Assembly (NCBI RefSeq): GCF_017874395.1
Contig: NZ_JAGGLJ010000003.1
Coordinates: forward strand, 1 to 64,000
DNA length: 64,000 bases
Reading direction: 5' to 3'
Source: Peptoniphilus stercorisuis
GTDB lineage: Bacteria > Bacillota > Clostridia > Tissierellales > Peptoniphilaceae
In this document: positions 1 through 64,000 of the stretch, piece after piece
Layout of the letters: the number at the start of each line of letters is the position of its first letter
How positions within the stretch are numbered: the stretch's first letter is position 1
The notes under the pieces: model-generated
Database searches by the model: none
Told to the model about the DNA's origin: nothing
Seen by the model: only the letters and a program-made list of their open reading frames with translations
Program-made: the position numbers and the translations under genes

Positions 1-1
1 A

Positions 2-142
2 AGATTAAGATTAGTTGGTTTAAAAAATATGAAAGAAACTATTTTGGAGATAAAAAAATACGTTCAGTGGTATAATACTGAACGTATTCAAAAAGCCTTA
101 GGATACTTATCTCCCTTAGAATACAAATTAAAATATCTATAA
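2..142 (+). CDS. IS3-family transposase (OrfB), C-terminal end only
   Basis: The window opens inside this reading frame, so only the last 46 codons are present, ending at TAA 140-142. The tail reads WYNTERIQKALGYLSPLEY, which is the characteristic C-terminus of the DDE integrase domain of IS3-family (IS150-like) OrfB proteins, just after the catalytic Glu region. A candidate right terminal repeat (TGTACTTGACAGGG, 157-170) follows. Whether the whole element is intact cannot be judged because it extends left of the window. Confidence 0.8.
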   Translation, partial: RLRLVGLKNMKETILEIKKYVQWYNTERIQKALGYLSPLEYKLKYL

Positions 143-168
143 TATTTTATTTGATGTGTACTTGACAG

Positions 169-195
169 GGCATAGTATCTATGCCTTCTTTTTTT
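169..195 (+). terminator. Rho-independent terminator at IS element end
   Basis: Six-base stem GGCATA / TATGCC with a five-base loop, followed by TTCTTTTTTT. It lies between the transposase tail and the SLH gene and would isolate the latter from IS readthrough. Confidence 0.7.
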
Positions 196-204
196 ATTAC
201 ATAA

Positions 205-233
205 TTGTTAAATTTATAATTATTTTATATAAT
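205..233 (+). promoter_or_regulatory. Promoter of SLH protein gene
   Basis: TTGTTA (205-210), 17-base spacer and TATAAT (228-233), followed by Shine-Dalgarno AAGAGGTGA at 241-249. This is a strong vegetative-type promoter by consensus. Confidence 0.65.
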
Positions 234-255
234 AATAAATAAGAGGTGAATCAAT

Positions 256-1845
256 TTGAAAAAATCGTTTAATAACTACTTATTTTTAATTTGTACTTTA
301 ATATTTTCAATAATTAGTACAAATGTTTATGCCGCAGAAGACATTCAAGTTATATTAGAGCAGCCAGCAGTATATTCCGCAGCACCTGGAGATAAATTAA
401 AGTATACCTTAAATGTAAAACTTCCAAAGGATTATGAAAATAAATATAAATCCTTTGCAATAACTGTTCTTATGGACAATAATTTAGAAGTAAAAAATAC
501 AGAATTAAAAGACATAAAACTTCAAGAAAATAAAATTTCTGTAAAGACAACAAATCTGACAAAGAGTACACAAAACTTAGTAACTTTTACAGTTTCAGAA
601 ACAAAACTTTTAAATAAAAAAGAAGACATTAAATTAGATATTAATACAGAAGTTAAAAAGGGAGTAAAGGGAGATAATCTTTTTAAAAATTCCTTTGTAC
701 TAACTTATACTGACAGAGCAGGAAAAGAAGAATCAGATCCACAAAAAGATTTAGTTTCAAATACTTCAACAAATGGACTTTTAAATGTAAATGAAGTTTT
801 TAGTAATTCAAAAGAAATTAAGGGAACTACTGAAAAAAATGCAAGTTTAAAAGTATTTTTAGGTGAAGAGATTATATCAGAAGGTAAAAGTAATGATAAG
901 GGAGAATTTAGCTTAAAGATAACTCCTCAAAAAGAAGGAACTGAAATTAAAATAGTAAGTTATTTTAAAAAAGATGCAGAAGAAAAAAATTCATCGAAGG
1001 AAATAGTTGTTAAAGAAGAAAAAATTGAAACAACTGATTTATTAGATAAAGAAGAATCTAGTGAAAAAGTAGATGTTAAAAAATATAATATGACAGTTTT
1101 AAAGGACTTTTTAAATATGGCAGATGATCTTAATGTAGATAATGCATCAAAAGAGGACTATGCAAGACTTAAAGCCGCTATTGCAAATGGAGAATATATA
1201 AAAGTTAAGTCTAAGGTTTTAGATGTTGATTATAAAAATGCAATAGATAAATTAGAAGAAGCTATTAAATATATTAGAAAACCTTATATGACTGGATATA
1301 AAGAAGATAAATTTGGACCAAATGACAAAATGACAAGAGCACAAACTGCAGTTGTACTTTCAAGAATAATTAAAGATGAAGAATTAGAAGGTTATTATTC
1401 TTCTTTTAAAGATGTAAAACAAGACAAATGGTATGCAGAGGCAATTGGATTTATGGAAGAAAAAGAAATATTAAAGGGATATAAAGATAAGACTTTTAAA
1501 CCTGAAAAATCTATTACAAGAGCAGAGTTTGCCTCTTTAGTATCAAAAATAATAGATGCAGAAACTGAAAAAGATTCAATTGAATTTAAAGACTTAAAAG
1601 AAAATCACTGGGCAAAAGATGATATAGATACTATGACTTCTCTTGGAATTATGAATGGTAGAACAAAGGATACTTTCGCACCTAATGAAGAAATTACAAG
1701 AGCAGAAGTTGCAAAAGTTTTAAATAAAATTCAAAAGAAAGAAATAAATAAAGATTTTATAGATAATTATTCTAAAAATCCTTTTACTGATGTTAAAAAG
1801 GGCTTTTGGGCATATTATGACATATTAGAAATAACAGCAAATTAA
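256..1845 (+). CDS. Secreted SLH-domain cell-surface protein
   Basis: Starts at TTG 256, seven bases after AAGAGGTGA; no better ATG exists upstream of the signal peptide. Residues 1-26 are a Sec signal peptide (cleavage after VYA). Residues about 28-180 resemble an extracellular adhesin-like beta domain and about 185-255 a bacterial Ig-like fold (inferred from pattern, not searched). The C-terminus carries SLH repeats: a half-repeat near 340-372, full repeats near 383-435 and 442-493, and a final partial repeat 508-529. SLH domains bind pyruvylated secondary cell-wall polymer, so this protein is probably anchored non-covalently in the wall. The binding partner or ligand is unknown. Confidence 0.85.
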   Translation: MKKSFNNYLFLICTLIFSIISTNVYAAEDIQVILEQPAVYSAAPGDKLKYTLNVKLPKDYENKYKSFAITVLMDNNLEVKNTELKDIKLQENKISVKTTNLTKSTQNLVTFTVSETKLLNKKEDIKLDINTEVKKGVKGDNLFKNSFVLTYTDRAGKEESDPQKDLVSNTSTNGLLNVNEVFSNSKEIKGTTEKNASLKVFLGEEIISEGKSNDKGEFSLKITPQKEGTEIKIVSYFKKDAEEKNSSKEIVVKEEKIETTDLLDKEESSEKVDVKKYNMTVLKDFLNMADDLNVDNASKEDYARLKAAIANGEYIKVKSKVLDVDYKNAIDKLEEAIKYIRKPYMTGYKEDKFGPNDKMTRAQTAVVLSRIIKDEELEGYYSSFKDVKQDKWYAEAIGFMEEKEILKGYKDKTFKPEKSITRAEFASLVSKIIDAETEKDSIEFKDLKENHWAKDDIDTMTSLGIMNGRTKDTFAPNEEITRAEVAKVLNKIQKKEINKDFIDNYSKNPFTDVKKGFWAYYDILEITAN

Positions 1846-1934
1846 AAATATTATATAAACTTGGTATAACTTAATAATTTTTGGGTAATTAATAATAGAG
1901 AAGAAAATTAATTTTAATAGGGGGTTATATAATA

Positions 1935-2291
1935 ATGAAAAAAATTACAGAAACAGTACAAAGTGGAGATTGGAAAGCAGAAAAGCATGTGCCAGTATTA
2001 CATGTTGAAGAAAACAATGGAATACTTAATATAAAAGCTATTGTTGGAGAAGAAATTGAACATCCAAATACATTAGAACATCATATTGGATGGATTAAAA
2101 TATTCTTCCAACCAGAAGGAGCTAAATTCCCAATTGAAGTAGCTTCATATGATTTCTCAGCTCATGGAGAAGAGGAATTATTTACAAAACCAGAAGTAGC
2201 AGCAGCTATTAAAACAGACAAAAAAGGAACTGTATTTGCAATTAGCTACTGTAATATTCACGGACTTTGGGAAAATTCTCAAGAAATTTAA
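1935..2291 (+). CDS. Superoxide reductase, neelaredoxin type
   Basis: A 118-residue non-haem iron protein that reduces superoxide to hydrogen peroxide without making oxygen, a typical anaerobe defence using rubredoxin as donor. The Fe(His)4Cys ligands are visible: His18, His43, His49 and the C106-N-I-H109 motif. Glu16 is in the sixth-ligand position. It lacks the N-terminal desulforedoxin Cys4 domain, so it is the one-iron (class II) form. Shine-Dalgarno TAGGGGGT precedes the ATG. It is monocistronic, ending in a bidirectional terminator. Confidence 0.93.
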   Translation: MKKITETVQSGDWKAEKHVPVLHVEENNGILNIKAIVGEEIEHPNTLEHHIGWIKIFFQPEGAKFPIEVASYDFSAHGEEELFTKPEVAAAIKTDKKGTVFAISYCNIHGLWENSQEI

Positions 2292-2300
2292 TATACTAAA

Positions 2301-2330
2301 AAAGAGATTGCTAAGCAATCTCTTTTTTTT
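2301..2330. terminator. Bidirectional terminator between SOR and gntR
   Basis: Eleven-base stem AAAGAGATTGC / GCAATCTCTTT with loop TAA and T/A tracts on both sides; serves the two convergent genes. Confidence 0.9.
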
Positions 2331-2997
2331 AAAATCTAAACATTTTGTAGTCACTTTGTGATTCAAGCATAGGATAGATATTTGAAACATATTTATAACT
2401 AAGATCAAAGGCTCTATCTTGATCTTTTGCTTCAATAGCATCATAAATACTACTAACACTATCATAAACATCTTTAATATTATTTTCATCTTTAAAAATG
2501 AAGTTTGCAAATCTATAAAGTCTTTCATTTATTACAAATAAAGTATCTCTTAAAATTGAATTTTGAGTTAACCTTATAAGAGCTGCATTCCAGTTCATGA
2601 TTTCTTTTTTAGTTGTTTCAAGATCATTTTCCTCATAGGCTACAATTAGCTTTGTGACAATGTCTTCAAGTTCTTGAGTTCTTTTTGCAATACCTTCTTG
2701 AGCAAGAAGTTTAACAGCAAGTGGTTCAAGAGCAGTTCTAACATCGTATAAGTCTTTTGCTTTCTTCATAGAAATTTTAGAAACTATGTAGGATTTTCTA
2801 GGAAAGTTTTCTACAAGACCTTCATCATTTAATCTAGAAAGAGCCTCTCTAACAGGAGTTCTGGAAACCTCAAGTTCTTTTGCAATATCCATTTCTATAA
2901 GTTTATCTCCAGGAAGAAGCTCGTTGTTTAAGATTTTTCCCTTTAGATTATCGTAAACTATGCTACTTAATGATTTTTTTTCCATATAAATCGTCAT
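2329..2997 (-). CDS. GntR-family transcriptional regulator (FCD subfamily)
   Basis: N-terminal winged helix-turn-helix (about residues 10-70) with the GntR signature SRTPVREALSRL, followed by an all-helical FCD ligand domain (about 80-220, start DLYDVRTALEPLAVKLL). FCD regulators respond to small organic acids or sugar acids. The gene is divergent from lysC with a 142-base intergenic region, so autoregulation or control of lysC is possible, but no operator was recognised. The first ATG (2997) abuts GTGAGGA very closely; an in-frame ATG at 2985 has better spacing and is an alternative start. Confidence 0.88.
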   Translation of the reverse strand: MTIYMEKKSLSSIVYDNLKGKILNNELLPGDKLIEMDIAKELEVSRTPVREALSRLNDEGLVENFPRKSYIVSKISMKKAKDLYDVRTALEPLAVKLLAQEGIAKRTQELEDIVTKLIVAYEENDLETTKKEIMNWNAALIRLTQNSILRDTLFVINERLYRFANFIFKDENNIKDVYDSVSSIYDAIEAKDQDRAFDLSYKYVSNIYPMLESQSDYKMFRF

Positions 2998-3078
2998 TCC
3001 TCACTTCTTTTATTCAATTATTATTATAACAAATTTAAGTGCTAGATTATACACTATATTCAAAGTTTTTTGGAATTC

Positions 3079-3107
3079 TTGACGAAAATTGCACTAAATA
3101 TTAATAT
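3079..3107 (+). promoter_or_regulatory. Promoter of aspartate kinase gene
   Basis: TTGACG (3079-3084), 17-base spacer, TAATAT (3102-3107). No lysine riboswitch or T-box fits in the short leader. Confidence 0.7.
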
Positions 3108-3139
3108 ATATATAATTATATTTTTTTAGGGAGGATTTT

Positions 3140-4453
3140 ATGAGTATAATAGTATCGAAATTTGGCGGAACATCACTTGCCAATGGAAGACAGTTTTTAA
3201 GAGTAAAGGATATAATTTTATCAAATGAAGATAGAAAATATATCGTTGCATCAGCTCCAGGAAAATCAAATAGTGAAGATACCAAAGTAACGGATTTATT
3301 ATATTTAAGTTATGATCTTGCAAAACATAAAATTACATTTATAGATACTTTAGAAAAAGTTTTTGATAAATATAAAGATATTATAAAAAATGCAAACTTA
3401 GATTTAGATTTGTCTGAATATTTTAATCAATTAAAAATAGATTTAGAAAGTGGAAAAGATAGAGATTTTATAGCAAGTAGAGGAGAATATTTAAATGCTT
3501 ATATACTTGCAAATTTAATAGGTTATGACTTTGTAGATGCAAAGGACTTAATATTTTTTGATGAAAATGGAAACTTTGATGAAAAAAAATCATATAATGC
3601 AATAGAAAATATGAAAAAAAATCATAAAAATGCAGTAATACCAGGATTTTATGGCTCTATGCCAAAGGGAAATATTAAAACATTTTCAAGAGGTGGAGGA
3701 GATTTAACAGGATCTATAATTTCAAGAGGAGTAAAAACAGACCTTTACGAAAATTGGACAGATATATCTGGATTTATGAGTGCAGATCCAAGAATTGTAA
3801 AAAATCCAAATAAAATTGAAGTAATAACATATAAAGAACTTCGTGAGCTTTCTTATGCAGGAGCATCAGTATTACATGAAGAGGCGATTATTCCAGTTAC
3901 AGTTGCAGGAATCCCAATTGAAATTAAAAACACATTTAAACCAGAAGAAAAGGGAACATTAATAGTTGAAGATACTTTTGAAAAGGGATTATCAGAAATA
4001 ACAGGAGTATCTGGAAAAAAACATTTTTCAGTAATAAATATTGAGAAAGTTCAAATGAATAAGGACAAGTCCTTTCATAGAAAATTAATGAGCGTACTTG
4101 AAGTAAATGGAATATATCTTGAGCATATGCCATCAAGTATAGATTCACTTTCATTAATAGTTGCAGATAAGTACTTAACTGGAAAAATAGACACATTAGA
4201 AACAGAAATTAAAACCTTAGTAAATCCAGATAAAATATCTATAAAATCAAATATTGCACTTATAACAGTAGTAGGTCGTGGAATGATAAATTCTGTTGGA
4301 ACATCTGCAAAATTATTTACAGCACTTGCAGCAGCAGGAGTAAATATAAATATGATAGTACAAGGTGCAAGTGAGCTAAATATAATTGTTGGAGTAGAAG
4401 AAAAAGACTACGAAAAAGCCATAAATAGCATATATGATTCATTTATGAATTAA
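3140..4453 (+). CDS. lysC: Aspartate kinase
   Basis: Phosphorylates L-aspartate with ATP, the first step to lysine/diaminopimelate, threonine and methionine. The N-terminal amino-acid-kinase motif KFGGTSLA (residues 7-14), the SRGEYLNA segment and GFMSADPRIV are present, followed by tandem ACT regulatory domains from about residue 300 to 437. Length 437 fits the monofunctional enzyme. Shine-Dalgarno GGGAGG lies at 3129-3134. It stands alone, with its own promoter, next to a GntR regulator; no other pathway genes are nearby. Feedback effector cannot be told from sequence. Confidence 0.93.
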   Translation: MSIIVSKFGGTSLANGRQFLRVKDIILSNEDRKYIVASAPGKSNSEDTKVTDLLYLSYDLAKHKITFIDTLEKVFDKYKDIIKNANLDLDLSEYFNQLKIDLESGKDRDFIASRGEYLNAYILANLIGYDFVDAKDLIFFDENGNFDEKKSYNAIENMKKNHKNAVIPGFYGSMPKGNIKTFSRGGGDLTGSIISRGVKTDLYENWTDISGFMSADPRIVKNPNKIEVITYKELRELSYAGASVLHEEAIIPVTVAGIPIEIKNTFKPEEKGTLIVEDTFEKGLSEITGVSGKKHFSVINIEKVQMNKDKSFHRKLMSVLEVNGIYLEHMPSSIDSLSLIVADKYLTGKIDTLETEIKTLVNPDKISIKSNIALITVVGRGMINSVGTSAKLFTALAAAGVNINMIVQGASELNIIVGVEEKDYEKAINSIYDSFMN

Positions 4454-4549
4454 TTGTGAAAAATTAAACTATTATGTTAGCCTTTCGTAAAATGTGGTAT
4501 AAATCAAAAAAGAGATGAAATCGCATAAATACTAATAATGGAGGTTAAT

Positions 4550-5173
4550 ATGAAGAAAAAATTAATTTTAATTTTAGGATTAAGTTTTGTTTTAACAGCT
4601 TGTGGAAATAAAAATGTTGCAAATAAAACAGATAATAATCAAAACATAGGAAATAAAATTGAAAATGCAGTAAATATTGACAATGATAATACAAAAGACA
4701 TACAAGAACTTAGAATGGCAAATGGTAAGAATATAGCCTATGAAGATATAACAATTAAAGCAGAAGAGGCAGCTAGAATTTTTAAAAATGATAAGCCAAA
4801 TGTAAATTTAAAAGATATATCTTTAGAAATAGAAGCAAATTCCTATGTTTATAAACTAAGTGGAGTAACAGAAACAGAAGAATATGAAATTGAAATAAAT
4901 CCTGTAACAGGAGATATTATTAAAACAGAAACAGAAAAAGATAGAGATCTTGTAGAAGGATTTGAAATTAATGATGATCATCTTGCAAAAATAGATCCTA
5001 TTATTGAAAAAGCACTTGCAGATGCAGGAGAAGAATATAGCTTTTACGAATGGGATATAGAAGTAGATGATGGAAGAATAGAGTTAAATGTAGAGCTTAG
5101 AGATAAATCAGGAAAAGATATTGAATATAAATACAATGTTGAAAATGAAGAGCTAATAGAAAAAGAAAGATAA
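4550..5173 (+). CDS. PepSY-domain lipoprotein
   Basis: The chosen start is ATG 4550, preceded by GGAGG; an upstream ATG at 4538 contains that ribosome site and is unlikely. The signal ends in lipobox LTAC (Cys about residue 18), so the protein is lipid-anchored on the outer face of the membrane. After an Asn-rich linker there are two PepSY-like repeats (about 60-125 and 135-207; pattern EYEIEINPVTGDI). PepSY domains often act as inhibitory or chaperone modules of secreted proteases. The partner is not identifiable here. Confidence 0.82.
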   Translation: MKKKLILILGLSFVLTACGNKNVANKTDNNQNIGNKIENAVNIDNDNTKDIQELRMANGKNIAYEDITIKAEEAARIFKNDKPNVNLKDISLEIEANSYVYKLSGVTETEEYEIEINPVTGDIIKTETEKDRDLVEGFEINDDHLAKIDPIIEKALADAGEEYSFYEWDIEVDDGRIELNVELRDKSGKDIEYKYNVENEELIEKER

Positions 5174-5184
5174 TAAAAATAAAA

Positions 5185-5218
5185 AAACCAAGGATGGGAG
5201 TCCTTGGTTTAATTTTTT
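5185..5218 (+). terminator. Terminator after PepSY lipoprotein
   Basis: Ten-base stem AAACCAAGGA / TCCTTGGTTT, six-base loop, then AATTTTTT. Confidence 0.9.
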
Positions 5219-5602
5219 CCATTCCATAATAATCTGAAAGGAGAGGAAGGAAAATTTCTTTTTTGGTATAAAAATTAATTCTATTAATCTTAAGGGGGTA
5301 CCTCTTGATTAATAATATGTTTCATATAAATAAATGGGTGTAATGTAGCATACTTACTAATTGATAGTCAGTATCACTAACTTGATATAAGTATATAATA
5401 ATAATTATCAATTGTAAAGCCTTTTTTAAAAGAATTTTAAGAATTTTTATAAATTTTATTATTTTAATAAGTATTTAAAAATATCAGCTTAATATATTGA
5501 AAATTAGCCATTATTTTAAAATAATAAGTTGTAAGTATTATATTAAATATATTTATTAAAATTTATGTTATATTAAATATAGATTTTAAGATAGGAGTTA
5601 TT
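5219..5602. other. 384-base AT-rich intergenic region with repeated short motifs
   Basis: No ORF or known RNA recognised. It contains TTGATA/TATCA inverted motifs at about 5361-5412, including an ATAATAATAATTATCA stretch resembling a Fur/MntR-type box, and a 14-base direct repeat TTATATTAAATATA at 5538-5551 and 5568-5581 just upstream of the next gene. These could be operators or simply low-complexity AT sequence. Confidence 0.3.
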
Positions 5603-5908
5603 ATGAAAAAAAGAGATATTTCAGAGATACAAAATTTTTTATATGTAATTTTATTATTTTTATTATTAATACTTTTAACTAAAAAGGACATTGCAATAGA
5701 TATAAGATTTACAATGTTAACATTAGTACTTATTATTTATATAATAATTATTTCAATTGGAATTAAAAAATTTATTGATGAATATAAAACTTTAGATTCT
5801 TCTAAGAAACTAATATTTTTAATTAAAGAAGTTTTCTTAATTTTAGTATTAGTAGGTTATTTTATAGTTTATTATATGAATTTAAAAGAGTATTTACTAT
5901 TGAGATAA
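5603..5908 (+). CDS. Small three-helix membrane protein, unknown function
   Basis: A 101-residue protein with Shine-Dalgarno ATAGGAG. Three hydrophobic segments are visible, about residues 11-26, 34-53 and 70-92, separated by short charged loops (KK and KKFIDEYKTLDSSKK). I recognise no family. It stands alone between a long intergenic region and a terminator shared with the convergent metallo-hydrolase. Confidence 0.6.
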   Translation: MKKRDISEIQNFLYVILLFLLLILLTKKDIAIDIRFTMLTLVLIIYIIIISIGIKKFIDEYKTLDSSKKLIFLIKEVFLILVLVGYFIVYYMNLKEYLLLR

Positions 5909-5944
5909 ATAAATCTTTTTAGAGTAAATTATATAAATAAAAGA

Positions 5945-5974
5945 ATAAGAAGCCCTAGGGCTTCTTATATTTTT
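5945..5974. terminator. Bidirectional terminator
   Basis: Stem TAAGAAGCCC / GGGCTTCTTA with a two-base loop, T tract on the plus side and A tract on the other; sits between convergent genes and overlaps the last codons of the minus-strand gene. Confidence 0.85.
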
Positions 5975-6636
5975 AAATCAAATTCTTGATTATCATGTTC
6001 TACTGTCATAATTATTTTGTCTTTAAATTTATCTTGATATTTATCTTTAAATTTTTGAGATAGGTTGAAGTCTTCCCACATATGCATTGGGAAATAGTAT
6101 TTAGCAGAAGTATTTTCTAAGAAATATTTTCCAGTTAAATCATAGGAATCTTTCATTCTAGGATCTACTACCATCATTACAACATCTACATCTAAGTCTT
6201 TAAACTTATCTACTTCTGATTCAAACCATACTTTCATATGATCTCTATCTTCTTTAGTATATCTATCCCAAACCCAATGATTTAAGTCTCCTGCATGTAT
6301 TACAGAAAAATCATCACCCTTAACATAAAAGGCAACTCCTTCATCAGTTGAGCCAGTAGTTTTTATTAAAAGATCAAATAAATTATATTCATTATCAGGA
6401 CTTACAATTAAAGTATTTTCTGGTGGATTAGTTTCAATATCATCACTTAATACATAATAATCTGCTTTTAGTTCAAATATTTCTTCAATAAAGTGATCGG
6501 CATGTCTATGAGTTGAGAAAAATATTACTTTTTTATCCTTTGGAATATTTAACTCCCCACCAATATAATCAAATACTAAATAATAATTTTTGCTTTCTAC
6601 AGTATAACAAGAATGTTTTACAAAAGTTATTTTCAT
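5965..6636 (-). CDS. MBL-fold metal-dependent hydrolase
   Basis: A 223-residue metallo-beta-lactamase-fold protein with the metal motif THRHADHF and a later GDLNHW (metal-bridging Asp region) and PMHMWED (last metal His). The start at 6636 is chosen because AGGAGGAGAT lies immediately upstream; a longer form reaching 6675 has no ribosome site. The domain pattern resembles UlaG/UPF0173-like hydrolases. The substrate is unknown. Monocistronic. Confidence 0.8.
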   Translation of the reverse strand: MKITFVKHSCYTVESKNYYLVFDYIGGELNIPKDKKVIFFSTHRHADHFIEEIFELKADYYVLSDDIETNPPENTLIVSPDNEYNLFDLLIKTTGSTDEGVAFYVKGDDFSVIHAGDLNHWVWDRYTKEDRDHMKVWFESEVDKFKDLDVDVVMMVVDPRMKDSYDLTGKYFLENTSAKYYFPMHMWEDFNLSQKFKDKYQDKFKDKIIMTVEHDNQEFDLKI

Positions 6637-6774
6637 AAATCTCCTCCTCTTTATTATAGATAACCAATTTTTCAAATTTTAATATTAAATTTTCAAAGTC
6701 CTTATATTAATTTGCCACTATATTTTCACATTTTATAAATAAAATAGGGTATATAAATTTAAAGGAGGGGTTTT

Positions 6775-8037
6775 ATGGCCGATTTTAAAGAGGATTATAA
6801 TTATGACAACTATTATGGAAGAAAAAAGAAAAAATCAAATAAAGGAATTGTAATTTTATGTCTTATATGTGCAATTATTGGAGGTGTAATTGGCTCTGCA
6901 ATAACTTCTGTTTTATTTGGGGGAAGTGAACTTCAAAGTACAGGTAATTCTAATGAAAATATAACGATTAATGCGAAAACAGAAAATACTGTAGCAGCAG
7001 CTGTTGCAAAAAAAGCAATGCCATCAGTTGTAGGTATTACAACTAGTGAAATACAACAATCTATTTTTGGAGCAGTTGAATCTCGTGGTACTGGATCTGG
7101 AATTATAGTTGATGAAAAGGGATATATTCTAACTAATACTCATGTTGTAAAAATGGGAGGAAAATTAGTAAATTCCTGTAAGGTATTACTTAATGATGGA
7201 ACAACAATAGAAGGAAAGCCAATTTGGGCAGATTCCTCAATAGATGTTGCAATTGTAAAGGTAAATACTACTGAAAAATTAAAATCAGCAGAACTTGGAG
7301 ACTCAGATGAACTACAAATTGGAGAAACTGCAATAGCAATAGGAAATCCAATAGATATGGCATATCAAAGATCTGTAACTCAAGGAATAATATCAGGTCT
7401 AAATAGATATGTTGGTCAAGTAGATGGAGGAGGATATATGACAGGCCTTATTCAAACAGATGCTTCGATTAATGAAGGTAATTCTGGAGGACCTCTTTTA
7501 AATGCTAAGGGACAAGTTATTGGAATGAATACTGTTAAGGTTTCTGTTGGAGAGGGACTTGGATTTTCTATTCCTATAAATTCTGTAAAACCTATTATAG
7601 ATAGTGTAATAGAAACAGGCGATTATAAAGTAGTATCTATGGGAACTGAGTCTTTAGATGTAGCAAGACTTCAAAGATATTATGAAAAAGATCTAGGAGT
7701 AAGAGAAGGAGTATTTGTATTTAGAGTTTATGAAAATTCTCCTGCTGCGAAATCAGGAATAAAAGATGGAGATATTATTGTAAAAATTGGAGAGGATAAT
7801 ATTTCTACAGTAGACTCACTAAAATCAACTCTTTATAAATATAAAGTTGGAGATAGTGTAGATATGACTATTATAAGAGATGGAAAAGAAGAAAAAGTAA
7901 ATATTACTTTTACTGATTATTCCGTAGCTGATGATGCAAATGAAGATAAAGATGAGAATTTTAAAGAACAAAAAATAGAAGAAAATAGAATTAAAGAAAA
8001 AAGTCCATCAGATTTATTAAAAGAATTTGGATTTTAA
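6775..8037 (+). CDS. htrA: HtrA/DegP-like membrane-anchored serine protease
   Basis: Surface quality-control protease. A Lys-rich cytoplasmic N-terminus precedes one membrane helix (about 24-48). The trypsin-like domain has the triad His123 (TNTHVV), Asp157 (SSIDVAIV) and Ser237 (NEGNSGGPL). A single PDZ domain spans about 288-380 and a charged tail ends the protein. The 420-residue length and architecture match Gram-positive HtrA (one helix, one PDZ). Shine-Dalgarno AAAGGAGGGG gives a clear start. Outside-facing topology is inferred from the helix and family. Confidence 0.95.
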   Translation: MADFKEDYNYDNYYGRKKKKSNKGIVILCLICAIIGGVIGSAITSVLFGGSELQSTGNSNENITINAKTENTVAAAVAKKAMPSVVGITTSEIQQSIFGAVESRGTGSGIIVDEKGYILTNTHVVKMGGKLVNSCKVLLNDGTTIEGKPIWADSSIDVAIVKVNTTEKLKSAELGDSDELQIGETAIAIGNPIDMAYQRSVTQGIISGLNRYVGQVDGGGYMTGLIQTDASINEGNSGGPLLNAKGQVIGMNTVKVSVGEGLGFSIPINSVKPIIDSVIETGDYKVVSMGTESLDVARLQRYYEKDLGVREGVFVFRVYENSPAAKSGIKDGDIIVKIGEDNISTVDSLKSTLYKYKVGDSVDMTIIRDGKEEKVNITFTDYSVADDANEDKDENFKEQKIEENRIKEKSPSDLLKEFGF

Positions 8038-8043
8038 TTATAG

Positions 8044-8069
8044 AAGTCCCTTTTAGAAGGGACTTTTTT
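8044..8069 (+). terminator. Terminator after htrA
   Basis: Nine-base stem AAGTCCCTT / AAGGGACTT, loop TTAG, then a T tract. Confidence 0.9.
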
Positions 8070-8169
8070 ATGTTATTTGTCTATATTAGTTTAGTTTAAT
8101 ACTTAAAAGTGTATAAAGACAATACATTAAGATAATTTCTAAATCTAATAATAGAAAGAGAGTATTAAT

Positions 8170-9132
8170 ATGAAAATTTTAATAAATAATTGTTATTATT
8201 CACCGAAAAATGATTTTAAGGAAGAAATTGAAATATTAAAAAATGCCTTTGAAAACAATATTGAAATTGAAATATATGATTATAAAAATAAAAAAGAATT
8301 TATAGAAAAATTACAGGGAACAGATATTTTAATGACAAATAATTTAAATCTTGATGAAGAAATCTTAAAAAATGCAAAAAATTTAGAGTTGATTTCACTT
8401 ATGCAAAATAATTATCAAAATGTAGATATTGAGTTTGCAAAGAAAAAAAACATTGTAATTGCTCTATCTAAGGAAGATTTTGAAGTAGAGGTTGCAGAAA
8501 GTGCCTTAGCTATGGCTTTTGCCTTAAATAGAGGGATTAAATTTTATGATGTTGAAATAGAGCTTTTTAAAATTTGGGACTATACAAAATTAAAAGAGCC
8601 AAAGACAATGGAAGAGATGAGTATTGGAATAATTGGATATAATAGATTTGGAAGATATACTTCTAAAAAGTTTGCACCACTTGTAAAAGATATTATGATA
8701 TATGATAGTGAAGAAATCAAATCTTTTAATAATGAGAAAATAGTAGATTTTGATTATCTATTAGAGAATTCTGATATTATAATTAATCATATGGATTTTA
8801 ATGAAGGTGAGTTTTTTAATTTAGAAAAGTTTAAAAAGATGAAAGAAAAGCCACTATTTATTGATCTTTCAGAAAAAATGCAAATTAATAAGGAAGATTT
8901 AATTTCAAGTTTAAATAAGGGCTATATTAAAGGTGCGGGGCTTGATTCTATAGATTATAGAAAATTAGAGATTTATGGAGAAAGACTTTTTGAGAGAAGT
9001 AATGTGATTATTACTCCAAATTCTTCTTTCTATTCTAAAAATTCTATGGATAAATTAAGAAAAAATGCATGTTTAAATATAATAAATTATATAAATAAAA
9101 ATTATAAGGAAATTCCAATTTTAATAAAGTAG
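8170..9132 (+). CDS. 2-hydroxyacid dehydrogenase-like protein, catalytic residues apparently lost
   Basis: A 320-residue protein with the two-domain plan of D-2-hydroxyacid dehydrogenases: N-terminal half of the catalytic domain, a Rossmann segment (SIGIIGYNRFGRYTSKKF, with Asn in place of the second Gly of GxGxxG), and the C-terminal GAGLDS ... NVIITP segment. The family's catalytic Arg (usual INxxRG) aligns with IDLSEK, the Glu region (DVFxxEP) reads DSIDYRKLE, and the catalytic His of TPH is Asn (TPNSSFYS). So the fold is recognisable but the usual triad is not. It may be non-catalytic or use another chemistry. Monocistronic. Confidence 0.7.
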   Translation: MKILINNCYYSPKNDFKEEIEILKNAFENNIEIEIYDYKNKKEFIEKLQGTDILMTNNLNLDEEILKNAKNLELISLMQNNYQNVDIEFAKKKNIVIALSKEDFEVEVAESALAMAFALNRGIKFYDVEIELFKIWDYTKLKEPKTMEEMSIGIIGYNRFGRYTSKKFAPLVKDIMIYDSEEIKSFNNEKIVDFDYLLENSDIIINHMDFNEGEFFNLEKFKKMKEKPLFIDLSEKMQINKEDLISSLNKGYIKGAGLDSIDYRKLEIYGERLFERSNVIITPNSSFYSKNSMDKLRKNACLNIINYINKNYKEIPILIK

Positions 9133-9135
9133 AAG

Positions 9136-9160
9136 CTCTCCTAAAAGGGAGAGTTTTTAT
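9136..9160 (+). terminator. Terminator after dehydrogenase-like gene
   Basis: Stem CTCTCC / GGAGAG with a short A-rich loop, then TTTTTATTTT. Confidence 0.8.
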
Positions 9161-9198
9161 TTTATTTAAAAAAAGTATTTAATTTAATATAAAAATAA

Positions 9199-9227
9199 TT
9201 GAAAGAATAGTTAAAAAATGCTATACT
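9199..9227 (+). promoter_or_regulatory. Promoter of ABC-F gene
   Basis: TTGAAA (9199-9204), 17-base spacer, TATACT (9222-9227); about 55 bases of leader before the start codon. Confidence 0.6.
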
Positions 9228-9282
9228 ACACCTAAAAATTAATTGATAATTTGTATATTGTCAATATAGAAAGGCTGATGAA

Positions 9283-11022
9283 ATGCTAAAAGTAAATAAC
9301 TTGTCTTATTGGCAATTACAAAAAGATTTATATAAGGAGATATCCTTTAGTGTAGAAGAGAAAGATCACTGTGCTTTTATAGGAATAAATGGAAGTGGAA
9401 AGAGCACTTTAATAGATTTAATAATAAATTCTGAAAAACACTCTTATAATGGAGATATTGAACTTGATAATAATGCGATAATTGGATATATAAGCCAGTT
9501 TTCAAATATGGATGATATTAAGGATTTAACTATATTTGAATATATTGCAAAGGACTATTTAACTCTTCAAAAAGAACTTGAAAATATATGTATTGAAATG
9601 GAAACATCTTCTGAAATAGAAAAACTATTAGAAGAATATCAAAGAGTTTCTGATGATTTAGATGCTCTTGGTGGAAGTGATTTTGAACAAAGTATTAGCA
9701 AGAAGATGAATCTTGCAAATTTATCAAATTATAATGAATTACTAATATCTGAACTTTCTAGTGGAGAGTTTAAACTTGTAAAGATTATAAAAGAAATGCT
9801 TCAAAATCCAGATTTATTAATAATGGATGAACCTGATGCTTTTTTAGATTTTGAGAACTTAAATTCACTTAGAAATTTAATAAATTCCTATAAGGGAACT
9901 CTTCTTGTAGTTACTCATAATAGATATTTATTAAATAATTGTTTTAACAAAATACTTCATTTAGAAAATACATTAGTTCAAGAATTTAATGGAAAATATA
10001 TTGATTATAAATTTTCACTACTTGAAAGCAAAATTGAACTTCAAGAGCTTTCAATAAAAGATGAAGAAGAAATTGAAAGAAATGAAGTAATTCTTAGAAA
10101 ATATCGTAAAGCTGCATCTTTAAACCCTGATGCAGGAATTGGAAAATATGCAAAAGCAAGGGCTACTATTATACAAAGGCTTGAAGATAGAAAGACAAAT
10201 GCGCCTTTTGTATATATAAAAGAGCCAGAGATAAATCTTTATACTGAAAAGGAAATAGATGATGATATAGTTTTAGAAGTTAAGGATTTAAATATTTCCT
10301 TTGATGAAAGTATATTAGAAAATATTTCTTTTGATATTTTGAAAAATGAAAAAGTTGCAATTGTTGGAGCAAATGGAACTGGAAAAACTTCTCTTTTAAG
10401 AAAATTATATAAAAATAATGATAATTCAATTAAATATAATGAACTTGTAGATTTTGAATATTTATCTCAAGCTCAAGGTGAAGTCTTAGATGAAAATAAT
10501 ACTGTTTTTGAAGAATTGTCACAATGTAATTTTGAAACTAGAGAGGATATTATTTTATCTCTTGAAAAATATAATTTTAATGAAGAATTTTTAGAACAAA
10601 AAATATCATCTCTTTCAGGTGGAGAGAAAAATTTAATTCAAATAATAAAAATAGAGTCTGCAAAGTCAAATATGCTATTACTTGATGAGCCAACTAGCCA
10701 TTTAGACACATATTCTCAAATAGCTTTAGAAAAGGCAGTTAAAAATTATAATGGATCAGTTTTAATGGTATCTCATGATTTATATTTTATTATTAATACA
10801 ATGGATTATGTGCTTTTAGTTGAAGATAAGTCTATAAGAAGAATAAATATGAAAAAATTTAAAAAACTTGTCTATTCAAAATATTTTGAAAGAGAAACTA
10901 TGGAGCTTGAAGAAAAGAAAAAATTATTAGAAACAAAAATTGAAAAAGCTCTTGAGGACAATAATTTTGAACTAGCTCAGGTTTTAGCTTTGGAACTTTC
11001 TGAAACAATTAAATTAATATAA
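9283..11022 (+). CDS. ABC-F family ATPase
   Basis: Two ABC ATPase domains in one 579-residue chain without membrane segments. Domain 1 has Walker A GINGSGKST (about 38-46), signature LSSGEF and Walker B LLIMDEPDAFLD; domain 2 has Walker A GANGTGKTS, signature LSGGEKN and LLLDEPTSHLD. A charged helical linker separates them and a coiled tail follows domain 2. ABC-F proteins act on the ribosome, either as translation factors or as antibiotic-protection proteins (Msr, Vga, Lsa). Domain 1 has an atypical signature. The subfamily and any resistance phenotype cannot be called by eye. Confidence 0.85.
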   Translation: MLKVNNLSYWQLQKDLYKEISFSVEEKDHCAFIGINGSGKSTLIDLIINSEKHSYNGDIELDNNAIIGYISQFSNMDDIKDLTIFEYIAKDYLTLQKELENICIEMETSSEIEKLLEEYQRVSDDLDALGGSDFEQSISKKMNLANLSNYNELLISELSSGEFKLVKIIKEMLQNPDLLIMDEPDAFLDFENLNSLRNLINSYKGTLLVVTHNRYLLNNCFNKILHLENTLVQEFNGKYIDYKFSLLESKIELQELSIKDEEEIERNEVILRKYRKAASLNPDAGIGKYAKARATIIQRLEDRKTNAPFVYIKEPEINLYTEKEIDDDIVLEVKDLNISFDESILENISFDILKNEKVAIVGANGTGKTSLLRKLYKNNDNSIKYNELVDFEYLSQAQGEVLDENNTVFEELSQCNFETREDIILSLEKYNFNEEFLEQKISSLSGGEKNLIQIIKIESAKSNMLLLDEPTSHLDTYSQIALEKAVKNYNGSVLMVSHDLYFIINTMDYVLLVEDKSIRRINMKKFKKLVYSKYFERETMELEEKKKLLETKIEKALEDNNFELAQVLALELSETIKLI

Positions 11023-11023
11023 T

Positions 11024-11061
11024 AAAAAAACTATTATTGATTAATCAATAATAGTTTTTTT
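11024..11061. terminator. Bidirectional terminator between ABC-F and xpt
   Basis: A long perfect palindrome centred on GATTAATC with arms containing ACTATTATT / AATAATAGT and flanking A and T tracts. Confidence 0.9.
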
Positions 11062-11063
11062 AA

Positions 11064-11639
11064 TTAGTTATCAAATTCAAATTTTCCATTTTCAATAGTT
11101 TTTATAATAGCTAGAGAAAGAAGATCATATCCCATATCTCTAATTATTTTTCCACCATCTTGAAATCCCTTTTCAACAGCTACAGAAAGCCCTTCAATTT
11201 GACATCCTGCTTGATTTGCAACATCAATTAGTCCTTTTAATGCATTTCCCTCAGCTAGGAAATCATCAATAATAAGAAGATTATCATCACTTGATAAATA
11301 TCTTTTAGAAACAGTTACATTGTATTCTTTATTTGATGTGTATGATTTTACAACTGATTGATATAAATCATCACCAATATTTGATGTTTTTTGTTTTTTT
11401 GCAAAAACTACAGGAATATAAGAAAATGCCTGTGATACAACTGTTGCAAGTGCAATTCCTGATGCTTCAATTGTAAGTATTTTATTTATATTTTTGTCTT
11501 TAAAGTGTTCATAGATTTCTTGACCAAGTTTATTTAAAAATTCTATATCAAGTTGGTGATTTAAAAAGGAATCTACTTTAATAATATTACCATCTAGAAT
11601 TCTTCCGTCTTTAAGAATTCTCTCTTCTAATAAGTTCAT
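11064..11639 (-). CDS. xpt: Xanthine phosphoribosyltransferase
   Basis: Salvages xanthine to XMP using PRPP. The PRPP-binding motif LLIIDDFLAEGNALKG and the N-terminus MNLLEERILKDG match Gram-positive Xpt, and 191 residues is the usual length. Shine-Dalgarno AGGGGG lies ten bases upstream. In many Firmicutes xpt follows a purine riboswitch; the short AT-rich leader here does not contain one, so control must differ. No xanthine permease is next to it. Confidence 0.93.
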   Translation of the reverse strand: MNLLEERILKDGRILDGNIIKVDSFLNHQLDIEFLNKLGQEIYEHFKDKNINKILTIEASGIALATVVSQAFSYIPVVFAKKQKTSNIGDDLYQSVVKSYTSNKEYNVTVSKRYLSSDDNLLIIDDFLAEGNALKGLIDVANQAGCQIEGLSVAVEKGFQDGGKIIRDMGYDLLSLAIIKTIENGKFEFDN

Positions 11640-11775
11640 ACTTTTTACCCCCTGTCTAAATTATATATATAATATCTTATTTATTAAAATATATTTTAGA
11701 ATAATATATAAATGATATACTAATAATAGGAAAAATGGTAGATAAAATATGAAAAAATATGTTTAAGGGGGATTT

Positions 11776-12297
11776 ATGTTTTTAGATTTAGCAAAAAAGA
11801 GAAGAAGTATAAGAAAATTTACAGATGAAAATGTATCTGATGAAGATTTAAAATATATTTTAGAATGTGCACTTCTTTCTCCCACTGGTAGAGGAGTGGA
11901 CTGCAAAAAATATATAGTAGTAAGAGATAAAAATATGTTAAAGAAACTTTCTGTATATAAGGCATCAGGTGCAAGATTTATAGAAAATGCAAATCTTGCA
12001 ATAGTTGTAATAACAAATAAAGATATTGCTATAACAACCTATGAGCAAGATGCATGTATTACTGCTTCTTATATTCAACTTGCTGTAAGCGATATAAATT
12101 TAGGATCTTGCTGGGGAAATGTTCTTGAACAAAAAAACGAAGATGGTAAACTTGGACATATGGTTATAAGAGGTCTTTTAGATATTCCAGAAAATTATAA
12201 TGTTGAATGTGTAATAGGAATTGGACATATAGATGAAAGACCTAAGGAAAAGAAAGAGCTTGATTTTAGTGAACATGTGCATTTTGAAAAATTTTAA
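11776..12297 (+). CDS. Nitroreductase-family flavoprotein
   Basis: A 173-residue FMN-dependent reductase: N-terminal KKRRSIRKFTDENVSDEDL, LLSPTGRGVDCKKYIVV (FMN site) and a C-terminal CVIGIGHIDERPKEK. Family members use NAD(P)H to reduce nitro or quinone compounds. It precedes tsaE by 50 bases but an AT-rich promoter-like region lies between. Shine-Dalgarno AAGGGGGA. Physiological substrate unknown. Confidence 0.88.
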   Translation: MFLDLAKKRRSIRKFTDENVSDEDLKYILECALLSPTGRGVDCKKYIVVRDKNMLKKLSVYKASGARFIENANLAIVVITNKDIAITTYEQDACITASYIQLAVSDINLGSCWGNVLEQKNEDGKLGHMVIRGLLDIPENYNVECVIGIGHIDERPKEKKELDFSEHVHFEKF

Positions 12298-12347
12298 TCT
12301 GTAAAAAAACTGCATTTTTTGATATAATTTCTACTTTAGAGGTGCTT

Positions 12348-12818
12348 ATGAAATTTATTATAGAAAATAGAGAAAAAACGAAAAAATTTGGGGAATATTT
12401 AGGTAGTATTTTAAACTCTGGAGATGTTATTTGTCTAAATGGAGATTTGGGAACTGGAAAGACAACTATGACAAAGAGCATTGGCCTAGGTATGGGAATT
12501 GATGACTATATTACATCACCTACTTTTACAATAATAAATGAATATTATGGAAATCTTAATCTTTATCATTTTGATACCTATAGACTTAGTTCAAATGCTG
12601 ATGTAGAATATTTAGGATTTGATGAATATTTTTATGGTGATGGAGTTTGCATAATTGAATGGGCTAATAGAATAAAAGATGCACTTCCAGAAGATTACCT
12701 AGAGATGAATTTAAAAAGAATTGATGAAGAAAAAAGAGAAGTTGAAATTGTGGCCGTAGGACCTAGGTCGCAAGAATTATTAGAGGAGCTAAGAAATAAT
12801 GAAAATTCTTGGAATTGA
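12348..12818 (+). CDS. tsaE: tRNA t6A biosynthesis ATPase TsaE
   Basis: ATPase partner of the TsaB-TsaD complex that adds the threonylcarbamoyl group to A37 of ANN-decoding tRNAs. Walker A GDLGTGKTT occupies residues 32-40, followed by the family-specific SPTFTIINEY and the LYHFDTYRL motif. ATG 12348 follows TAGAGGTG; an in-frame GTG at 12342 overlaps that site and is less likely. The gene overlaps tsaB by 20 bases, implying translational coupling. Confidence 0.95.
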   Translation: MKFIIENREKTKKFGEYLGSILNSGDVICLNGDLGTGKTTMTKSIGLGMGIDDYITSPTFTIINEYYGNLNLYHFDTYRLSSNADVEYLGFDEYFYGDGVCIIEWANRIKDALPEDYLEMNLKRIDEEKREVEIVAVGPRSQELLEELRNNENSWN

Positions 12819-13485
12819 CACATCTACAATGAGAACATCTGTTGGAATTGTTGAAGATGATGAAATAGTTGCAGAATACTTATTATCAGGAAGTAGATTT
12901 CATTCTGAATCTATAACTGAAATGATTAATGATATTTTTAGTAAATTAGATTTTACTATTAATGATATTGATCTATTAGCAGTGGGAGTTGGACCTGGAT
13001 CTTTTACAGGTGTAAGGATTGCTGTAACTATACAAAAGACTTTTGCACAATTTCTTAAAAAAGATATTTGCGGAGTTTCATCACTTAAGGCAATGGCAGT
13101 AGATACAAATTCAAATAGAATAATAGTGCCTATTGTAGATGCAAAAAGACATAGAGCATATAGTGGTATATACAAAGAAGAAAATGGAAAAATTATAACT
13201 TTAAGAGAAGATGATCTTAAAGATGTAAGTGAAATAATAAAAGAACTTAAAGATTTAGATAAAGAGATTTTACTAACAGGACCTGGAAGAAAAGTGTTTT
13301 TTGATGAATTTAAAGAAGAATTAGATGTATTAATGACAAATGATATGGGACTTTCTGGTACAAAAATTGCAAAAATTGCAAAGGAAAAGTTTGAAGAAAG
13401 TGGTTCTGATAATTATTTTGAAGTTCTTCCAAATTATTTAAGACTTTCACAGGCAGAAAGAGAATATGAAAAAAGAAATAATTAG
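12799..13485 (+). CDS. tsaB: tRNA t6A biosynthesis protein TsaB
   Basis: Non-catalytic ASKHA-fold partner of TsaD. N-terminal MKILGIDTSTMRTSVGIV and GVGPGSFTGVRI are diagnostic. The 228-residue length is normal. It overlaps tsaE by 20 bases upstream and rimI by 20 bases downstream, so the four genes form one tightly coupled unit. Confidence 0.95.
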   Translation: MKILGIDTSTMRTSVGIVEDDEIVAEYLLSGSRFHSESITEMINDIFSKLDFTINDIDLLAVGVGPGSFTGVRIAVTIQKTFAQFLKKDICGVSSLKAMAVDTNSNRIIVPIVDAKRHRAYSGIYKEENGKIITLREDDLKDVSEIIKELKDLDKEILLTGPGRKVFFDEFKEELDVLMTNDMGLSGTKIAKIAKEKFEESGSDNYFEVLPNYLRLSQAEREYEKRNN

Positions 13486-13906
13486 ACTTGCAATAGGAAG
13501 TGATTTAGACAGAATACTTGAAATAGAAAATCACTCCTTTGACACGCCTTGGTCTAGGGAATCTTTGAGAATTGAAATAGAAGAAAATGAACTTTCAGAA
13601 GTTTATATTATTGAAAATGACTTTGATATTTTAGGTTATATGGGATATATGAAGATTTTTGATGAAGCTCATATTACAAATATTGCAATTGATAAAAAGT
13701 ATAGGGGCCTAGGCTATGGACGAAAACTTGTAGAAGAAGTAGTTGAAAAATTAAAAGAAGAAGATTTTAATATAACTCTTGAAGTTTCTGAAAAAAATAA
13801 AGCTGCAAGAAATTTATATGAAAGTCTTGGATTTGAAGAAGCTGGAATTAGAAAAGATTACTACAAAATAGGTGATAATGCACTTATTATGTGGAATAGA
13901 AGGTGA
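13466..13906 (+). CDS. rimI: Ribosomal-protein-S18-alanine N-acetyltransferase RimI
   Basis: GNAT acetyltransferase of 146 residues with the acetyl-CoA loop KYRGLGYGRKLVEEV and C-terminal NKAARNLYESLGFEEAGIRKDYY. RimI acetylates the N-terminus of S18; the gene's place between tsaB and tsaD is conserved in many bacteria. The rpsR target gene is also in this window (35130). Confidence 0.92.
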   Translation: MKKEIIRLAIGSDLDRILEIENHSFDTPWSRESLRIEIEENELSEVYIIENDFDILGYMGYMKIFDEAHITNIAIDKKYRGLGYGRKLVEEVVEKLKEEDFNITLEVSEKNKAARNLYESLGFEEAGIRKDYYKIGDNALIMWNRR

Positions 13907-13909
13907 AAA

Positions 13910-14908
13910 ATGATTACATTAGCAGTTGAGTCTTCTTGTGATGAAACATCTGTAGCAGTAGTAGAAGATGGACGTAAGATATTATCAAATGTTATAGCAT
14001 CACAAATAGATACTCATAAAAAATTTGGAGGAGTTGTTCCTGAAATTGCATCAAGAGAACATGTTGAGGCAATTAATACAGTTTTTCAAGAAGCTATTGA
14101 AGAAGCAAAAATTACTGTTGAAGATATAGATTTAGTTGTGGCAACTAGAGGACCAGGACTTATTGGAGCATTACTTGTTGGACTATCAGCAGCAAAGGCT
14201 TTTGCCTATGCCATTAATAGACCATTTATTGGAGTAAATCACATAATAGGACATGTTTGTGCAAATTATCTATCTCATGAAGAGTTAAAACCTCCCTTTG
14301 CAGGACTTATAATATCTGGAGGACATACCTATTTATTAAAGGTAAAGGACTATGTGGACTTTGAACTTGTAGGTAGAACTCGTGATGATGCAACAGGAGA
14401 GGCCTTTGACAAAGTTGCAAGATCTATGGGAATTGGATACCCTGGAGGACCAGTAATAGACAAACTTGCAAAAGAGGGAAATTCTAATGCAGTGGAATTT
14501 CCAAGAATAATGCTTGAAGAAAATTCCTATGATTTTTCTTTTAGTGGACTTAAAACATCAGTTATAAATTATCTACACAATAAAGAACAAAAGGGCGAAG
14601 AAATAATAGTAAAAGATGTAGCAGCATCTTTTCAACAAGCTGTAATAGATGTTCTTGTGGAAAAAACATTTAGACTTGCTCATGAATATAATTTTGACAA
14701 AATAGTTATATCAGGAGGAGTTTCTGCAAATGATGGAATAAGATCTGCCTTTGAAAAAAGAGGAGAAGAAGAGGGAATAAAAATTTATTATCCTAAAAAA
14801 ATACTATGTACAGACAATGCAGCAATGATTGCAAGTGCAGGATATTATTTATATAAATCTGGAAATTACGACAAAGAAACTACAGCAAACCCAAACTTAG
14901 GGTTATAA
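13910..14908 (+). CDS. tsaD: tRNA N6-threonylcarbamoyladenosine transferase TsaD
   Basis: Catalytic subunit of t6A synthesis, transferring threonylcarbamoyl from TC-AMP to A37. Metal ligands His111 and His115 (NHIIGH) and the ASKHA motifs VESSCDETSVAVV, ISGGHTYL and VISGGVSAND are all present; 332 residues. Three bases after rimI, followed by rpiB after a good AAGGAGG. TsaC, needed for TC-AMP, is not in the window. Confidence 0.97.
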   Translation: MITLAVESSCDETSVAVVEDGRKILSNVIASQIDTHKKFGGVVPEIASREHVEAINTVFQEAIEEAKITVEDIDLVVATRGPGLIGALLVGLSAAKAFAYAINRPFIGVNHIIGHVCANYLSHEELKPPFAGLIISGGHTYLLKVKDYVDFELVGRTRDDATGEAFDKVARSMGIGYPGGPVIDKLAKEGNSNAVEFPRIMLEENSYDFSFSGLKTSVINYLHNKEQKGEEIIVKDVAASFQQAVIDVLVEKTFRLAHEYNFDKIVISGGVSANDGIRSAFEKRGEEEGIKIYYPKKILCTDNAAMIASAGYYLYKSGNYDKETTANPNLGL

Positions 14909-14917
14909 GGAGGAAAT

Positions 14918-15361
14918 ATGAAAATAGGATTTGGATCAGACCATGCAGGATTTGAACTTAAAGAATTTTTAAGAAAACATTTAGAAGAAGCAGGATATGA
15001 ATGTGTTGATTATGGTACATTTAGCGAAGATAGAGTTGATTATCCTGATTATGGAAGAATAGTTGGAGAAAAAGTAGCAAGTAAAGAAGTAGATAAGGGC
15101 GTATTAGTTTGTGGAACAGGAATAGGAATATCCCTTGCAGCTAATAAAGTAAAAGGCGTAAGAGCTGCAGTTTGTTCAGAGTCTTATTCAGCAGCAATGG
15201 CAGCAAAACACAATAATGCAAATATAATTGCAGTAGGTGCAAGAGTTGTTGGAGATGAGGTTGCAAAACTTATTGTTGATACATTTTTAAATTCTGAATT
15301 TGAAGGTGGAAGACATGCAGATCGTGTTGCAAAAATAGATAAAATAGAAGAAAACAACTAA
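14918..15361 (+). CDS. rpiB: Ribose-5-phosphate isomerase B
   Basis: Interconverts ribose-5-phosphate and ribulose-5-phosphate. N-terminal GSDHAGFELKEFL, the catalytic Cys loop VCGTGIGISLAANK and the SESYSAAMAAKHNNANI segment are diagnostic; 147 residues is normal. Last gene of the tsaE operon, ending in a terminator. Confidence 0.95.
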   Translation: MKIGFGSDHAGFELKEFLRKHLEEAGYECVDYGTFSEDRVDYPDYGRIVGEKVASKEVDKGVLVCGTGIGISLAANKVKGVRAAVCSESYSAAMAAKHNNANIIAVGARVVGDEVAKLIVDTFLNSEFEGGRHADRVAKIDKIEENN

Positions 15362-15366
15362 TCATT

Positions 15367-15400
15367 GCCTCCTTTTATAAATTTAAAGGGAGGCTTTTTT
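15367..15400 (+). terminator. Terminator after rpiB
   Basis: GCCTCC ... GGAGGC stem with an extra TTT/AAA extension and a T6 tract. Confidence 0.85.
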
Positions 15401-15412
15401 ACTTGTAAAAAT

Positions 15413-15447
15413 ATGATTATATAGTAAGATAATCATATAATGATTAT
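15413..15447 (+). promoter_or_regulatory. Inverted repeat upstream of GH26-like gene, possible operator
   Basis: ATGATTAT (15413-15420) and its perfect inverse ATAATCAT (15429-15436) are separated by eight bases, and ATGATTAT occurs a third time at 15440-15447, just before the Shine-Dalgarno. Spacing of one helical turn-and-a-half suits a dimeric regulator; no regulator is named. Confidence 0.35.
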
Positions 15448-15459
15448 TAGGAGGAATCT

Positions 15460-17025
15460 ATGAAAGAAATAAAAGTACTTGTTGCCTCGGTATTAATGAT
15501 AATAATTATAAGTTTTTCTGGTGCGAAAAATACATATGCTTCAGAATTTTTAGAAGAAACTTATGAAGTAATTCCAGTAAGTAATAATGAGAGGCAATTT
15601 AAAAATCATGTAGATGGATATTCTATAAATATTCCAGTGGATTCAGCAATATCTTTTGATGCAGAGCAATTAAAGACTCAGTTTAATTTTGGAAATACTG
15701 AAGTTAAGATTTTTATTCAGGACTTTTTCAAAGAATTTAATTACAATGACTATTTATACTATTCTCTAAAGGGGCTTAGAAATAATGCAATAGATCATAA
15801 TTTTACAAAAGATGGAGCAGAAAATACAGCAATAGGACAAGCTCATGTAGTTGAGTTTAATAGACGTAAGTTAAGTGGAATAAGCAATGATAAAAATAAT
15901 TATTATATTTTAATTAAAAAACTTGATGATGGACGTGCTTTAACTTTTATGGCAAAATCAAGTGATCTAATAAATAAAGATCAATTAAATAGAATGCTTT
16001 CTACTTTTAATTCAAACTTAGGAAGAACAAAAACACCTTATATTAGAAAATCAAAGGATGTTTTTTTTGATAAGTATGGAAATGAAAATGCAAATCCTAA
16101 ATGGGATGACAAAACAAAAAATCTATATGTAGAAGACTTTATAAAATCAAATAAACAACATTGGGGAATATTTTCTCAAGATTATTGGTTTACAAATAAA
16201 GTAGCAGAACTTGAAGAAAAAACTGGTATGGATTTTAAATATATGATTTTATATCATAGTTTTACAAGTAAAAATGACACATTAAGATATGCAATTCAAG
16301 CTGCAAGATCCTATGATAAATATGTAGAGTTTACTCTTCAAACAGATATAAATGGAGGTAAAAACTTAATTTATGAAGTTCTTGAAGGTGGACATGATGA
16401 TTTTATTAGAGAAATGGCAAGAATAATAAAAGAAGAAAAACATCCTACACTTATAAGACTTGCAAATGAAATGAATGGTGACTGGTGCTCTTATTCTGCA
16501 TGGAATACAGGACTTGATTCAGATATATATATGGCTTATTACAATTATATTTATAGCATAATGGAAGAAGAAGGAGCAAATCCTTATTTAATCTATGTAT
16601 TTAATCCAAATGGAAGATCATTTCCAGATTTTAAATACAATCAAGAGTCAATGTATAGACCACTTGATGATAGATTTCATATAATGGGACTTACTCTTTA
16701 TAATACAGGAACATATTATCCAGATGAAAAATGGGAAAGTTTTGAATCTCTATATGGACCACTTTATAATGATGCTATAAGCAAATATGATAAACCACTT
16801 ATGATTACAGAATTTGCTTGTTCTAGTATTGGTGAAGATAAACCAGCTTGGACAAGAGATATGTTAAATCAAATTGAAAAGTACAATAGAATAAAAGTTG
16901 CAATATGGTTTAATGGAATAGATAAAGATGCACAGGGTAATCCTGCAAGAGTGTATTTAATAGATGATCCAATAGAAAATGCAGAAGTTTTTAAAGAACA
17001 TTTTTCAAAATCTATATTCAAATAA
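15460..17025 (+). CDS. Secreted glycoside hydrolase, GH26-like
   Basis: Residues 1-28 form a Sec signal peptide (cleavage near TYA-SEF). Residues about 40-190 are a beta-rich domain of unknown role. From about 225 to 515 the protein has the GH26-like (beta/alpha)8 pattern: RLANEMNGDW with the probable acid/base Glu337 and MITEFACSS with the probable nucleophile Glu451. GH26 enzymes cleave beta-mannan or related beta-glucans; the substrate here is not deducible. Monocistronic, AGGAGGA ribosome site. The enzyme could act on host or self polysaccharide. Confidence 0.78.
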   Translation: MKEIKVLVASVLMIIIISFSGAKNTYASEFLEETYEVIPVSNNERQFKNHVDGYSINIPVDSAISFDAEQLKTQFNFGNTEVKIFIQDFFKEFNYNDYLYYSLKGLRNNAIDHNFTKDGAENTAIGQAHVVEFNRRKLSGISNDKNNYYILIKKLDDGRALTFMAKSSDLINKDQLNRMLSTFNSNLGRTKTPYIRKSKDVFFDKYGNENANPKWDDKTKNLYVEDFIKSNKQHWGIFSQDYWFTNKVAELEEKTGMDFKYMILYHSFTSKNDTLRYAIQAARSYDKYVEFTLQTDINGGKNLIYEVLEGGHDDFIREMARIIKEEKHPTLIRLANEMNGDWCSYSAWNTGLDSDIYMAYYNYIYSIMEEEGANPYLIYVFNPNGRSFPDFKYNQESMYRPLDDRFHIMGLTLYNTGTYYPDEKWESFESLYGPLYNDAISKYDKPLMITEFACSSIGEDKPAWTRDMLNQIEKYNRIKVAIWFNGIDKDAQGNPARVYLIDDPIENAEVFKEHFSKSIFK

Positions 17026-17030
17026 AATTA

Positions 17031-17065
17031 ATTCCTAGAAAGTCTAACTTTCTGGGAATTTTTAA
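17031..17065 (+). terminator. Terminator after GH26-like gene
   Basis: Imperfect thirteen-base stem AATTCCTAGAAAG / CTTTCTGGGAATT with loop TCTAA, then TTTAAA. Confidence 0.75.
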
Positions 17066-17106
17066 ATAAAAGTTCAAAAAAATCTAAATTAAGCTTCCTT
17101 AAACTA

Positions 17107-17135
17107 TTGACAAGGAAAATAAATTTATATATCAT
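17107..17135 (+). promoter_or_regulatory. Promoter of glnN
   Basis: TTGACA (17107-17112), 17-base spacer, TATCAT (17130-17135). Predicted transcript start is near 17142, giving a leader of about 95 bases. Confidence 0.7.
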
Positions 17136-17190
17136 AAAAGAAAACACCATAAAAGTTTTTTAAAGAACTAAATAATGTTTTTTTTTCATA

Positions 17191-17218
17191 TTGGCAAAAT
17201 TGATTTGCCAATTTTTTT
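17191..17218 (+). terminator. Leader terminator (attenuator) upstream of glnN
   Basis: Perfect eight-base stem TTGGCAAA / TTTGCCAA, loop ATTGA, then seven T. It lies between the glnN promoter and its Shine-Dalgarno, so transcription must read through it to express glnN. Some clostridial nitrogen genes are controlled by ANTAR antiterminators at such sites; that link is only inference here. Confidence 0.75.
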
Positions 17219-17237
17219 GTGTTTATATGGAGGTAAA

Positions 17238-19316
17238 ATGAAAAAAAACGTATTAGAAGAATTTGGTTCAATGACCTTTAATAAGGCTAAGATGAAGGAA
17301 AAATTACCATATCCTGTCTATTTAAAATGGAAAGAAGCCTTAAGGACAAATAGAGATTTAGATAGAGAAAGTGCCGATACAATAGCTCATGCAATGAAAG
17401 AGTGGGCAATTGAAAAAGGTGCAACACATTATTCACATTGGTTTCAACCACTTAATGGGCTAACTGCTAAAAAACAGGAGGCTTTTTTAGATAGGTCAAA
17501 AGAAAATGAACCTATGAATAGATTTTCAGGCAAAGAACTAATTAAATCTGAATCAGATGCATCATCATTTCCAAGTGGTGGAATAAGATCAACTTTTGAA
17601 GCAAGAGGATATACTTATTGGGATTTAAGTGCAAACTCATTTATATTAGATAATGTATTATATATTCCAACTATATTTTTATCCTTTACAGGCGAAAAAA
17701 TTGACAAAAGAGCTCCACTTTTAAATTCTATAAATGCTCTTTCAAAAGAAGGTTCAAGAATTGTAAATCTTTTTGAAAAGTCAGTTCACACTTATAGAGT
17801 TAGACCAAAGATAGGGCTTGAGCAAGAGTTTTTCTTAGTTGATAAATCCCTTTATGAAAAAAGATCAGATTTATTAAATTGTGGAAGAACATTAGTAGGC
17901 GCAAGACCACCTAAGGGACAAGAACTTGATGATCACTATTTAGGAGTTATTCCAAGAAGAGTTATGAACTTTTATGAAGATGTTAACAAAGAACTTTGGG
18001 CTCTTGGAATTTATGCAAAAACTGAACACAATGAAGTAGCTCCATGTCAGTTTGAAATAGCTGTTTTATTTGAAAATGCAAATATATCAATTGACGATAA
18101 TCAACTTGTAATGAGTATTTTAAAATCAACAGCACTAAAACACAATCTTGTATGTCTGCTTCATGAAAAACCCTTTAATGGTGTAAATGGAAGTGGAAAA
18201 CACAATAATTATTCAATAAGTACAAATTATGGTTTAAATTGTTTTGAACCTGGGAAAAATCCTAGTGAAAATTTCATATTCTTATTATTTACAGCAGCAA
18301 TAATTGAGATAACAGATAAATATCAAACACTTTTAAGACTTAGTTCATCATCTGTTTCTAATGACTACAGACTTGGAGGACATGAAGCACCTCCTGCAAT
18401 AGTTTCACTGTTTTTAGGAAGAGATCTAGAAGATGTATTTAAGTCTATTGCCTATGAAGATTTTTCTTTAAGAGATTATGAAGATAATGTAAAAATCAAT
18501 AGTTTAGGTTATGTGAAAAAAGATAAATCTGATAGAAATAGAACATCAACAGTTGCATTTACTGGAAATAAATTTGAATTTAGAATGCTTGGTTCTTCAA
18601 AATCAGCATCAGATATTAATATTGTAATTAATACAGCTATGTCTAAGGCACTAAAGGATATGGCAGATAGATTAGAAAATATTGATGAAGAAAAATTAGA
18701 AGAAGAGGCTTTAGAAATTGTAAAAGAAAAATATCTAAATCATAAAAGAGTTATCTATGATGGAGATAATTATTCAAATAATTGGATAGAAGAAGCTAAA
18801 AAAAGAGGACTTAAAAATTATCCAAGATTTTTAGATGCTCTATTAGGTGCAAAAAATGAAAATGCACAAGAACTTTTTATAGAAGAAGAGATTTTTACAG
18901 AAAAGGAAATAAATGCAGTTTATGATGTATTTATGGAAGAGATAATAAAACATCATAGACTTGAAATAAGAATATTAAATGCTATGATTACTAAAGATAT
19001 AATTCCATCAGCAATGAGAGAAATTAAAGAAATATCTTCAGTACTTTCCTTTGTGGAAAATAATGAGTTAAGTAAAATATTAAATATTTTAAACATAAAT
19101 ATAAATAAGCTATTAAAATTGAAAAATGATTTGAAAAATATATATGAAGATTCTCTAAAACTTACAGATATAAAAGATCAAGCTGTTTTATTACAAAATC
19201 AAGCTGTAAGTATTATGGAAGAAATTAGAAATATATCTAATGAAATAGAAGAAAATGTAAGTAGAGAAAATTATAATATCCCAACATATGAAGATATTTT
19301 CAATTCGTTAATTTAG
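17238..19316 (+). CDS. glnN: Glutamine synthetase type III
   Basis: Makes glutamine from glutamate, ammonia and ATP. GSIII signatures are present: EFGSMTFN near the N-terminus, GGIRSTFEARGYTYWD, GLEQEFFLVD (metal-binding Glu) and EHNEVAPCQFEIA. The 692-residue length is typical. The ATG at 17238 follows ATGGAGG; a longer frame from 17175 runs through the leader terminator and is spurious. The gene is followed closely by pyrG (8-base gap), itself a glutamine-using enzyme. Its expression is probably gated by the leader terminator. Confidence 0.95.
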   Translation: MKKNVLEEFGSMTFNKAKMKEKLPYPVYLKWKEALRTNRDLDRESADTIAHAMKEWAIEKGATHYSHWFQPLNGLTAKKQEAFLDRSKENEPMNRFSGKELIKSESDASSFPSGGIRSTFEARGYTYWDLSANSFILDNVLYIPTIFLSFTGEKIDKRAPLLNSINALSKEGSRIVNLFEKSVHTYRVRPKIGLEQEFFLVDKSLYEKRSDLLNCGRTLVGARPPKGQELDDHYLGVIPRRVMNFYEDVNKELWALGIYAKTEHNEVAPCQFEIAVLFENANISIDDNQLVMSILKSTALKHNLVCLLHEKPFNGVNGSGKHNNYSISTNYGLNCFEPGKNPSENFIFLLFTAAIIEITDKYQTLLRLSSSSVSNDYRLGGHEAPPAIVSLFLGRDLEDVFKSIAYEDFSLRDYEDNVKINSLGYVKKDKSDRNRTSTVAFTGNKFEFRMLGSSKSASDINIVINTAMSKALKDMADRLENIDEEKLEEEALEIVKEKYLNHKRVIYDGDNYSNNWIEEAKKRGLKNYPRFLDALLGAKNENAQELFIEEEIFTEKEINAVYDVFMEEIIKHHRLEIRILNAMITKDIIPSAMREIKEISSVLSFVENNELSKILNILNININKLLKLKNDLKNIYEDSLKLTDIKDQAVLLQNQAVSIMEEIRNISNEIEENVSRENYNIPTYEDIFNSLI

Positions 19317-19324
19317 GAGGAAAT

Positions 19325-20923
19325 ATGACTAAATTTATTTTTGTAACAGGTGGAGTAGTTTCAGGTATAGGCAAGGGAATAACAGCGGCAAGTATTGGTA
19401 GAATGCTAAAAGACAGAGGTCTTACAGTATTTATGCAAAAATTTGATCCTTACTTAAATATAGATCCAGGCACAATGAGTCCATACCAACATGGAGAAGT
19501 TTTTGTAACAAAAGATGGAGCAGAAACAGATCTTGATTTAGGACATTATGAAAGATTTATAGATGAAGAACTTACTAAAAGAGCAAGTATTACAACTGGT
19601 AAAGTTTATTCAAAGGTTATAAATAAAGAAAGAAGAGGAGATTATAATGGACAAACAGTTCAAGTTATCCCTCATATAACAGACGAAATTAAAAATGCAG
19701 TATATAAAGCAGCTAAAGAATCAAAGGCAGATATTGTAATAACAGAAATTGGTGGAACAGTAGGAGATATAGAGTCACTTCCATTTTTAGAGTCAATTAG
19801 ACAAATTCACTCAGAAAATGAGCAAGATGATGTATTATTTGTTCACACAGTATTAGTTCCACAAATTCCAGGATCAGATGAACTTAAAACAAAACCAACT
19901 CAACATTCTTTCAAAGAGCTAATGAGTAATGGAATTAAAACAGATATTATTATAATAAGATCTGATGGAGAAATAACTGATTCAATTAAAAAGAAAATTT
20001 CACTATTTTGTGATGTGCCAGTTGATGCAATAGTTCAATCTAAAAATGTAGAATTAATATATGAAGTTCCACTAGTATTTAAAGACCAAGGACTTGATAA
20101 GTACATTCTTAAAAAATTAAATTTAGACAATGAAATAATTTCTCAAAACTCTTGGGAAAATATGGTAGAAAGATTTAAATCAGCAGACAAAAATCTAAAT
20201 ATTGGACTTGTTGGAAAATATACAGAACTTCATGATGCATATTTATCAGTTATTCAAGCACTTTTTGATGCAGGATATGAAAATGGTGCAAAAATAGATA
20301 TTAAATGGATAAATGCAGAAGAACTTGAAGATGAAAAAAATGTAAATGAAGTATTCAAAGACTTAGACGGAATAATTGTTCCAGGTGGATTTGGAAGTCG
20401 TGGAACAGATGGAATGGTATTATCAAGTAAATATGCAAGAGAAAACAATATTCCTTTCTTTGGAATATGTTATGGAATGCAAGTAGTACTAATAGATCTT
20501 GCAAGAAATGTATTAGGATTTAAAGGTGCAAATAGTACAGAAATAGATCCAGATACTAAATATCCAATTATTGATTTATTAGAAAACCAAGAAGAAATTG
20601 ATGAAATTGGTGGAACACTAAGACTTGGAAACTATGAATGTTCATTACAAGAAGGAAGTAAAGCAAGAAGTCTTTATAATGAAGAAAAAGTTCTTGAAAG
20701 ACATAGACATAGATATGAATTTAATAATGATTACAAAGAAGATCTTGAAAAAGCTGGAGTAGTTTTCTCTGGAATAAATGAAGAACTTAATCTTGTAGAG
20801 ATAGTGGAATTAAAAGAGCATAAACACTTTATAGCTTGTCAATTCCACCCAGAATTTAAATCAAGACCAAATAGAATACATCCACTATTTGATGGATTTG
20901 TAAAAAGCTGTATTAATAAATAA
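19325..20923 (+). CDS. pyrG: CTP synthase
   Basis: Converts UTP to CTP using glutamine and ATP. N-terminal synthetase domain (KFIFVTGGVVSGIGKG) and C-terminal class I glutamine amidotransferase with nucleophile motif FGICYGMQ, followed by HPEF catalytic His/Glu. Length 532 residues is standard. Shine-Dalgarno TAGGAGG overlaps the glnN stop, so the two genes are co-transcribed. Confidence 0.97.
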   Translation: MTKFIFVTGGVVSGIGKGITAASIGRMLKDRGLTVFMQKFDPYLNIDPGTMSPYQHGEVFVTKDGAETDLDLGHYERFIDEELTKRASITTGKVYSKVINKERRGDYNGQTVQVIPHITDEIKNAVYKAAKESKADIVITEIGGTVGDIESLPFLESIRQIHSENEQDDVLFVHTVLVPQIPGSDELKTKPTQHSFKELMSNGIKTDIIIIRSDGEITDSIKKKISLFCDVPVDAIVQSKNVELIYEVPLVFKDQGLDKYILKKLNLDNEIISQNSWENMVERFKSADKNLNIGLVGKYTELHDAYLSVIQALFDAGYENGAKIDIKWINAEELEDEKNVNEVFKDLDGIIVPGGFGSRGTDGMVLSSKYARENNIPFFGICYGMQVVLIDLARNVLGFKGANSTEIDPDTKYPIIDLLENQEEIDEIGGTLRLGNYECSLQEGSKARSLYNEEKVLERHRHRYEFNNDYKEDLEKAGVVFSGINEELNLVEIVELKEHKHFIACQFHPEFKSRPNRIHPLFDGFVKSCINK

Positions 20924-20927
20924 GAAG

Positions 20928-20956
20928 TTGAAAAAAACTTTAATATAATATAAAAT
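20928..20956 (+). promoter_or_regulatory. Promoter of cysS T-box transcript
   Basis: TTGAAA (20928-20933), 17-base spacer, TAAAAT (20951-20956), directly before the T-box leader. Confidence 0.55.
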
Positions 20957-20985
20957 TAAACTTAGTTAAATAGTTTAAAAGGCTA

Positions 20986-21172
20986 AGAAATAGGAGATTG
21001 TATTGAAACTTTTAAGAGAACAGTTTTAGTTGCTGAGAGAAACTGTAAAGAAGATTTACAAGTGTGCACCAGTGGAGCCTTGTGGATTGATCTCCTTATA
21101 GATTTTAAGTATAAATTAGAGTGGAACCACGGAAATATAATATCGTCTCTTAGCGGAGGCGATTATTTTTTT
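20986..21172 (+). promoter_or_regulatory. T-box leader, cysteine-specific
   Basis: Stem I is closed by TAGGAGAT (20991-20998) with ATCTCCTTA (21090-21098). The specifier codon is TGC (Cys) at 21065-21067. The T-box core GAGTGGAACCACGG lies at 21119-21132. The terminator is ATCGTCTC / GGAGGCGAT (21142-21163) with a T-rich tail. Uncharged tRNA-Cys binding should stabilise the antiterminator and switch on cysS and the genes after it. Confidence 0.9.
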
Positions 21173-21185
21173 ATGGAGGGAAATT

Positions 21186-22586
21186 ATGAAATTATATAAT
21201 ACTTTAACAAGACAAAAAGAAGAATTTATACCACTTAAAGCAGGTCATGTTACTATGTATAACTGCGGACCTACAGTATATAATTTTATACATGTTGGAA
21301 ACGCAAGACCTTTATGTGTATTTGATACATTAAGAAGATATTTTATATTTAAGGGATTAGATGTAAAATTCGTAGTAAACTTTACAGATATTGATGACAA
21401 AATCATCAACAAAGCAAATGATGAAGGTGTAAGTTTTACAGATATAACAGAAAGATATATAAAAGAGTTTAAAAAAGATGCAGGAGGACTTAATTTATAT
21501 GAATACGAAACAATTAACCCTCGTGCAACAGAGCATATTGATGAAATAATAGATTTTATATCAAAACTAATTGAAAAAGGTGCAGCTTATGAAGTTAATG
21601 GAGATGTTTATTTTAATATAGATGCAGCAAAAGACTATGGTAAACTTTCTCACAAAAAACTTGAAGATTTAATTTCAGGAGCAAGAATAAATATAAATGA
21701 AATTAAAAATAATCCTGCAGACTTTGCACTTTGGAAAGCTAAAAAAGAGGGAGAACCTGCATGGAACTCACCTTGGGGCGAAGGAAGACCAGGTTGGCAT
21801 ATTGAGTGTTCAGTAATGGCTAAGACACTTCTTGGAGATACAATAGATATTCACTCAGGTGGAGAAGATTTACAATTCCCACATCATGAAAATGAAATAG
21901 CACAATCTGAAACTTGTAATGAGGTTCCTTTTGCAAAATATTGGCTACACAATGGAATGATTACTGTAAATAATGAGAAGATGTCAAAATCTAAAAATAA
22001 CTTCTTTACAGTTCGTGAAATTTCTGAAGAGTATGATCTTGAAGTATTGAGATTTTTCTTATTAACAGCTCATTATCGTTCACCAATTAACTTCTCAAGA
22101 GAGGTAATGGATCAATCTAAAAACTCACTTGAAAGAATATATAATGCAAAAAATAAATTAGAAGAACTTTTAGAATTAACAGAAGAAAAAGACTATTCAC
22201 AAGAAGACAAAGAATATCTTGGAATTATAGAAAAAGAATCAAAAGAAATGTTTGTAAATTCTATGGACGATGATTTAAATACAGCAGATGCAATTACTGC
22301 AATATTTAATCTTGTAAAGGCAGTTAATACAAACTTAGATGAAAAATCAAATAAAAAAATAGTAATAGATTCACTTAATATGTTAATGGAACTTTCAAAA
22401 GTACTTGGAATTTTAAATAAAGAAGAAGAAAATATAGATGAAGAAGTAGAAAGTTTAATTCAAGAAAGAGAAGATGCAAGAAAAGACAAAAACTTTGCAA
22501 GAGCAGATGAAATAAGAGATATTTTACTTTCTATGAATATAGCAATAGAAGATACAAGGACAGGAACTAAATGGAAGAGAATTTAA
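21186..22586 (+). CDS. cysS: Cysteinyl-tRNA synthetase
   Basis: Class I aminoacyl-tRNA synthetase charging tRNA-Cys. HIGH-type motif HVGNARP, zinc/Cys site in MYNCGPTVYN, GWHIECSVMA, and KMSKSKNNF are present; 466 residues. ATG follows GGAGGG. First gene of a translation-linked operon conserved in Gram-positives (cysS-mrnC-rlmB-rae1), controlled by the upstream T-box. Confidence 0.97.
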   Translation: MKLYNTLTRQKEEFIPLKAGHVTMYNCGPTVYNFIHVGNARPLCVFDTLRRYFIFKGLDVKFVVNFTDIDDKIINKANDEGVSFTDITERYIKEFKKDAGGLNLYEYETINPRATEHIDEIIDFISKLIEKGAAYEVNGDVYFNIDAAKDYGKLSHKKLEDLISGARININEIKNNPADFALWKAKKEGEPAWNSPWGEGRPGWHIECSVMAKTLLGDTIDIHSGGEDLQFPHHENEIAQSETCNEVPFAKYWLHNGMITVNNEKMSKSKNNFFTVREISEEYDLEVLRFFLLTAHYRSPINFSREVMDQSKNSLERIYNAKNKLEELLELTEEKDYSQEDKEYLGIIEKESKEMFVNSMDDDLNTADAITAIFNLVKAVNTNLDEKSNKKIVIDSLNMLMELSKVLGILNKEEENIDEEVESLIQEREDARKDKNFARADEIRDILLSMNIAIEDTRTGTKWKRI

Positions 22587-22996
22587 TGTTTTTAAATGTA
22601 TCAGATAAGGTTTATGATGAAAGTTCTATAAGAGAACTTTCTCCCTTAGCTCTTGCATTTTTAGGAGATGGAGTTTTTGAACTCTTAGTTAGAACAGAAC
22701 TTCTAAACAAAAATAAAAATCCAAAAACACTTCATAGAGAAGCGATTAAATCAGTTAAGGCATCAGCTCAAGCTACAAAAATAAATAGAGTAATAGATAT
22801 TCTTACAGAAGAAGAGCTAGGTGTCTTTAGAAGAGGAAGAAATGCAAAATCTCATACAATGCCAAAAAATGCAACTGTTAGAGATTATAAAGAGGCAACA
22901 GGACTTGAAGCGCTTTTTGGATATCTTTATTTACTTAATAAAGGCAGTAGAATTTTAGAATTATATAGTTTAATGGAGGAAGATAGTGAAAGTTGA
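22571..22996 (+). CDS. mrnC: Mini-ribonuclease III
   Basis: RNase III-like endonuclease that matures 23S rRNA in Gram-positives but lacks the double-stranded-RNA-binding domain. The catalytic segment [19 protein letters not shown] (about 22-40) and [23 protein letters not shown] match MrnC; 141 residues. It overlaps cysS by 16 bases. ATG 22586, just after the cysS stop, is an alternative start. Confidence 0.93.
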
Positions 22997-23744
22997 AATT
23001 ATAGCAAATACTCCAAATCCAGATGAGGTAATAGCACAAGCTGCAAAACTTTGTTATTCACAAGTTGGAGTTAATGAAATTAAAGAAAAACTTACAAAAG
23101 AAAATACTGATAAGTTTCTTAAAATGTTAATGAGCTTTTCTCATGCATCACCACTAGAGCATGCAAGTTTTACCTTTGCAGTAGAGGGAGTATCAAGAAC
23201 ACTTACTCATCAATTAGTAAGACATAGAATAGCAAGTTATTCTCAACAATCACAAAGATATGTAAAGCTTGATAATTTTGAGTATATTATCCCTCCAGCA
23301 ATTGCAGAAAATGAAGAAGCTCTTAAAATCTATAGAGAAATAATGGAAAAAGATAAAGAGGCTTATGGAAAAATCTCTGAACTTCTTATAAAAGATAAAG
23401 CAAAAAAATATATAGAAGCAGGACTAGATGAAGAAAAAGCTTATAAAAAAGTTGAAAAAGAATCTATTGAAGATGCAAGATATGTATTTCCAAATGCTTG
23501 TGAGACAAAAATTGTCTTTACAATGAATGTAAGAACTCTACTACATTTCTTTGAACTTAGATGTTGTAATAGAGCACAATGGGAAATAAGAGAACTTGCA
23601 ACAAAGATGCTAATAGAATGTAAAAAAGTAAGTCCAATATTATTTGGAAATGCAGGACCAGCTTGTGTAAGTGATAAATGTCCTGAGGGAAAGATGACTT
23701 GTGGAAAAGCAGTAGAAGTACGCGAATATTTTAAAAGTCTTTAA
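22986..23744 (+). CDS. thyX: Flavin-dependent thymidylate synthase
   Basis: Makes dTMP from dUMP with methylene-tetrahydrofolate and FAD, without ThyA. The ThyX motif RHRxxS is at residues 79-84, extended by S89 and R91. Start is GTG 22986, preceded by ATGGAGGA and overlapping mrnC by 11 bases. Thymidylate synthase is not a usual member of the cysS-mrnC cluster of Bacillus, so this insertion between mrnC and rlmB is lineage-specific. Confidence 0.95.
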
Positions 23745-23753
23745 GGGTGAAAA

Positions 23754-24494
23754 ATGAAAGAATATATTTATGGAAGAAATCCAGTAATTGAAGTATTAAA
23801 AAATAGAAAAGTCGATAAGTTATATATTCAAAAGGGCGACAAAGAAGGTTCTATTAAAAAAATATATGCCCTTGCAAAAGAGCAAAGTATTTTAATTACA
23901 GAAACAAATAAAAAAAAGTTAGATGAAATGTCTAAAGGAGAAAACCACCAAGGAATAGTAGCCTTAGTAAGTGGATTTGAATATTCCTCTCTTGATGAAA
24001 TAATAGACTCTTGTGATGAAAATGGAAGAGTTTTAATACTTGAGAGAATTGAAGATCCTCATAATTTAGGTGCAATAGCAAGATCTGCAGAAGCTGCAGG
24101 ATTTAATGGAATTATAATACCAAAACATGGATCTGTTTATGTAAATGATGCAGTATATAAAACATCTGCAGGAGCAATAGAAAATATAAAAGTTACTATT
24201 GAAACGAATTTATCACAGGCAATAGATAAATTAAAAGAAAATAACTTTTGGGTTTATGGAACAGATATGGGAGAAGAATCCTATTCTGATACAGATCTTA
24301 CAGGAAGAGTTGCAATAGTAATAGGAAACGAAGGCCGTGGTATTGGTCATAGTGTAAAGAAAAATTGCGACAAAATAATTTCCATTCCAATGAAGGGTAG
24401 TATTAATTCATTAAATGCATCTTGCGCTGCATCAATTATTATGTTTGAAGTATTAAGACAGGAAAATGAAAAAAATATATTACAAAAAAGATGA
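23754..24494 (+). CDS. rlmB: 23S rRNA (guanosine-2'-O-)-methyltransferase RlmB
   Basis: SpoU/TrmH-type methyltransferase. N-terminal EYIYGRNPVIEVLKN substrate domain, then the knotted SPOUT domain with ERIEDPHNLGAIARSAEAAG, IVIGNEGRGI and SINSLNASCAASI. 246 residues. It overlaps the next gene by 29 bases. TrmH-family specificity cannot be fully proven by sequence, but this context favours RlmB. Confidence 0.92.
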   Translation: MKEYIYGRNPVIEVLKNRKVDKLYIQKGDKEGSIKKIYALAKEQSILITETNKKKLDEMSKGENHQGIVALVSGFEYSSLDEIIDSCDENGRVLILERIEDPHNLGAIARSAEAAGFNGIIIPKHGSVYVNDAVYKTSAGAIENIKVTIETNLSQAIDKLKENNFWVYGTDMGEESYSDTDLTGRVAIVIGNEGRGIGHSVKKNCDKIISIPMKGSINSLNASCAASIIMFEVLRQENEKNILQKR

Positions 24495-24999
24495 GAAATA
24501 TCTTTTTGTAGATGGCTACAATATAATTAATTCTTGGGAAAAATTAAAAAATTTATCTTCACAAAATCTTGAGGACACAAGACAAAAATTAATGGACGAA
24601 ATGTCTGAATTTGCAATATTTACAGGAGAATCAGTAATTCTTGTATTTGATGGCTATATGGTAAAAAAATCCCCTGGAGCAATTTATAAGTATAAGGGGA
24701 TTTTAGTAGTATATACAAAAGAGTTTGAAACAGCAGATCATTTTATAGAAAAAGAACTTCATGAAATCGGAAGACTAAGACAAGTAAGAGTTGCAACTTC
24801 TGATAATGTAGAGCAACAAATGATATTATCAAGAGGTGGAACTAGAATATCTGCAAGAGAACTTGAAATAGAAGTAGAAAATGTAAAAAATAATATAAAT
24901 AAGAAATCAGTAGAACTTAAAAATTCAAATCAAAAAATAAATGCAATAGATGACAAAACTCTGGAAAAATTAGAAAAGTTAAAAGAAAAAATTAATTAA
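24466..24999 (+). CDS. NYN-domain endoribonuclease, YacP/Rae1 family
   Basis: PIN-like NYN nuclease of 177 residues. The acidic motif FVDGYNIINSW, VILVFDGYMVKK and ATSDNVEQQMILSRGG mark the metal site. The Bacillus homologue (Rae1, YacP) cleaves mRNA in the ribosomal A site and is encoded in the same cysS-mrnC-rlmB order. Last gene of the T-box operon; no clear terminator follows. Confidence 0.88.
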   Translation: MKKIYYKKDEKYLFVDGYNIINSWEKLKNLSSQNLEDTRQKLMDEMSEFAIFTGESVILVFDGYMVKKSPGAIYKYKGILVVYTKEFETADHFIEKELHEIGRLRQVRVATSDNVEQQMILSRGGTRISARELEIEVENVKNNINKKSVELKNSNQKINAIDDKTLEKLEKLKEKIN

Positions 25000-25031
25000 A
25001 TCATATTTCATTTATGTTACAAAGAGTAAAT

Positions 25032-25080
25032 TTTCTGTAACAGAAATTTAAAACTAGCAAGTAGCTATAACTGTTATAAT
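25032..25080 (+). promoter_or_regulatory. Putative promoter and palindrome before SLH-only gene
   Basis: A perfect palindrome TTTCTG-TAA-CAGAAA lies at 25032-25046 and a consensus TATAAT at 25075-25080. The -35 hexamer is poor, which would suit an activator bound at the palindrome. Low-confidence inference. Confidence 0.35.
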
Positions 25081-25125
25081 GTAGGTAGTTAAACTATGTT
25101 ATAACAAGTGAAAAAGGTGAAATAG

Positions 25126-25791
25126 ATGAAAAAGGGTAAAAAGGTGCTATTAATTTTATTTACTTTTCTTATAATCTTTAATTCATCTTCAATTTATGCA
25201 CAAAAGTTTCAAGATACAAAGGGGCATTGGGCAGCAAGCTATGTAGATAAACTTTCAGATTCTGGAATAATGACTGGATATGATGGGAATAATTTTAAAC
25301 CTGATTCTTATATTTCCAGGGCAGAATTTTATTCAGTAGTAAATCAAATGGCAGGACTAGACAAAACTTATACTGTTACGTTTTCAGATGTATCAACATC
25401 AGATTGGTTTTATAATGATGTTGCAAAGGGAATAAAGGCAGGTTATTTAACACCAACAACTGGAAATCTTAATCCAAATAAACCTATAACAAGACAAGAG
25501 GTTACAGGAATACTTGGATATATGTACAAAGTAACTCCTGATGAAAGTGTACTTAAAAAATTTAAGGATCAATCAGCAATATCATCAGATAATAGAGGAT
25601 ATACAGGAGCCCTTGTAAAACTTAAAATAGTAGATGGTTACGAAGACAATACTTTTAGACCAAATGCTGGCATAACAAGAGGGGAAATTTCAAAGATAAT
25701 TTGTCTATTAATGGATGGCTATGGTCTTCCTGGCAAAAGAGTAGTAGTTGATAGTAAAATCAAATTTGGAGACAGAAGTCTCTACAAATAA
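25126..25791 (+). CDS. Secreted SLH-only protein
   Basis: Signal peptide 1-25 (cleavage after IYA) followed almost entirely by three SLH repeats, about 27-75 (FQDTKGHWAASYVDKL), 85-140 (FSDVSTSDWFYNDV) and 147-200, then a short basic tail. With no effector domain the protein can only coat or compete for wall-polymer sites, or serve as an adaptor. ATG 25126 follows AAAAGGTGA. Monocistronic with terminator. Confidence 0.88.
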   Translation: MKKGKKVLLILFTFLIIFNSSSIYAQKFQDTKGHWAASYVDKLSDSGIMTGYDGNNFKPDSYISRAEFYSVVNQMAGLDKTYTVTFSDVSTSDWFYNDVAKGIKAGYLTPTTGNLNPNKPITRQEVTGILGYMYKVTPDESVLKKFKDQSAISSDNRGYTGALVKLKIVDGYEDNTFRPNAGITRGEISKIICLLMDGYGLPGKRVVVDSKIKFGDRSLYK

Positions 25792-25809
25792 AAAAGAGTT
25801 TTTACAAGG

Positions 25810-25833
25810 AAGAGCTGTAAAAGCTCTTTTTTT
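25810..25833 (+). terminator. Terminator after SLH-only gene
   Basis: Seven-base stem AAGAGCT / AGCTCTT with loop GTAAA and a T tract. Confidence 0.88.
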
Positions 25834-25887
25834 ATTACTTAGTTTTTTCTTCTTAAACCCTGTGATATAATTATCTTGGAGGTAGTA

Positions 25888-26988
25888 ATGGAAAAGTTTA
25901 CTCAGAAGCAAAAGAAAATAGGATTAATTGCAATAATAGTAATTGCTGCATTGATCTTTATATTTATAAATAGAGGAAGATTAAATCACAATAAAGAAAT
26001 TAAAAAAGAACTTACAATTGGAATAACAGATAGTGCAAAAGACTTTCATATAAGTTCACAATCAACAATGTTATGGGATGATAAAACACTATATTTTTGT
26101 GACAAATCAGGAGAACCCTTTAAGAAGATAACTAGAAAAGAAGAAAATTTAACAGTATTTTTTACAAATAATTATGCTTTTATATATGATCCAGATATTA
26201 AAAAGTTATATGAATACTCAGAGCTTGGAGAACATTTAAATACAATAAAAGTTCCAGCAGAAGTATTTAATGTAGAATACCAAAATAAAAATATAATAAT
26301 ACATGCAAAAAGAAATGGTACAGAATACTTATACAATTTAAAGACAGATGGAAGTCTTAATGAAGCATATAAAACAGATAATTATATATTGACCTATGAT
26401 ATAGAAGAGCCAAAGAAAAACTATGCAGTAACAGAAATTACAACATCGGCAAATGGATATAAAAATATCCTAACTTATGCAATAGATGGCGAGAAAAAAA
26501 CTAAAGAGGCATTATCAGAAGTAGGGCTTTTTGTCTGTTCAAATAAAAAATCAACAACACTTATAACAGATAAAAATATATATAAATTTACAAAAGATGA
26601 AAATATAACAAAGAAAGTTCCAAATATAAGCGATGTAATAAGCGATGGAAATAATTTATATTTACTTCATAGTGGAATAATATCAAAGTACAATAAAAAC
26701 TTAGAAGAAACAGAAAAATATATATTAGCAGCAAATGTAGAAAAAATTATAAAAGTTTCAAATTCTCTATATGCCTATGGAAAAAATGACATTGGAGGAG
26801 AAATAGGAACTAGAAATGAATTTTATACAAGACTTGGATCATCAGTAGAAAAAGTTGAAATAAATGGACTTACAATAGCTGCCTTAAAAGAAGGCCGAGT
26901 ATCTATTTATAAAGTTGTAAATTCAAGAGATCATAATAAAAATACATTAAAGGATATATCTAAGGAGCAAGATAAGAAAAATGACTAG
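25888..26988 (+). CDS. Membrane-anchored extracytoplasmic protein, beta-propeller-like
   Basis: 366 residues from ATG 25888, which follows GGAGGT; an upstream TTG at 25876 is less likely. One membrane helix near residues 10-29 after a basic N-terminus, then a long outside domain made of repeating short beta motifs (LWDDKTLYFCDKSG, AFIYDPDIKKLYEYSELG, LYNLKTDGSLNEAY, LYLLHSGIISKYNKN), suggestive of a propeller; possibly the DUF5711 group. The function is unknown. It overlaps the MscS gene by eight bases, so the two are co-expressed and may share a role in envelope stress. Confidence 0.65.
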   Translation: MEKFTQKQKKIGLIAIIVIAALIFIFINRGRLNHNKEIKKELTIGITDSAKDFHISSQSTMLWDDKTLYFCDKSGEPFKKITRKEENLTVFFTNNYAFIYDPDIKKLYEYSELGEHLNTIKVPAEVFNVEYQNKNIIIHAKRNGTEYLYNLKTDGSLNEAYKTDNYILTYDIEEPKKNYAVTEITTSANGYKNILTYAIDGEKKTKEALSEVGLFVCSNKKSTTLITDKNIYKFTKDENITKKVPNISDVISDGNNLYLLHSGIISKYNKNLEETEKYILAANVEKIIKVSNSLYAYGKNDIGGEIGTRNEFYTRLGSSVEKVEINGLTIAALKEGRVSIYKVVNSRDHNKNTLKDISKEQDKKND

Positions 26989-27823
26989 ATTTACAGAAGA
27001 CTTTTCAAGATATATAAGAAGTGAAGCAGGAAACTTAAATGTGCTTGGAAAAATATTAGGAATAGTAGTAATATTTATAGCAGCCTATATAATTTCAAAA
27101 GTAGTATCAGCACTAATCTCTAGAAAATTATATTCAAAATCTATGAAAAAATATAATTCATATAGTAGAATAGTGACAATAATGGAACTTATTAAAAAGA
27201 TAATAAAAATTTTAATATATTTCGTTGCAATAATGACAGTTATGGAATTAATTGGAATAAAGACAACATCAATACTTGCAACAGTGGGAGTTGGATCATT
27301 AGCACTTTCCTTTGGAGCTCAAAACTTAGTAAAAGATGTAATAAATGGATTTTTTATAATAGTAGAAGATCAATATGCTGTGGGAGATTTAATAGAAATA
27401 TCAGGCTTTGAAGGTCATGTAGAAGAACTTGGTCTAAGATGCACAAGACTTCGTGATTTTAATGGAATGCTTCATATAATCCCAAATGGAACTATATCAA
27501 TAGTTACAAATAAACAAAGAGGCACTATGAGATCAAAAGTTGATGTTCAAATAGATATAAAAGAAGATCCAGAAGTAGTAATAGCGCTAATAGAAGAATC
27601 CCTAATAGGACTATCAGATGATCCAATAGTAATAAAAGGACCAAATGTATGGGGAATAACGCTAAATACAGAAAGAGGATATACAGTAAGTGCTGTTGCC
27701 TATTCTAGAATAACAGACAAAACAAATCTAGAGTATGAAATGAGAAAGCGAATAATAAAAATTCTAAATAAAAATAATATAAAACTTCCTCAAGTTCGAG
27801 GAAATGTAAATGAGGTGTCGTAA
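26981..27823 (+). CDS. Small-conductance mechanosensitive channel, MscS family
   Basis: 280 residues. Two or three membrane helices (about 22-40, 66-88, 95-115), with pore-lining TM3 LATVGVGSLALSFGAQNLVKDVINGFFIIVE in pieces typical of MscS, then the beta domain (YAVGDLIEISGFEGHVEELGLR) and a C-terminal alpha/beta domain. Releases solutes on osmotic downshock. Overlaps the next gene by one base (TAATG). Confidence 0.93.
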   Translation: MTRFTEDFSRYIRSEAGNLNVLGKILGIVVIFIAAYIISKVVSALISRKLYSKSMKKYNSYSRIVTIMELIKKIIKILIYFVAIMTVMELIGIKTTSILATVGVGSLALSFGAQNLVKDVINGFFIIVEDQYAVGDLIEISGFEGHVEELGLRCTRLRDFNGMLHIIPNGTISIVTNKQRGTMRSKVDVQIDIKEDPEVVIALIEESLIGLSDDPIVIKGPNVWGITLNTERGYTVSAVAYSRITDKTNLEYEMRKRIIKILNKNNIKLPQVRGNVNEVS

Positions 27824-28047
27824 TGTTAGAGTATGAAGTAGGAGATATTGTAACACTAAAAAAGGGACATCCCTGTGGAGCAAATGAATGGGAAATCCTA
27901 AGAACAGGCGTAGATATAAAACTAAAGTGCATAGGCTGTGAGCGAATGATTTGGGTTAGTAGAATGGACTTTGAAAAAAGAGTTAGAAAAATAAAAGAAG
28001 AAGAAAAATTTGTAAGTATAATTCATCACAAGAAAAAAGAAGACTAA
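27823..28047 (+). CDS. DUF951 family protein
   Basis: 74 residues. EVGDIVTLKKGHPCGANEWEI and CIGCERMIWVSRMDFEKRV match the small DUF951 family, with three Cys (HPCG and CIGC) that could bind metal. It is commonly encoded beside mscS and engD in Firmicutes. Role unknown; nucleic-acid binding is a guess from the OB-like beta pattern. Confidence 0.85.
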   Translation: MLEYEVGDIVTLKKGHPCGANEWEILRTGVDIKLKCIGCERMIWVSRMDFEKRVRKIKEEEKFVSIIHHKKKED

Positions 28048-28073
28048 GAAGTAGTTTAAAACTACTTCTTTTT
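28046..28073 (+). terminator. Terminator after DUF951 gene
   Basis: Stem AAGAAGTAGTTT / AAACTACTTCTT followed by TTTAA. Confidence 0.85.
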
Positions 28074-28112
28074 AATTTATACTATAAGTATTAAAAAATA
28101 GGAGAGAAAAAG

Positions 28113-29240
28113 ATGAAAATATTTGTAGCAGTAGATTCATTTAAAGGATCAATGGGATCAATAGAAGCAGGAACAATAATAAAAGAAGCAATAATAGAAG
28201 AAATTCCAGAAGCAGAAGTGAAAATTTCACCACTAGCAGATGGCGGTGAAGGAACAGTAAAAGCACTAGTAGATGGACTAAAGGGAAAATACATAGATGT
28301 AGAAGTACAAGGACCATTAAATGAAAAGATAATTGCAAAATACGGAGCAGTAGATAAAGTTGCAATAATGGAAATGGCAGAATCATCAGGACTGACACTA
28401 GTAGAAAAAGAAAAAAGAAATCCATTATTTACAACAACTTATGGACTAGGAGATATGATAAAAGATGCCCTAGATAAAAATTATAGAGAATTTATCATAG
28501 GAATAGGAGGATCTGCAACATCAGATGTGGGACTTGGAATGCTTCAAAGTTTGGGATTTGAATTTTTAGACAAAAATGGAAATAAAGTTGGAATATTTGG
28601 AAAAGACTTAGAAAATATAGCAGAAATAAAAGATGAAAAAGTAGACAAAAGAATATATGAATCAACATTTCAAATAGCTTGTGATGTAGATAATCCACTA
28701 TTTGGAAAAAATGGAGCAGCATATATCTATGGACCACAAAAAGGAGCAAGTAAAGAAGATATAATAAAACTAGATAAATATACAAAAAACTTTTCAGAAA
28801 TAGTAAAAGAAAAATACAAATTAGAAAATGAAAATATCAATGGAACAGGAGCAGCAGGAGGACTTGGATATGCCTTTAAAACATTCTTAAAAGCAGACTT
28901 AATTCCAGGAATAGAAATAATAACAGACTTCTTAAAAATAGAAGAAGAAATAAAAAGCTCAAAACTTGCAATAACAGGAGAAGGAGAACTAGATCATCAA
29001 ACAATGATGGGAAAAGCACCAAGTGGCGTTGCAAAAATTGCAAAAAAATATAATGTTCCAGTAATAGCAGTAGCAGGATCCCTTGGAAAAGACGTAGAAA
29101 AAATAAATAATGAGGGAATAGACGCATACTTTTCAATAACACCAAAGCCAATGACCTTAGAAGATGCAATGAATAGCGAATTTGCAAAGAAAAATTTAAA
29201 AAGCACAATCAAGCAAATTATGAAAGTATATAAAATGTAA
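28113..29240 (+). CDS. Glycerate kinase, type I (GlxK/GarK family)
   Basis: Phosphorylates D-glycerate to 2- or 3-phosphoglycerate. N-terminal AVDSFKGSMGSIEAG, SPLADGGEGTVKAL, GIGGSATSDVGLGMLQ, and GEGELDHQTMMGKAPSGVA are diagnostic; 375 residues. Shine-Dalgarno AGGAGAG. Monocistronic, followed by the first REP repeat region. Silent sites are strongly A-ended. Confidence 0.95.
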   Translation: MKIFVAVDSFKGSMGSIEAGTIIKEAIIEEIPEAEVKISPLADGGEGTVKALVDGLKGKYIDVEVQGPLNEKIIAKYGAVDKVAIMEMAESSGLTLVEKEKRNPLFTTTYGLGDMIKDALDKNYREFIIGIGGSATSDVGLGMLQSLGFEFLDKNGNKVGIFGKDLENIAEIKDEKVDKRIYESTFQIACDVDNPLFGKNGAAYIYGPQKGASKEDIIKLDKYTKNFSEIVKEKYKLENENINGTGAAGGLGYAFKTFLKADLIPGIEIITDFLKIEEEIKSSKLAITGEGELDHQTMMGKAPSGVAKIAKKYNVPVIAVAGSLGKDVEKINNEGIDAYFSITPKPMTLEDAMNSEFAKKNLKSTIKQIMKVYKM

Positions 29241-30080
29241 GGATAATATGTATTTTGGAAGGAATATATGGTTTTGTAGATATATACATTGTAATTCGGA
29301 GCATTGGGGACAATGCTCCCTACGTTTTTTAATGGAGATTTTAATATATCAAATATTTATATGTTCGGACCTTTTCGTAGGGACGCATTTCCAAGGCGTC
29401 CATTCCCATAATGTTTTATATAATAAATAAAATATGTATGTTGGAAGGAATCTATGATTGTGTGAATATGTGCATTTCAAAATGATTATTGTAAAAAAGA
29501 TTTAGATGTGCGGACCTCTTTGTAGGGACGGTTGTCCCTAACCGTCCGTTTGGAATTGTATGTATTAATAGAGGAACGAATCTATGGTTTTGTAGATATA
29601 TACATTGTAGTTCGGAGCATTGGGGACAATGCTCCCTACGTTTTTTAATGGAGATTTTAATATATCAAATATTTATATGTTCGGACCTTTTCGTAGGGAC
29701 GCATTTCCAAGGCGTCCATTCCCATAATGTTTTTAAATAAATAAAATAAAAATGTATGTTGGAAGGAATCTATGATTGTGTGAATATGTGCATTTCAAAA
29801 TGATTATTGTAAAAAAGATTTAGATGTGCGGACCTCTTTGTATGGACGGTTGTCCCTAACCGTCCGTTAGGAATTGTATGTATTAAAATGACCTTTAAAT
29901 GATAAGGGTTTTAACTAATTTAAGATTATATAAATACATACATTGTATTCGGAGCATTGGGGACAATACTCCCTACTCCCTACATTTTTCAACAAAGGTT
30001 GATATCTTTTAAAATATGTTGATATATAAATAAAAAATATAAAATTATGCACAGATTATTTTAATTTTAAATACTTATAA
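29241..30080 (+). repeat. REP repeat region A with a 316-base tandem duplication
   Basis: No gene. Seven GC-rich hairpins in AT-rich DNA: class 3 (GGAGCATT-N6-AATGCTCC) at 29298-29323, 29614-29639 and 29951-29976, all with GTAG on the minus strand; class 1 (GGACGC-N9-GCGTCC) at 29377-29401 and 29693-29717, and class 4 (GGACGGTT-N6-AACCGTCC) at 29522-29547 and 29840-29865, with GTAG on the plus strand (the last reads GTAT). The stretch 29262-29577 is repeated almost exactly at 29578-29890. Orientation of class 1 is opposite to all copies at 53-62 kb. Confidence 0.85.
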
Positions 30081-30107
30081 ACAAAAAGAAGACCAATTGG
30101 CCTTCTT
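30081..30107 (-). terminator. Terminator of hydrogenase maturation operon
   Basis: On the minus strand AAGAAGGCC / GGTCTTCTT with loop AATT and TTTGTTT tail. Confidence 0.8.
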
Positions 30108-30134
30108 ATCTACAATTTAATTTTAACCTTATTT

Positions 30135-31280
30135 TTAATAGACGACTTTATCTAATATATTATTTAGATGGGCGATTGTTATGCCATAGTTTGTTATTGG
30201 TGTATTTGTATTTTTTGCCCTATTTATTCTATTCATCACATGGGATCTATTAAACATACAAGATCCACATAGTATTACTAAATCATATTTACTTAAATCT
30301 TCTGGAAAGTCATTTCCACTTACATGGATAATTTCCATATCTCCAAATTTATTTCGAAGGAGTTTTGGGATTTTTACTCTTCCTATATCTTCTTCTAGTG
30401 GAGCATGGGTGCAAGCTTCTGCTATTAGAACTTTTGAGTTTTCATTTAAACTATCTATTGCAGATGCTCCTTTTACAAATTCAAATATATCTCCCTTTGC
30501 TGCTGCAAATAATACTGAAAATGATGTTAAAAGTGATTTTTCAGGCTTATTTTCATATACATATTTAAATATTTGTGAGTCTGTAATTATTAAATCTGGA
30601 TCTTTTTTTAGCATTGTAAGACTTTTTAAATACTGATCTTTTGTAGTTGATACTACTATACATTTATTGTCTAGTAAGTTTCTAATTGTTTGAACTTGTG
30701 GAAGTATTAATCGTCCCTTTGGAGCTTGTATGTCTTGTGGCATTACAAGAAGGACTAAGTCATCTTTTTTTACAAGTCTTGTTACTAGTTCTATTTCTCT
30801 ATCTACTTCTTTTGTCAGTTCTTTTATTTTTAGTCTTAGTTTTTCTTTGTCGAATTTTATTGATTCTATATTATATTTTTCTTTTAAATTTTTTTCTAAT
30901 TCTTTATTTTCGTAATTATTAAATACTGCAAGAAGTGGTTTATTTTTTTCTTTTAATTTATTAAGCCATTTTTCATCTAGATTATCTTCTCTTATTACTA
31001 TTAGTCCAATATCTATTTTTTCGATTACTTCTTTAGTCTTTTTTTCTCTTTCTTTTCCAAGAGCAGAGTCATCGTTAAATCCTGCTGTATCAATAAATAC
31101 TACTGGTCCTATTTCAAAAAGCTCCATTGCTTTATATACAGGATCTGTTGTTGTTCCTGATATATTTGATACAAGGGATATTTCTTGATTTGTCATTATA
31201 TTTAAAATTGTTGATTTTCCTGCATTTGTAGGACCAAATATTCCAATGTGAAGTCTATTTGATTTTGGTGTTGTATTCAT
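30135..31280 (-). CDS. hydF: [FeFe]-hydrogenase maturation GTPase HydF
   Basis: Scaffold on which HydE and HydG assemble the 2Fe subcluster before transfer to HydA. N-terminal Era-like GTPase with Walker A GPTNAGKST (residues 16-24) and DTAGFND; the C-terminal cluster domain has ACTHAP and the LCGSCMFNR Cys motif that binds a [4Fe-4S] cluster. 381 residues. Ends the operon, nine bases after hydG. Confidence 0.95.
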   Translation of the reverse strand: MNTTPKSNRLHIGIFGPTNAGKSTILNIMTNQEISLVSNISGTTTDPVYKAMELFEIGPVVFIDTAGFNDDSALGKEREKKTKEVIEKIDIGLIVIREDNLDEKWLNKLKEKNKPLLAVFNNYENKELEKNLKEKYNIESIKFDKEKLRLKIKELTKEVDREIELVTRLVKKDDLVLLVMPQDIQAPKGRLILPQVQTIRNLLDNKCIVVSTTKDQYLKSLTMLKKDPDLIITDSQIFKYVYENKPEKSLLTSFSVLFAAAKGDIFEFVKGASAIDSLNENSKVLIAEACTHAPLEEDIGRVKIPKLLRNKFGDMEIIHVSGNDFPEDLSKYDLVILCGSCMFNRSHVMNRINRAKNTNTPITNYGITIAHLNNILDKVVY

Positions 31281-31289
31281 TTTTACTCC

Positions 31290-32711
31290 TTAAAATCTAA
31301 AGTCTCTTTCTCCATTTTGTATATTAGAAATATAGTCTGTTGCTTTTTTCTTTACTATTTCATTTGTAATATTTTCTAATTCTTTTTTGATTATTTCATC
31401 GCCAAGTTTTTTAGTTTTTTCTGTTGAATAGTCTTCTAAATATTCTTTTAATGTCATTAATGCATTTGGATGACAACAATTTACAATTTGTCCAGATTTT
31501 AGAAGTTGCATAAATCTATCTCCAGTTCTGCCTTCACGATAGCATGCTGTACAAAATGATGGAATATAACCCATTTCAAGAAGCCAGTCAACTATTTCAT
31601 CTAAACTTCTTTTGTCTGATGTGTCAAATTGTGATGAGTCTTCTTCTTCTTTTACTTCTTCATGAGCATATCCACCTACTGATGTTCTTGATCCACCACT
31701 TATTTGTGATACGCCAAGTTTAAGTGCTTTTTCACGAGAAGATTTTGATTCACGTGTTGAGATTATCATTCCTGTATAGGGAACAGCAATACGAAGGACT
31801 GCAATTATATGTTCAAATATTTCATCTGAAATTGCATTTGAAAAGTCTTCTGGATTTATATCATCTGCAGGGCAAATTCTTGGTACTGAAATTGTGTGAG
31901 GTCCACAGCCGAAAGTTTCTTCTAAATGTTCTGCATGCATTAGAAGTCCTGTGAAGTCATATTTATAGGAGTTTAATCCAAACAATACACCAATGCCTAC
32001 ATCGTCTATTCCTGCTGTCATTGCTCTATCCATTGCCTCTGTATGGTATTCATAGTTTGACTTTGGTCCTGTTGGATGAAGCTCTTCGTAGTTTTTCTTA
32101 TTATAAGTTTCTTGGAATAGTATATAAGTACCAATTCCTGCATCTTTTAATTTTTTGTAGTTTTCTATAGTTGTAGCTGCAATATTTACATTGACACGTC
32201 TTATTGCACCATTTTTGTGTTTTATATTATAAATTGTATTTATTGATTCAAGTACATAGTCAATAGGGCAGTTTACTGGATCTTCACCAGTTTCTAGGGC
32301 AAGTCTTTTATGTCCCATATCTTGAAGTGCCATTACTTCTTCAACTATTTCTTCTTGAGTTAGTTTTTTTCTGCTTATATGCTTATTTTTGTAGTGATAA
32401 GGGCAGTAAACACAGCCATTTACACAGTGATTTGATAAGTAAAGTGGAGCAAAGAGTACAATTCTATTTCCATAGAAGTTTTTTTTGATTTCTCGAGCAA
32501 GTGCCTTTGTACTTTCTTTTATTTCTTGATCTTCACATAAAAGTAGTGTTATTGCATCTCTATGAGAAATTCCCTTATAGTCTTTTGCTTTTTCTAAAAT
32601 GTTTTTAATTAATTCTAAGTTGTTTTTATTTTCTTCTGCATATTCTATTGATGAAAGTATTTCTTCATCATTAATAAATTCTTCTGCTATATGTGATGTT
32701 TTATTATACAT
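31290..32711 (-). CDS. hydG: [FeFe]-hydrogenase maturation radical SAM protein HydG
   Basis: Radical SAM tyrosine lyase producing the CO and CN ligands of the H-cluster. The radical-SAM CxxxCxxC is Cys96, Cys100, Cys103 (HCVNGCVYC). The C-terminal motif CTACYREGRTG plus NCCHPNA holds the auxiliary cluster. Start ATG 32711 is preferred because GAGAAGG precedes it; a TTG at 32741 would overlap hydE. 473 residues, normal for HydG. Confidence 0.95.
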   Translation of the reverse strand: MYNKTSHIAEEFINDEEILSSIEYAEENKNNLELIKNILEKAKDYKGISHRDAITLLLCEDQEIKESTKALAREIKKNFYGNRIVLFAPLYLSNHCVNGCVYCPYHYKNKHISRKKLTQEEIVEEVMALQDMGHKRLALETGEDPVNCPIDYVLESINTIYNIKHKNGAIRRVNVNIAATTIENYKKLKDAGIGTYILFQETYNKKNYEELHPTGPKSNYEYHTEAMDRAMTAGIDDVGIGVLFGLNSYKYDFTGLLMHAEHLEETFGCGPHTISVPRICPADDINPEDFSNAISDEIFEHIIAVLRIAVPYTGMIISTRESKSSREKALKLGVSQISGGSRTSVGGYAHEEVKEEEDSSQFDTSDKRSLDEIVDWLLEMGYIPSFCTACYREGRTGDRFMQLLKSGQIVNCCHPNALMTLKEYLEDYSTEKTKKLGDEIIKKELENITNEIVKKKATDYISNIQNGERDFRF

Positions 32712-32724
32712 AATGACCTTCTCT

Positions 32725-33765
32725 CTAATCAACTTGGACAAAGTCGCCTTTATCCATTACTATTTCATAACCGATTTTTTTAAAATTACTTTTTAAAGTT
32801 TCTAAATTTTCAGCACATTCCATATTTGTATAGAGTTTATTGTCATAGAGATTGTAGTTTTCCTTTGCAAAGTCTGGGGATATATTTGGCATAAATACAT
32901 TTGCTCCAACTTCTATTCCACGAACTCTTCCATTTTCTGAAAGTGTTGCAAGGGCAGTTGTTGCAGGAAGATTTGCATTTGGAAACATAATTCTAAGAAT
33001 AGATAATAAATATATTGTTAAATCCACACTTCCATTTTTTTCTTTTGAAAAAACAGTATCATGTTGTGATATAAAAGGGCCTATACCTATCATTTCAGGG
33101 TTTAGATTTTTTAAAAATTTAAGATCTTTAACTAAATCTTTATTTTCTTGATAGGGAGCTCCTACCATAAATCCTGCACCTGTTTGATATTTTAATTCTT
33201 TTAAATATTTTAAGGATTTTTTTCTATTAGAAAGGCTCATTTCCTCAGGATGAAGTTTTTTATAAAGCTCATTACTTGCTGCTTCATGTCTTAATAAAAA
33301 CCTATCTGCACCTGATTCTTTTAAGATTTTATAGGAATTATATTCTCTTTCTCCAATAGAAAGTGTAATGGCGCTATTTGGTGATATTTTTTTAATATTT
33401 TTTATAATATCTACTAGTATTTCATCAGTAAAATATGGATCTTCTCCTCCTTGTAATACAAAGGTTTTAAATCCTAAATCTGATGCAAATTGAACGCTTT
33501 TTAAAATATTTTCTTTAGACATTCTATATCTTTTTACATTTTTATTATCTCTTCTTATGCCACAATAATAGCAATTATTTTTACAAATATTGCTAATCTC
33601 TAAAAGACCTCTTACAAATATTTTGTTTTTGAAATATTTATTTGTAATTTTTCTAGATTCTTTAAAAAGTTTTTCTGAAAAGTCATTCTGATTATCAAGA
33701 AGATATAAAAATTCTTCTTCACTTAGATCCTTGTATTTAACTAATTTATCAACAAGATCTATCAT
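32725..33765 (-). CDS. hydE: [FeFe]-hydrogenase maturation radical SAM protein HydE
   Basis: Radical SAM enzyme thought to make the dithiolate-bridged diiron precursor. Cys61, Cys65, Cys68 (CKNNCYYC) form the cluster motif, followed by LQGGEDPYF and LRHEAAS. 346 residues. It overlaps the upstream regulator gene by four bases (ATGA) and is 13 bases from hydG. Confidence 0.95.
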   Translation of the reverse strand: MIDLVDKLVKYKDLSEEEFLYLLDNQNDFSEKLFKESRKITNKYFKNKIFVRGLLEISNICKNNCYYCGIRRDNKNVKRYRMSKENILKSVQFASDLGFKTFVLQGGEDPYFTDEILVDIIKNIKKISPNSAITLSIGEREYNSYKILKESGADRFLLRHEAASNELYKKLHPEEMSLSNRKKSLKYLKELKYQTGAGFMVGAPYQENKDLVKDLKFLKNLNPEMIGIGPFISQHDTVFSKEKNGSVDLTIYLLSILRIMFPNANLPATTALATLSENGRVRGIEVGANVFMPNISPDFAKENYNLYDNKLYTNMECAENLETLKSNFKKIGYEIVMDKGDFVQVD

Positions 33766-34019
33766 TTTTTTGTATTTGAGTAGGCAGTTTTTACAGAAAC
33801 AAGAGGAACCATACCAAGCTTTCCAGATAGTGAATTAATTCTATCTTCAGGTCCATCAACCATAACACTTATAAGAGAAATTTGTCTTTCGGCGTAGGGT
33901 ATTCCCATTCGTCCAACAATAATATCTCTATATTCATGTAAATAGCCATTTACCTTTTCAACTACTTCTTCTTCACACTTATTGATTACAATAGCGATTA
34001 TAGCAAGTTTGTTTTCCAT
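33762..34019 (-). CDS. Iron-only hydrogenase system regulator, TM1266-like ACT protein
   Basis: 85 residues with an ACT/NikR-like ferredoxin fold pattern: AIIAIVINKCEEEVVEKVN, IVGRMGIPYAERQISLISVMVDG, LGMVPLVSVKTAY. This matches the small putative regulator family usually placed with hydE/F/G (TM1266 type). It has no obvious DNA-binding segment. It heads the operon here, which supports a role in hydrogenase assembly or its control. Confidence 0.88.
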   Translation of the reverse strand: MENKLAIIAIVINKCEEEVVEKVNGYLHEYRDIIVGRMGIPYAERQISLISVMVDGPEDRINSLSGKLGMVPLVSVKTAYSNTKK

Positions 34020-34171
34020 CTTTTACCACCTCTTTCTTTTAATTATTCCACCTAAAAATTACAGAAAAAATCTATAATAATCAGAATGACTGTAAAATTA
34101 TAACACAAAAATAGATATTAGAAAAAACTAATGATTTTAAATATTATAATAAAATAAAATGCCCTTAAATA

Positions 34172-34200
34172 TTGACAATACATAGCTTTTAAATTATAAT
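34172..34200 (+). promoter_or_regulatory. Promoter of rpsF-ssb-rpsR
   Basis: Perfect consensus: TTGACA (34172-34177), 17-base spacer, TATAAT (34195-34200). Confidence 0.8.
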
Positions 34201-34206
34201 GTTAAA

Positions 34207-34256
34207 GATTCATACAGAATCCTTGCTCAATGAAACTATTGAGCCGATAGTCCATA
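34207..34256 (+). promoter_or_regulatory. Probable S6:S18-binding autoregulatory leader
   Basis: The leader contains GCTCAAT ... ATTGAGC as a stem with loop GAAACT, followed at once by CCG and ATAG. Conserved CCG in a bulge next to a stem is the recognition feature of the known rpsF leader bound by S6:S18. Position, immediately before rpsF, fits. Full fold was not computed. Confidence 0.55.
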
Positions 34257-34271
34257 GGGAGGTGAATGGAA

Positions 34272-34559
34272 ATGATGAGAAATTACGAAGCTATATTTAT
34301 GTTTTACCCTGATGCAGATGAGGAAAAGAAAGTTAAACACTTTGATAGATTAAAAGCTATTATTGAAGATAACGGAAAAATCTCAAACATTGACGAATGG
34401 GGAATGAGAAAGTTAGCATATGAAATTGAATACTACAAAGAAGCTTCTTACGTATTAGTAGAATTCGAAGTAGAAACTGAATCAATTAAAGAAATCGACA
34501 GAGTTTCAAAAATACTTGATACAGTTATGAGACATATGATTATTGCAGTTGAAGACTAA
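34272..34559 (+). CDS. rpsF: 30S ribosomal protein S6
   Basis: 95 residues from ATG 34272, which is nine bases after GGAGG; ATG 34266 and 34275 are in-frame alternatives with poorer spacing. RNYEAIFMFYPDADEEK, SNIDEWGMRKLAYEIEYYKEASYVLVEFE and MRHMIIAVED are typical of bS6. S6 pairs with S18 in the platform of the small subunit. Confidence 0.96.
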   Translation: MMRNYEAIFMFYPDADEEKKVKHFDRLKAIIEDNGKISNIDEWGMRKLAYEIEYYKEASYVLVEFEVETESIKEIDRVSKILDTVMRHMIIAVED

Positions 34560-34589
34560 TTGCAGTTTTTATAAGTAAAGGAGAGTTTT

Positions 34590-35111
34590 ATGAATAATGT
34601 ATGTTTAGTTGGTAGACTTACAAGGGATCCTGAACTTAGATATACTACAAGTGGTATGGCAGTTGTAAGATTTACTCTAGCAGTAGATAGACGTATGTCA
34701 AAAGAAAAACGAATGGAAGCTGAAGCTAAAAACCAACCTACAGCAGACTTCATTTCATGTACAGCATGGAATAAAACTGCAGAACTTATTGCAAATTATG
34801 TGCAAAAAGGTAGTAGACTTGGTGTAGAGGGACGTATTCAAACAGGAAGTTATGAGAAAGATGGTCAAAGAGTTTACACAACTGATGTTATTGTAAACAG
34901 TATGGAATTTTTAGATCCAGCATCACAAAGTGGTGGAATGAGACAAAACCAAGGTGGACAAAACTTTGGAAATCAATCAGGACCTGTTAATTCTGCATAT
35001 AATAACAATTTTTCTCAAAACCAAAATCAAAATAATTTTGGAGGCAATAATAGCCAACAAGACGATATTGATGGGTTCTTTCCTATAGACAATGACGACA
35101 TCCCATTCTAA
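34590..35111 (+). CDS. ssb: Single-stranded DNA-binding protein
   Basis: 173 residues. N-terminal OB fold MNNVCLVGRLTRDPELRYT through about residue 110, Gln/Asn/Gly-rich flexible linker, and the acidic tip DNDDIPF that recruits repair and replication partners. Lies between rpsF and rpsR as in most Firmicutes. Confidence 0.97.
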   Translation: MNNVCLVGRLTRDPELRYTTSGMAVVRFTLAVDRRMSKEKRMEAEAKNQPTADFISCTAWNKTAELIANYVQKGSRLGVEGRIQTGSYEKDGQRVYTTDVIVNSMEFLDPASQSGGMRQNQGGQNFGNQSGPVNSAYNNNFSQNQNQNNFGGNNSQQDDIDGFFPIDNDDIPF

Positions 35112-35129
35112 TTTAAGGAGGGTAGAAAG

Positions 35130-35354
35130 ATGCAAAGAAGATATAGACCTAGAAAAAAAGTTTGTGCTTTCTGTCAAGATAAAGACAAAAAAATTGATTA
35201 TAAAGATACTCAAACTTTAAAAAAATATGTATCAGATAGAGGAAAAATTCTTCCTAGAAGAGTTACAGGAGCTTGTGCTAAGCACCAAAGAGCAATCACT
35301 GTTGCTATAAAAAGATCAAGACAAGTTGCACTACTTCCATATAGTGCTGACTAA
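35130..35354 (+). CDS. rpsR: 30S ribosomal protein S18
   Basis: 74 residues: [22 protein letters not shown]-like [21 protein letters not shown] and [13 protein letters not shown]. Retains two Cys near the N-terminus (CAFC) and one later, as in zinc-binding S18 forms. AAGGAGGG ribosome site. Partner of S6; its N-terminus is the usual RimI substrate. Confidence 0.97.
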
Positions 35355-35379
35355 TCATTTGATTAATCTGAATAATTAT

Positions 35380-35405
35380 AAGAAGCCACTAGGCTTCTTT
35401 TTTTA
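35380..35405 (+). terminator. Terminator after rpsR
   Basis: Eight-base stem AAGAAGCC / GGCTTCTT, loop ACTA, T tract. Confidence 0.9.
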
Positions 35406-35436
35406 TTTAGTCTATTTCGAAAAAATTCAAAATAGA

Positions 35437-35465
35437 TTGTATTTATCTTTTAAAGCATATATAAT
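35437..35465 (+). promoter_or_regulatory. Promoter of sdpRI pair
   Basis: TTGTAT (35437-35442), 17-base spacer, TATAAT (35460-35465), 33 bases before the ATG. Confidence 0.55.
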
Positions 35466-35498
35466 TTACTTATAAAATTTAGATTAGGTTGTGATTTT

Positions 35499-35765
35499 AT
35501 GAAACTTGAAGAAGTTTTCAAAGCCCTATCTGATAAAAAGAGAAGAGATATTTTAGAGCTTTTAAAAAAGGACTCTATGAATGCAGGAGAAATAAGTAGT
35601 CATTTTAATATGAGTTCTGCAACTATTTCTTATCATTTATCTATACTTAAAAAAGCAGATTTAATTAAGGAAAAAAAGTACAAAAACTTTATATTTTATG
35701 AACTTAATGCATCTGTCTTTGAGGAATTAATATTAATATTTATGAGTTTTAAGGAGCAGGTATGA
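35499..35765 (+). CDS. ArsR-family repressor, SdpR-like
   Basis: 88-residue winged helix-turn-helix protein: VFKALSDKKRRDILELLKKDSMNAGEI, recognition helix MSSATISYHLSILKKA, and YELNASVFEEL. It is the size and pattern of SdpR, the autorepressor of Bacillus sdpRI. It overlaps the SdpI-like gene by four bases (ATGA). In Bacillus, SdpI bound to SdpC toxin sequesters SdpR to induce the operon. Confidence 0.85.
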   Translation: MKLEEVFKALSDKKRRDILELLKKDSMNAGEISSHFNMSSATISYHLSILKKADLIKEKKYKNFIFYELNASVFEELILIFMSFKEQV

Positions 35766-36415
35766 ATAGACAAAAAAGAGAGAAATTATATTTTATATTA
35801 TCTTTAATAGGATGTTGTGTGCCTATAATAATGGGAATATGTTTTTATAATATAATGCCTAGAGAAATGCCAGTACATTTTAATAATAGAAATATTGCAG
35901 ATGATTTTGCATCTAAAGAGGTTGCTCTTTTTGTAATTCCAATATTTATAATTGCAATATTTTTATTTAGTGTTTTTATGATAAAAAAAGATCCTAAAAG
36001 ACAAAATCAAAGTAATGGAATATTATATGTTTTATATGTATTTATGCCGATTATATCAATATTAACATCTTCATTTTCCATATCTTATGCTCTAGGATAT
36101 AGACCAAATATTTCTATGTATATAATAAGAATTATTTCTGTATTTTTTATATCAATTGGAAATTTACTTCCAAAGACAAAGAGAAACTACACAGTTGGAA
36201 TAAAAGTTCCTTGGACTTTAGATTCTGATAAAAACTGGAATAAAACACATAGATTTGCAGGATTTTTGTGGACTATTGTTGGAGTATTAACTTTATTATT
36301 TAGTTTTTTATTTGAAAAATATATGAATAATCTTTTTTTAGTAGGAGCAGTTTTAATGATTATTCTTCCCATAATATATTCTTATATTTTGTATAGAAAA
36401 GAAAGTAATATATAA
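35762..36415 (+). CDS. SdpI-family membrane immunity protein
   Basis: 217 residues with about six membrane helices. The family motif GNLLPKTKRNYTVGIKVPWTL and NWNKTHRFAGFLW (about 140-170) is clear, and the N-terminal MPREMPVHFN matches the DUF1648/SdpI N-terminus. SdpI protects Bacillus against the SdpC killing peptide and acts as the signal receptor. No SdpABC genes are in this window, so the module is an orphan immunity/sensing pair. Confidence 0.87.
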   Translation: MNRQKREKLYFILSLIGCCVPIIMGICFYNIMPREMPVHFNNRNIADDFASKEVALFVIPIFIIAIFLFSVFMIKKDPKRQNQSNGILYVLYVFMPIISILTSSFSISYALGYRPNISMYIIRIISVFFISIGNLLPKTKRNYTVGIKVPWTLDSDKNWNKTHRFAGFLWTIVGVLTLLFSFLFEKYMNNLFLVGAVLMIILPIIYSYILYRKESNI

Positions 36416-36423
36416 AATAAAAG

Positions 36424-36445
36424 CTTGACCGAGGTCAAGTTTTTT
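36424..36445 (+). terminator. Terminator after sdpI-like gene
   Basis: Stem CTTGACC / GGTCAAG with two-base loop and T6. Confidence 0.88.
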
Positions 36446-36735
36446 CTAATTTTAAATAGATTTAGATAATAAATACTATAAGTTATTTCTTATACAAGTA
36501 TTATAAGGGGATATTTCATAATACTTTAAATTTTTGGGAAAGTTGTATAAATTTAACAAGAAATTATATAAGGTTAACAGGACTTTATAATAATCAATAC
36601 TAAAACAAAAATCCATTTAAAATTAAGAACAAATTAAGTATAAATATTAAGTAAAATATTATAATATCAATATACACTAATTTAATACAATATACAAGTT
36701 TAATAATAGATTATTATATTTATTATTAAAATCAA
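36446..36735. other. 290-base very AT-rich intergenic stretch
   Basis: No ORF, hairpin with T tract or known RNA family seen; low-complexity A/T sequence upstream of the pyr promoter. Confidence 0.5.
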
Positions 36736-36764
36736 TTGACTTTAGATTAAGTATGCTATATCAT
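36736..36764 (+). promoter_or_regulatory. Promoter of pyrBIKD
   Basis: TTGACT (36736-36741), 17-base spacer, TATCAT (36759-36764). Leader of about 147 bases follows. Confidence 0.7.
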
Positions 36765-36806
36765 ATCTTAAAGATAAAATTTTAGAAAGATATTACTTTT
36801 AATTTA

Positions 36807-36901
36807 GTGCGGGACGCTAAAAAGGTATTTGATTTAAGATAAAACTTATTTAACAATATAAGTCTATTTTCTTGCCTAATTCCTGCACGGCAAGTTTTTT
36901 T
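36807..36901 (+). promoter_or_regulatory. pyrB leader attenuator (terminator with competing antiterminator)
   Basis: Terminator: CTTGCC (36871-36876) pairs with GGCAAG (36889-36894), followed by seven T. Its loop contains TCCTGCAC (36881-36888), which is complementary (one G-T wobble) to GTGCGGGA at 36807-36814 far upstream. The two pairings exclude each other, the usual design of a pyr attenuator. No canonical PyrR-binding motif was recognised, so the sensor is open. Confidence 0.65.
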
Positions 36902-36917
36902 ATTTAGGAGGTAAAAC

Positions 36918-37838
36918 ATGCCAAGGCATTTAATACAACCATTAGACTTTACAACAGAAGAATTCGAAGATTTATTCAGACTAGCTGATGATATTTTACT
37001 AAACCCCGTTAAATACGGTAGTGTTTGCAATGGTAAAGTATTAGCTAGTCTTTTTTTTGAACCTTCAACAAGAACTAGATTATCCTTTGAAACTGCAATG
37101 TTAAGACTTGGTGGACAAGTAGTTGGATTTGCAGATGCAAAAGTTTCTTCTACATCAAAGGGTGAGTCACTACAAGATACTTTAAGAACTGTAGAAAACT
37201 ATGCAGATATTGCAGCGATGAGACATCCTAAAGAAGGAGCAGCACTGCTTGCTTCAAAGGCTATGACTAATATGCCAATTATAAATGCAGGAGATGGAGG
37301 ACATCAACATCCAACTCAAACTCTAACAGATCTTATGACTATAAGACATTATAAAAAAAGATTTAATAATTTAACTATAGGACTTTGTGGAGATTTAAAA
37401 TTTGGAAGAACTATCCACTCTCTTGTAAGAGCAATGAATAGATATGAAAATGTAAAATTTGTATTTATATCACCAGATGAACTAAAGATGCCAAGACAAT
37501 TTAAAGAAGAACTAAGTGAGGATTCTTATAGAGAAACTTCAAATCTTTCAAGTGCCATTGAAGAATTAGATATACTATATATGTCAAGAGTTCAAAGAGA
37601 GAGATTTGTATCTGAGGAAGAGTATTTAAGACTTAAAGATTTCTTTGTACTAGATGAGGAAAAAATGAGTCTTGCAAAGGAAGATATGATAGTACTTCAT
37701 CCACTTCCAAGAGTAAATGAAATAGCTACTGAAATAGATAAAGATGAAAGAGCAGTTTATTTTGAACAGGCAAAATATGGAATGTATATAAGAATGGCAC
37801 TAATAATGTTTCTTTTAGATATAGAGGTGGAAAAATAA
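36918..37838 (+). CDS. pyrB: Aspartate carbamoyltransferase catalytic chain
   Basis: Condenses carbamoyl phosphate with aspartate in UMP synthesis. The carbamoyl-phosphate motif EPSTRTR (48-54), [10 protein letters not shown] and HPLPRVNEI are intact; 306 residues. AGGAGG precedes the ATG, just after the leader terminator. It overlaps pyrI by one base. Confidence 0.97.
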
Positions 37839-38266
37839 TGATAAATGTTTCAAAGATAAAAAAGGGAATTGTACTAGATCATATAGAAGCAGGAGAGGGA
37901 TATTGTCTATTTAAAGCCCTAAAATTAGATGAGGTTTCAGATACAGTAGTACTTATGCAAAATATCTCATCTACATCAAAGGGAAAAAAGGACCTTATAA
38001 AAATAGAAACTGATTTTCAAGTAGATTTTACAGTTTTAGGACTTATTGCACCACATACTACTGTAAACTATATTGAAGATGGTGAAAGAGTTAAAAAATT
38101 CAGAATGGAACTTCCAGAAGAAGTACATGGAATAATGAAATGTAAAAATCCAAGATGTATTACAAATTCTGAAAAAGTAGAAGATATACTATTTACATTA
38201 GTAAATCCAGATAGTAAAGAATATAGATGCGAATACTGTGATTCATTGACAAAATACGAGGGATAA
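37838..38266 (+). CDS. pyrI: Aspartate carbamoyltransferase regulatory chain
   Basis: 142 residues. N-terminal allosteric nucleotide-binding domain (IEAGEGYCLFKALKLD), C-terminal zinc domain with four Cys (CKNPRC and CEYC) that contacts PyrB. Presence of PyrI implies an E. coli-like allosteric holoenzyme rather than the lone-trimer ATCase of Bacillus; this is known in clostridia. Confidence 0.95.
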   Translation: MINVSKIKKGIVLDHIEAGEGYCLFKALKLDEVSDTVVLMQNISSTSKGKKDLIKIETDFQVDFTVLGLIAPHTTVNYIEDGERVKKFRMELPEEVHGIMKCKNPRCITNSEKVEDILFTLVNPDSKEYRCEYCDSLTKYEG

Positions 38267-38267
38267 A

Positions 38268-38966
38268 ATGGCAAAAGTTTTAGAAAACATAAAAATTGAC
38301 AATAATTATTATTTATTAAAGACAGATTTAAAAATGGATGTACTGCCAGGCCAATTTTTTATGCTAAGAGCTTGGGGAAATTATCCTACACTTTCAAGAC
38401 CAATAAGTATTTATGATGCTAGTAATACTTTAGAGTTTTTATATGAGGTTGTAGGAGAGGGAACAAAAATACTATCACAACTAAAAGTTGGAGATGAGCT
38501 AAAAGTTGAAGGTCCCTATGGCAACTCTTTTAAAACTAAGGATATTAAAGAAATTTCTCTAGTAGGTGGTGGAGTGGGAGTTGCTCCCTTCTACTACCTT
38601 ATAAAAAAATTAAAAGAAGAAAATGAAAATATAGATATAGATTTTTATATTGGAGAAAGAGAAAATCAAGAAATAGAAAATGCCTTTTTAGATTTAGATG
38701 TAAATTTAAAAATTAAAAAAGGTGGATTTATTACAGATATTTTAGAATTTGACAAAAAATTAATCTACACTTGTGGTCCAGATATTATGATGAAAAATAT
38801 TACAAAACTTGCACAAGAAAATAATTGTGAAGTATATGTTTCTCTAGATAAGAGAATGGGCTGTGGAGTTGGAGCATGTCTATCTTGTACATGTAAGACA
38901 AAAGATGGAAATAAGAGATCTTGTAAAGAAGGACCTATATTTAAAGGAGGAGATATAATTGAATAG
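38268..38966 (+). CDS. pyrK: Dihydroorotate dehydrogenase electron-transfer subunit
   Basis: 232-residue FAD/[2Fe-2S] protein that lets PyrD use NAD+. FAD motif RPISIYDA, nucleotide motif VGGGVGVAPFYYL, and the C-terminal cluster Cys set CGVGACLSCTCKT plus a later Cys (RSC). One base after pyrI, overlapping pyrD by eight bases. Confidence 0.95.
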   Translation: MAKVLENIKIDNNYYLLKTDLKMDVLPGQFFMLRAWGNYPTLSRPISIYDASNTLEFLYEVVGEGTKILSQLKVGDELKVEGPYGNSFKTKDIKEISLVGGGVGVAPFYYLIKKLKEENENIDIDFYIGERENQEIENAFLDLDVNLKIKKGGFITDILEFDKKLIYTCGPDIMMKNITKLAQENNCEVYVSLDKRMGCGVGACLSCTCKTKDGNKRSCKEGPIFKGGDIIE

Positions 38967-39858
38967 ACTTAAAACTACAATATGTGGAGTGGAATTTAAA
39001 AATCCAATTATAACTGCCTCTGGTACTTATGGATATGGTAGAGAATATGAAAGATATTATGATCCAGCAGTACTTGGTGGAATATCTTCAAAGGGAATAA
39101 CATATCATGCAAAAGAGGGAAATACTGGAATTAGAATATGGGAAACACCTTCTGGAATAATAAATTCTATTGGTCTTGAAAATCCTGGAATAGAAGTATT
39201 TTGTAAAGATATGATAGAAGATATGTTGCAAATTGACACAAATATCTTTGTAAATCTTGGAGGAAATACAATAGAAGAATATGTAGAAGGGGCAAAAATG
39301 TTAAATGATTTTGACTTTTTTGCAATAGAGTTAAATATATCTTGCCCTAATGTAAAAGAAGGTGGAATGGCCTTTGGAACTGATGAAGAGGCAGCTTATA
39401 GAGTAGTAAGTGCAGTAAGAAAAGTTTCAAAACATAGATTATTTGTAAAATTATCTCCAAATGTAGGAAGTATTGTAAATATTGCAAAAGCTGTAGAAAG
39501 AGCAGGAGCAGATGGAATAAGCTTAATAAATACTATTCTTGCAATGGCAATAGATGTAGATAAAATGGAAAAAGTATTTGACAATACCTATGCAGGTCTA
39601 TCAGGACCAGCTGTAAAGCCAATAGCCCTTAGAATGACACATGAAGTGTGCAAAAATGTAAATATACCTGTAATAGGAATGGGCGGAATTACAACAGGTA
39701 TAGATGCAATAGAGTTTATTTTAGCAGGAGCATCAGCAGTTCAAGTTGGAACAGCAAACTTTATGAATCCAAGAGCAGTTTTAGAAATAAAAGATCAAAT
39801 GGTAGAATATTTAGATAATAAGGATAAAAGTGTAGATGAAATAAGGGGATTAGTATAA
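38959..39858 (+). CDS. pyrD: Dihydroorotate dehydrogenase B, catalytic subunit
   Basis: 299-residue FMN TIM barrel of class 1B. ASGTYGYGREY, NSIGLENPGIE, NISCPNVKEGG with the catalytic Cys, and GMGGITTG phosphate loop. Start is TTG 38959 after AAAGGAGGAG; no ATG is available. Forms a heterotetramer with PyrK. pyrC, pyrE and pyrF are not in the window. Confidence 0.95.
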   Translation: MNRLKTTICGVEFKNPIITASGTYGYGREYERYYDPAVLGGISSKGITYHAKEGNTGIRIWETPSGIINSIGLENPGIEVFCKDMIEDMLQIDTNIFVNLGGNTIEEYVEGAKMLNDFDFFAIELNISCPNVKEGGMAFGTDEEAAYRVVSAVRKVSKHRLFVKLSPNVGSIVNIAKAVERAGADGISLINTILAMAIDVDKMEKVFDNTYAGLSGPAVKPIALRMTHEVCKNVNIPVIGMGGITTGIDAIEFILAGASAVQVGTANFMNPRAVLEIKDQMVEYLDNKDKSVDEIRGLV

Positions 39859-40117
39859 AATAAAATAAATTTTTTTATAAAATAAATATTTCTTATAGAA
39901 CAAAACTCTTCATATTAAGAGTAGAATTAATATATTCAAATATTGTAAAATTAAGGAAGTCTTTGAAAACTTCCTTTTTAATTTTAAGAAATTTTCCCCA
40001 AATTTTCACGAAATTGTGTATAATGATATTAAGAGTAAGTTCAAATTATATATTTTTCTTTAGAACTTAATATTTTGTAAATAAATGTTTATTATCTACA
40101 CATTTATAATAAAAAAT
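39859..40117. other. Intergenic region between pyrD and whiA
   Basis: Apart from a hairpin ACTCTT / AAGAGT (39905-39922) without a T tract, the terminator listed separately, and AT-rich sequence, nothing is seen. Confidence 0.5.
39953..39979 (+). terminator. Terminator after pyr operon
   Basis: Eight-base stem AAGGAAGT / ACTTCCTT with an eight-base loop and short T tract. Confidence 0.8.
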
Positions 40118-40146
40118 TTGCAAAAGTGTTTAAGTTTTAGTATAAT
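40118..40146 (+). promoter_or_regulatory. Promoter of whiA operon
   Basis: TTGCAA (40118-40123), 17-base spacer, TATAAT (40141-40146). Confidence 0.6.
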
Positions 40147-40168
40147 GTATAAAATCTGATGAGGTGAG

Positions 40169-41146
40169 ATGATGAGTTTTTCATCCTCTGTAAAAAATGA
40201 AGTTGCTAGAAAAAAGTTGTCAGACATTTGTGATATGACAGCTGAGTTATCTGGTATGCTTCCAATGTGTGGAGCATTAAAATTCAATCAATTTCAAATA
40301 GTTACTTTAAGCTTTAATACAGAAAATGCATCTGTTGCTAGAAGGATATTTACTTTTTTAAAGAGATATTATTCTGAAGATGTAGAAGTAGTAGTAAGTA
40401 AAAGTAAGCAGCTGAAGAAAAATAATATTTATTCAGTAATCCTAAAAGATGGTAGTGCAGTAAAGACACTCCTTTATGATTCAGATTTCATTAAGGATGA
40501 AAACGTATTTATGCCGAATTATAAGCCATTTTTCCTACTTGAAAGTGATTGTTGTAAAAGATCATATATAAGAGGTGCTTTTTTAGGAGCAGGATCTATA
40601 TCTAATCCAGAGAAGTCCTACCATCTTGAATTTGTATCTAATAATGAAGAACACGCAAAATTTCTATCTAGTTTAATAAATAGCTATAATTTAAATTCTA
40701 AGATAATTAAAAGAAAAGAAAATTATGTTATATATTTAAAAGAAGCAGAACAAATTTCAGACCTACTTGCAATTATTGGGGCTACAAACTCAGTGCTTGA
40801 ATTTGAAAATATTCGAGTAGTTAAGTATATGAAAAATAGAGTAAATAGGATAGTTAATTGTGAAACAGCTAATTTAAACAAAACTGTAAATGCCTCTGTA
40901 AAACAGGTTAATGATATACTTTATATTAAAGAATCAATAGGACTTAACAGTTTACCTGAGCCTTTAAGAGAAGTAGCAGTACTTAGGGTGGAAAATAGAG
41001 ATTCTAGTTTGAAAGAAATTGGAGAAATGCTTGATCCACCAGTTGGCAAGTCGGGGATTAATCATAGATTAAACAAAATAAAAAAAATCGCAAGTAAGTT
41101 AAGGAGTGAACAGGATGATTTCAAAAACAGTAACGCTAAAAAATGA
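40169..41146 (+). CDS. whiA: WhiA DNA-binding protein
   Basis: 325 residues. N-terminal LAGLIDADG homing-endonuclease-like domain (SFSSSVKNEVARKKL ... RGAFLGAGSISNPEKSYHLEF) that is non-nucleolytic in WhiA, and C-terminal helix-turn-helix (SLKEIGEMLDPPVGKSGINHRL). Linked to cell division and chromosome segregation in Gram-positives. The first two codons are both ATG. The usual neighbours RapZ and YvcK are absent, but the HPr gene follows as in Bacillus. Confidence 0.95.
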   Translation: MMSFSSSVKNEVARKKLSDICDMTAELSGMLPMCGALKFNQFQIVTLSFNTENASVARRIFTFLKRYYSEDVEVVVSKSKQLKKNNIYSVILKDGSAVKTLLYDSDFIKDENVFMPNYKPFFLLESDCCKRSYIRGAFLGAGSISNPEKSYHLEFVSNNEEHAKFLSSLINSYNLNSKIIKRKENYVIYLKEAEQISDLLAIIGATNSVLEFENIRVVKYMKNRVNRIVNCETANLNKTVNASVKQVNDILYIKESIGLNSLPEPLREVAVLRVENRDSSLKEIGEMLDPPVGKSGINHRLNKIKKIASKLRSEQDDFKNSNAKK

Positions 41147-41381
41147 AGATGGTTTACATGCAAGGGCTGCAGCACTATTTGTTAGAACAGCTAATAAATA
41201 TGGTTCTGAAATCACTCTACAGGCACATGGAGACAGTGTAAATGGCAAAAGTATTATTGGTATTATGTCCCTTGGCGCTTTTTGTGGAGAAGAAGTAATA
41301 ATAAGTGCTTTAGGTACAGATGAAGAAGAAGCCGTTGAAAGTTTAGTAAATTTAGTAGAAAATAATTTTATAGAAATTTAG
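41115..41381 (+). CDS. ptsH: Phosphocarrier protein HPr
   Basis: 88 residues from ATG 41115 (AAGGAG eight bases upstream); a GTG at 41106 is weaker. Phosphoryl site His15 (GLHARAA) and regulatory Ser46 (GKSIIGIMSLG) are both exactly placed, so this is HPr rather than Crh, which lacks His15. It overlaps whiA by 32 bases in another frame, as expected from the yvcL-crh position in Bacillus. Confidence 0.93.
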   Translation: MISKTVTLKNEDGLHARAAALFVRTANKYGSEITLQAHGDSVNGKSIIGIMSLGAFCGEEVIISALGTDEEEAVESLVNLVENNFIEI

Positions 41382-41387
41382 CAGCTT

Positions 41388-41420
41388 AGAGTTTTAATAG
41401 TTAACTATTAAAGCTCTTTT
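41388..41420 (+). terminator. Hairpin terminator after ptsH
   Basis: Long AT-rich palindrome AGAG-(C)TTTTAATAGTTAACTA type with AGAG / CTCT ends and a TTTT tail; moderate strength. Confidence 0.6.
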
Positions 41421-41446
41421 CAATTTATAGATATGTGGAGGTAAAA

Positions 41447-44400
41447 GTGAAAGATTTTGTTCATTTACATGTCCATAGTGAATATTCTCTTTTAGACGGA
41501 TCTGCAAAAATTCAGGAGCTTCCAAAAAGAGCTAAAGAACTTGGAATGAATGCAATAGCTTTAACAGATCATGGAAATATGTATGGAACTATAGCTTTTT
41601 ATAAAGCTTGTAAAGAAGAGGGGATAAAACCCATCTTAGGATGTGAAGTATATGTTTGTGATGGAGATTATTTAAAAAAAGACAAAAACTCTAAAAGATA
41701 CCATTTAATACTTCTTGCAGAAAATAATATTGGATATAAAAATCTTATGAAGATAGTATCTGAGGGATTTGTAAATGGATATTATTATAAGCCAAGAGTA
41801 GATAAAAATATTCTTAGAAAATATAGTGAAGGTATTATTGCATCAAGTGCCTGTCTTGGAGGAGAGGTACAAAGAAAGTTAAATTATGGAGAATATGATT
41901 CTGCTAAGGAATCTGCAAAAGAATATGAAGAGATTTTTGGAGAAGGAAATTTTTATTTAGAACTTCAAAATCATGGCATAAAAGAGCAATTAAGTGTAAA
42001 TAAGGATCTTGAAATCTTAAGTAAAGAGACGAATATTCCACTTATTGCAACAAATGATGTTCATTATTTAAATAAAGAAGATGCAAAGGCCCATGATGTG
42101 CTTTTATGTATTCAAACGGCTAAGGTTGTATCTGAAGAAAACAGAATGAAATTTGAAACAGAAGAATTTTATTTAAAAAGTAAAGAGGAAATGTATGAGC
42201 TTTTTTCAAATAATGAGGAAGCTCTATTAAACACGCAAAAAATTGCAGATAGATGTAATGTAGATATTTCTTTTCATGAATTACATCTTCCAAAATTTGA
42301 TATTCCACAGGGATATACAAATATTACTTATTTAGAAAAACTTGTAAAAGAAGGTTTAAGTAAAAGATATCCTGAAATTACAGATGAAATTAAAAAAAGA
42401 TATGATTATGAATTTAATACAATTGTAAATATGGGATATGTAGATTATTTTCTAATAGTTTGGGACTTTATAAGATTTTCTAAAGAAAATGGAATAGAAG
42501 TAGGACCAGGACGTGGTTCTGCAGCAGGATCTATAGTATCTTATGCTCTTGAAATAATAGATATTGATCCTTTAGAATTTGATCTTCTATTTGAAAGATT
42601 TTTAAATCCTGAAAGAGTTTCAATGCCAGATATTGATATAGACTTTTGCTATGAAAGACGTGAAGAAGTAATTGAGTATGTAATAGAAAAATATGGAAGT
42701 GACAATGTAGCACAAATTGTTACCTTTGGTACAATGGCAGCAAGAGGGGCAATAAGAGATGTAGGTCGTGCACTTGATTTAAGTTATGGAAGAGTAGATT
42801 ATATAGCAAAACAAATACCCTCAGAGCTAAATATGACTATTGAAAAAGCACTTAATATATCAGAGCCTCTAAAGAAGGAATACAATGAAGATATAGAAGT
42901 TAAAAATCTAATAGATACAGCTTTAAAAGTAGAAGGACTTCCTCGCCATACATCAACTCACGCAGCAGGAGTAGTTATTTCAAAAGATCCTTTGACAGAA
43001 TATGTTCCACTTACAAGAAATGGAGATATTATTGCAACTCAATTTAATATGATTGAGCTTGAGGAATTAGGTCTTTTAAAGATGGATTTTTTAGGGCTTA
43101 GAACTTTAACTGTATTAAGAGATGCTTTAGAATTAATAGAAAAAAATCATAATAAAAAAATTGATTTTTCAAAAATAGGTTTAAATGATAAAGATGTGCT
43201 TTCTATGTTTGCAAGAGCTGAAACTCTAGGAGTATTTCAATTTGAGTCCTCTGGAATGAGAGCCTTTTTAAGAGAGCTTCGTCCCGATGCCTTTGAAGAC
43301 TTAGTAGCAGCAAATGCACTTTTTAGACCAGGACCTATGAACCAAATTCCGAAATTTATAGAATCAAAACACAATCCATTGAAAATTTCATATATTCATG
43401 AAAAACTTGAGCCGATTTTAGATGTAACTTATGGCTGTATTGTATATCAAGAGCAGGTCATGCAAATAGTTCAACAAATTGGTGGATATTCTCTTGGACG
43501 AGCAGACCTTGTAAGACGTGCTATGTCTAAGAAAAAAATGGATGTAATGGAAGAGGAAAGACATAATTTTATATATGGTAAAATAGATGAAAATGGAGAT
43601 GTTATTTGTTGTGGAGCTATTGAAAATGGAGTAGATGAAAAATCAGCAAATGAAATTTATAATTTAATGATTGATTTTGCAAATTATGCTTTTAATAAAT
43701 CTCACTCAGTAGCCTATGCAGTAGTAGCTTATAGAACAGCTTATTTAAAATATTACTATCCAAAGGAATTTATGGCAGCACAGATTTCTTCTTATATGGG
43801 AAATTCTGATCAAGTTGCTCTTTATATAGAGGAGTGTAAAAGACTTGGTATAGAAATACTCCCGCCAGATATTAATAAGTCCTATAAAAAATTTACAACA
43901 GAAAAGGGGAAAATTAGATTTGGTCTAAAGGCTGTAAAAAATCTTGGAGAAAATTTAATAGATGAAGCAGTTAGATTAAGAGAAAAAGACGGAAAATTCA
44001 CATCACTTGAAGACTTTGTAAGAAGAGTTTCAAAGGAAAAATCTTCAGCAATGAATAAAAGAGCCATAGAGTCTTTAATAAAATGTGGAGGATTTGACTC
44101 TCTTGGAGGAAATAGAGCACAGTATTTAGCAATTTATGAAAAGACTATATCAAATATTACAAATAATATAAAAAATAATATAGAAGGACAATTTTCACTA
44201 TTTGACTCCTTTGACAAAAAAGAGGAACTGCCAAAACTTAAAGACTTTAACAAAAAGGCAAAACTTGAAATGGAAAAAGAAATAGCTGGAGTATATATTT
44301 CAGGCCATCCACTAGAGCCCTATGCTGCAGCACTTAAAACTCTTTCTACAACAAATACTATAAGTTTAAATGATTCTTTTAAATCTGGTAAAATAAATAA

Positions 44401-44896
44401 AGATGTATTTGTAAAAATAGCAGGTCTTATTAAGACAAAAAGAACTATGATTACAAAAAATAAAAAGATGATGGCCTTTGCCACATTAGAGGATTTATAT
44501 GGAATTGTAGAACTTATAATATTTCCAAATACTTTTATAAAATATCAAGAACTTATTAAAGAAGGAGAAGTTGTCCTAATTAAAGGTCATGCTCAAGGGT
44601 CTGAGGTAGAAGATGCAAAAATTATAGTAGATTCTATATCATCTTTAAATAAATCTTCAGATAAAAGGGTATTTTTAAAGATAAGTTCAATGAATAATAC
44701 AATACTTGTAGATAATATAAAATCAATACTTAAAGATTATAGGGGAGATACTCCTGTAGTATTATTTGCAGAGAATGATAAAAAATCCTATGGTACAGAA
44801 AAAACACTTTGGATAAATGAAGAGAAGTTTAATGAACTTAAAATAGAACTTTTAAATTTATTAGACAATGATCCAAATAGAATAATATTAAAGTAG
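41447..44896 (+). CDS. dnaE: DNA polymerase III subunit alpha, DnaE
   Basis: 1149 residues from GTG 41447 (GGAGG at 41437-41441; a GTG at 41435 overlaps that site). N-terminal PHP domain (LHVHSEYSLLDGS), Pol3 core with the catalytic PDIDIDF and GPGRGSAAGSIV, tandem HhH region, and a C-terminal OB fold (KIAGLIKTKRTMITKNKKMMAFATLED). In low-GC Gram-positives DnaE works beside PolC. Followed by pfkA after seven bases, a conserved order in Firmicutes. Confidence 0.97.
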   Translation: MKDFVHLHVHSEYSLLDGSAKIQELPKRAKELGMNAIALTDHGNMYGTIAFYKACKEEGIKPILGCEVYVCDGDYLKKDKNSKRYHLILLAENNIGYKNLMKIVSEGFVNGYYYKPRVDKNILRKYSEGIIASSACLGGEVQRKLNYGEYDSAKESAKEYEEIFGEGNFYLELQNHGIKEQLSVNKDLEILSKETNIPLIATNDVHYLNKEDAKAHDVLLCIQTAKVVSEENRMKFETEEFYLKSKEEMYELFSNNEEALLNTQKIADRCNVDISFHELHLPKFDIPQGYTNITYLEKLVKEGLSKRYPEITDEIKKRYDYEFNTIVNMGYVDYFLIVWDFIRFSKENGIEVGPGRGSAAGSIVSYALEIIDIDPLEFDLLFERFLNPERVSMPDIDIDFCYERREEVIEYVIEKYGSDNVAQIVTFGTMAARGAIRDVGRALDLSYGRVDYIAKQIPSELNMTIEKALNISEPLKKEYNEDIEVKNLIDTALKVEGLPRHTSTHAAGVVISKDPLTEYVPLTRNGDIIATQFNMIELEELGLLKMDFLGLRTLTVLRDALELIEKNHNKKIDFSKIGLNDKDVLSMFARAETLGVFQFESSGMRAFLRELRPDAFEDLVAANALFRPGPMNQIPKFIESKHNPLKISYIHEKLEPILDVTYGCIVYQEQVMQIVQQIGGYSLGRADLVRRAMSKKKMDVMEEERHNFIYGKIDENGDVICCGAIENGVDEKSANEIYNLMIDFANYAFNKSHSVAYAVVAYRTAYLKYYYPKEFMAAQISSYMGNSDQVALYIEECKRLGIEILPPDINKSYKKFTTEKGKIRFGLKAVKNLGENLIDEAVRLREKDGKFTSLEDFVRRVSKEKSSAMNKRAIESLIKCGGFDSLGGNRAQYLAIYEKTISNITNNIKNNIEGQFSLFDSFDKKEELPKLKDFNKKAKLEMEKEIAGVYISGHPLEPYAAALKTLSTTNTISLNDSFKSGKINKDVFVKIAGLIKTKRTMITKNKKMMAFATLEDLYGIVELIIFPNTFIKYQELIKEGEVVLIKGHAQGSEVEDAKIIVDSISSLNKSSDKRVFLKISSMNNTILVDNIKSILKDYRGDTPVVLFAENDKKSYGTEKTLWINEEKFNELKIELLNLLDNDPNRIILK

Positions 44897-44903
44897 GTGA
44901 CTT

Positions 44904-45863
44904 ATGGAAAAAATTGCAATATTAACAAGTGGAGGAGATGCTCCAGGAATGAATGCTGTAATAAGATCAGTTGTAAGAACAGCAATCTATGAAGGAGCAG
45001 AGATTTATGGAGTAGAGGGCGGATATGAAGGCCTTATAGATGGAAAACTTACAAGATTATATGAATCATCTGTTGCAGATATAATCCAAAGAGGTGGCAC
45101 GATTCTTGGAACTTCAAGATCTACAAGATTTAAAACAGATGAAGGATTTAAAAAGGCAATACAAGTATTAGAAGTATTTGGAATAAAAAAAGTCATAGTT
45201 GCAGGAGGAGATGGCTCATTAAGAGGGGCATTAAAATTATCTCAAGCAGGAATAGATGTAGTTGGGATTCCACTTTCAATTGATAATGATCTGGGATATA
45301 CTGATTATACTATTGGATTTTTTACAGCAGTTGAAACTGCAACAGAGGCAATCTCTAGAATTCGTGATACAACAGAAGCTCATGGACGTGCAAATATTGT
45401 AGAAGTTATGGGACGAAATTGTGGAGATATAGCACTTTATTCTGGACTTGCAGGTGGTGCAGAAAGTATAATTGTACCTGAGAGAAAAGACGATATAGAA
45501 GAAATCATAAAAAAAGCAATAGTAACTAGAAATAGAGGCAAAAAATATCATATAATAGTAATGGCAGAAGGTGCTGGAGATACTAATGAGTTTGCAAAGG
45601 AATTTGAAAAACTTACTGGAATAGATACTAAAGTTACAGTTCTTGGATATATTCAAAGAGGTGGAAGTCCAAATATTGTAGATAGAATGTTAGGTTCTAC
45701 AATTGGAAACAAGGCAGTAACAGAAGTATTAAAAGAAAACTCAAGTTTTGCAATAGGATATACTAATGGAAAAGTAAAAGTTTTTGATCTTGAAGAAGCA
45801 CTTAGCATAGATAAAGTATTTAATGACGAAATTAACGAAGTAGTAAAGGCAATTTCTATCTAG
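44904..45863 (+). CDS. pfkA: ATP-dependent 6-phosphofructokinase
   Basis: 319 residues. SGGDAPGMNAVIRS, the GGDGS nucleotide loop, catalytic SIDNDL (normally TIDND; the Thr is Ser here), EVMGRNCGDIAL and YIQRGGSPNIVDR. Gly in GGDGS predicts ATP, not pyrophosphate, as donor. In an operon with dnaE and pyk. Confidence 0.96.
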   Translation: MEKIAILTSGGDAPGMNAVIRSVVRTAIYEGAEIYGVEGGYEGLIDGKLTRLYESSVADIIQRGGTILGTSRSTRFKTDEGFKKAIQVLEVFGIKKVIVAGGDGSLRGALKLSQAGIDVVGIPLSIDNDLGYTDYTIGFFTAVETATEAISRIRDTTEAHGRANIVEVMGRNCGDIALYSGLAGGAESIIVPERKDDIEEIIKKAIVTRNRGKKYHIIVMAEGAGDTNEFAKEFEKLTGIDTKVTVLGYIQRGGSPNIVDRMLGSTIGNKAVTEVLKENSSFAIGYTNGKVKVFDLEEALSIDKVFNDEINEVVKAISI

Positions 45864-45883
45864 ATTGAGTAAGGAGGAAAAAA

Positions 45884-47629
45884 GTGAAAAAGACTAAAAT
45901 TGTATGTACAATTGGTCCTGCAAGTGAAGATGAAGAAGTTTTAAGACATCTTATAGAAGAAGGTCTTGATGTAGCAAGGCTTAACTTCTCACATGGAACA
46001 CATGAAGAACATAAGAAAAAAATAGAAACTATTAAAAAATTGAGAAAAGAATTAAATCGTCCAATAGCTATTATGCTAGATACTAAGGGACCAGAAATAA
46101 GACTTGGCGATTTTAAAGACAAAATGGTTCTAGATTTAAAAGATGGTGACAAATTTACATTAACTACAAGAGATATTATAGGTGATGAAAATATAGTTTC
46201 AGTATCTTATAAAGATCTTCCAAAGGATTTAAAAGTTGGATCAAAAGTTCTTATAGATGATGGACTAGTAGGACTTGTAGTAGAAAGCATTGAAGATACA
46301 GAAATCTACACAATAGTAGAAAGTGGTGGAAATATTTCATCTCATAAGGGAGTAAATGTTCCAAATGCACATATTAAATTACCAGCACTTACAGAAAAAG
46401 ATAAATCAGATATATTATTTGGTATAGAAAATGATATAGACTTTATCGCTGCATCTTTTATAAGGACAAAAGACGATGTGCTTGGGATCAGAAAAGTCCT
46501 AGAGGACCAAGGAAACTATAACATCAGAATAATATCTAAAATAGAATCAAGACAAGGTCTTGAAAATATAGATGAAATCATAGATGCATCAGATGGAATA
46601 ATGGTAGCAAGAGGAGATCTTGGTGTTGAAATAGCAACAGAAGAAGTACCTATTGCACAAAAGGAAATTATAAAAAAATGTAATCTTGCATCAAAGGCAG
46701 TAATTACTGCAACACAAATGTTAGATTCAATGATTAGAAATCCACGTCCTACAAGAGCAGAGGCAAATGACGTTGCAAATGCTGTACTTGATGGAACAAG
46801 TGCTGTAATGCTTTCAGGGGAATCTGCAAATGGAAAATATCCAGAACTTGCAGTTAAAACAATGAGAAGAATAGTAGAAGTTACAGAAAGCTCCTTTGAT
46901 TATAGAGAACTTTTAATTAGAAGAATAGAAAGTGTATCTAATACAACAACAAATGCCATAGGAAAAAGTACTTGTACTCTTGCAAGAGAACTTGAAGCAA
47001 GTGCAATAATAACAGCAACTACATCAGGATATACTACAAGATCAATTTCTAAATTTAGACCAGAATCTAAAATAATTGCAACAACAACATCAGAAAAAGT
47101 AAGAAGACAATTATCACTAGAATGGGGAATAGAATCAATACTTGTTCCAGCACTTACTAATACAGATGATGTAATAGAAAATTCAATAGAAATGGCACTT
47201 AAAGAAAATCTTGTAAAACCAGGAGATACAGTAATATTAACAGCAGGAGTTCCAGTTGGACTTGCAGGCTCTACAAACCTTATAAAAGTTCAAACAATTG
47301 CAGAAATATTATGTAAGGGAACAGGACTTGGAAAAGAAGTAATAACTGCAAAGGCAGTAGTAGTAGAAAAAATTGAAGATTTAATAAAAGACTTTAAAGA
47401 TGGAGATATAATAGTAACTTCATCAACAGATAGAGATATTATAAAATATGTAGAAAAAGCATCAGGAATAATTGCAGAAACAGCAGGATATACATCTCAT
47501 GCAGCAGTAACAGGTGTTACACTTGAAATACCAACAATAGTTGGAGCTCATAATGCTAAATCTGTAATTAAAACAGGTGATATAATAACACTTGATCCAA
47601 CAGATGGAACAGTTAAAAAAGGTCTTTAA
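45884..47629 (+). CDS. pyk: Pyruvate kinase with C-terminal PEP-utiliser domain
   Basis: 581 residues from GTG 45884 after AAGGAGGA. KTKIVCTIGPASED, the barrel motif MVARGDLGVEI with ATQMLDSMIRNPRPTRAE, and an extra C-terminal domain of about 110 residues with GYTSHAAVTGV, as in Geobacillus-type Pyk. The His of TSHAA corresponds to the phosphohistidine swivel motif. Catalyses the last glycolytic step. Ends the dnaE-pfkA-pyk operon. Confidence 0.97.
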   Translation: MKKTKIVCTIGPASEDEEVLRHLIEEGLDVARLNFSHGTHEEHKKKIETIKKLRKELNRPIAIMLDTKGPEIRLGDFKDKMVLDLKDGDKFTLTTRDIIGDENIVSVSYKDLPKDLKVGSKVLIDDGLVGLVVESIEDTEIYTIVESGGNISSHKGVNVPNAHIKLPALTEKDKSDILFGIENDIDFIAASFIRTKDDVLGIRKVLEDQGNYNIRIISKIESRQGLENIDEIIDASDGIMVARGDLGVEIATEEVPIAQKEIIKKCNLASKAVITATQMLDSMIRNPRPTRAEANDVANAVLDGTSAVMLSGESANGKYPELAVKTMRRIVEVTESSFDYRELLIRRIESVSNTTTNAIGKSTCTLARELEASAIITATTSGYTTRSISKFRPESKIIATTTSEKVRRQLSLEWGIESILVPALTNTDDVIENSIEMALKENLVKPGDTVILTAGVPVGLAGSTNLIKVQTIAEILCKGTGLGKEVITAKAVVVEKIEDLIKDFKDGDIIVTSSTDRDIIKYVEKASGIIAETAGYTSHAAVTGVTLEIPTIVGAHNAKSVIKTGDIITLDPTDGTVKKGL

Positions 47630-47634
47630 TATAA

Positions 47635-47665
47635 AAAGCATCTCCTAAGGAGATGCTTTATTTTT
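47635..47665. terminator. Bidirectional terminator after pyk
   Basis: Eleven-base perfect stem AAAGCATCTCC / GGAGATGCTTT with loop TAA, then ATTTTT; also serves the convergent lipoprotein gene. Confidence 0.92.
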
Positions 47666-48203
47666 CGAAATTTATAAAATCATTTTGGATATTATCTATA
47701 AGATATTTGTCATCTTTTTTTATAATAGTAAACTCTTGAGTATTTTTATAATCAGTTTTTATATTATTTTTAAGTTCAATATGAAGTTCATAATCCACCT
47801 TGTAAATATCCTGTGAGACTTTTTCAATAGAGACAATATCAACACTAGATTTTTTAATATTATTGATTTTTAGGTTAAAATTTGGAAGATTTCTATTTAC
47901 AATCAAGTCATTTAAACAATTTAAACTAATTAAATCTCTATAGTTATTAAAATATTTAACAGAATCAAAGGAATTTTCATTTTCAATTTCTTTATTTGTT
48001 TGAATATCAAGATAAATTGTAGTAGAAGACTTTTCAATATCTTCTTTAATTTCAGCAATATCATCATTAGTAAAATACATCTGATCATAATAAGTATTTA
48101 AAAAAGAGTTTATTAAAGCTTCCTTTTCATCTCTATTACAAGAGACTAAAAAAACAAAGGAAAATAAAGTTATAAAAATAATTAATAATTTTTTCTTTTT
48201 CAT
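47658..48203 (-). CDS. Putative lipoprotein, unknown function
   Basis: 181 residues. Basic N-terminus, hydrophobic stretch and lipobox FLVSC (Cys about 22) indicate lipid anchoring. The rest is charged and Asn/Asp/Lys-rich with beta-type pattern near the end (YKVDYELHIELKN, EFTIIKKDDKYLID), reminiscent of small secreted NTF2-like folds, but no family is recognised. Shine-Dalgarno CGAGGTGA. Monocistronic. Confidence 0.7.
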   Translation of the reverse strand: MKKKKLLIIFITLFSFVFLVSCNRDEKEALINSFLNTYYDQMYFTNDDIAEIKEDIEKSSTTIYLDIQTNKEIENENSFDSVKYFNNYRDLISLNCLNDLIVNRNLPNFNLKINNIKKSSVDIVSIEKVSQDIYKVDYELHIELKNNIKTDYKNTQEFTIIKKDDKYLIDNIQNDFINFEK

Positions 48204-48405
48204 AAAATCACCTCGAAAAAAATCTAAATTATTGAACTTAATATCACTATATCACAATAAATAAATATTATTAAATAAAGGGAATATTTAAATTAAATGA
48301 AGTATCACAAAAAATGACTAAATATAATGTATAATCACAGTATAAATAGAGTATATATAAAATATAAGATAAAATTAAATTAATATAAATTATCAGGAGG
48401 TAATT

Positions 48406-49578
48406 ATGCAAGATTTTATTTTTGAAGTAAGTACTAAAATTCTCTTTGGAAGAGATAATTTAAAAAAACTATCAAAAGAAATAAAAGCACATGGAAATAA
48501 AGTTTTAATTTGTTATGGAGGAGGTTCTGTAAAAAGATCAGGACTATATGACAAAATAGTAGCAAATTTAAAAGAAAATAATATAGAATACAAAGACCTT
48601 GCAGGAATAGAGCCAAATCCTAGAATAGAATCAGTAAAAAGAGGAATAGAAATAGTAAAAGAAAATAATATTGATTTTATACTAGCAGTAGGTGGAGGAT
48701 CAGTAATAGACTGTGCAAAACTTGTAGCAGCAGGAGCAAAAATTGAAGCAGATCCTTGGAAAATAGTCCTTGGAGAAGAAAGAGTAAGAGAAGCTCTACC
48801 AATAGGAGCAATCCTTACAATTGCAGCAACAGGCTCAGAAATGGATAATTTATCAGTAATTTCAAATATGGATACAAAGCAAAAATTAGCTTGGGGATCA
48901 AAATATGTACTTCCAAAATTTGCAATTATGAACCCAGAATACACTTATACAGTTCCAAAATATCACACAGCAGCAGGCTCTGCAGATATAATGAGTCATA
49001 CAATGGAAAACTACTTCTCATTAAATGATGGATGCTATATGCAAGATAGAATGTCTGAAGGAATACTAAAGACAGTAATAAACTATGGACCAATTGCCTA
49101 TAATGATCCAGAAAATTACGAAGCACGTGCAAACTTAATGTGGTCAAGTTCTTGGGCAATAAATGGACTATTGGGATCAGGAAAATCAACAGCTTGGTCA
49201 GTTCATGCAATGGAACACGAACTATCAGCATATTATGATATAACACATGGAGTAGGACTTGCAATCTTAACACCAAGATGGTTAAGACATGTATTAAATG
49301 ATGAAACAGTAGAAAAAATTGCAACATTTGGAAAAAATGTCTTTGAAATAGAAGAAACATCTGATAGATTTGAAGATGCAAATAAAGCAATAGATGCACT
49401 TCACAAATTCTTTAAAGAAGAACTTAATATCCCAATGACACTAAAAGAAATTGGAATAGACGAAACACATCTAAGAGAAATGGCAGATGCTACAATAACA
49501 CATAATGGTGGAAATATTATGGGATTTGTAGAACTATCATCAGAAGATGTATATGAAATATTTAAAGAAAGTTTATAA
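48406..49578 (+). CDS. Iron-containing alcohol dehydrogenase, butanol-dehydrogenase type (copy 1)
   Basis: 390 residues of the YqhD/BdhA group. Nucleotide-binding GGGSVIDCAKLVAAG, metal ligands Asp194, His198 (ADIMSHTMENYF), His267 (WSVHAMEHE) and His281 (DITHGVG). Such enzymes reduce aldehydes (butanal, methylglyoxal, lactaldehyde) mainly with NADPH. AGGAGG ribosome site. A close paralogue follows at 49708, separated by a terminator. Confidence 0.93.
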   Translation: MQDFIFEVSTKILFGRDNLKKLSKEIKAHGNKVLICYGGGSVKRSGLYDKIVANLKENNIEYKDLAGIEPNPRIESVKRGIEIVKENNIDFILAVGGGSVIDCAKLVAAGAKIEADPWKIVLGEERVREALPIGAILTIAATGSEMDNLSVISNMDTKQKLAWGSKYVLPKFAIMNPEYTYTVPKYHTAAGSADIMSHTMENYFSLNDGCYMQDRMSEGILKTVINYGPIAYNDPENYEARANLMWSSSWAINGLLGSGKSTAWSVHAMEHELSAYYDITHGVGLAILTPRWLRHVLNDETVEKIATFGKNVFEIEETSDRFEDANKAIDALHKFFKEELNIPMTLKEIGIDETHLREMADATITHNGGNIMGFVELSSEDVYEIFKESL

Positions 49579-49585
49579 TTAAATA

Positions 49586-49611
49586 AAGGGCTAAGTAATT
49601 AGCTCTTTTTT
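49586..49611 (+). terminator. Terminator between the two alcohol dehydrogenases
   Basis: Stem AAGGGCTAA / TTAGCTCTT (one G-T wobble), loop GTAA, then TTTTTT. Confidence 0.8.
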
Positions 49612-49707
49612 ACATAAAAGAGTAAAAATAAAGTTTAATATTAAAAATTTAAAAGGGTATAAATAATATATCAGTTTAAATAAATAATTGTTTTTTAGGA
49701 GGTAATT

Positions 49708-50880
49708 ATGCAAGATTTTATATACCAAGTAGATACTAAAATACTATTTGGTCATGATCAACTTAGAAACCTGTCTAAGGAAATAAAAAAATATGGTAAT
49801 AGAGTACTTATTTGTTATGGTGGTGGAAGCATAAAAAAATCTGGTCTTTATGATAAAGTTATAAAAGAATTAGAAGAAAATGATATCTTTTATAAAGAGC
49901 TATGGGACATAGAGCCAAACCCTAGAGTAGAATCAGTAAAAAGGGGAGTAGAAATAGTAAAAAAACATAGCCTAAACTTTATACTTCCAGTAGGTGGAGG
50001 ATCAGTAATAGACTGTGCAAAACTTGTAGCAGCAGGAGCAAAAGTTGAAACAGATCCATGGAAGATAGTTATTGGAGAAGAAATTGTAAAAGAAGCACTA
50101 CCAATAGGAGCAATACTTACAATTGCAGCAACAGGCTCAGAAATGGATAAAGCATCAGTTATAACAAATGTTAAAACAAAGCAAAAACTAGGCTGGGCAT
50201 CAAAACATGTACTTCCAAAATTTGCAATTATGAACCCAGAATACACATATACAGTTCCAAAATATCACACATCAGCAGGAGTAGCAGACATAATGAGTCA
50301 TACAATGGAAAACTACTTCTCACTAAATGATGGATGCTATATGCAAGATAGAATGGCAGAAGGCATATTAAAAACAATGATAAAATATGGACCAATAGCT
50401 TATAATGATCCAGAAAACTACGAAGCACGTGCAAATATAATGTGGTCAAACTCATGGGCGATAAATGGACTATTGGGATCAGGAAAATCAACAGCTTGGT
50501 CAGTACATGCAATGGAACACGAACTATCAGCCTACTATGACATAACTCATGGAATAGGACTTGCAATCTTAACACCAAGATGGTTAAAACATGTGCTAAA
50601 TAATGAAACAGTAGAAAAAATAGCAACATTTGGAAAAAATGTATTTGAAATAGAAGAAACATCTGACAAATTTGAAGATGCAAATAAAGCAATAGATGCA
50701 CTATATAAATTCTTTAAAGACGAAATGCATATACCAATGACACTTCAAGAGCTAGACATAGATGAAACACATCTAAGAGATATGGCAAAAGCTACAATAA
50801 GACATAAAAATGGACCAATAAAAGGATTCCAAACACTACAAGAAGAAGATGTATATGAAATTTATAAAATGAGTCTTTAA
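49708..50880 (+). CDS. Iron-containing alcohol dehydrogenase, butanol-dehydrogenase type (copy 2)
   Basis: 390 residues, same length as copy 1 and identical over long blocks, including all metal ligands and even the translation-start context (AGGAGGTAATTATGCAAGAT). Differences cluster at 46-100, 147-170 and the C-terminal 30 residues. A tandem gene duplication; because each copy has its own terminator or leader they may be expressed differently. Confidence 0.93.
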   Translation: MQDFIYQVDTKILFGHDQLRNLSKEIKKYGNRVLICYGGGSIKKSGLYDKVIKELEENDIFYKELWDIEPNPRVESVKRGVEIVKKHSLNFILPVGGGSVIDCAKLVAAGAKVETDPWKIVIGEEIVKEALPIGAILTIAATGSEMDKASVITNVKTKQKLGWASKHVLPKFAIMNPEYTYTVPKYHTSAGVADIMSHTMENYFSLNDGCYMQDRMAEGILKTMIKYGPIAYNDPENYEARANIMWSNSWAINGLLGSGKSTAWSVHAMEHELSAYYDITHGIGLAILTPRWLKHVLNNETVEKIATFGKNVFEIEETSDKFEDANKAIDALYKFFKDEMHIPMTLQELDIDETHLRDMAKATIRHKNGPIKGFQTLQEEDVYEIYKMSL

Positions 50881-50918
50881 GTATCATTCTTGAAATTTAT
50901 AAAATTAATAGTTAATAT

Positions 50919-50950
50919 AAGAGTTGGGATTAATTCCTAACTCTTATTTA
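50919..50950 (+). terminator. Hairpin upstream of glpK, weak terminator
   Basis: Eleven-base near-perfect stem AAGAGTTGGGA / TCCTAACTCTT with five-base loop, but only a broken T tract (ATTTATT). It lies 12 bases before the glpK ribosome site, so it may end the dehydrogenase transcript or act as a leader element. Confidence 0.5.
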
Positions 50951-50964
50951 TTAGGTGGTAAAAA

Positions 50965-52458
50965 ATGAAAAAATACATAATGGCAATAGATTCAGGAACA
51001 ACTTCAAATAGATGTATAATATTTAATAAAAAAGGTGAAATAGTATCATCATCACAAAAAGAATTTAAACAATACTTCCCACAACCAGGATGGGTAGAAC
51101 AAGACGCAGACGAAATATGGTCAAATCAAATAGGCGTCTGTGTAGAAGCAATAAACAAAGCAAATATAAAAGCAGAAGAAATCTCATCAATAGGAATAAC
51201 AAACCAAAGAGAAACAACAATAATTTGGAACAAAAAAACAGGAATACCAATATATAATGCCATAGTATGGCAATGTAGAAGAACATCAAACTACTGTGAC
51301 GAGCTTAAAAACAAAGGCTATACAGAAAAAATAAAAGAAAAAACAGGACTATTAATAGATGCCTACTTTTCAGCAACAAAAATCAAATGGATACTAGAAA
51401 ATGTAGAAGGAGCAAAAGAACAAGCAGAAAAAGGCGAACTACTCTTTGGAACAGTAGATACATGGCTAATCTATAAACTAACAGGAGGAAAAACTCACGC
51501 AACAGACTACTCAAATGCCTCAAGAACAATGCTCTATAATATAAACGAGTTAAAATGGGACGAAGAAATATTACAACTATTAGAAATTCCAAAAGAAATA
51601 CTACCAGAAGTTAGAAACTCATCAGGAAACTTTGGAAAAGTAATAGCAAAATACTTCGGAGGAGAAATAGAAATAACAGGAGTAGCAGGAGATCAACAAT
51701 CAGCACTATTTGGACAAATCTGCCTAGAAGAAGGAGAAGCAAAAAACACCTATGGAACAGGAGCCTTCCTTTTAATGAATACAGGTAGAAAAAAAATAGA
51801 AAGTAAAAAAGGACTACTAAGCACAATAGCTTGGGGAATAGATGGGAAAATAACCTACGCACTAGAAGGATCAATATTTGTAGCAGGATCAGCAGTACAA
51901 TGGCTAAGAGATGATTTAAAAATAATAGACTCATCAGAAGACTCCGAATATATGGCAACAAAAGTAGAAGATACAAATGATTGCTATATAGTACCAGCCT
52001 TTACAGGACTAGGAGCACCATACTGGGACCAATACGCAAGAGGAACAATAGTAGGACTAACAAGAGGAGTAAACAAATACCATATAATACGAGCAACACT
52101 AGAATCAATAGCATTACTATCACAAGACGTACTTCATGTAATGGAAAAAGAATGTAATGGCAAACTTAAAAAATTAAAAGTAGATGGAGGAGCATCAGCA
52201 AATAACTTTATGATGCAATTTCAATCAGACATAACAAATACAAAAGTAGTACGTCCAAAACTACTAGAATCAACAGCAAGAGGAGCAGCCTTTTTAGCAG
52301 GAATACACTCAGGATTTTGGACAATAGAAGAAATACAAGAATTAGAAAAAGATGCAAGAATATTCATACCAAAAATGTCAGAAGAAGAAAGAAATAAAAA
52401 AATAAAAAGATGGCATAGAGCAGTAGAATATTCAAAAAATTGGGCAAAAGAAGACTAA
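50965..52458 (+). CDS. glpK: Glycerol kinase
   Basis: 497 residues. FGGY-family: [14 protein letters not shown] (the usual Gln after Asp is Ser), [25 protein letters not shown], and [18 protein letters not shown]. Converts glycerol to sn-glycerol-3-phosphate. No glpF or glpD/glpA is adjacent. Codons are almost uniformly A-ended. ATG follows AGGTGG. Confidence 0.95.
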
Positions 52459-52485
52459 GTGAGTTTAAACTCACTTTTTATTTTG
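52457..52485 (+). terminator. Terminator after glpK
   Basis: Stem AAGTGAGTTT / AAACTCACTT followed by TTTATTTT. Confidence 0.85.
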
Positions 52486-52501
52486 GAGAAATAGGTGGAA
52501 A

Positions 52502-53083
52502 ATGAGAAAATGGTCTAAAATAAACAAAGAATTTAAAAACTTAAGAGCAAAATCAATGGAAAAAACAATAGATATAGGAATTACAAGCTATAGAAAAGCC
52601 CATGAGAATGCAGGAAGAGGATATATAAGAATAAATGGAATAGAAATTTTAAACGCCTGCACACTTTCAAAAAATATAGAAATGAATAAAAGAGAAAAAG
52701 AAAATAAAAATATAGAAATAGACAAAAACCTATTAGAAAAAGAAAAATTAAACTTAAAAAACAATTTACTTTATGAAGACTACAATAAAGAAGAATTAGA
52801 AAACATTGCAAAAAATAGATTAATATATGAAATATCTGAAAAAGAATTATTAAAAGAAAATATATATGACGAACTAGACTTAGTTTATTCTATAGAAGAA
52901 TTTTTAAATATGAATATACAAGAAGCGATAAAAAGTAAAAATAACTTAATAAATATCTTTTACTTAATAGATAGACGAGTGGGAAAAAGAACTCTTAAAA
53001 CAATAGAAAAAGAAATAGAAGAAAAAGATGAATTAGTAAAAAATATATATAAACTAAGATGTATCAAGGAAAATATTGTGTAA
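52502..53083 (+). CDS. Conserved hypothetical protein, possibly SF0329-like
   Basis: 193 residues, highly charged (Lys/Glu) with long helices from about 60 onward. The N-terminal RKWSKINKEFKNLRAKSM ... SYRKAHENAGRGYIRINGIEI resembles a small conserved family that I recall as SF0329-like; this is memory, not a search. No catalytic motif visible. It lies next to uvsE with REP repeats between, and shares its A-rich composition. Confidence 0.55.
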   Translation: MRKWSKINKEFKNLRAKSMEKTIDIGITSYRKAHENAGRGYIRINGIEILNACTLSKNIEMNKREKENKNIEIDKNLLEKEKLNLKNNLLYEDYNKEELENIAKNRLIYEISEKELLKENIYDELDLVYSIEEFLNMNIQEAIKSKNNLINIFYLIDRRVGKRTLKTIEKEIEEKDELVKNIYKLRCIKENIV

Positions 53084-53376
53084 TCAAATATATCATTCAA
53101 AGATAATTATAATACATATCATTTAAATTGACGCCTTGGAAATGCGTCCCTACGCTAACATTGTGTATTGTAAGGAGCGTTGTCCCCAACGCTCAGCATA
53201 CAACGTATGTATTTAAATAATAAAAAATTAGTTTCAAATGTATTTTTTGAAAATATCCCCCGACGTAGGGAACTCTCTCCGAGAGGTCCGAACAAATAAA
53301 TCATTTTACAATAATCATTTTATAATGTATATATTTACACAATCATAGATTTAAAAAATAAAAAAGGAGAATAAAA
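53084..53376 (+). repeat. REP repeat region B
   Basis: Class 1 hairpin at 53129-53153 (GTAG on minus strand; first base of the stem mutated), class 3 variant GGAGCGTT-N6-AACGCTC at 53170-53195 with GTAA instead of GTAG, and class 2 (GGAACTCTC-N3-GAGAGGTCC) at 53265-53289 with GTAG on the plus strand. Right-hand flank 53290-53350 matches the conserved linker seen after other class 2 arms. Confidence 0.82.
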
Positions 53377-54621
53377 ATGATTGGATATGCTTGTTTACCA
53401 GTAGGATTTAGAGACTATTCATTTAAAAAAGTATTAAAGAAAAATCTAAACTACGAAAACTTAAAAATAGCAATAAAAAACAACCTAAACTCATTAGACA
53501 AAATATTAGAATACAATATTGAAAATAATATTAAACTATTTAGAATATCATCAGATTTAATACCCTTTGGCGACAAAGCCTTAGAATACATTGACTGGAA
53601 AAAAGAATTTAAATGTGAATTTGAGAAAATAGGACAAAAAATTAAAGAAAACAACCTAAGAGTATCATTTCACCCAGGGCAATATACAGTTCTAAACTCA
53701 CCAAAAGAAGAAGTTGTAAAAAATACAACAATGGATCTAAAATATCATTGCAATGTACTAGATCTTATGAACTTAGACAAAAACCATAAAATAATATTAC
53801 ACGTAGGTGGAGTATATGGAAATAAAGAATTAGCCACAAAAAGATTTATAGAAAACTATAAAAAACTAGATACAAATATAAAAAATAGACTAGTAATAGA
53901 AAATGATGATAAATCTTATAATGTAGATGACCTTTTATATATTAATTCACAAATAGAAATACCACTTGTATTTGACAACCTTCACAATGAAATAAATCCA
54001 GCAAAAACAAAAAGAAATGAAGAAGAAATAATAAAAATATTTGCAAAAACTTGGAAAAAAAGTAACGGAAAACAAAAAACACATTACTCACAACAAGACA
54101 AAAACAAACAAATAGGATCACATTCAAAAACCATAGATATTTTAGAATTTAAAAAATATTATGAAAAAATAGACCAAGAAATAGACATAATGCTAGAAGT
54201 AAAAGACAAAGACCTATCATCAATAAAAATTAATAATCTATTTAAAAATCATGTAAAATATTTAGAAAAAGAATGGGCAAAATATAAATACAATATACTA
54301 GAACATAGTCCAAAAAACTATTTTGAAATAAGAGAACTATTAAAAGACAGGCAAAACTATAATATCTTAGAATTTTATGAACTAATAGACAGCTCCTTAG
54401 AAAAAGAAATAGAAAAAAATAACTTTATAAATAGTTCAGATCATGTTTGGGGATACTTTAAAAAAATAGCAGAAGAAAAAGAAATAGAAAAATATCAAAG
54501 ATACAAAGAAAAATATTTAGAAAATAAAATAACTATAAAACCAATAAAAAAATATCTTTTACAACTCTCAGAAAAATATAAAAGTGAGTATCTATTAAAA
54601 TCCTATTACTTTAATATATAA
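53377..54621 (+). CDS. uvsE: UV DNA damage endonuclease (UvsE/UvdE family)
   Basis: TIM-barrel endonuclease that nicks 5' to UV photoproducts and other lesions. Metal-binding motifs are visible: RISSDLIPFG, SFHPGQYTVLNSP, HVGGVYGNKE, ENDDKSYNVDDLL, VFDNLHNEINP and HYSQQDKNKQIGSHS. At 414 residues it is longer than the usual core of about 300; the extra C-terminal hundred residues are a Lys-rich helical region of unknown role. Shine-Dalgarno AAAGGAG. REP repeats lie on both sides. Confidence 0.92.
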   Translation: MIGYACLPVGFRDYSFKKVLKKNLNYENLKIAIKNNLNSLDKILEYNIENNIKLFRISSDLIPFGDKALEYIDWKKEFKCEFEKIGQKIKENNLRVSFHPGQYTVLNSPKEEVVKNTTMDLKYHCNVLDLMNLDKNHKIILHVGGVYGNKELATKRFIENYKKLDTNIKNRLVIENDDKSYNVDDLLYINSQIEIPLVFDNLHNEINPAKTKRNEEEIIKIFAKTWKKSNGKQKTHYSQQDKNKQIGSHSKTIDILEFKKYYEKIDQEIDIMLEVKDKDLSSIKINNLFKNHVKYLEKEWAKYKYNILEHSPKNYFEIRELLKDRQNYNILEFYELIDSSLEKEIEKNNFINSSDHVWGYFKKIAEEKEIEKYQRYKEKYLENKITIKPIKKYLLQLSEKYKSEYLLKSYYFNI

Positions 54622-55007
54622 AACATTATGGGAACAGATGCCTTAGAAATGCGTCCCTACATTATGTAATCAAATTAAACTTTTGATATATATAATATCT
54701 CCGACGACGTAGGGAACTCTCTCCGAGAGGTCCGTACATCTAAATCTTTTTTACAATAATCATTTTACAACATATGTATTTACACAACTATGGATTAGTT
54801 GAAATGTATATCATTCAAAGATTGTTATAATGCATACCATTTAAACGGACGGTTAGGGACAACCGTCCCTACAAAGAGGTCCGTACATCTAAATCTTTTT
54901 ATCATTATTATATATACACAACCATAAATTTCTTAATATTCCATAATATAACAATTATTTGTTTTTAAAAATCTTAAAATTTGATATTATATAAGCAGGT
55001 GAAAAAA
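54622..55007 (+). repeat. REP repeat region C
   Basis: A REPIN-like pair (54636-54733, listed separately) and a class 4 hairpin at 54847-54872 with GTAG on the minus strand, directly followed by a class 2 right flank (AAAGAGGTCCGTACATCT). The 113-base stretch 54734-54846 resembles the conserved inter-REPIN linker. A possible promoter for the next gene lies at 54959-54990. Confidence 0.82.
54636..54733 (+). repeat. REPIN-like unit 1
   Basis: Left arm class 1 (54636-54660, stem decayed at two positions) and right arm class 2 (54709-54733), GTAG ends inward, 48-base spacer. Confidence 0.78.
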
Positions 55008-56552
55008 ATGATACTTATAAAAAACATAAGGCTTGAAAAAGACAATATGAAAGCCCTAAAGAAAAAAATTTCAAAAGAATTGAGAATAGACGACAACTTT
55101 AAATTTGAAATCTATAGAAAATCAATAGATGCAAGACGTGGAATAGTCTATAACTATCAAGTGCTAGTAGATGTAGAAATTCCAGAGAAAAAACTTGCAA
55201 AAATAAAAAACGCATCATACTTTGAAGAGAAAAACTACGAAATACTTCCACCCTACAAAGACAAAACAATTACAGTAGTAGGCTTTGGACCAGCAGGAAT
55301 ATTTTGTTCATATATACTTGCAAAATATGGCTACAAACCAGTAATAATAGAACGTGGAAAAGACGTAAAAAATAGACAACTAGACATAGCAGAATTTTTC
55401 AGAAGTGGAAAACTAAACGAAGAATCAAATATCCAATTTGGAGAAGGAGGAGCAGGAACATTCTCCGATGGAAAACTAACAGCAAGATCAAAAGACTTTA
55501 GACAAAGAGAAGTCTTAAAAATCCTAGTAGAAAATGGTGCTCCAAAAGATATAATGTACGAACAAAAACCTCATATAGGAACAGACATACTGATGAATGT
55601 TATGAAAAATATGAGACAATATATAATATCAAAAGGTGGAGAAATTCATTTTGAAACTAAAATGCAAGACTTAATAATAGAAAATGAATTAGTAAAAGAA
55701 ATAAAAACAAACAATGGAAACTTTTCATCAGATGTATATATACTTGCACTAGGACACTCAGCAAGAGATACATTCTATATGCTAAAAGACAAAATTGAAA
55801 TGGAAAACAAACCCTTTGCCGTAGGATTTAGAATAGAACATCCACAAAAAATGGTAAACAAATCTCAATATAAAATAGAAGAAGAATCACTTCCAAAAGC
55901 AAGTTATATGCTAACATATCAAGCAGAAAAATATAATAAAGGAGTATATACATTTTGTATGTGCCCAGGAGGATATGTAGTCAATGCATCATCAGAAGAA
56001 AAAAGGCTTTGCGTAAATGGAATGAGCTACCATGCAAGAGATGGAAGAAATGCAAACTCAGCAATAATTTGCACAATAGATGAAAATATATATGGTAAAA
56101 ACCTATTAGACGGAATAAAATTCCAAAGAGAAATAGAAGAAAAAGCCTTTAAACTAGGGGGCGAAAACTTCTTTGCACCAGTTCAAAAAATAAAAGACTT
56201 CTTAGAAAATAAAGAAACAAAAGAACTAGGAAGCGTAGAGCCAACAGTAAGACCAGGATATACACTATCAAAACTAAACAATATATATCCAGAAGAAATA
56301 ACAAAATCAATTCAAGATGCAATAATAAATATGGACAAAAAACTCCATGGATTTGCACTAGAAGAAGGAATACTAACAGGCGTAGAAGCAAGATCATCAT
56401 CACCAGTAAGACTTCTTAGAAAAGAAAACTTACAATCAACAAAACTAAACAACTTATATCCCATAGGAGAAGGTGCAGGATATTCAGGAGGAATAGTCTC
56501 ATCAGCCATAGATGGAATAAAAGCTGCAGAAAAAATCATAAAAGGAGAATAA
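55008..56552 (+). CDS. NAD(P)/FAD-dependent oxidoreductase, COG2509-like
   Basis: 514 residues from ATG 55008 (AGCAGGTG upstream; an upstream TTG at 54981 is less likely). An N-terminal domain of about 80 residues precedes the FAD dinucleotide motif VVGFGPAGIFCSYILAKYG; then IQFGEGGAGTFSDGKLTARSKD, MCPGGYVVNASSEE, and C-terminal GEGAGYSGGIVSSAIDG. This is the pattern of a widespread uncharacterised FAD-dependent dehydrogenase family. Substrate unknown. Followed by trmL after one base. Confidence 0.88.
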   Translation: MILIKNIRLEKDNMKALKKKISKELRIDDNFKFEIYRKSIDARRGIVYNYQVLVDVEIPEKKLAKIKNASYFEEKNYEILPPYKDKTITVVGFGPAGIFCSYILAKYGYKPVIIERGKDVKNRQLDIAEFFRSGKLNEESNIQFGEGGAGTFSDGKLTARSKDFRQREVLKILVENGAPKDIMYEQKPHIGTDILMNVMKNMRQYIISKGGEIHFETKMQDLIIENELVKEIKTNNGNFSSDVYILALGHSARDTFYMLKDKIEMENKPFAVGFRIEHPQKMVNKSQYKIEEESLPKASYMLTYQAEKYNKGVYTFCMCPGGYVVNASSEEKRLCVNGMSYHARDGRNANSAIICTIDENIYGKNLLDGIKFQREIEEKAFKLGGENFFAPVQKIKDFLENKETKELGSVEPTVRPGYTLSKLNNIYPEEITKSIQDAIINMDKKLHGFALEEGILTGVEARSSSPVRLLRKENLQSTKLNNLYPIGEGAGYSGGIVSSAIDGIKAAEKIIKGE

Positions 56553-56553
56553 A

Positions 56554-57021
56554 ATGTCATTAAATATAGTTTTTTATGAACCAGAAATTCCATTTAATAC
56601 AGGAGCAATAGCAAGAACATGTGGCCTGACAAATACAAGCCTTCATCTAATAGAGCCGCTGGGATTTTCAATAGATGACAAACATCTAAAAAGAGCAGGA
56701 CTAGACTACTGGCATCTAGTAGATATAAATGTATATAAAAACTTTGAAGAACTAAGAGAAAAATACAAAGACAGTACATTTTACTATGCAAGCACAAAAT
56801 CAGACAAAAAATACACCGACGTAAAATTCAAAGATGGCGACTTTATAGTATTTGGACCAGAAACAAGAGGATTGCCAGAAGACTTAATCTTTAGTAATAT
56901 TGATACAGCAATAAAAATACCAATGTTAAAAGACTTTGGAAGAAGTTTAAACCTTTCAAACTCAGCAAACATAATTTTATTTGAAGCACTTAGACAACTA
57001 GACTTTTTAGATTTGGAGTGA
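56554..57021 (+). CDS. trmL: tRNA (cytidine(34)-2'-O)-methyltransferase TrmL
   Basis: 155-residue SPOUT methyltransferase: FYEPEIPFNTGAIARTCGL, LIEPLGFSIDDKHLKRAGLDYW, VFGPETRGLPEDLI and SLNLSNSANIILFEALRQ. It methylates the wobble base of tRNA-Leu isoacceptors. In an operon between the FAD oxidoreductase and the class II aldolase. Confidence 0.95.
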   Translation: MSLNIVFYEPEIPFNTGAIARTCGLTNTSLHLIEPLGFSIDDKHLKRAGLDYWHLVDINVYKNFEELREKYKDSTFYYASTKSDKKYTDVKFKDGDFIVFGPETRGLPEDLIFSNIDTAIKIPMLKDFGRSLNLSNSANIILFEALRQLDFLDLE

Positions 57022-57026
57022 TAAAA

Positions 57027-57662
57027 ATGGAAGATAGAAAAAGATTAGAAATAATAGAATATGGAAACAAAATCTTAGAGGAACACCTGACATTTGGATC
57101 AGGTGGAAACCTAAGCCTAAGATATGACGAAAATATGCTAATAACACCATCAGGCGTACCCTATGAAGAACTTCAAAAATTAGAAATAGTATATATGAAC
57201 TACGAAGGCGAAGTTATAATAGGAAAACTAAAACCATCAAGCGAATATATGATACATTCAAAAATCTATCAAAAAAGAAAAGACATAAATGCAATAATAC
57301 ACACACATTCAAAATATATAAATGTATTAGGAGCAATAGGAGAAGACCTAAAAGCCGTACATTACCTAATAGCATCAAGTGGGGATTCAATAGTAAAAGT
57401 GGCACCCTATGAAACATATGGCACAAAAGAACTAGCAAAAAGAGCATTAGAGTACTTAGAAAATAGAAAAGCAGTAATACTTGCAAACCATGGACTAGTA
57501 GCCTGTGGCGAAAACTTAGAAGAAGCACTACAAATATCAAGAGACCTTGAATTTTGTGCCTTCGTATATGTAAAAGCATTAGCAGTAGGAAAAGTAAACA
57601 TAATACCAGACGAAAAAATTAAAGAAGTAGTAGAAAAATTTAAAACACATGGACAAATATAA
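57027..57662 (+). CDS. fucA: Class II aldolase, L-fuculose-phosphate aldolase type
   Basis: 211 residues from ATG 57027 (TTGGAG upstream). Zinc ligands His92, His94 and His155 and catalytic Glu73 fall at the same numbers as in E. coli FucA. SGGNLSLR and TPSGVPYEEL form the phosphate site. Cleaves sugar-1-phosphates to dihydroxyacetone phosphate and lactaldehyde or a related aldehyde. No fucose genes are adjacent, so the physiological sugar may differ. Confidence 0.88.
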   Translation: MEDRKRLEIIEYGNKILEEHLTFGSGGNLSLRYDENMLITPSGVPYEELQKLEIVYMNYEGEVIIGKLKPSSEYMIHSKIYQKRKDINAIIHTHSKYINVLGAIGEDLKAVHYLIASSGDSIVKVAPYETYGTKELAKRALEYLENRKAVILANHGLVACGENLEEALQISRDLEFCAFVYVKALAVGKVNIIPDEKIKEVVEKFKTHGQI

Positions 57663-57667
57663 AAAGT

Positions 57668-57697
57668 AGAAGTAGGATAAAACCTGCTTCTTTTTTG
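57668..57697 (+). terminator. Terminator after fucA
   Basis: Nine-base stem AGAAGTAGG / CCTGCTTCT with one wobble, AT-rich loop, T6. Confidence 0.85.
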
Positions 57698-57975
57698 TTG
57701 TATATCGTTAAAAGTACATCTAAATCATTTTACAATAATTATTTTGTAATGAACGTATATACACAGTCATATATTAGTTTCAAATTACATTGTTTAAATA
57801 ATTTTATAAATCATCATATGAATGGACGCCTTGGAAATGCGTCCCTACACATACATTATATAATCAAATTGAACTTTTAATATAAAATATCCCCGACGTA
57901 GGGAACTCTCTCCGAGAGGTCCGTACATTTAAATCTTTTTAAAATCATCATTTTACAACATATATATTCACACAA
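57698..57975 (+). repeat. REP repeat region D
   Basis: Begins with a right-flank/linker segment lacking its hairpin (57713-57823, matching the linker at 58741-58850), then a REPIN-like unit (57824-57922) and its right flank. No gene. Confidence 0.82.
57824..57922 (+). repeat. REPIN-like unit 2
   Basis: Class 1 arm 57824-57848 (CTAC on plus strand at 57845-57848), 49-base spacer, class 2 arm 57898-57922 starting GTAG. Both stems intact apart from the A-G mismatch common to class 2. Confidence 0.88.
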
Positions 57976-57997
57976 TAAAAAAGAGCCAAAGGCCCTT
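57976..57997 (-). terminator. Terminator of mgsA
   Basis: On the minus strand GGGCC-TTT-GGCTC followed by TTTTTT. Confidence 0.75.
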
Positions 57998-58466
57998 ACT
58001 CAATAACCAAACTTTTCCTATCATTACTTAACTTATCATAATCAATAACCTGCCTATTATACTCAGAATTCATAAAAGGAGAAGAAAGTAAAAAATCAGC
58101 AGTACTAACATTATTAGCAATAGGAATATTATACAAAACACCAATCCTATTAAGAGCCTTAACATCAGGATCATGAGGTTGCGCCTCAAGAGGATCCCAA
58201 AAGAAAATCATAAAATCAACATTTCCCTCAACAATCCTAGAGCCAAGTTGCTGATCACCACCAATAGGACCAGACTTAAAAGCAAAAACATCAAGACCAG
58301 TTTTCTCAGAAATCAAAGTAGCAGTAGTACCAGTACCACAAAGATTATGATTTTTTAAAATATCCTTATTTCTCAAAACCCAGTCAATAAGCATAGACTT
58401 CATATGATCATGAGCAACAAGAGCAATATTTTTCTTTTTACTTGAAACAATATCTTTATATTCCAT
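57996..58466 (-). CDS. mgsA: Methylglyoxal synthase
   Basis: Converts dihydroxyacetone phosphate to methylglyoxal and phosphate. Catalytic Asp71 (GPIGGDQQLG), His19 (VAHDHMK) and His98 (QPHDPDV) match E. coli numbering; 156 residues. AGGAGG ribosome site. Its silent sites are mostly T-ended (GGT, GCT, ACT, GTT), unlike the A-ended minus-strand hyd genes in the same window. Confidence 0.95.
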   Translation of the reverse strand: MEYKDIVSSKKKNIALVAHDHMKSMLIDWVLRNKDILKNHNLCGTGTTATLISEKTGLDVFAFKSGPIGGDQQLGSRIVEGNVDFMIFFWDPLEAQPHDPDVKALNRIGVLYNIPIANNVSTADFLLSSPFMNSEYNRQVIDYDKLSNDRKSLVIE

Positions 58467-58641
58467 AAAATACCTCCTAATAATAAATTACCCAATAAAA
58501 ATAATATATATGTAAAAATAAAGTAAGAAATAGGTAAAATATTTATAGTAAAATAAATATATAATATCTAAATTATTTAAAATCATTTAAAATCATAGTT
58601 AATGCACATATTGAATTGATTATATAAACCATTATATGAAC

Positions 58642-58740
58642 GGACGCCTTGGAAATGCGTCCCTACGCTTACACTGTATAATCAAATTAAATTTTTTATA
58701 TAAAATATCCCCAACGTAGGGAACTCTCTCCGAGAGGTCC
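58642..58740 (+). repeat. REPIN-like unit 3
   Basis: Class 1 arm 58642-58666, 49-base spacer, class 2 arm 58716-58740. Confidence 0.88.
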
Positions 58741-58850
58741 ATACAAATAAATCATTTTACAATAATCATTTTGTAATGAACGTATATACACAGTCATATA
58801 TTAGTTTCAAATTACATTATTTAAATGATTCTATAAAACATTATAGGAAC

Positions 58851-58948
58851 GGACGCCTTAGAAATGCGTCCCTACGCTTACACTGTATAATCAAATTAAA
58901 TTTTTTATATAAAATATCCCCGACGTAGGGAACTACTACCAGAGGTCC
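58851..58948 (+). repeat. REPIN-like unit 4
   Basis: Class 1 arm 58851-58875, 49-base spacer, class 2 variant arm 58925-58948 whose loop side reads GGAACTACTACC instead of GGAACTCTCTCC and is one base shorter. Confidence 0.85.
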
Positions 58949-59015
58949 GAACATTTAAATCATTTATCATTATCAACACACACATCAAATTGATTATATA
59001 AACCATTATATGAAC

Positions 59016-59116
59016 GGACGCCTTGGAAATGCGTCCCTACGCAAACATTGTGTAATCAAATTAAACTTTTGATATAAAAAATATCCCCGACGTAGGGAAC
59101 TCTCTCCGAGAGGTCC
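59016..59116 (+). repeat. REPIN-like unit 5
   Basis: Class 1 arm 59016-59040, 51-base spacer, class 2 arm 59092-59116. Confidence 0.88.
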
Positions 59117-59277
59117 ATACAAATAAATTATTTTAAAATCACCAACATACACATCAAATTGATTATATAAAACATTATATGAACGGACGCCTTGGAAATG
59201 CGTCCCTACAAAGAGGTCTATACAATTAAATCATTTAAAAATTATCTTTAAAGGGTATGTAGAAATTAGGTGATTAA

Positions 59278-59724
59278 ATGTATAAAAATAGAAAATCAAT
59301 AAGATTAAAAGATTATGATTATTCCAAAAATGGATATTATTTTATAACAATAGTTACAGAAAATAGAGAAAAATATTTGTCAGAAATTAATTGTAAGAAT
59401 GAAGTAATATTATCGGAAATAGGAAAAGAAATAGAAAATTCAATATTATTTATAAATAGTAATCAAATAAATGTAGATAAATACATAATAATGCCAAACC
59501 ATATACATATTATATTAATATTAGAAAATTCAGAAAAATCAATTATAGAAATAATAAAGAATTTTAAAAAATTCACATCAAATAATATCAAGCAAAATTA
59601 TAATAAAAAATTATGGCAAAAATCTTATTTTGATAAAATAATAAGATCAGAAAAACAATATTTAGCATTATGTGAATATATTGAGAGTAATCCATTAAAA
59701 TGGAACTTAGATAAATATTATTAA
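59278..59724 (+). CDS. REP-associated tyrosine transposase (RAYT), Y1 HUH family
   Basis: Intact 148-residue protein. The HUH motif is His75-Ile-His77 within MPNHIHIIL. Tyr117 in WQKSYFDKIIR is the likely catalytic Tyr, and the C-terminal YIESNPLKWNLDKYY is typical of RAYTs, relatives of IS200/IS605 TnpA. N-terminal RLKDYDYSKNGYYFIT also fits. RAYTs nick single-stranded REP hairpins next to a GTAG tetranucleotide. The gene is flanked by a class 1 arm (59185-59209) and a class 2 arm (59779-59803), with dense REP repeats on both sides. Shine-Dalgarno AGGTGATT precedes the ATG. No IS terminal structures other than the REPs were seen. Confidence 0.88.
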   Translation: MYKNRKSIRLKDYDYSKNGYYFITIVTENREKYLSEINCKNEVILSEIGKEIENSILFINSNQINVDKYIIMPNHIHIILILENSEKSIIEIIKNFKKFTSNNIKQNYNKKLWQKSYFDKIIRSEKQYLALCEYIESNPLKWNLDKYY

Positions 59725-60382
59725 AAGGAATATACATTGTATAATCAAATTAAATTGTATATTTAAAATATCATAGACGTAGGGAACTCTCTCCGAGAGA
59801 TCCGTACAACTAAATCATTTTACAATAATCATTTAGGAATACACGTATCTACATAATCATATATTAGTTTCAAATTACATTATTTAAATGATTCTATAAA
59901 CCATTATATGAATGGACGCCTTGGAAATGCGTCCCTACGCAAACATTGTGTAATCAAATTAAACTTTTGATATAATCACAAACATACACATCAATATGAT
60001 TATATAAAATATTATGGGAATGGACGCCTTGGAAATGCGTCCCTACGCAAACATTGTGCAATCAAATTAAACTTTTGATATAATCACAAACATACACATC
60101 AATATGATTATATAAAATATTATGGGAATGGACGCCTTGGAAATGCGTCCCTACGCAAACATTGTGCAATCAAATTAAATCTTTTTAAAATTATTATCAA
60201 CATACATATCAAATTGATTATACAAAATATTATATGAACTGACGCCTTGGAAATGCGTCCCTACACTTACACTGTATAATCAAATTAAATTTTTTATATA
60301 AAATATCTCTGACGTAGGGAACTCTCTCCGAGAGGTCCGTACATATATATCTTTTATAAGGTAATACACATATCCACACAAT
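59725..60382 (+). repeat. REP repeat region E, right of the RAYT gene
   Basis: Class 2 arm 59779-59803 whose left neighbour (59739-59778) matches the REPIN spacer; class 1 arms without partner at 59914-59938, 60022-60046 and 60130-60154; then a REPIN-like unit 60240-60338. The stretch 59939-60046 repeats as 60047-60154 with a single mismatch (108-base period), and 60155-60264 is a diverged third copy. Confidence 0.88.
60240..60338 (+). repeat. REPIN-like unit 6
   Basis: Class 1 arm 60240-60264 (first stem base T), 49-base spacer, class 2 arm 60314-60338. Confidence 0.85.
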
Positions 60383-60405
60383 AAAAAAAGGATGGCTAAC
60401 CACCC
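60383..60405 (-). terminator. Terminator of yitT-like gene
   Basis: Minus strand GGGTGG-TTAG-CCATCC followed by seven T. Confidence 0.88.
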
Positions 60406-61268
60406 TAATCAAAAGTAAACCCAAGCCCCGAAACCTCACTAACCTGTGAAACATAAATAAAAGCACTAGGATCAATCTTATTAATAAAATTTCTAAGCTT
60501 TATGTAATCCTTTCTGTCCACAACAGTAGTCAAAATCTTCCTTTGCTCATTAGAATATCCACCAATAGCCTCATAAATAGTACTTCCACGATAAAGCTTA
60601 ACAATAATAAAATCATTAATCTCATCAAGACAATCAGAAGAAACAGTAAGACTAAACTTAGAACCAAAACCAGCAAGAATCCTATCAACAATCAGAGAAT
60701 TTACAAAAACTCCAAAAAGCGAATACATAGCAATCTTCGGACCATACAAAATAAGAGCCCCAATAGTAATAAGCCCATCACTAATAGCAAGCCCAAAACC
60801 AAAAGACATATGCGAATACTTTTCAATAATCTTACCAATAATATCCGTACCACCAGTCGAAGCACCCTCATTAATAACAAAACCAACACCAATAGCCTGA
60901 ATTAAAATTCCAAAAAATAAATTAATGAAAATATCATCAGTAATAGGAGTAGTAATAGGAGTAAACCTCTCCAAAATACCTAAGAAAAAAGACATAGCAA
61001 AAGTTGAATAAATAGTATAAGCACCAAAAACCTTACCAATAGTAGCAAGTCCCACAGCAAAAAGTATAAAATTTATTAAAAATAAAATAACACTAATTGA
61101 CAAATTTGGAAAAATAGTAGCAATCAAAATCGCAAGACCAGAACTCCCACCAGCAGCAAGATTATCAGGTGCAAGAAAAAAGTGAAGCCCAGCAGCAATA
61201 ATAAAATTGCCAAGATTTACAATAAGAAACCTCTTAAAGCGTCTATAAGTTGATAAATTAGATTTCAA
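60405..61268 (-). CDS. YitT-family membrane protein
   Basis: About 287 residues. Five to six membrane helices in the first 190 residues (FLIVNLGNFIIAAGLHFFL, GGSSGLAILIATIF, ILFLINFILFAVGLATIG, LFFGILIQAIGVGFVINEGASTGGTD) and a C-terminal soluble DUF2179 domain (IYEAIGGYSNEQRKILTTVVDRKDY). The start is uncertain: TTG 61268 has AGGGGG seven bases upstream, while GTG 61277 is too close to it. Transport function is presumed but unproven for the family. T-ended silent sites, as in mgsA. Confidence 0.9.
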   Translation of the reverse strand: MKSNLSTYRRFKRFLIVNLGNFIIAAGLHFFLAPDNLAAGGSSGLAILIATIFPNLSISVILFLINFILFAVGLATIGKVFGAYTIYSTFAMSFFLGILERFTPITTPITDDIFINLFFGILIQAIGVGFVINEGASTGGTDIIGKIIEKYSHMSFGFGLAISDGLITIGALILYGPKIAMYSLFGVFVNSLIVDRILAGFGSKFSLTVSSDCLDEINDFIIVKLYRGSTIYEAIGGYSNEQRKILTTVVDRKDYIKLRNFINKIDPSAFIYVSQVSEVSGLGFTFD

Positions 61269-61443
61269 AAGAAACACCCCCTACTAATTATAATTTGAAA
61301 AGATATTGGCAACAACCCCCAAAAAAATTATATATATAAAAAATCTTCTGACGTAGGGAACTACTACCAGAGGTCCGAACAATTAAATCATTTATCATCA
61401 TCAACACACACATCAATATGATTATATAAACCATTATATGAAC

Positions 61444-61542
61444 GGACGCCTTGGAAATGCGTCCCTACACTTACACTGTATAATCAAATTAAACTTTTAA
61501 TATATAATATCTCTGACGTAGGGAACTCTCTCCGAGAGGTCC
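61444..61542 (+). repeat. REPIN-like unit 7
   Basis: Class 1 arm 61444-61468, 49-base spacer, class 2 arm 61518-61542. Confidence 0.88.
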
Positions 61543-61652
61543 GAACAACTAAATCATTTTAAAATTATCGTTTTGTAATTCACATATATACACAGTCATA
61601 TATTAGTTTCAAATTACATTGTTTAATTGAATGTATAAACCATTATATGAAT

Positions 61653-61754
61653 GGACGCCTTGGAAATGCGTCCCTACGCAAACATCGTGTAATCAAATTA
61701 AATTTTTTATATATATATAATATCTCTGACGTAGGGAACTACTATCAGAGGTCC
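61653..61754 (+). repeat. REPIN-like unit 8
   Basis: Class 1 arm 61653-61677, 53-base spacer with an extra TATA, short class 2 variant arm 61731-61754. Confidence 0.85.
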
Positions 61755-61904
61755 ATACATCTAAATCTTTTTAAAATTATTATCAACATACATATCAAAT
61801 TGATTATATAAAACATTATATGAATGGACGCCTTGGAAATGCGTCCCTACGATTACACTGTATAATCAAATTAAATTTTTTATATATAATATAGCTCCAT
61901 ACAT

Positions 61905-62153
61905 ACCATTCAAACACACATTATTTAAATTATTACCTTCAAAACACTCCCCACAAAAATTAACTAAACTTAACAATATATTTAATAAACCCATATTTTC
62001 AAAAGATTCAACATGACAAAATACATAATAAATCTCAAAAATCAAAAATTATTAACAAAACCTAAAAACCATACAACCATTGAAACTACCACATTTAAAA
62101 GGTAAAATGACAACAATATTTCAAAAAAAGCCCCTTTGTAACACAACTGTAAT
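61905..62153. other. A/C-rich intergenic region
   Basis: No gene or repeat. The plus strand is rich in A and C with very few G, a marked local skew. Confidence 0.5.
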
Positions 62154-62331
62154 TTTACATTTAAGGGCAGTAGTGTATAATATTAATGAACGAGGAACTT
62201 GACAACTAAATATTTTTTAAGCAAAGATATTTAATGTCTACCTCGAAGATATGTTGTTTAGAATAACAACAAGCAAAAGTTTTAAGACTTTTGTAGAGTC
62301 TACAAAAATTTTAAGGAGGTCGAAAGACATT
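62154..62331 (+). promoter_or_regulatory. Promoter and long structured leader of S-layer-type gene
   Basis: TTTACA (62154-62159), 16-base spacer, TATAAT (62176-62181). The predicted 5' leader is about 140 bases with several possible stems: CGAGG (62191-62195) with CCTCG (62241-62245), GTTGTT / AACAAC, and TTTTGTAGA / TCTACAAAA. A strong AAGGAGGT lies at 62313-62320. Long structured leaders that stabilise mRNA are common for S-layer genes. Confidence 0.6.
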
Positions 62332-64000
62332 ATGAACAATAAGAAATTCTTATCTCTAGTACTATCACTAGTAATGGTACTAGGAACATTCACAAGTGTC
62401 TTCGCAGCTTCTACTACTGACAAAAAAGACGAAAAAACAACTGAAACAAAAGTTGAAAAAGTTGAAAAAATTGTTGGTAAAGATAATAAAATTCAATATA
62501 TTATCGACAAGAAGTTTGTTGAAGGATACGAAGACGGAGATTACGGATACGATAAAAATATCAAAAGATCTGAAATCACTAAACTTTTAGTTTTTGCTAA
62601 TGGTCATAAAGAACTATCAGAAAAACTACAAGGATCAATGAAAGTTTACTCAGACGTTGACACAGCTTTCTGGGCAAACGGAGTAATCACAGTTGGAACT
62701 ACAGTTCCATCAAGCTCAAATAACCAAGCTATGCTACAAGGATATCCAAACGGAACTTTCCTACCAGAAAGAAACGTAACTTATGCAGAACTTGCTAAAA
62801 TGTTAGTAGTACTTGCAAAAGAAGACCTAACAGCAGACATGGTTAAAACAGCTAACGCTAACTGGGCATCACAATGGATGACTTGGGCAGCAGAACTAGG
62901 AATCCTAGATGACGTTACAGTTGCAAACTCAGACGCTTTTGCTACAAGAGCAGATGCATTCACTATGCTTTACAACGCTCTTTACAAAATGCAAAACTTC
63001 AAAAGAGAAGCAGCTAATGACGAAATCGGAGTTCTTTCAAAATTATCAAACAAAGTTCTAACTCTTAACCAAGATTCAGAACAAGAATACAAAATTACTG
63101 ATGATACAGTATTCGTTAAACACAATGTTAACGGAGAAAAAGAAAAAGATAATGATAATGTAATTAAAGTTTCTACAATGAAAGACGCTGAATTCTACAA
63201 AGGTTCACTAGTAAGAATTATGTATAATGACAAAAAAGAAGTTACACATATTCTTGAACTAGGAAACCCTGAAGAAGGAGCTCTTAAAAATAGAAAAGAT
63301 GACGCAATTACACTTGGACATGAAAAAGCAATAACTTTAGTTGAAGACAATGCTAGATGGGATAATGTTGCTGATGCTACAATCTCAACTAAAATGTTTA
63401 AAACAAATGTTATTGATAAAGAAGAATTTGCAACAAAAGGTATGAAGTATAGTGACTTAGATGATAATACTATTACTTCTTATGTTAAATTTGGATTTGA
63501 TGGAAAAACTGATGTAAACAAATTAACTTTTGTTTATGTAGAAGAACAAAAAGATAGAGCTGCTAATAGCGAAATTAAACTTAATACTGAAAATGTAATT
63601 AAAGTTGATGATGAAGACGCTAGAGTATTCATTGCTAACCCAGCTAACAACCAAATGAAAGAAGTTAAAGACGTTTATGAAGCAATCAGACTTATTGGTT
63701 ACAGAGATAATCTTGATTTCGTTCCTAACGTATATGTAGGATATGACGACAACTCAAGCAATACTGCTATTGGAACAATTGGTTCAAAAGCAGAAGCGAA
63801 AGTTATCGTATTTAACATTGTTTCAAAAGACAATGACATGGCTGAAACTTACAGAGTAGTTAACGAAGTTACTTCAAAAGGTGACGTAACTCTTGAAAAC
63901 ACTGATGGTAAAAAATTCGATGAAAATCAATTTAAAAATACTAACAGAATGCCATTCAACTCATTCGAAAAACTTGACGTTGTAGAATACACTTATGACT
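62332..64000 (+). CDS. S-layer-type SLH-domain protein, 3' end beyond window
   Basis: At least 556 codons, still open at the window edge. Signal peptide 1-25 (cleavage after SVFA). SLH-like repeats follow at the N-terminus: about 45-80 (FVEGYEDGDYGYDKNIKRSEITKLLVF), 105-165 (WANGVITVG ... LQGYPNGTFLPERNVTYAELAKMLVVL) and 180-218 (WASQWMTWAAELGILDD ... TRADAFTMLYNAL), then a long Asp/Lys/Asn-rich region likely exposed on the surface. Frequent C-ended codons (AAC, TTC, GAC) unlike neighbours suggest high expression. It is a candidate major S-layer protein. Confidence 0.88.
   Translation, partial: MNNKKFLSLVLSLVMVLGTFTSVFAASTTDKKDEKTTETKVEKVEKIVGKDNKIQYIIDKKFVEGYEDGDYGYDKNIKRSEITKLLVFANGHKELSEKLQGSMKVYSDVDTAFWANGVITVGTTVPSSSNNQAMLQGYPNGTFLPERNVTYAELAKMLVVLAKEDLTADMVKTANANWASQWMTWAAELGILDDVTVANSDAFATRADAFTMLYNALYKMQNFKREAANDEIGVLSKLSNKVLTLNQDSEQEYKITDDTVFVKHNVNGEKEKDNDNVIKVSTMKDAEFYKGSLVRIMYNDKKEVTHILELGNPEEGALKNRKDDAITLGHEKAITLVEDNARWDNVADATISTKMFKTNVIDKEEFATKGMKYSDLDDNTITSYVKFGFDGKTDVNKLTFVYVEEQKDRAANSEIKLNTENVIKVDDEDARVFIANPANNQMKEVKDVYEAIRLIGYRDNLDFVPNVYVGYDDNSSNTAIGTIGSKAEAKVIVFNIVSKDNDMAETYRVVNEVTSKGDVTLENTDGKKFDENQFKNTNRMPFNSFEKLDVVEYTYD

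Follow-up and report, generated by a model that had tools for sequence, protein, structure and literature searches.

The stretch of DNA analyzed in the current study (the window, 64,000 nucleotides from Peptoniphilus stercorisuis) contains a small Y1/HUH transposase gene surrounded by GC-rich hairpins, which raises the question of whether the two belong together as a REP/RAYT-like system, as was proposed in an earlier note made from the sequence alone. The genome (1.795 Mb in 35 contigs) has 28.6% G+C and carries a hydF gene, which fits a low-GC anaerobe. The results described below indicate that the system is very probably a REPtron, i.e. one RAYT (TnpAREP) gene together with a cognate REP population. 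Its RAYT/REP core is a known type of system, found here in a lineage where little of it has been described.

The transposase gene, which has a G+C content of 17%, was intact as claimed, and its product matched the Pfam family Y1_Tnp (E 5.3e-11). The protein passed the cut-off of NF047646, the NCBI model for REP-associated tyrosine transposases, although only narrowly (82.8 vs 80 bits), and that cut-off was reached in only three of the 130 family genomes searched. It did not reach the cut-off of the IS200 model NF033573 (29.2 vs 55 bits). Proteins of this kind are referred to below as group A, and a sister group of Y1 proteins as group B. All 11 aligned group A proteins matched the RAYT model at E <= 0.01, and nine of them also matched the IS200 model, more weakly. 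When a group A profile was compared with solved structures, the best match was the E. coli REP nuclease structure 4ER8 (E 1.7e-12), with IS200/IS605 transposase structures ranking behind it (5e-9). In the protein tree, which was poorly resolved, the window RAYT fell outside the IS200 group and outside the sister Y1 group, in line with the earlier proposal; group B and the IS group each formed one side of a well-supported branch, while group A itself was poorly resolved and may not form one clade. An AlphaFold model run without an alignment reached a pLDDT of 51 and was set aside.

Alignment with E. coli RayT, in which the catalytic residue is Y115 (PMC8266576), places the catalytic tyrosine of the window RAYT, by homology, at Y134. 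The residue named earlier, Tyr117, falls within the segment WQKSYFD and was a wrong choice. The HUH motif is H75-I-H77, and N138 is also present. The residues contacting GTAG in E. coli are given as W94, Q95, E100, H101 and R104 (PMC6006769), and their equivalents in the window protein are W113, Q114, D119, K120 and R123. Four of the five are kept, W113, Q114 and R123 being identical and D119 for E100 being a published substitution; K120, at the position of E. coli H101, is not among the substitutions named in the part of PMC6006769 concerned. Across the 11 group A proteins M72, P73, H75, H77, K97, W113, Q114, R123, Y134, I135 and N138 were invariant. The tryptophan and the arginine were missing in all 11 group B proteins, seven of which retained the glutamine. 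The motif NP(L/V)(R/K)xG, defined on gammaproteobacterial RAYTs, reads NPLKWN in the window protein, so that NP, L and K are kept without the glycine, which is also missing from the other aligned group A proteins.

The genome has one copy of the RAYT gene; further Y1 matches were to a broken gene and to a different, IS200-like gene. The broken gene, with several stop codons, lies at G000:C1:35402-35753 (loci L002 and L004; G000 is the window genome), and the IS200-like gene at C9:70071-70406. No empty site for the RAYT was found in the same-genus genomes having both mgsA and yitT, the two genes being non-adjacent there.

The transposase gene lies in the densest hairpin cluster, as had been noticed, and the region 58610-60382 contains 13 hairpins of the described classes, every one with GTAG directly 5' of the stem. 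In the whole window the pattern GTAGGGA-N12-16-TCC was matched 30 times (two matches overlap, giving 29 places), compared with a mean of 0.12 and a maximum of 2 in shuffled sequence. The four stem classes mentioned in the earlier note were recovered, together with minor variants. GTAG conservation also held when the head was left out of the search: among 58 stems of any class found with up to 3 mismatches in C3:1-80 kb, on the contig that carries the window, 51 were headed by GTAG, six by GTAA and one by GTAT. The hairpins are thus multi-copy, GC-rich and GT(A/G)G-headed, control patterns giving 0-1 matches. The foot of the window REPs is GGA/TCC, with A-T as the third pair. When folded as single-stranded DNA, all four tested classes lay below their own shuffles (z -3.3 to -5.9). 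Class 2/2b REPs can also form an alternative hairpin that uses the preceding ATCCCC and puts GTAG near the loop (window 57889-59100).

The arrangement of the hairpins is summarized in the table below. Neighboring REPs less than 200 bp apart formed 18 TT pairs (GTAG ends inside), 17 HH pairs and 6 HT pairs, and the TT spacers measured 48-53 nt in 12 of the 18 cases. One TT pair of inverted REPs encloses the RAYT gene. Downstream of the RAYT stop codon the usual TT spacer occurs again (88% identity between 58670-58912 and 59733-59975), and at 29.5, 54.9 and 59.2 kb CTAC is joined to the 3' half of a class 2 REP. The distant array at 29.3-30.0 kb contains a tandem duplication of ~316 bp and, at 29844, a class 4 copy headed by GTAT. 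The arrays are mosaic, of the kind known from BIMEs and REPINs. A CRISPR was also considered for the repeats and was rejected because their orientation and stem class alternate. A short direct repeat (GTAGGGAGTAGGGAG, window 29951-29983) is present at the foot of one REP, possibly a trace of strand transfer or slippage.

Table. Location of the RAYT gene, the REP hairpins and the SLH-domain gene (window positions; C3, contig coordinates)
Feature	Position	Strand	Remarks
RAYT (TnpAREP-type Y1 HUH transposase)	59278..59724	+	148 aa, intact ORF
Class 1 REP (GTAG GGACGCATTTCCAAGGCGTCC)	59185..59209	-	Upstream partner of RAYT-enclosing inverted pair
Class 2 REP (GTAG GGAACTCTCTCCGAGAGATCC)	59779..59803	+	Downstream partner of RAYT-enclosing inverted pair
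Three inverted pairs, GTAG ends inside	58642-58740, 58851-58948, 59016-59116	class 1 (-), class 2/2b (+)	Inner spacers 49, 49 and 51 nt
Class 1 REPs	59914, 60022, 60130, 60240	-	Spacing 108, 108, 110 nt
Class 2 REP	60314-60338	+	Closes array 59914..60338
Isolated inverted pair	57824-57848, 57898-57922	class 1 (-), class 2 (+)	Spacer 49 nt
REP array	61353..61850	61353(+), 61444(-), 61518(+), 61653(-), 61731(+), 61826(-)	Between yitT-like and SLH genes
REPs	53129..54872	53129(-), 53265(+), 54636(-), 54709(+), 54847(-)	GTAA-headed copy at 53174(+)
REP array, classes 1, 3 and 4	29298..29976		Between glycerate kinase and hydF genes
SLH-domain gene	62251..64000, continuing to C3:64899	+	Flanked by REP arrays (57.8-61.9 kb, 65.0-68.3 kb)

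The earlier note had the repeats spread over at least 33 kb of the window, which is right (29.3-61.9 kb). A search of the full genome gave 54 pattern matches, compared with one for the reversed control pattern; 48 of them (47 distinct) lie within C3:29.3-68.3 kb, i.e. 39 kb extending beyond the window, three lie at C1:82.0-82.4 kb, and three singles resemble chance. The population is therefore restricted to about 2% of the genome rather than spread throughout it, a point that the note had left open. All 25 copies of the class 1 stem (up to 3 mismatches) lie in C3:29.4-68.2 kb, and 20 of them are identical. This tight clustering suggests that most REP spread occurs in cis or through local recombination, or else that the population is young or shrinking. 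Local REPs have been described in some marine gammaproteobacteria and in Thauera (PMC2817692), and T. roseum is a further published case (PMC3733652).

The association of transposase and repeats was examined by searching the 130 family genomes with NF047646 and 249 genomes of the order with the group A profile. Nineteen of the 249, including the window genome, gave a strong match (E below 1e-26). A hairpin scan detected GTAG hairpins at 16 of these 19 group A loci, compared with none of 17 group B loci (Fisher p = 1.3e-7) and none of 8 IS200 loci (p = 7e-5); the scan took in 1.5-kb flanks in one run and whole loci in the other, one genome (G144) was scanned twice and counted once, and some IS200 control coordinates are approximate. 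In the remaining three group A loci (G134, G135, G099) repeated GTAG-headed imperfect hairpins were recognized by eye only, the scan being insensitive to long-loop or AT-rich REPs. Within 10 kb, two group B loci had hairpins at more than 1.5 kb, one with GTAG in G030 and two with GTGG in G126.

The stems differ from genome to genome. In 18 REP types (those of the window and of ten other genomes) a GG/CC foot was present in all, while the rest of the stem varied, and the foot was GGG/CCC in the relatives G035, G153, G110 and G151. Other REP types, in G058 and in G099/G100, are without the GG/CC foot. With patterns fitted to the cognate stems, 106 matches were found in G151 (control 8), including a dense group adjoining its RAYT, and 32 dispersed matches in G100 (control 2). 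The pattern discriminated poorly in G035 (70, control 35) and G153 (75, control 45), and was unsuited to G110, G134, G135, G149 and G019. So many different stem families within one lineage provide material for testing recognition rules.

Six loci from three families (L157-L160, L164 and L165) have in common a RAYT block of ~340-670 bp with 86-98% identity, the flanks of which differ between families and are shared by L158 and L164, of one genus. A block so similar in three families with differing flanks suggests horizontal spread. In L157-L160 and L165, REPs lie within the RAYT reading frame, which is broken in L160 and L165; these REPs entered the count because whole loci were scanned. Distant relatives were found in a genome contig collection (one), in plasmid and phage collections (five protein matches) and among viral contigs (15, of which nine loci were viewed as ORFs only).

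The partnership proposed in the earlier note is thus supported by the RAYT model, the 4ER8 profile match and the 16 of 19 vs 0 of 17 loci, with some evidence against its strict form. Repeats equally common in genomes without the transposase had been named as counter-evidence. The class 1 stem had no copies in four same-genus genomes (search at up to 3 mismatches), and no group A RAYT was found in any of these; one genome, G002, gave only a weak match to the RAYT model (E 3e-7), and another of the four, G003, has REPs with stems of its own (see below). G028 speaks on the other side, as this family genome, rated 100% complete, contains 77 GTAG repeats dispersed genome-wide (control 1), and neither the NF047646 search nor the group A profile search gave a RAYT match in it. 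REPs can therefore outlive a RAYT or exist without a detectable one, and the G028 hairpins represent either an orphan REP population or the partners of a very divergent RAYT. They are of the GTAGCGGAAGC type (L236). A few GTAGAGGGGGC hairpins were also found near the SLH gene in G138 and G025, which are without a group A RAYT.

A sister genome, G003, gave further information on the stems. GTAG hairpins were present at two of its contig ends, adjoining orthologs of window genes (C3:27.0-27.8 kb and C3:30.1-31.3 kb), and the interval between is the one occupied in the window by the array at 29.3-30.0 kb; the stems in G003 are different ones. The evidence that REPs occupy a common interval in both genomes is strong but not final, because the two G003 contigs are unjoined. 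The scan itself recorded two GTAG hairpins in one contig end and none in the other, the rest coming from the stem-pairing comparison described next and from a pattern with high background in other genomes. No RAYT was found in G003, a genome that is 76% complete and has its arrays at contig ends. In a set of 11 hairpins of one length (2 from the window genome and 9 from G003, including one much decayed copy), 76 of 99 stem cells were Watson-Crick pairs, compared with 51 on average and at most 64 in 2000 shuffles. Nine of the 11 keep an A.G mismatch at stem position 7, where G151 and G110 have C.T. A stem bulge is described as necessary for activity in E. coli (PMC8266576); an internal mismatch that stays constant in an otherwise changing stem is a candidate for a comparable recognition mark.

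In the proposed mechanism, the RAYT would most likely bind the single-stranded GTAG hairpin, cut near it using Y134 and join the freed strand elsewhere, and one resident transposase would in this way copy the REP pairs, which would behave as small non-autonomous elements. We infer binding, cutting and mobilization because of the homology of the protein to the tested enzymes of E. coli, Stenotrophomonas and Marinomonas (PMC8266576). Three other readings of the locus were weighed against a REPtron. It is hardly credible that the gene and hairpins are an IS200/IS605 insertion sequence, i.e. a TnpA flanked by its end hairpins, together with degenerate copies of these ends. Such a TnpA belongs to the same protein superfamily, IS200/IS605 ends also bear hairpins with a 5' guide tetramer (PMC8266576), and the IS200 model was weakly matched; that match, however, stayed below the model's cut-off, the gene is single-copy rather than part of a multi-copy unit, and its neighbors are of the mgsA and yitT types rather than tnpB. 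Instead of one left and one right end there are about 50 hairpins in two orientations, and none of the eight IS200 loci has GTAG hairpins.

The hairpins might instead be RNA elements (terminators, attenuators or mRNA stabilizers) unlinked to the transposase. They are intergenic, REPs of other bacteria are described as influencing termination and mRNA stability (PMC6006769), and the region 57500-62200 contains 11 terminator-like sites, compared with 2.2 in shuffles. Eight of these 11 arise from an alternative pairing of the 5' end of class 2/2b REPs on the opposite strand, followed by a T-rich tail, and for this reason the REPs may act at the RNA level, either in addition to being mobile or in place of it. 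As a full explanation this is very unlikely, given that no T run directly follows the REP stems, class 1 yields no terminator-like site, no Rfam match was found in the window, and the repeats track the transposase group across genomes. More weight, though still well short of an even chance, is given to a link that is only historical, in which the transposase no longer works and the REPs are relics whose numbers grew through tandem duplication and recombination. The local distribution of the REPs, the tandem units of 108 bp and 316 bp, and the REPs of G028 and G003 without a detected RAYT all agree with such a history. The RAYT, on the other hand, is intact with its catalytic residues present, and the identity of 20 of the 25 class 1 stems suggests recent copying or correction.

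Read as a REPtron, the locus resembles gammaproteobacterial systems such as that of E. coli rayT (Nunvar 2010, PMC2817692) in having a single RAYT gene between inverted GTAG REPs, stems of several classes, arrays of mosaic build, and the HUH, Tyr and W/Q/R residues. It differs in that the REPs are local to 39 kb (as in the marine gammaproteobacteria and Thauera cases of that paper) and the gene has so low a G+C content; in the protein, the C-terminus is shorter than that of E. coli RayT and the NP motif is without its glycine. GTAG REPs and the absence of a C-terminal extension are also features of TnpAY1 subclass 2.4 as described by Quentin 2018 (PMC6006769), which gives REP insertions inside the RAYT gene as a hallmark of the subclass. 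The likeness extends in relatives to the double-foot REPs of G058 and to the RAYT genes mentioned above that have REPs inside the reading frame. The window RAYT gene, unlike the subclass as described there, has no inserted REP, and the hairpin foot has A-T instead of G-C as its third pair.

Inverted REP pairs with a few set spacer lengths, heterodimers and mosaic arrays are likewise described for REPINs and BIMEs (Bertels 2011, PMC3116915; Di Nocera 2013, PMC3733652). In the window, however, the tight pair with conserved spacer (48-53 nt) is TT, with the GTAG ends inside, whereas PMC3733652 describes HH as privileged in most REP families, with TT in families 1, 3, 19 and 24, and conserved spacers mainly for HH pairs. 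The same paper reports GTAG repeats in Proteobacteria, Cyanobacteria, Chloroflexi and the PVC group, and PMC2817692 reports qualifying RAYTs only from gammaproteobacteria. Two Geobacillus papers use "RayT", in the passages concerned, as a label for COG1943. No GTAG REPs of the present lineage appeared among the literature matches listed, and an earlier notice of RAYTs in the lineage is possible. The current results extend RAYT/REP partnerships to a low-GC anaerobic lineage, the GTAG repeats of which are not reported in the relevant sections of PMC3733652.

The REP arrays lie on both sides of an SLH-domain (S-layer type) gene, which matched Pfam SLH over one short stretch (E 6e-7) and gave no NCBIfam match at 1e-10. 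A homolog (E <= 1e-40, with the best seven candidates at most scored per genome) was found in 43 of the 130 family genomes. Forty SLH loci from 39 of these genomes were inspected (G108, G031, G126 and G127 were left out), in stretches of up to 16 kb without a RAYT and up to 20 kb with one. A group A RAYT was found at a distance of 0.8-3.2 kb from the SLH gene in six genomes belonging to four genera (G000, G151, G153, G035, G134 and G135), on the same strand in all six, upstream in three and downstream in three; the copy in G135 is broken. A seventh genome, G149, has its RAYT and SLH gene on separate contigs, with REPs near both contig ends. GTAG hairpins were detected by the scan on both sides of the gene in G000 (32), G151 (30), G153 (19), G035 (20) and G149 (11), while the count was 0 in G134 and G135 because their REPs are of the imperfect type. 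Among 33 SLH loci without a group A RAYT, 32 had at most two hairpins (0 in 23, 1 in 4 and 2 in 5), and the remaining one, in G028, had five.

The chance that a random site lies within 3.5 kb of the SLH gene is ~0.6%, a figure that does not count independent events because the genomes are related. Group B Y1 genes also occur at the SLH locus, on the strand of the gene, in three genomes of one genus (G141, G143 and G144). A strong SLH neighbor was not seen in the stretches viewed of the four family genomes with a group A RAYT and no SLH homolog (G019, G110, G099 and G100; G099 and G100 have a weak SLH neighbor, and the G110 stretches are only 3-4 kb), nor in those of the eight group A genomes of the order outside the family. 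G153 and G035 belong to one genus, yet the side of the SLH gene on which the RAYT lies differs between them, which suggests that it moved within the locus. A tentative reading, which we hold to be possible rather than probable, is that RAYT and REPs settle preferentially at this locus, with REP arrays around the gene, through targeting of single-stranded DNA exposed at the locus or because the REPs are useful there, whether as mRNA ends, as insulation or in generating variants of the surface protein by recombination. The main competitor of targeting or benefit is still old inheritance followed by many losses. The SLH-adjacent recurrence is the part worth following, as it offers a way of asking why domesticated transposases persist, be it by targeting, by a benefit to a surface gene or by old inheritance.

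The arrays flanking the SLH gene are mirror images of each other, class 1 (-) and class 2 (+) on the left (57824-61850) and the reverse on the right (C3:65.0-68.3 kb, L062). The same was observed in G151, and not in G035. Recombination between such mirror arrays could therefore invert the SLH gene in G000 and G151. Shorter SLH-type genes or fragments lie downstream of the REP arrays, at C3:68468-71999 (L062). Located between REP arrays are also a gene for a small sigma factor and an Amidase_2 gene (C3:66518-67571, L062); many of the inspected family stretches have a homolog of at least one of the two close to the SLH gene.
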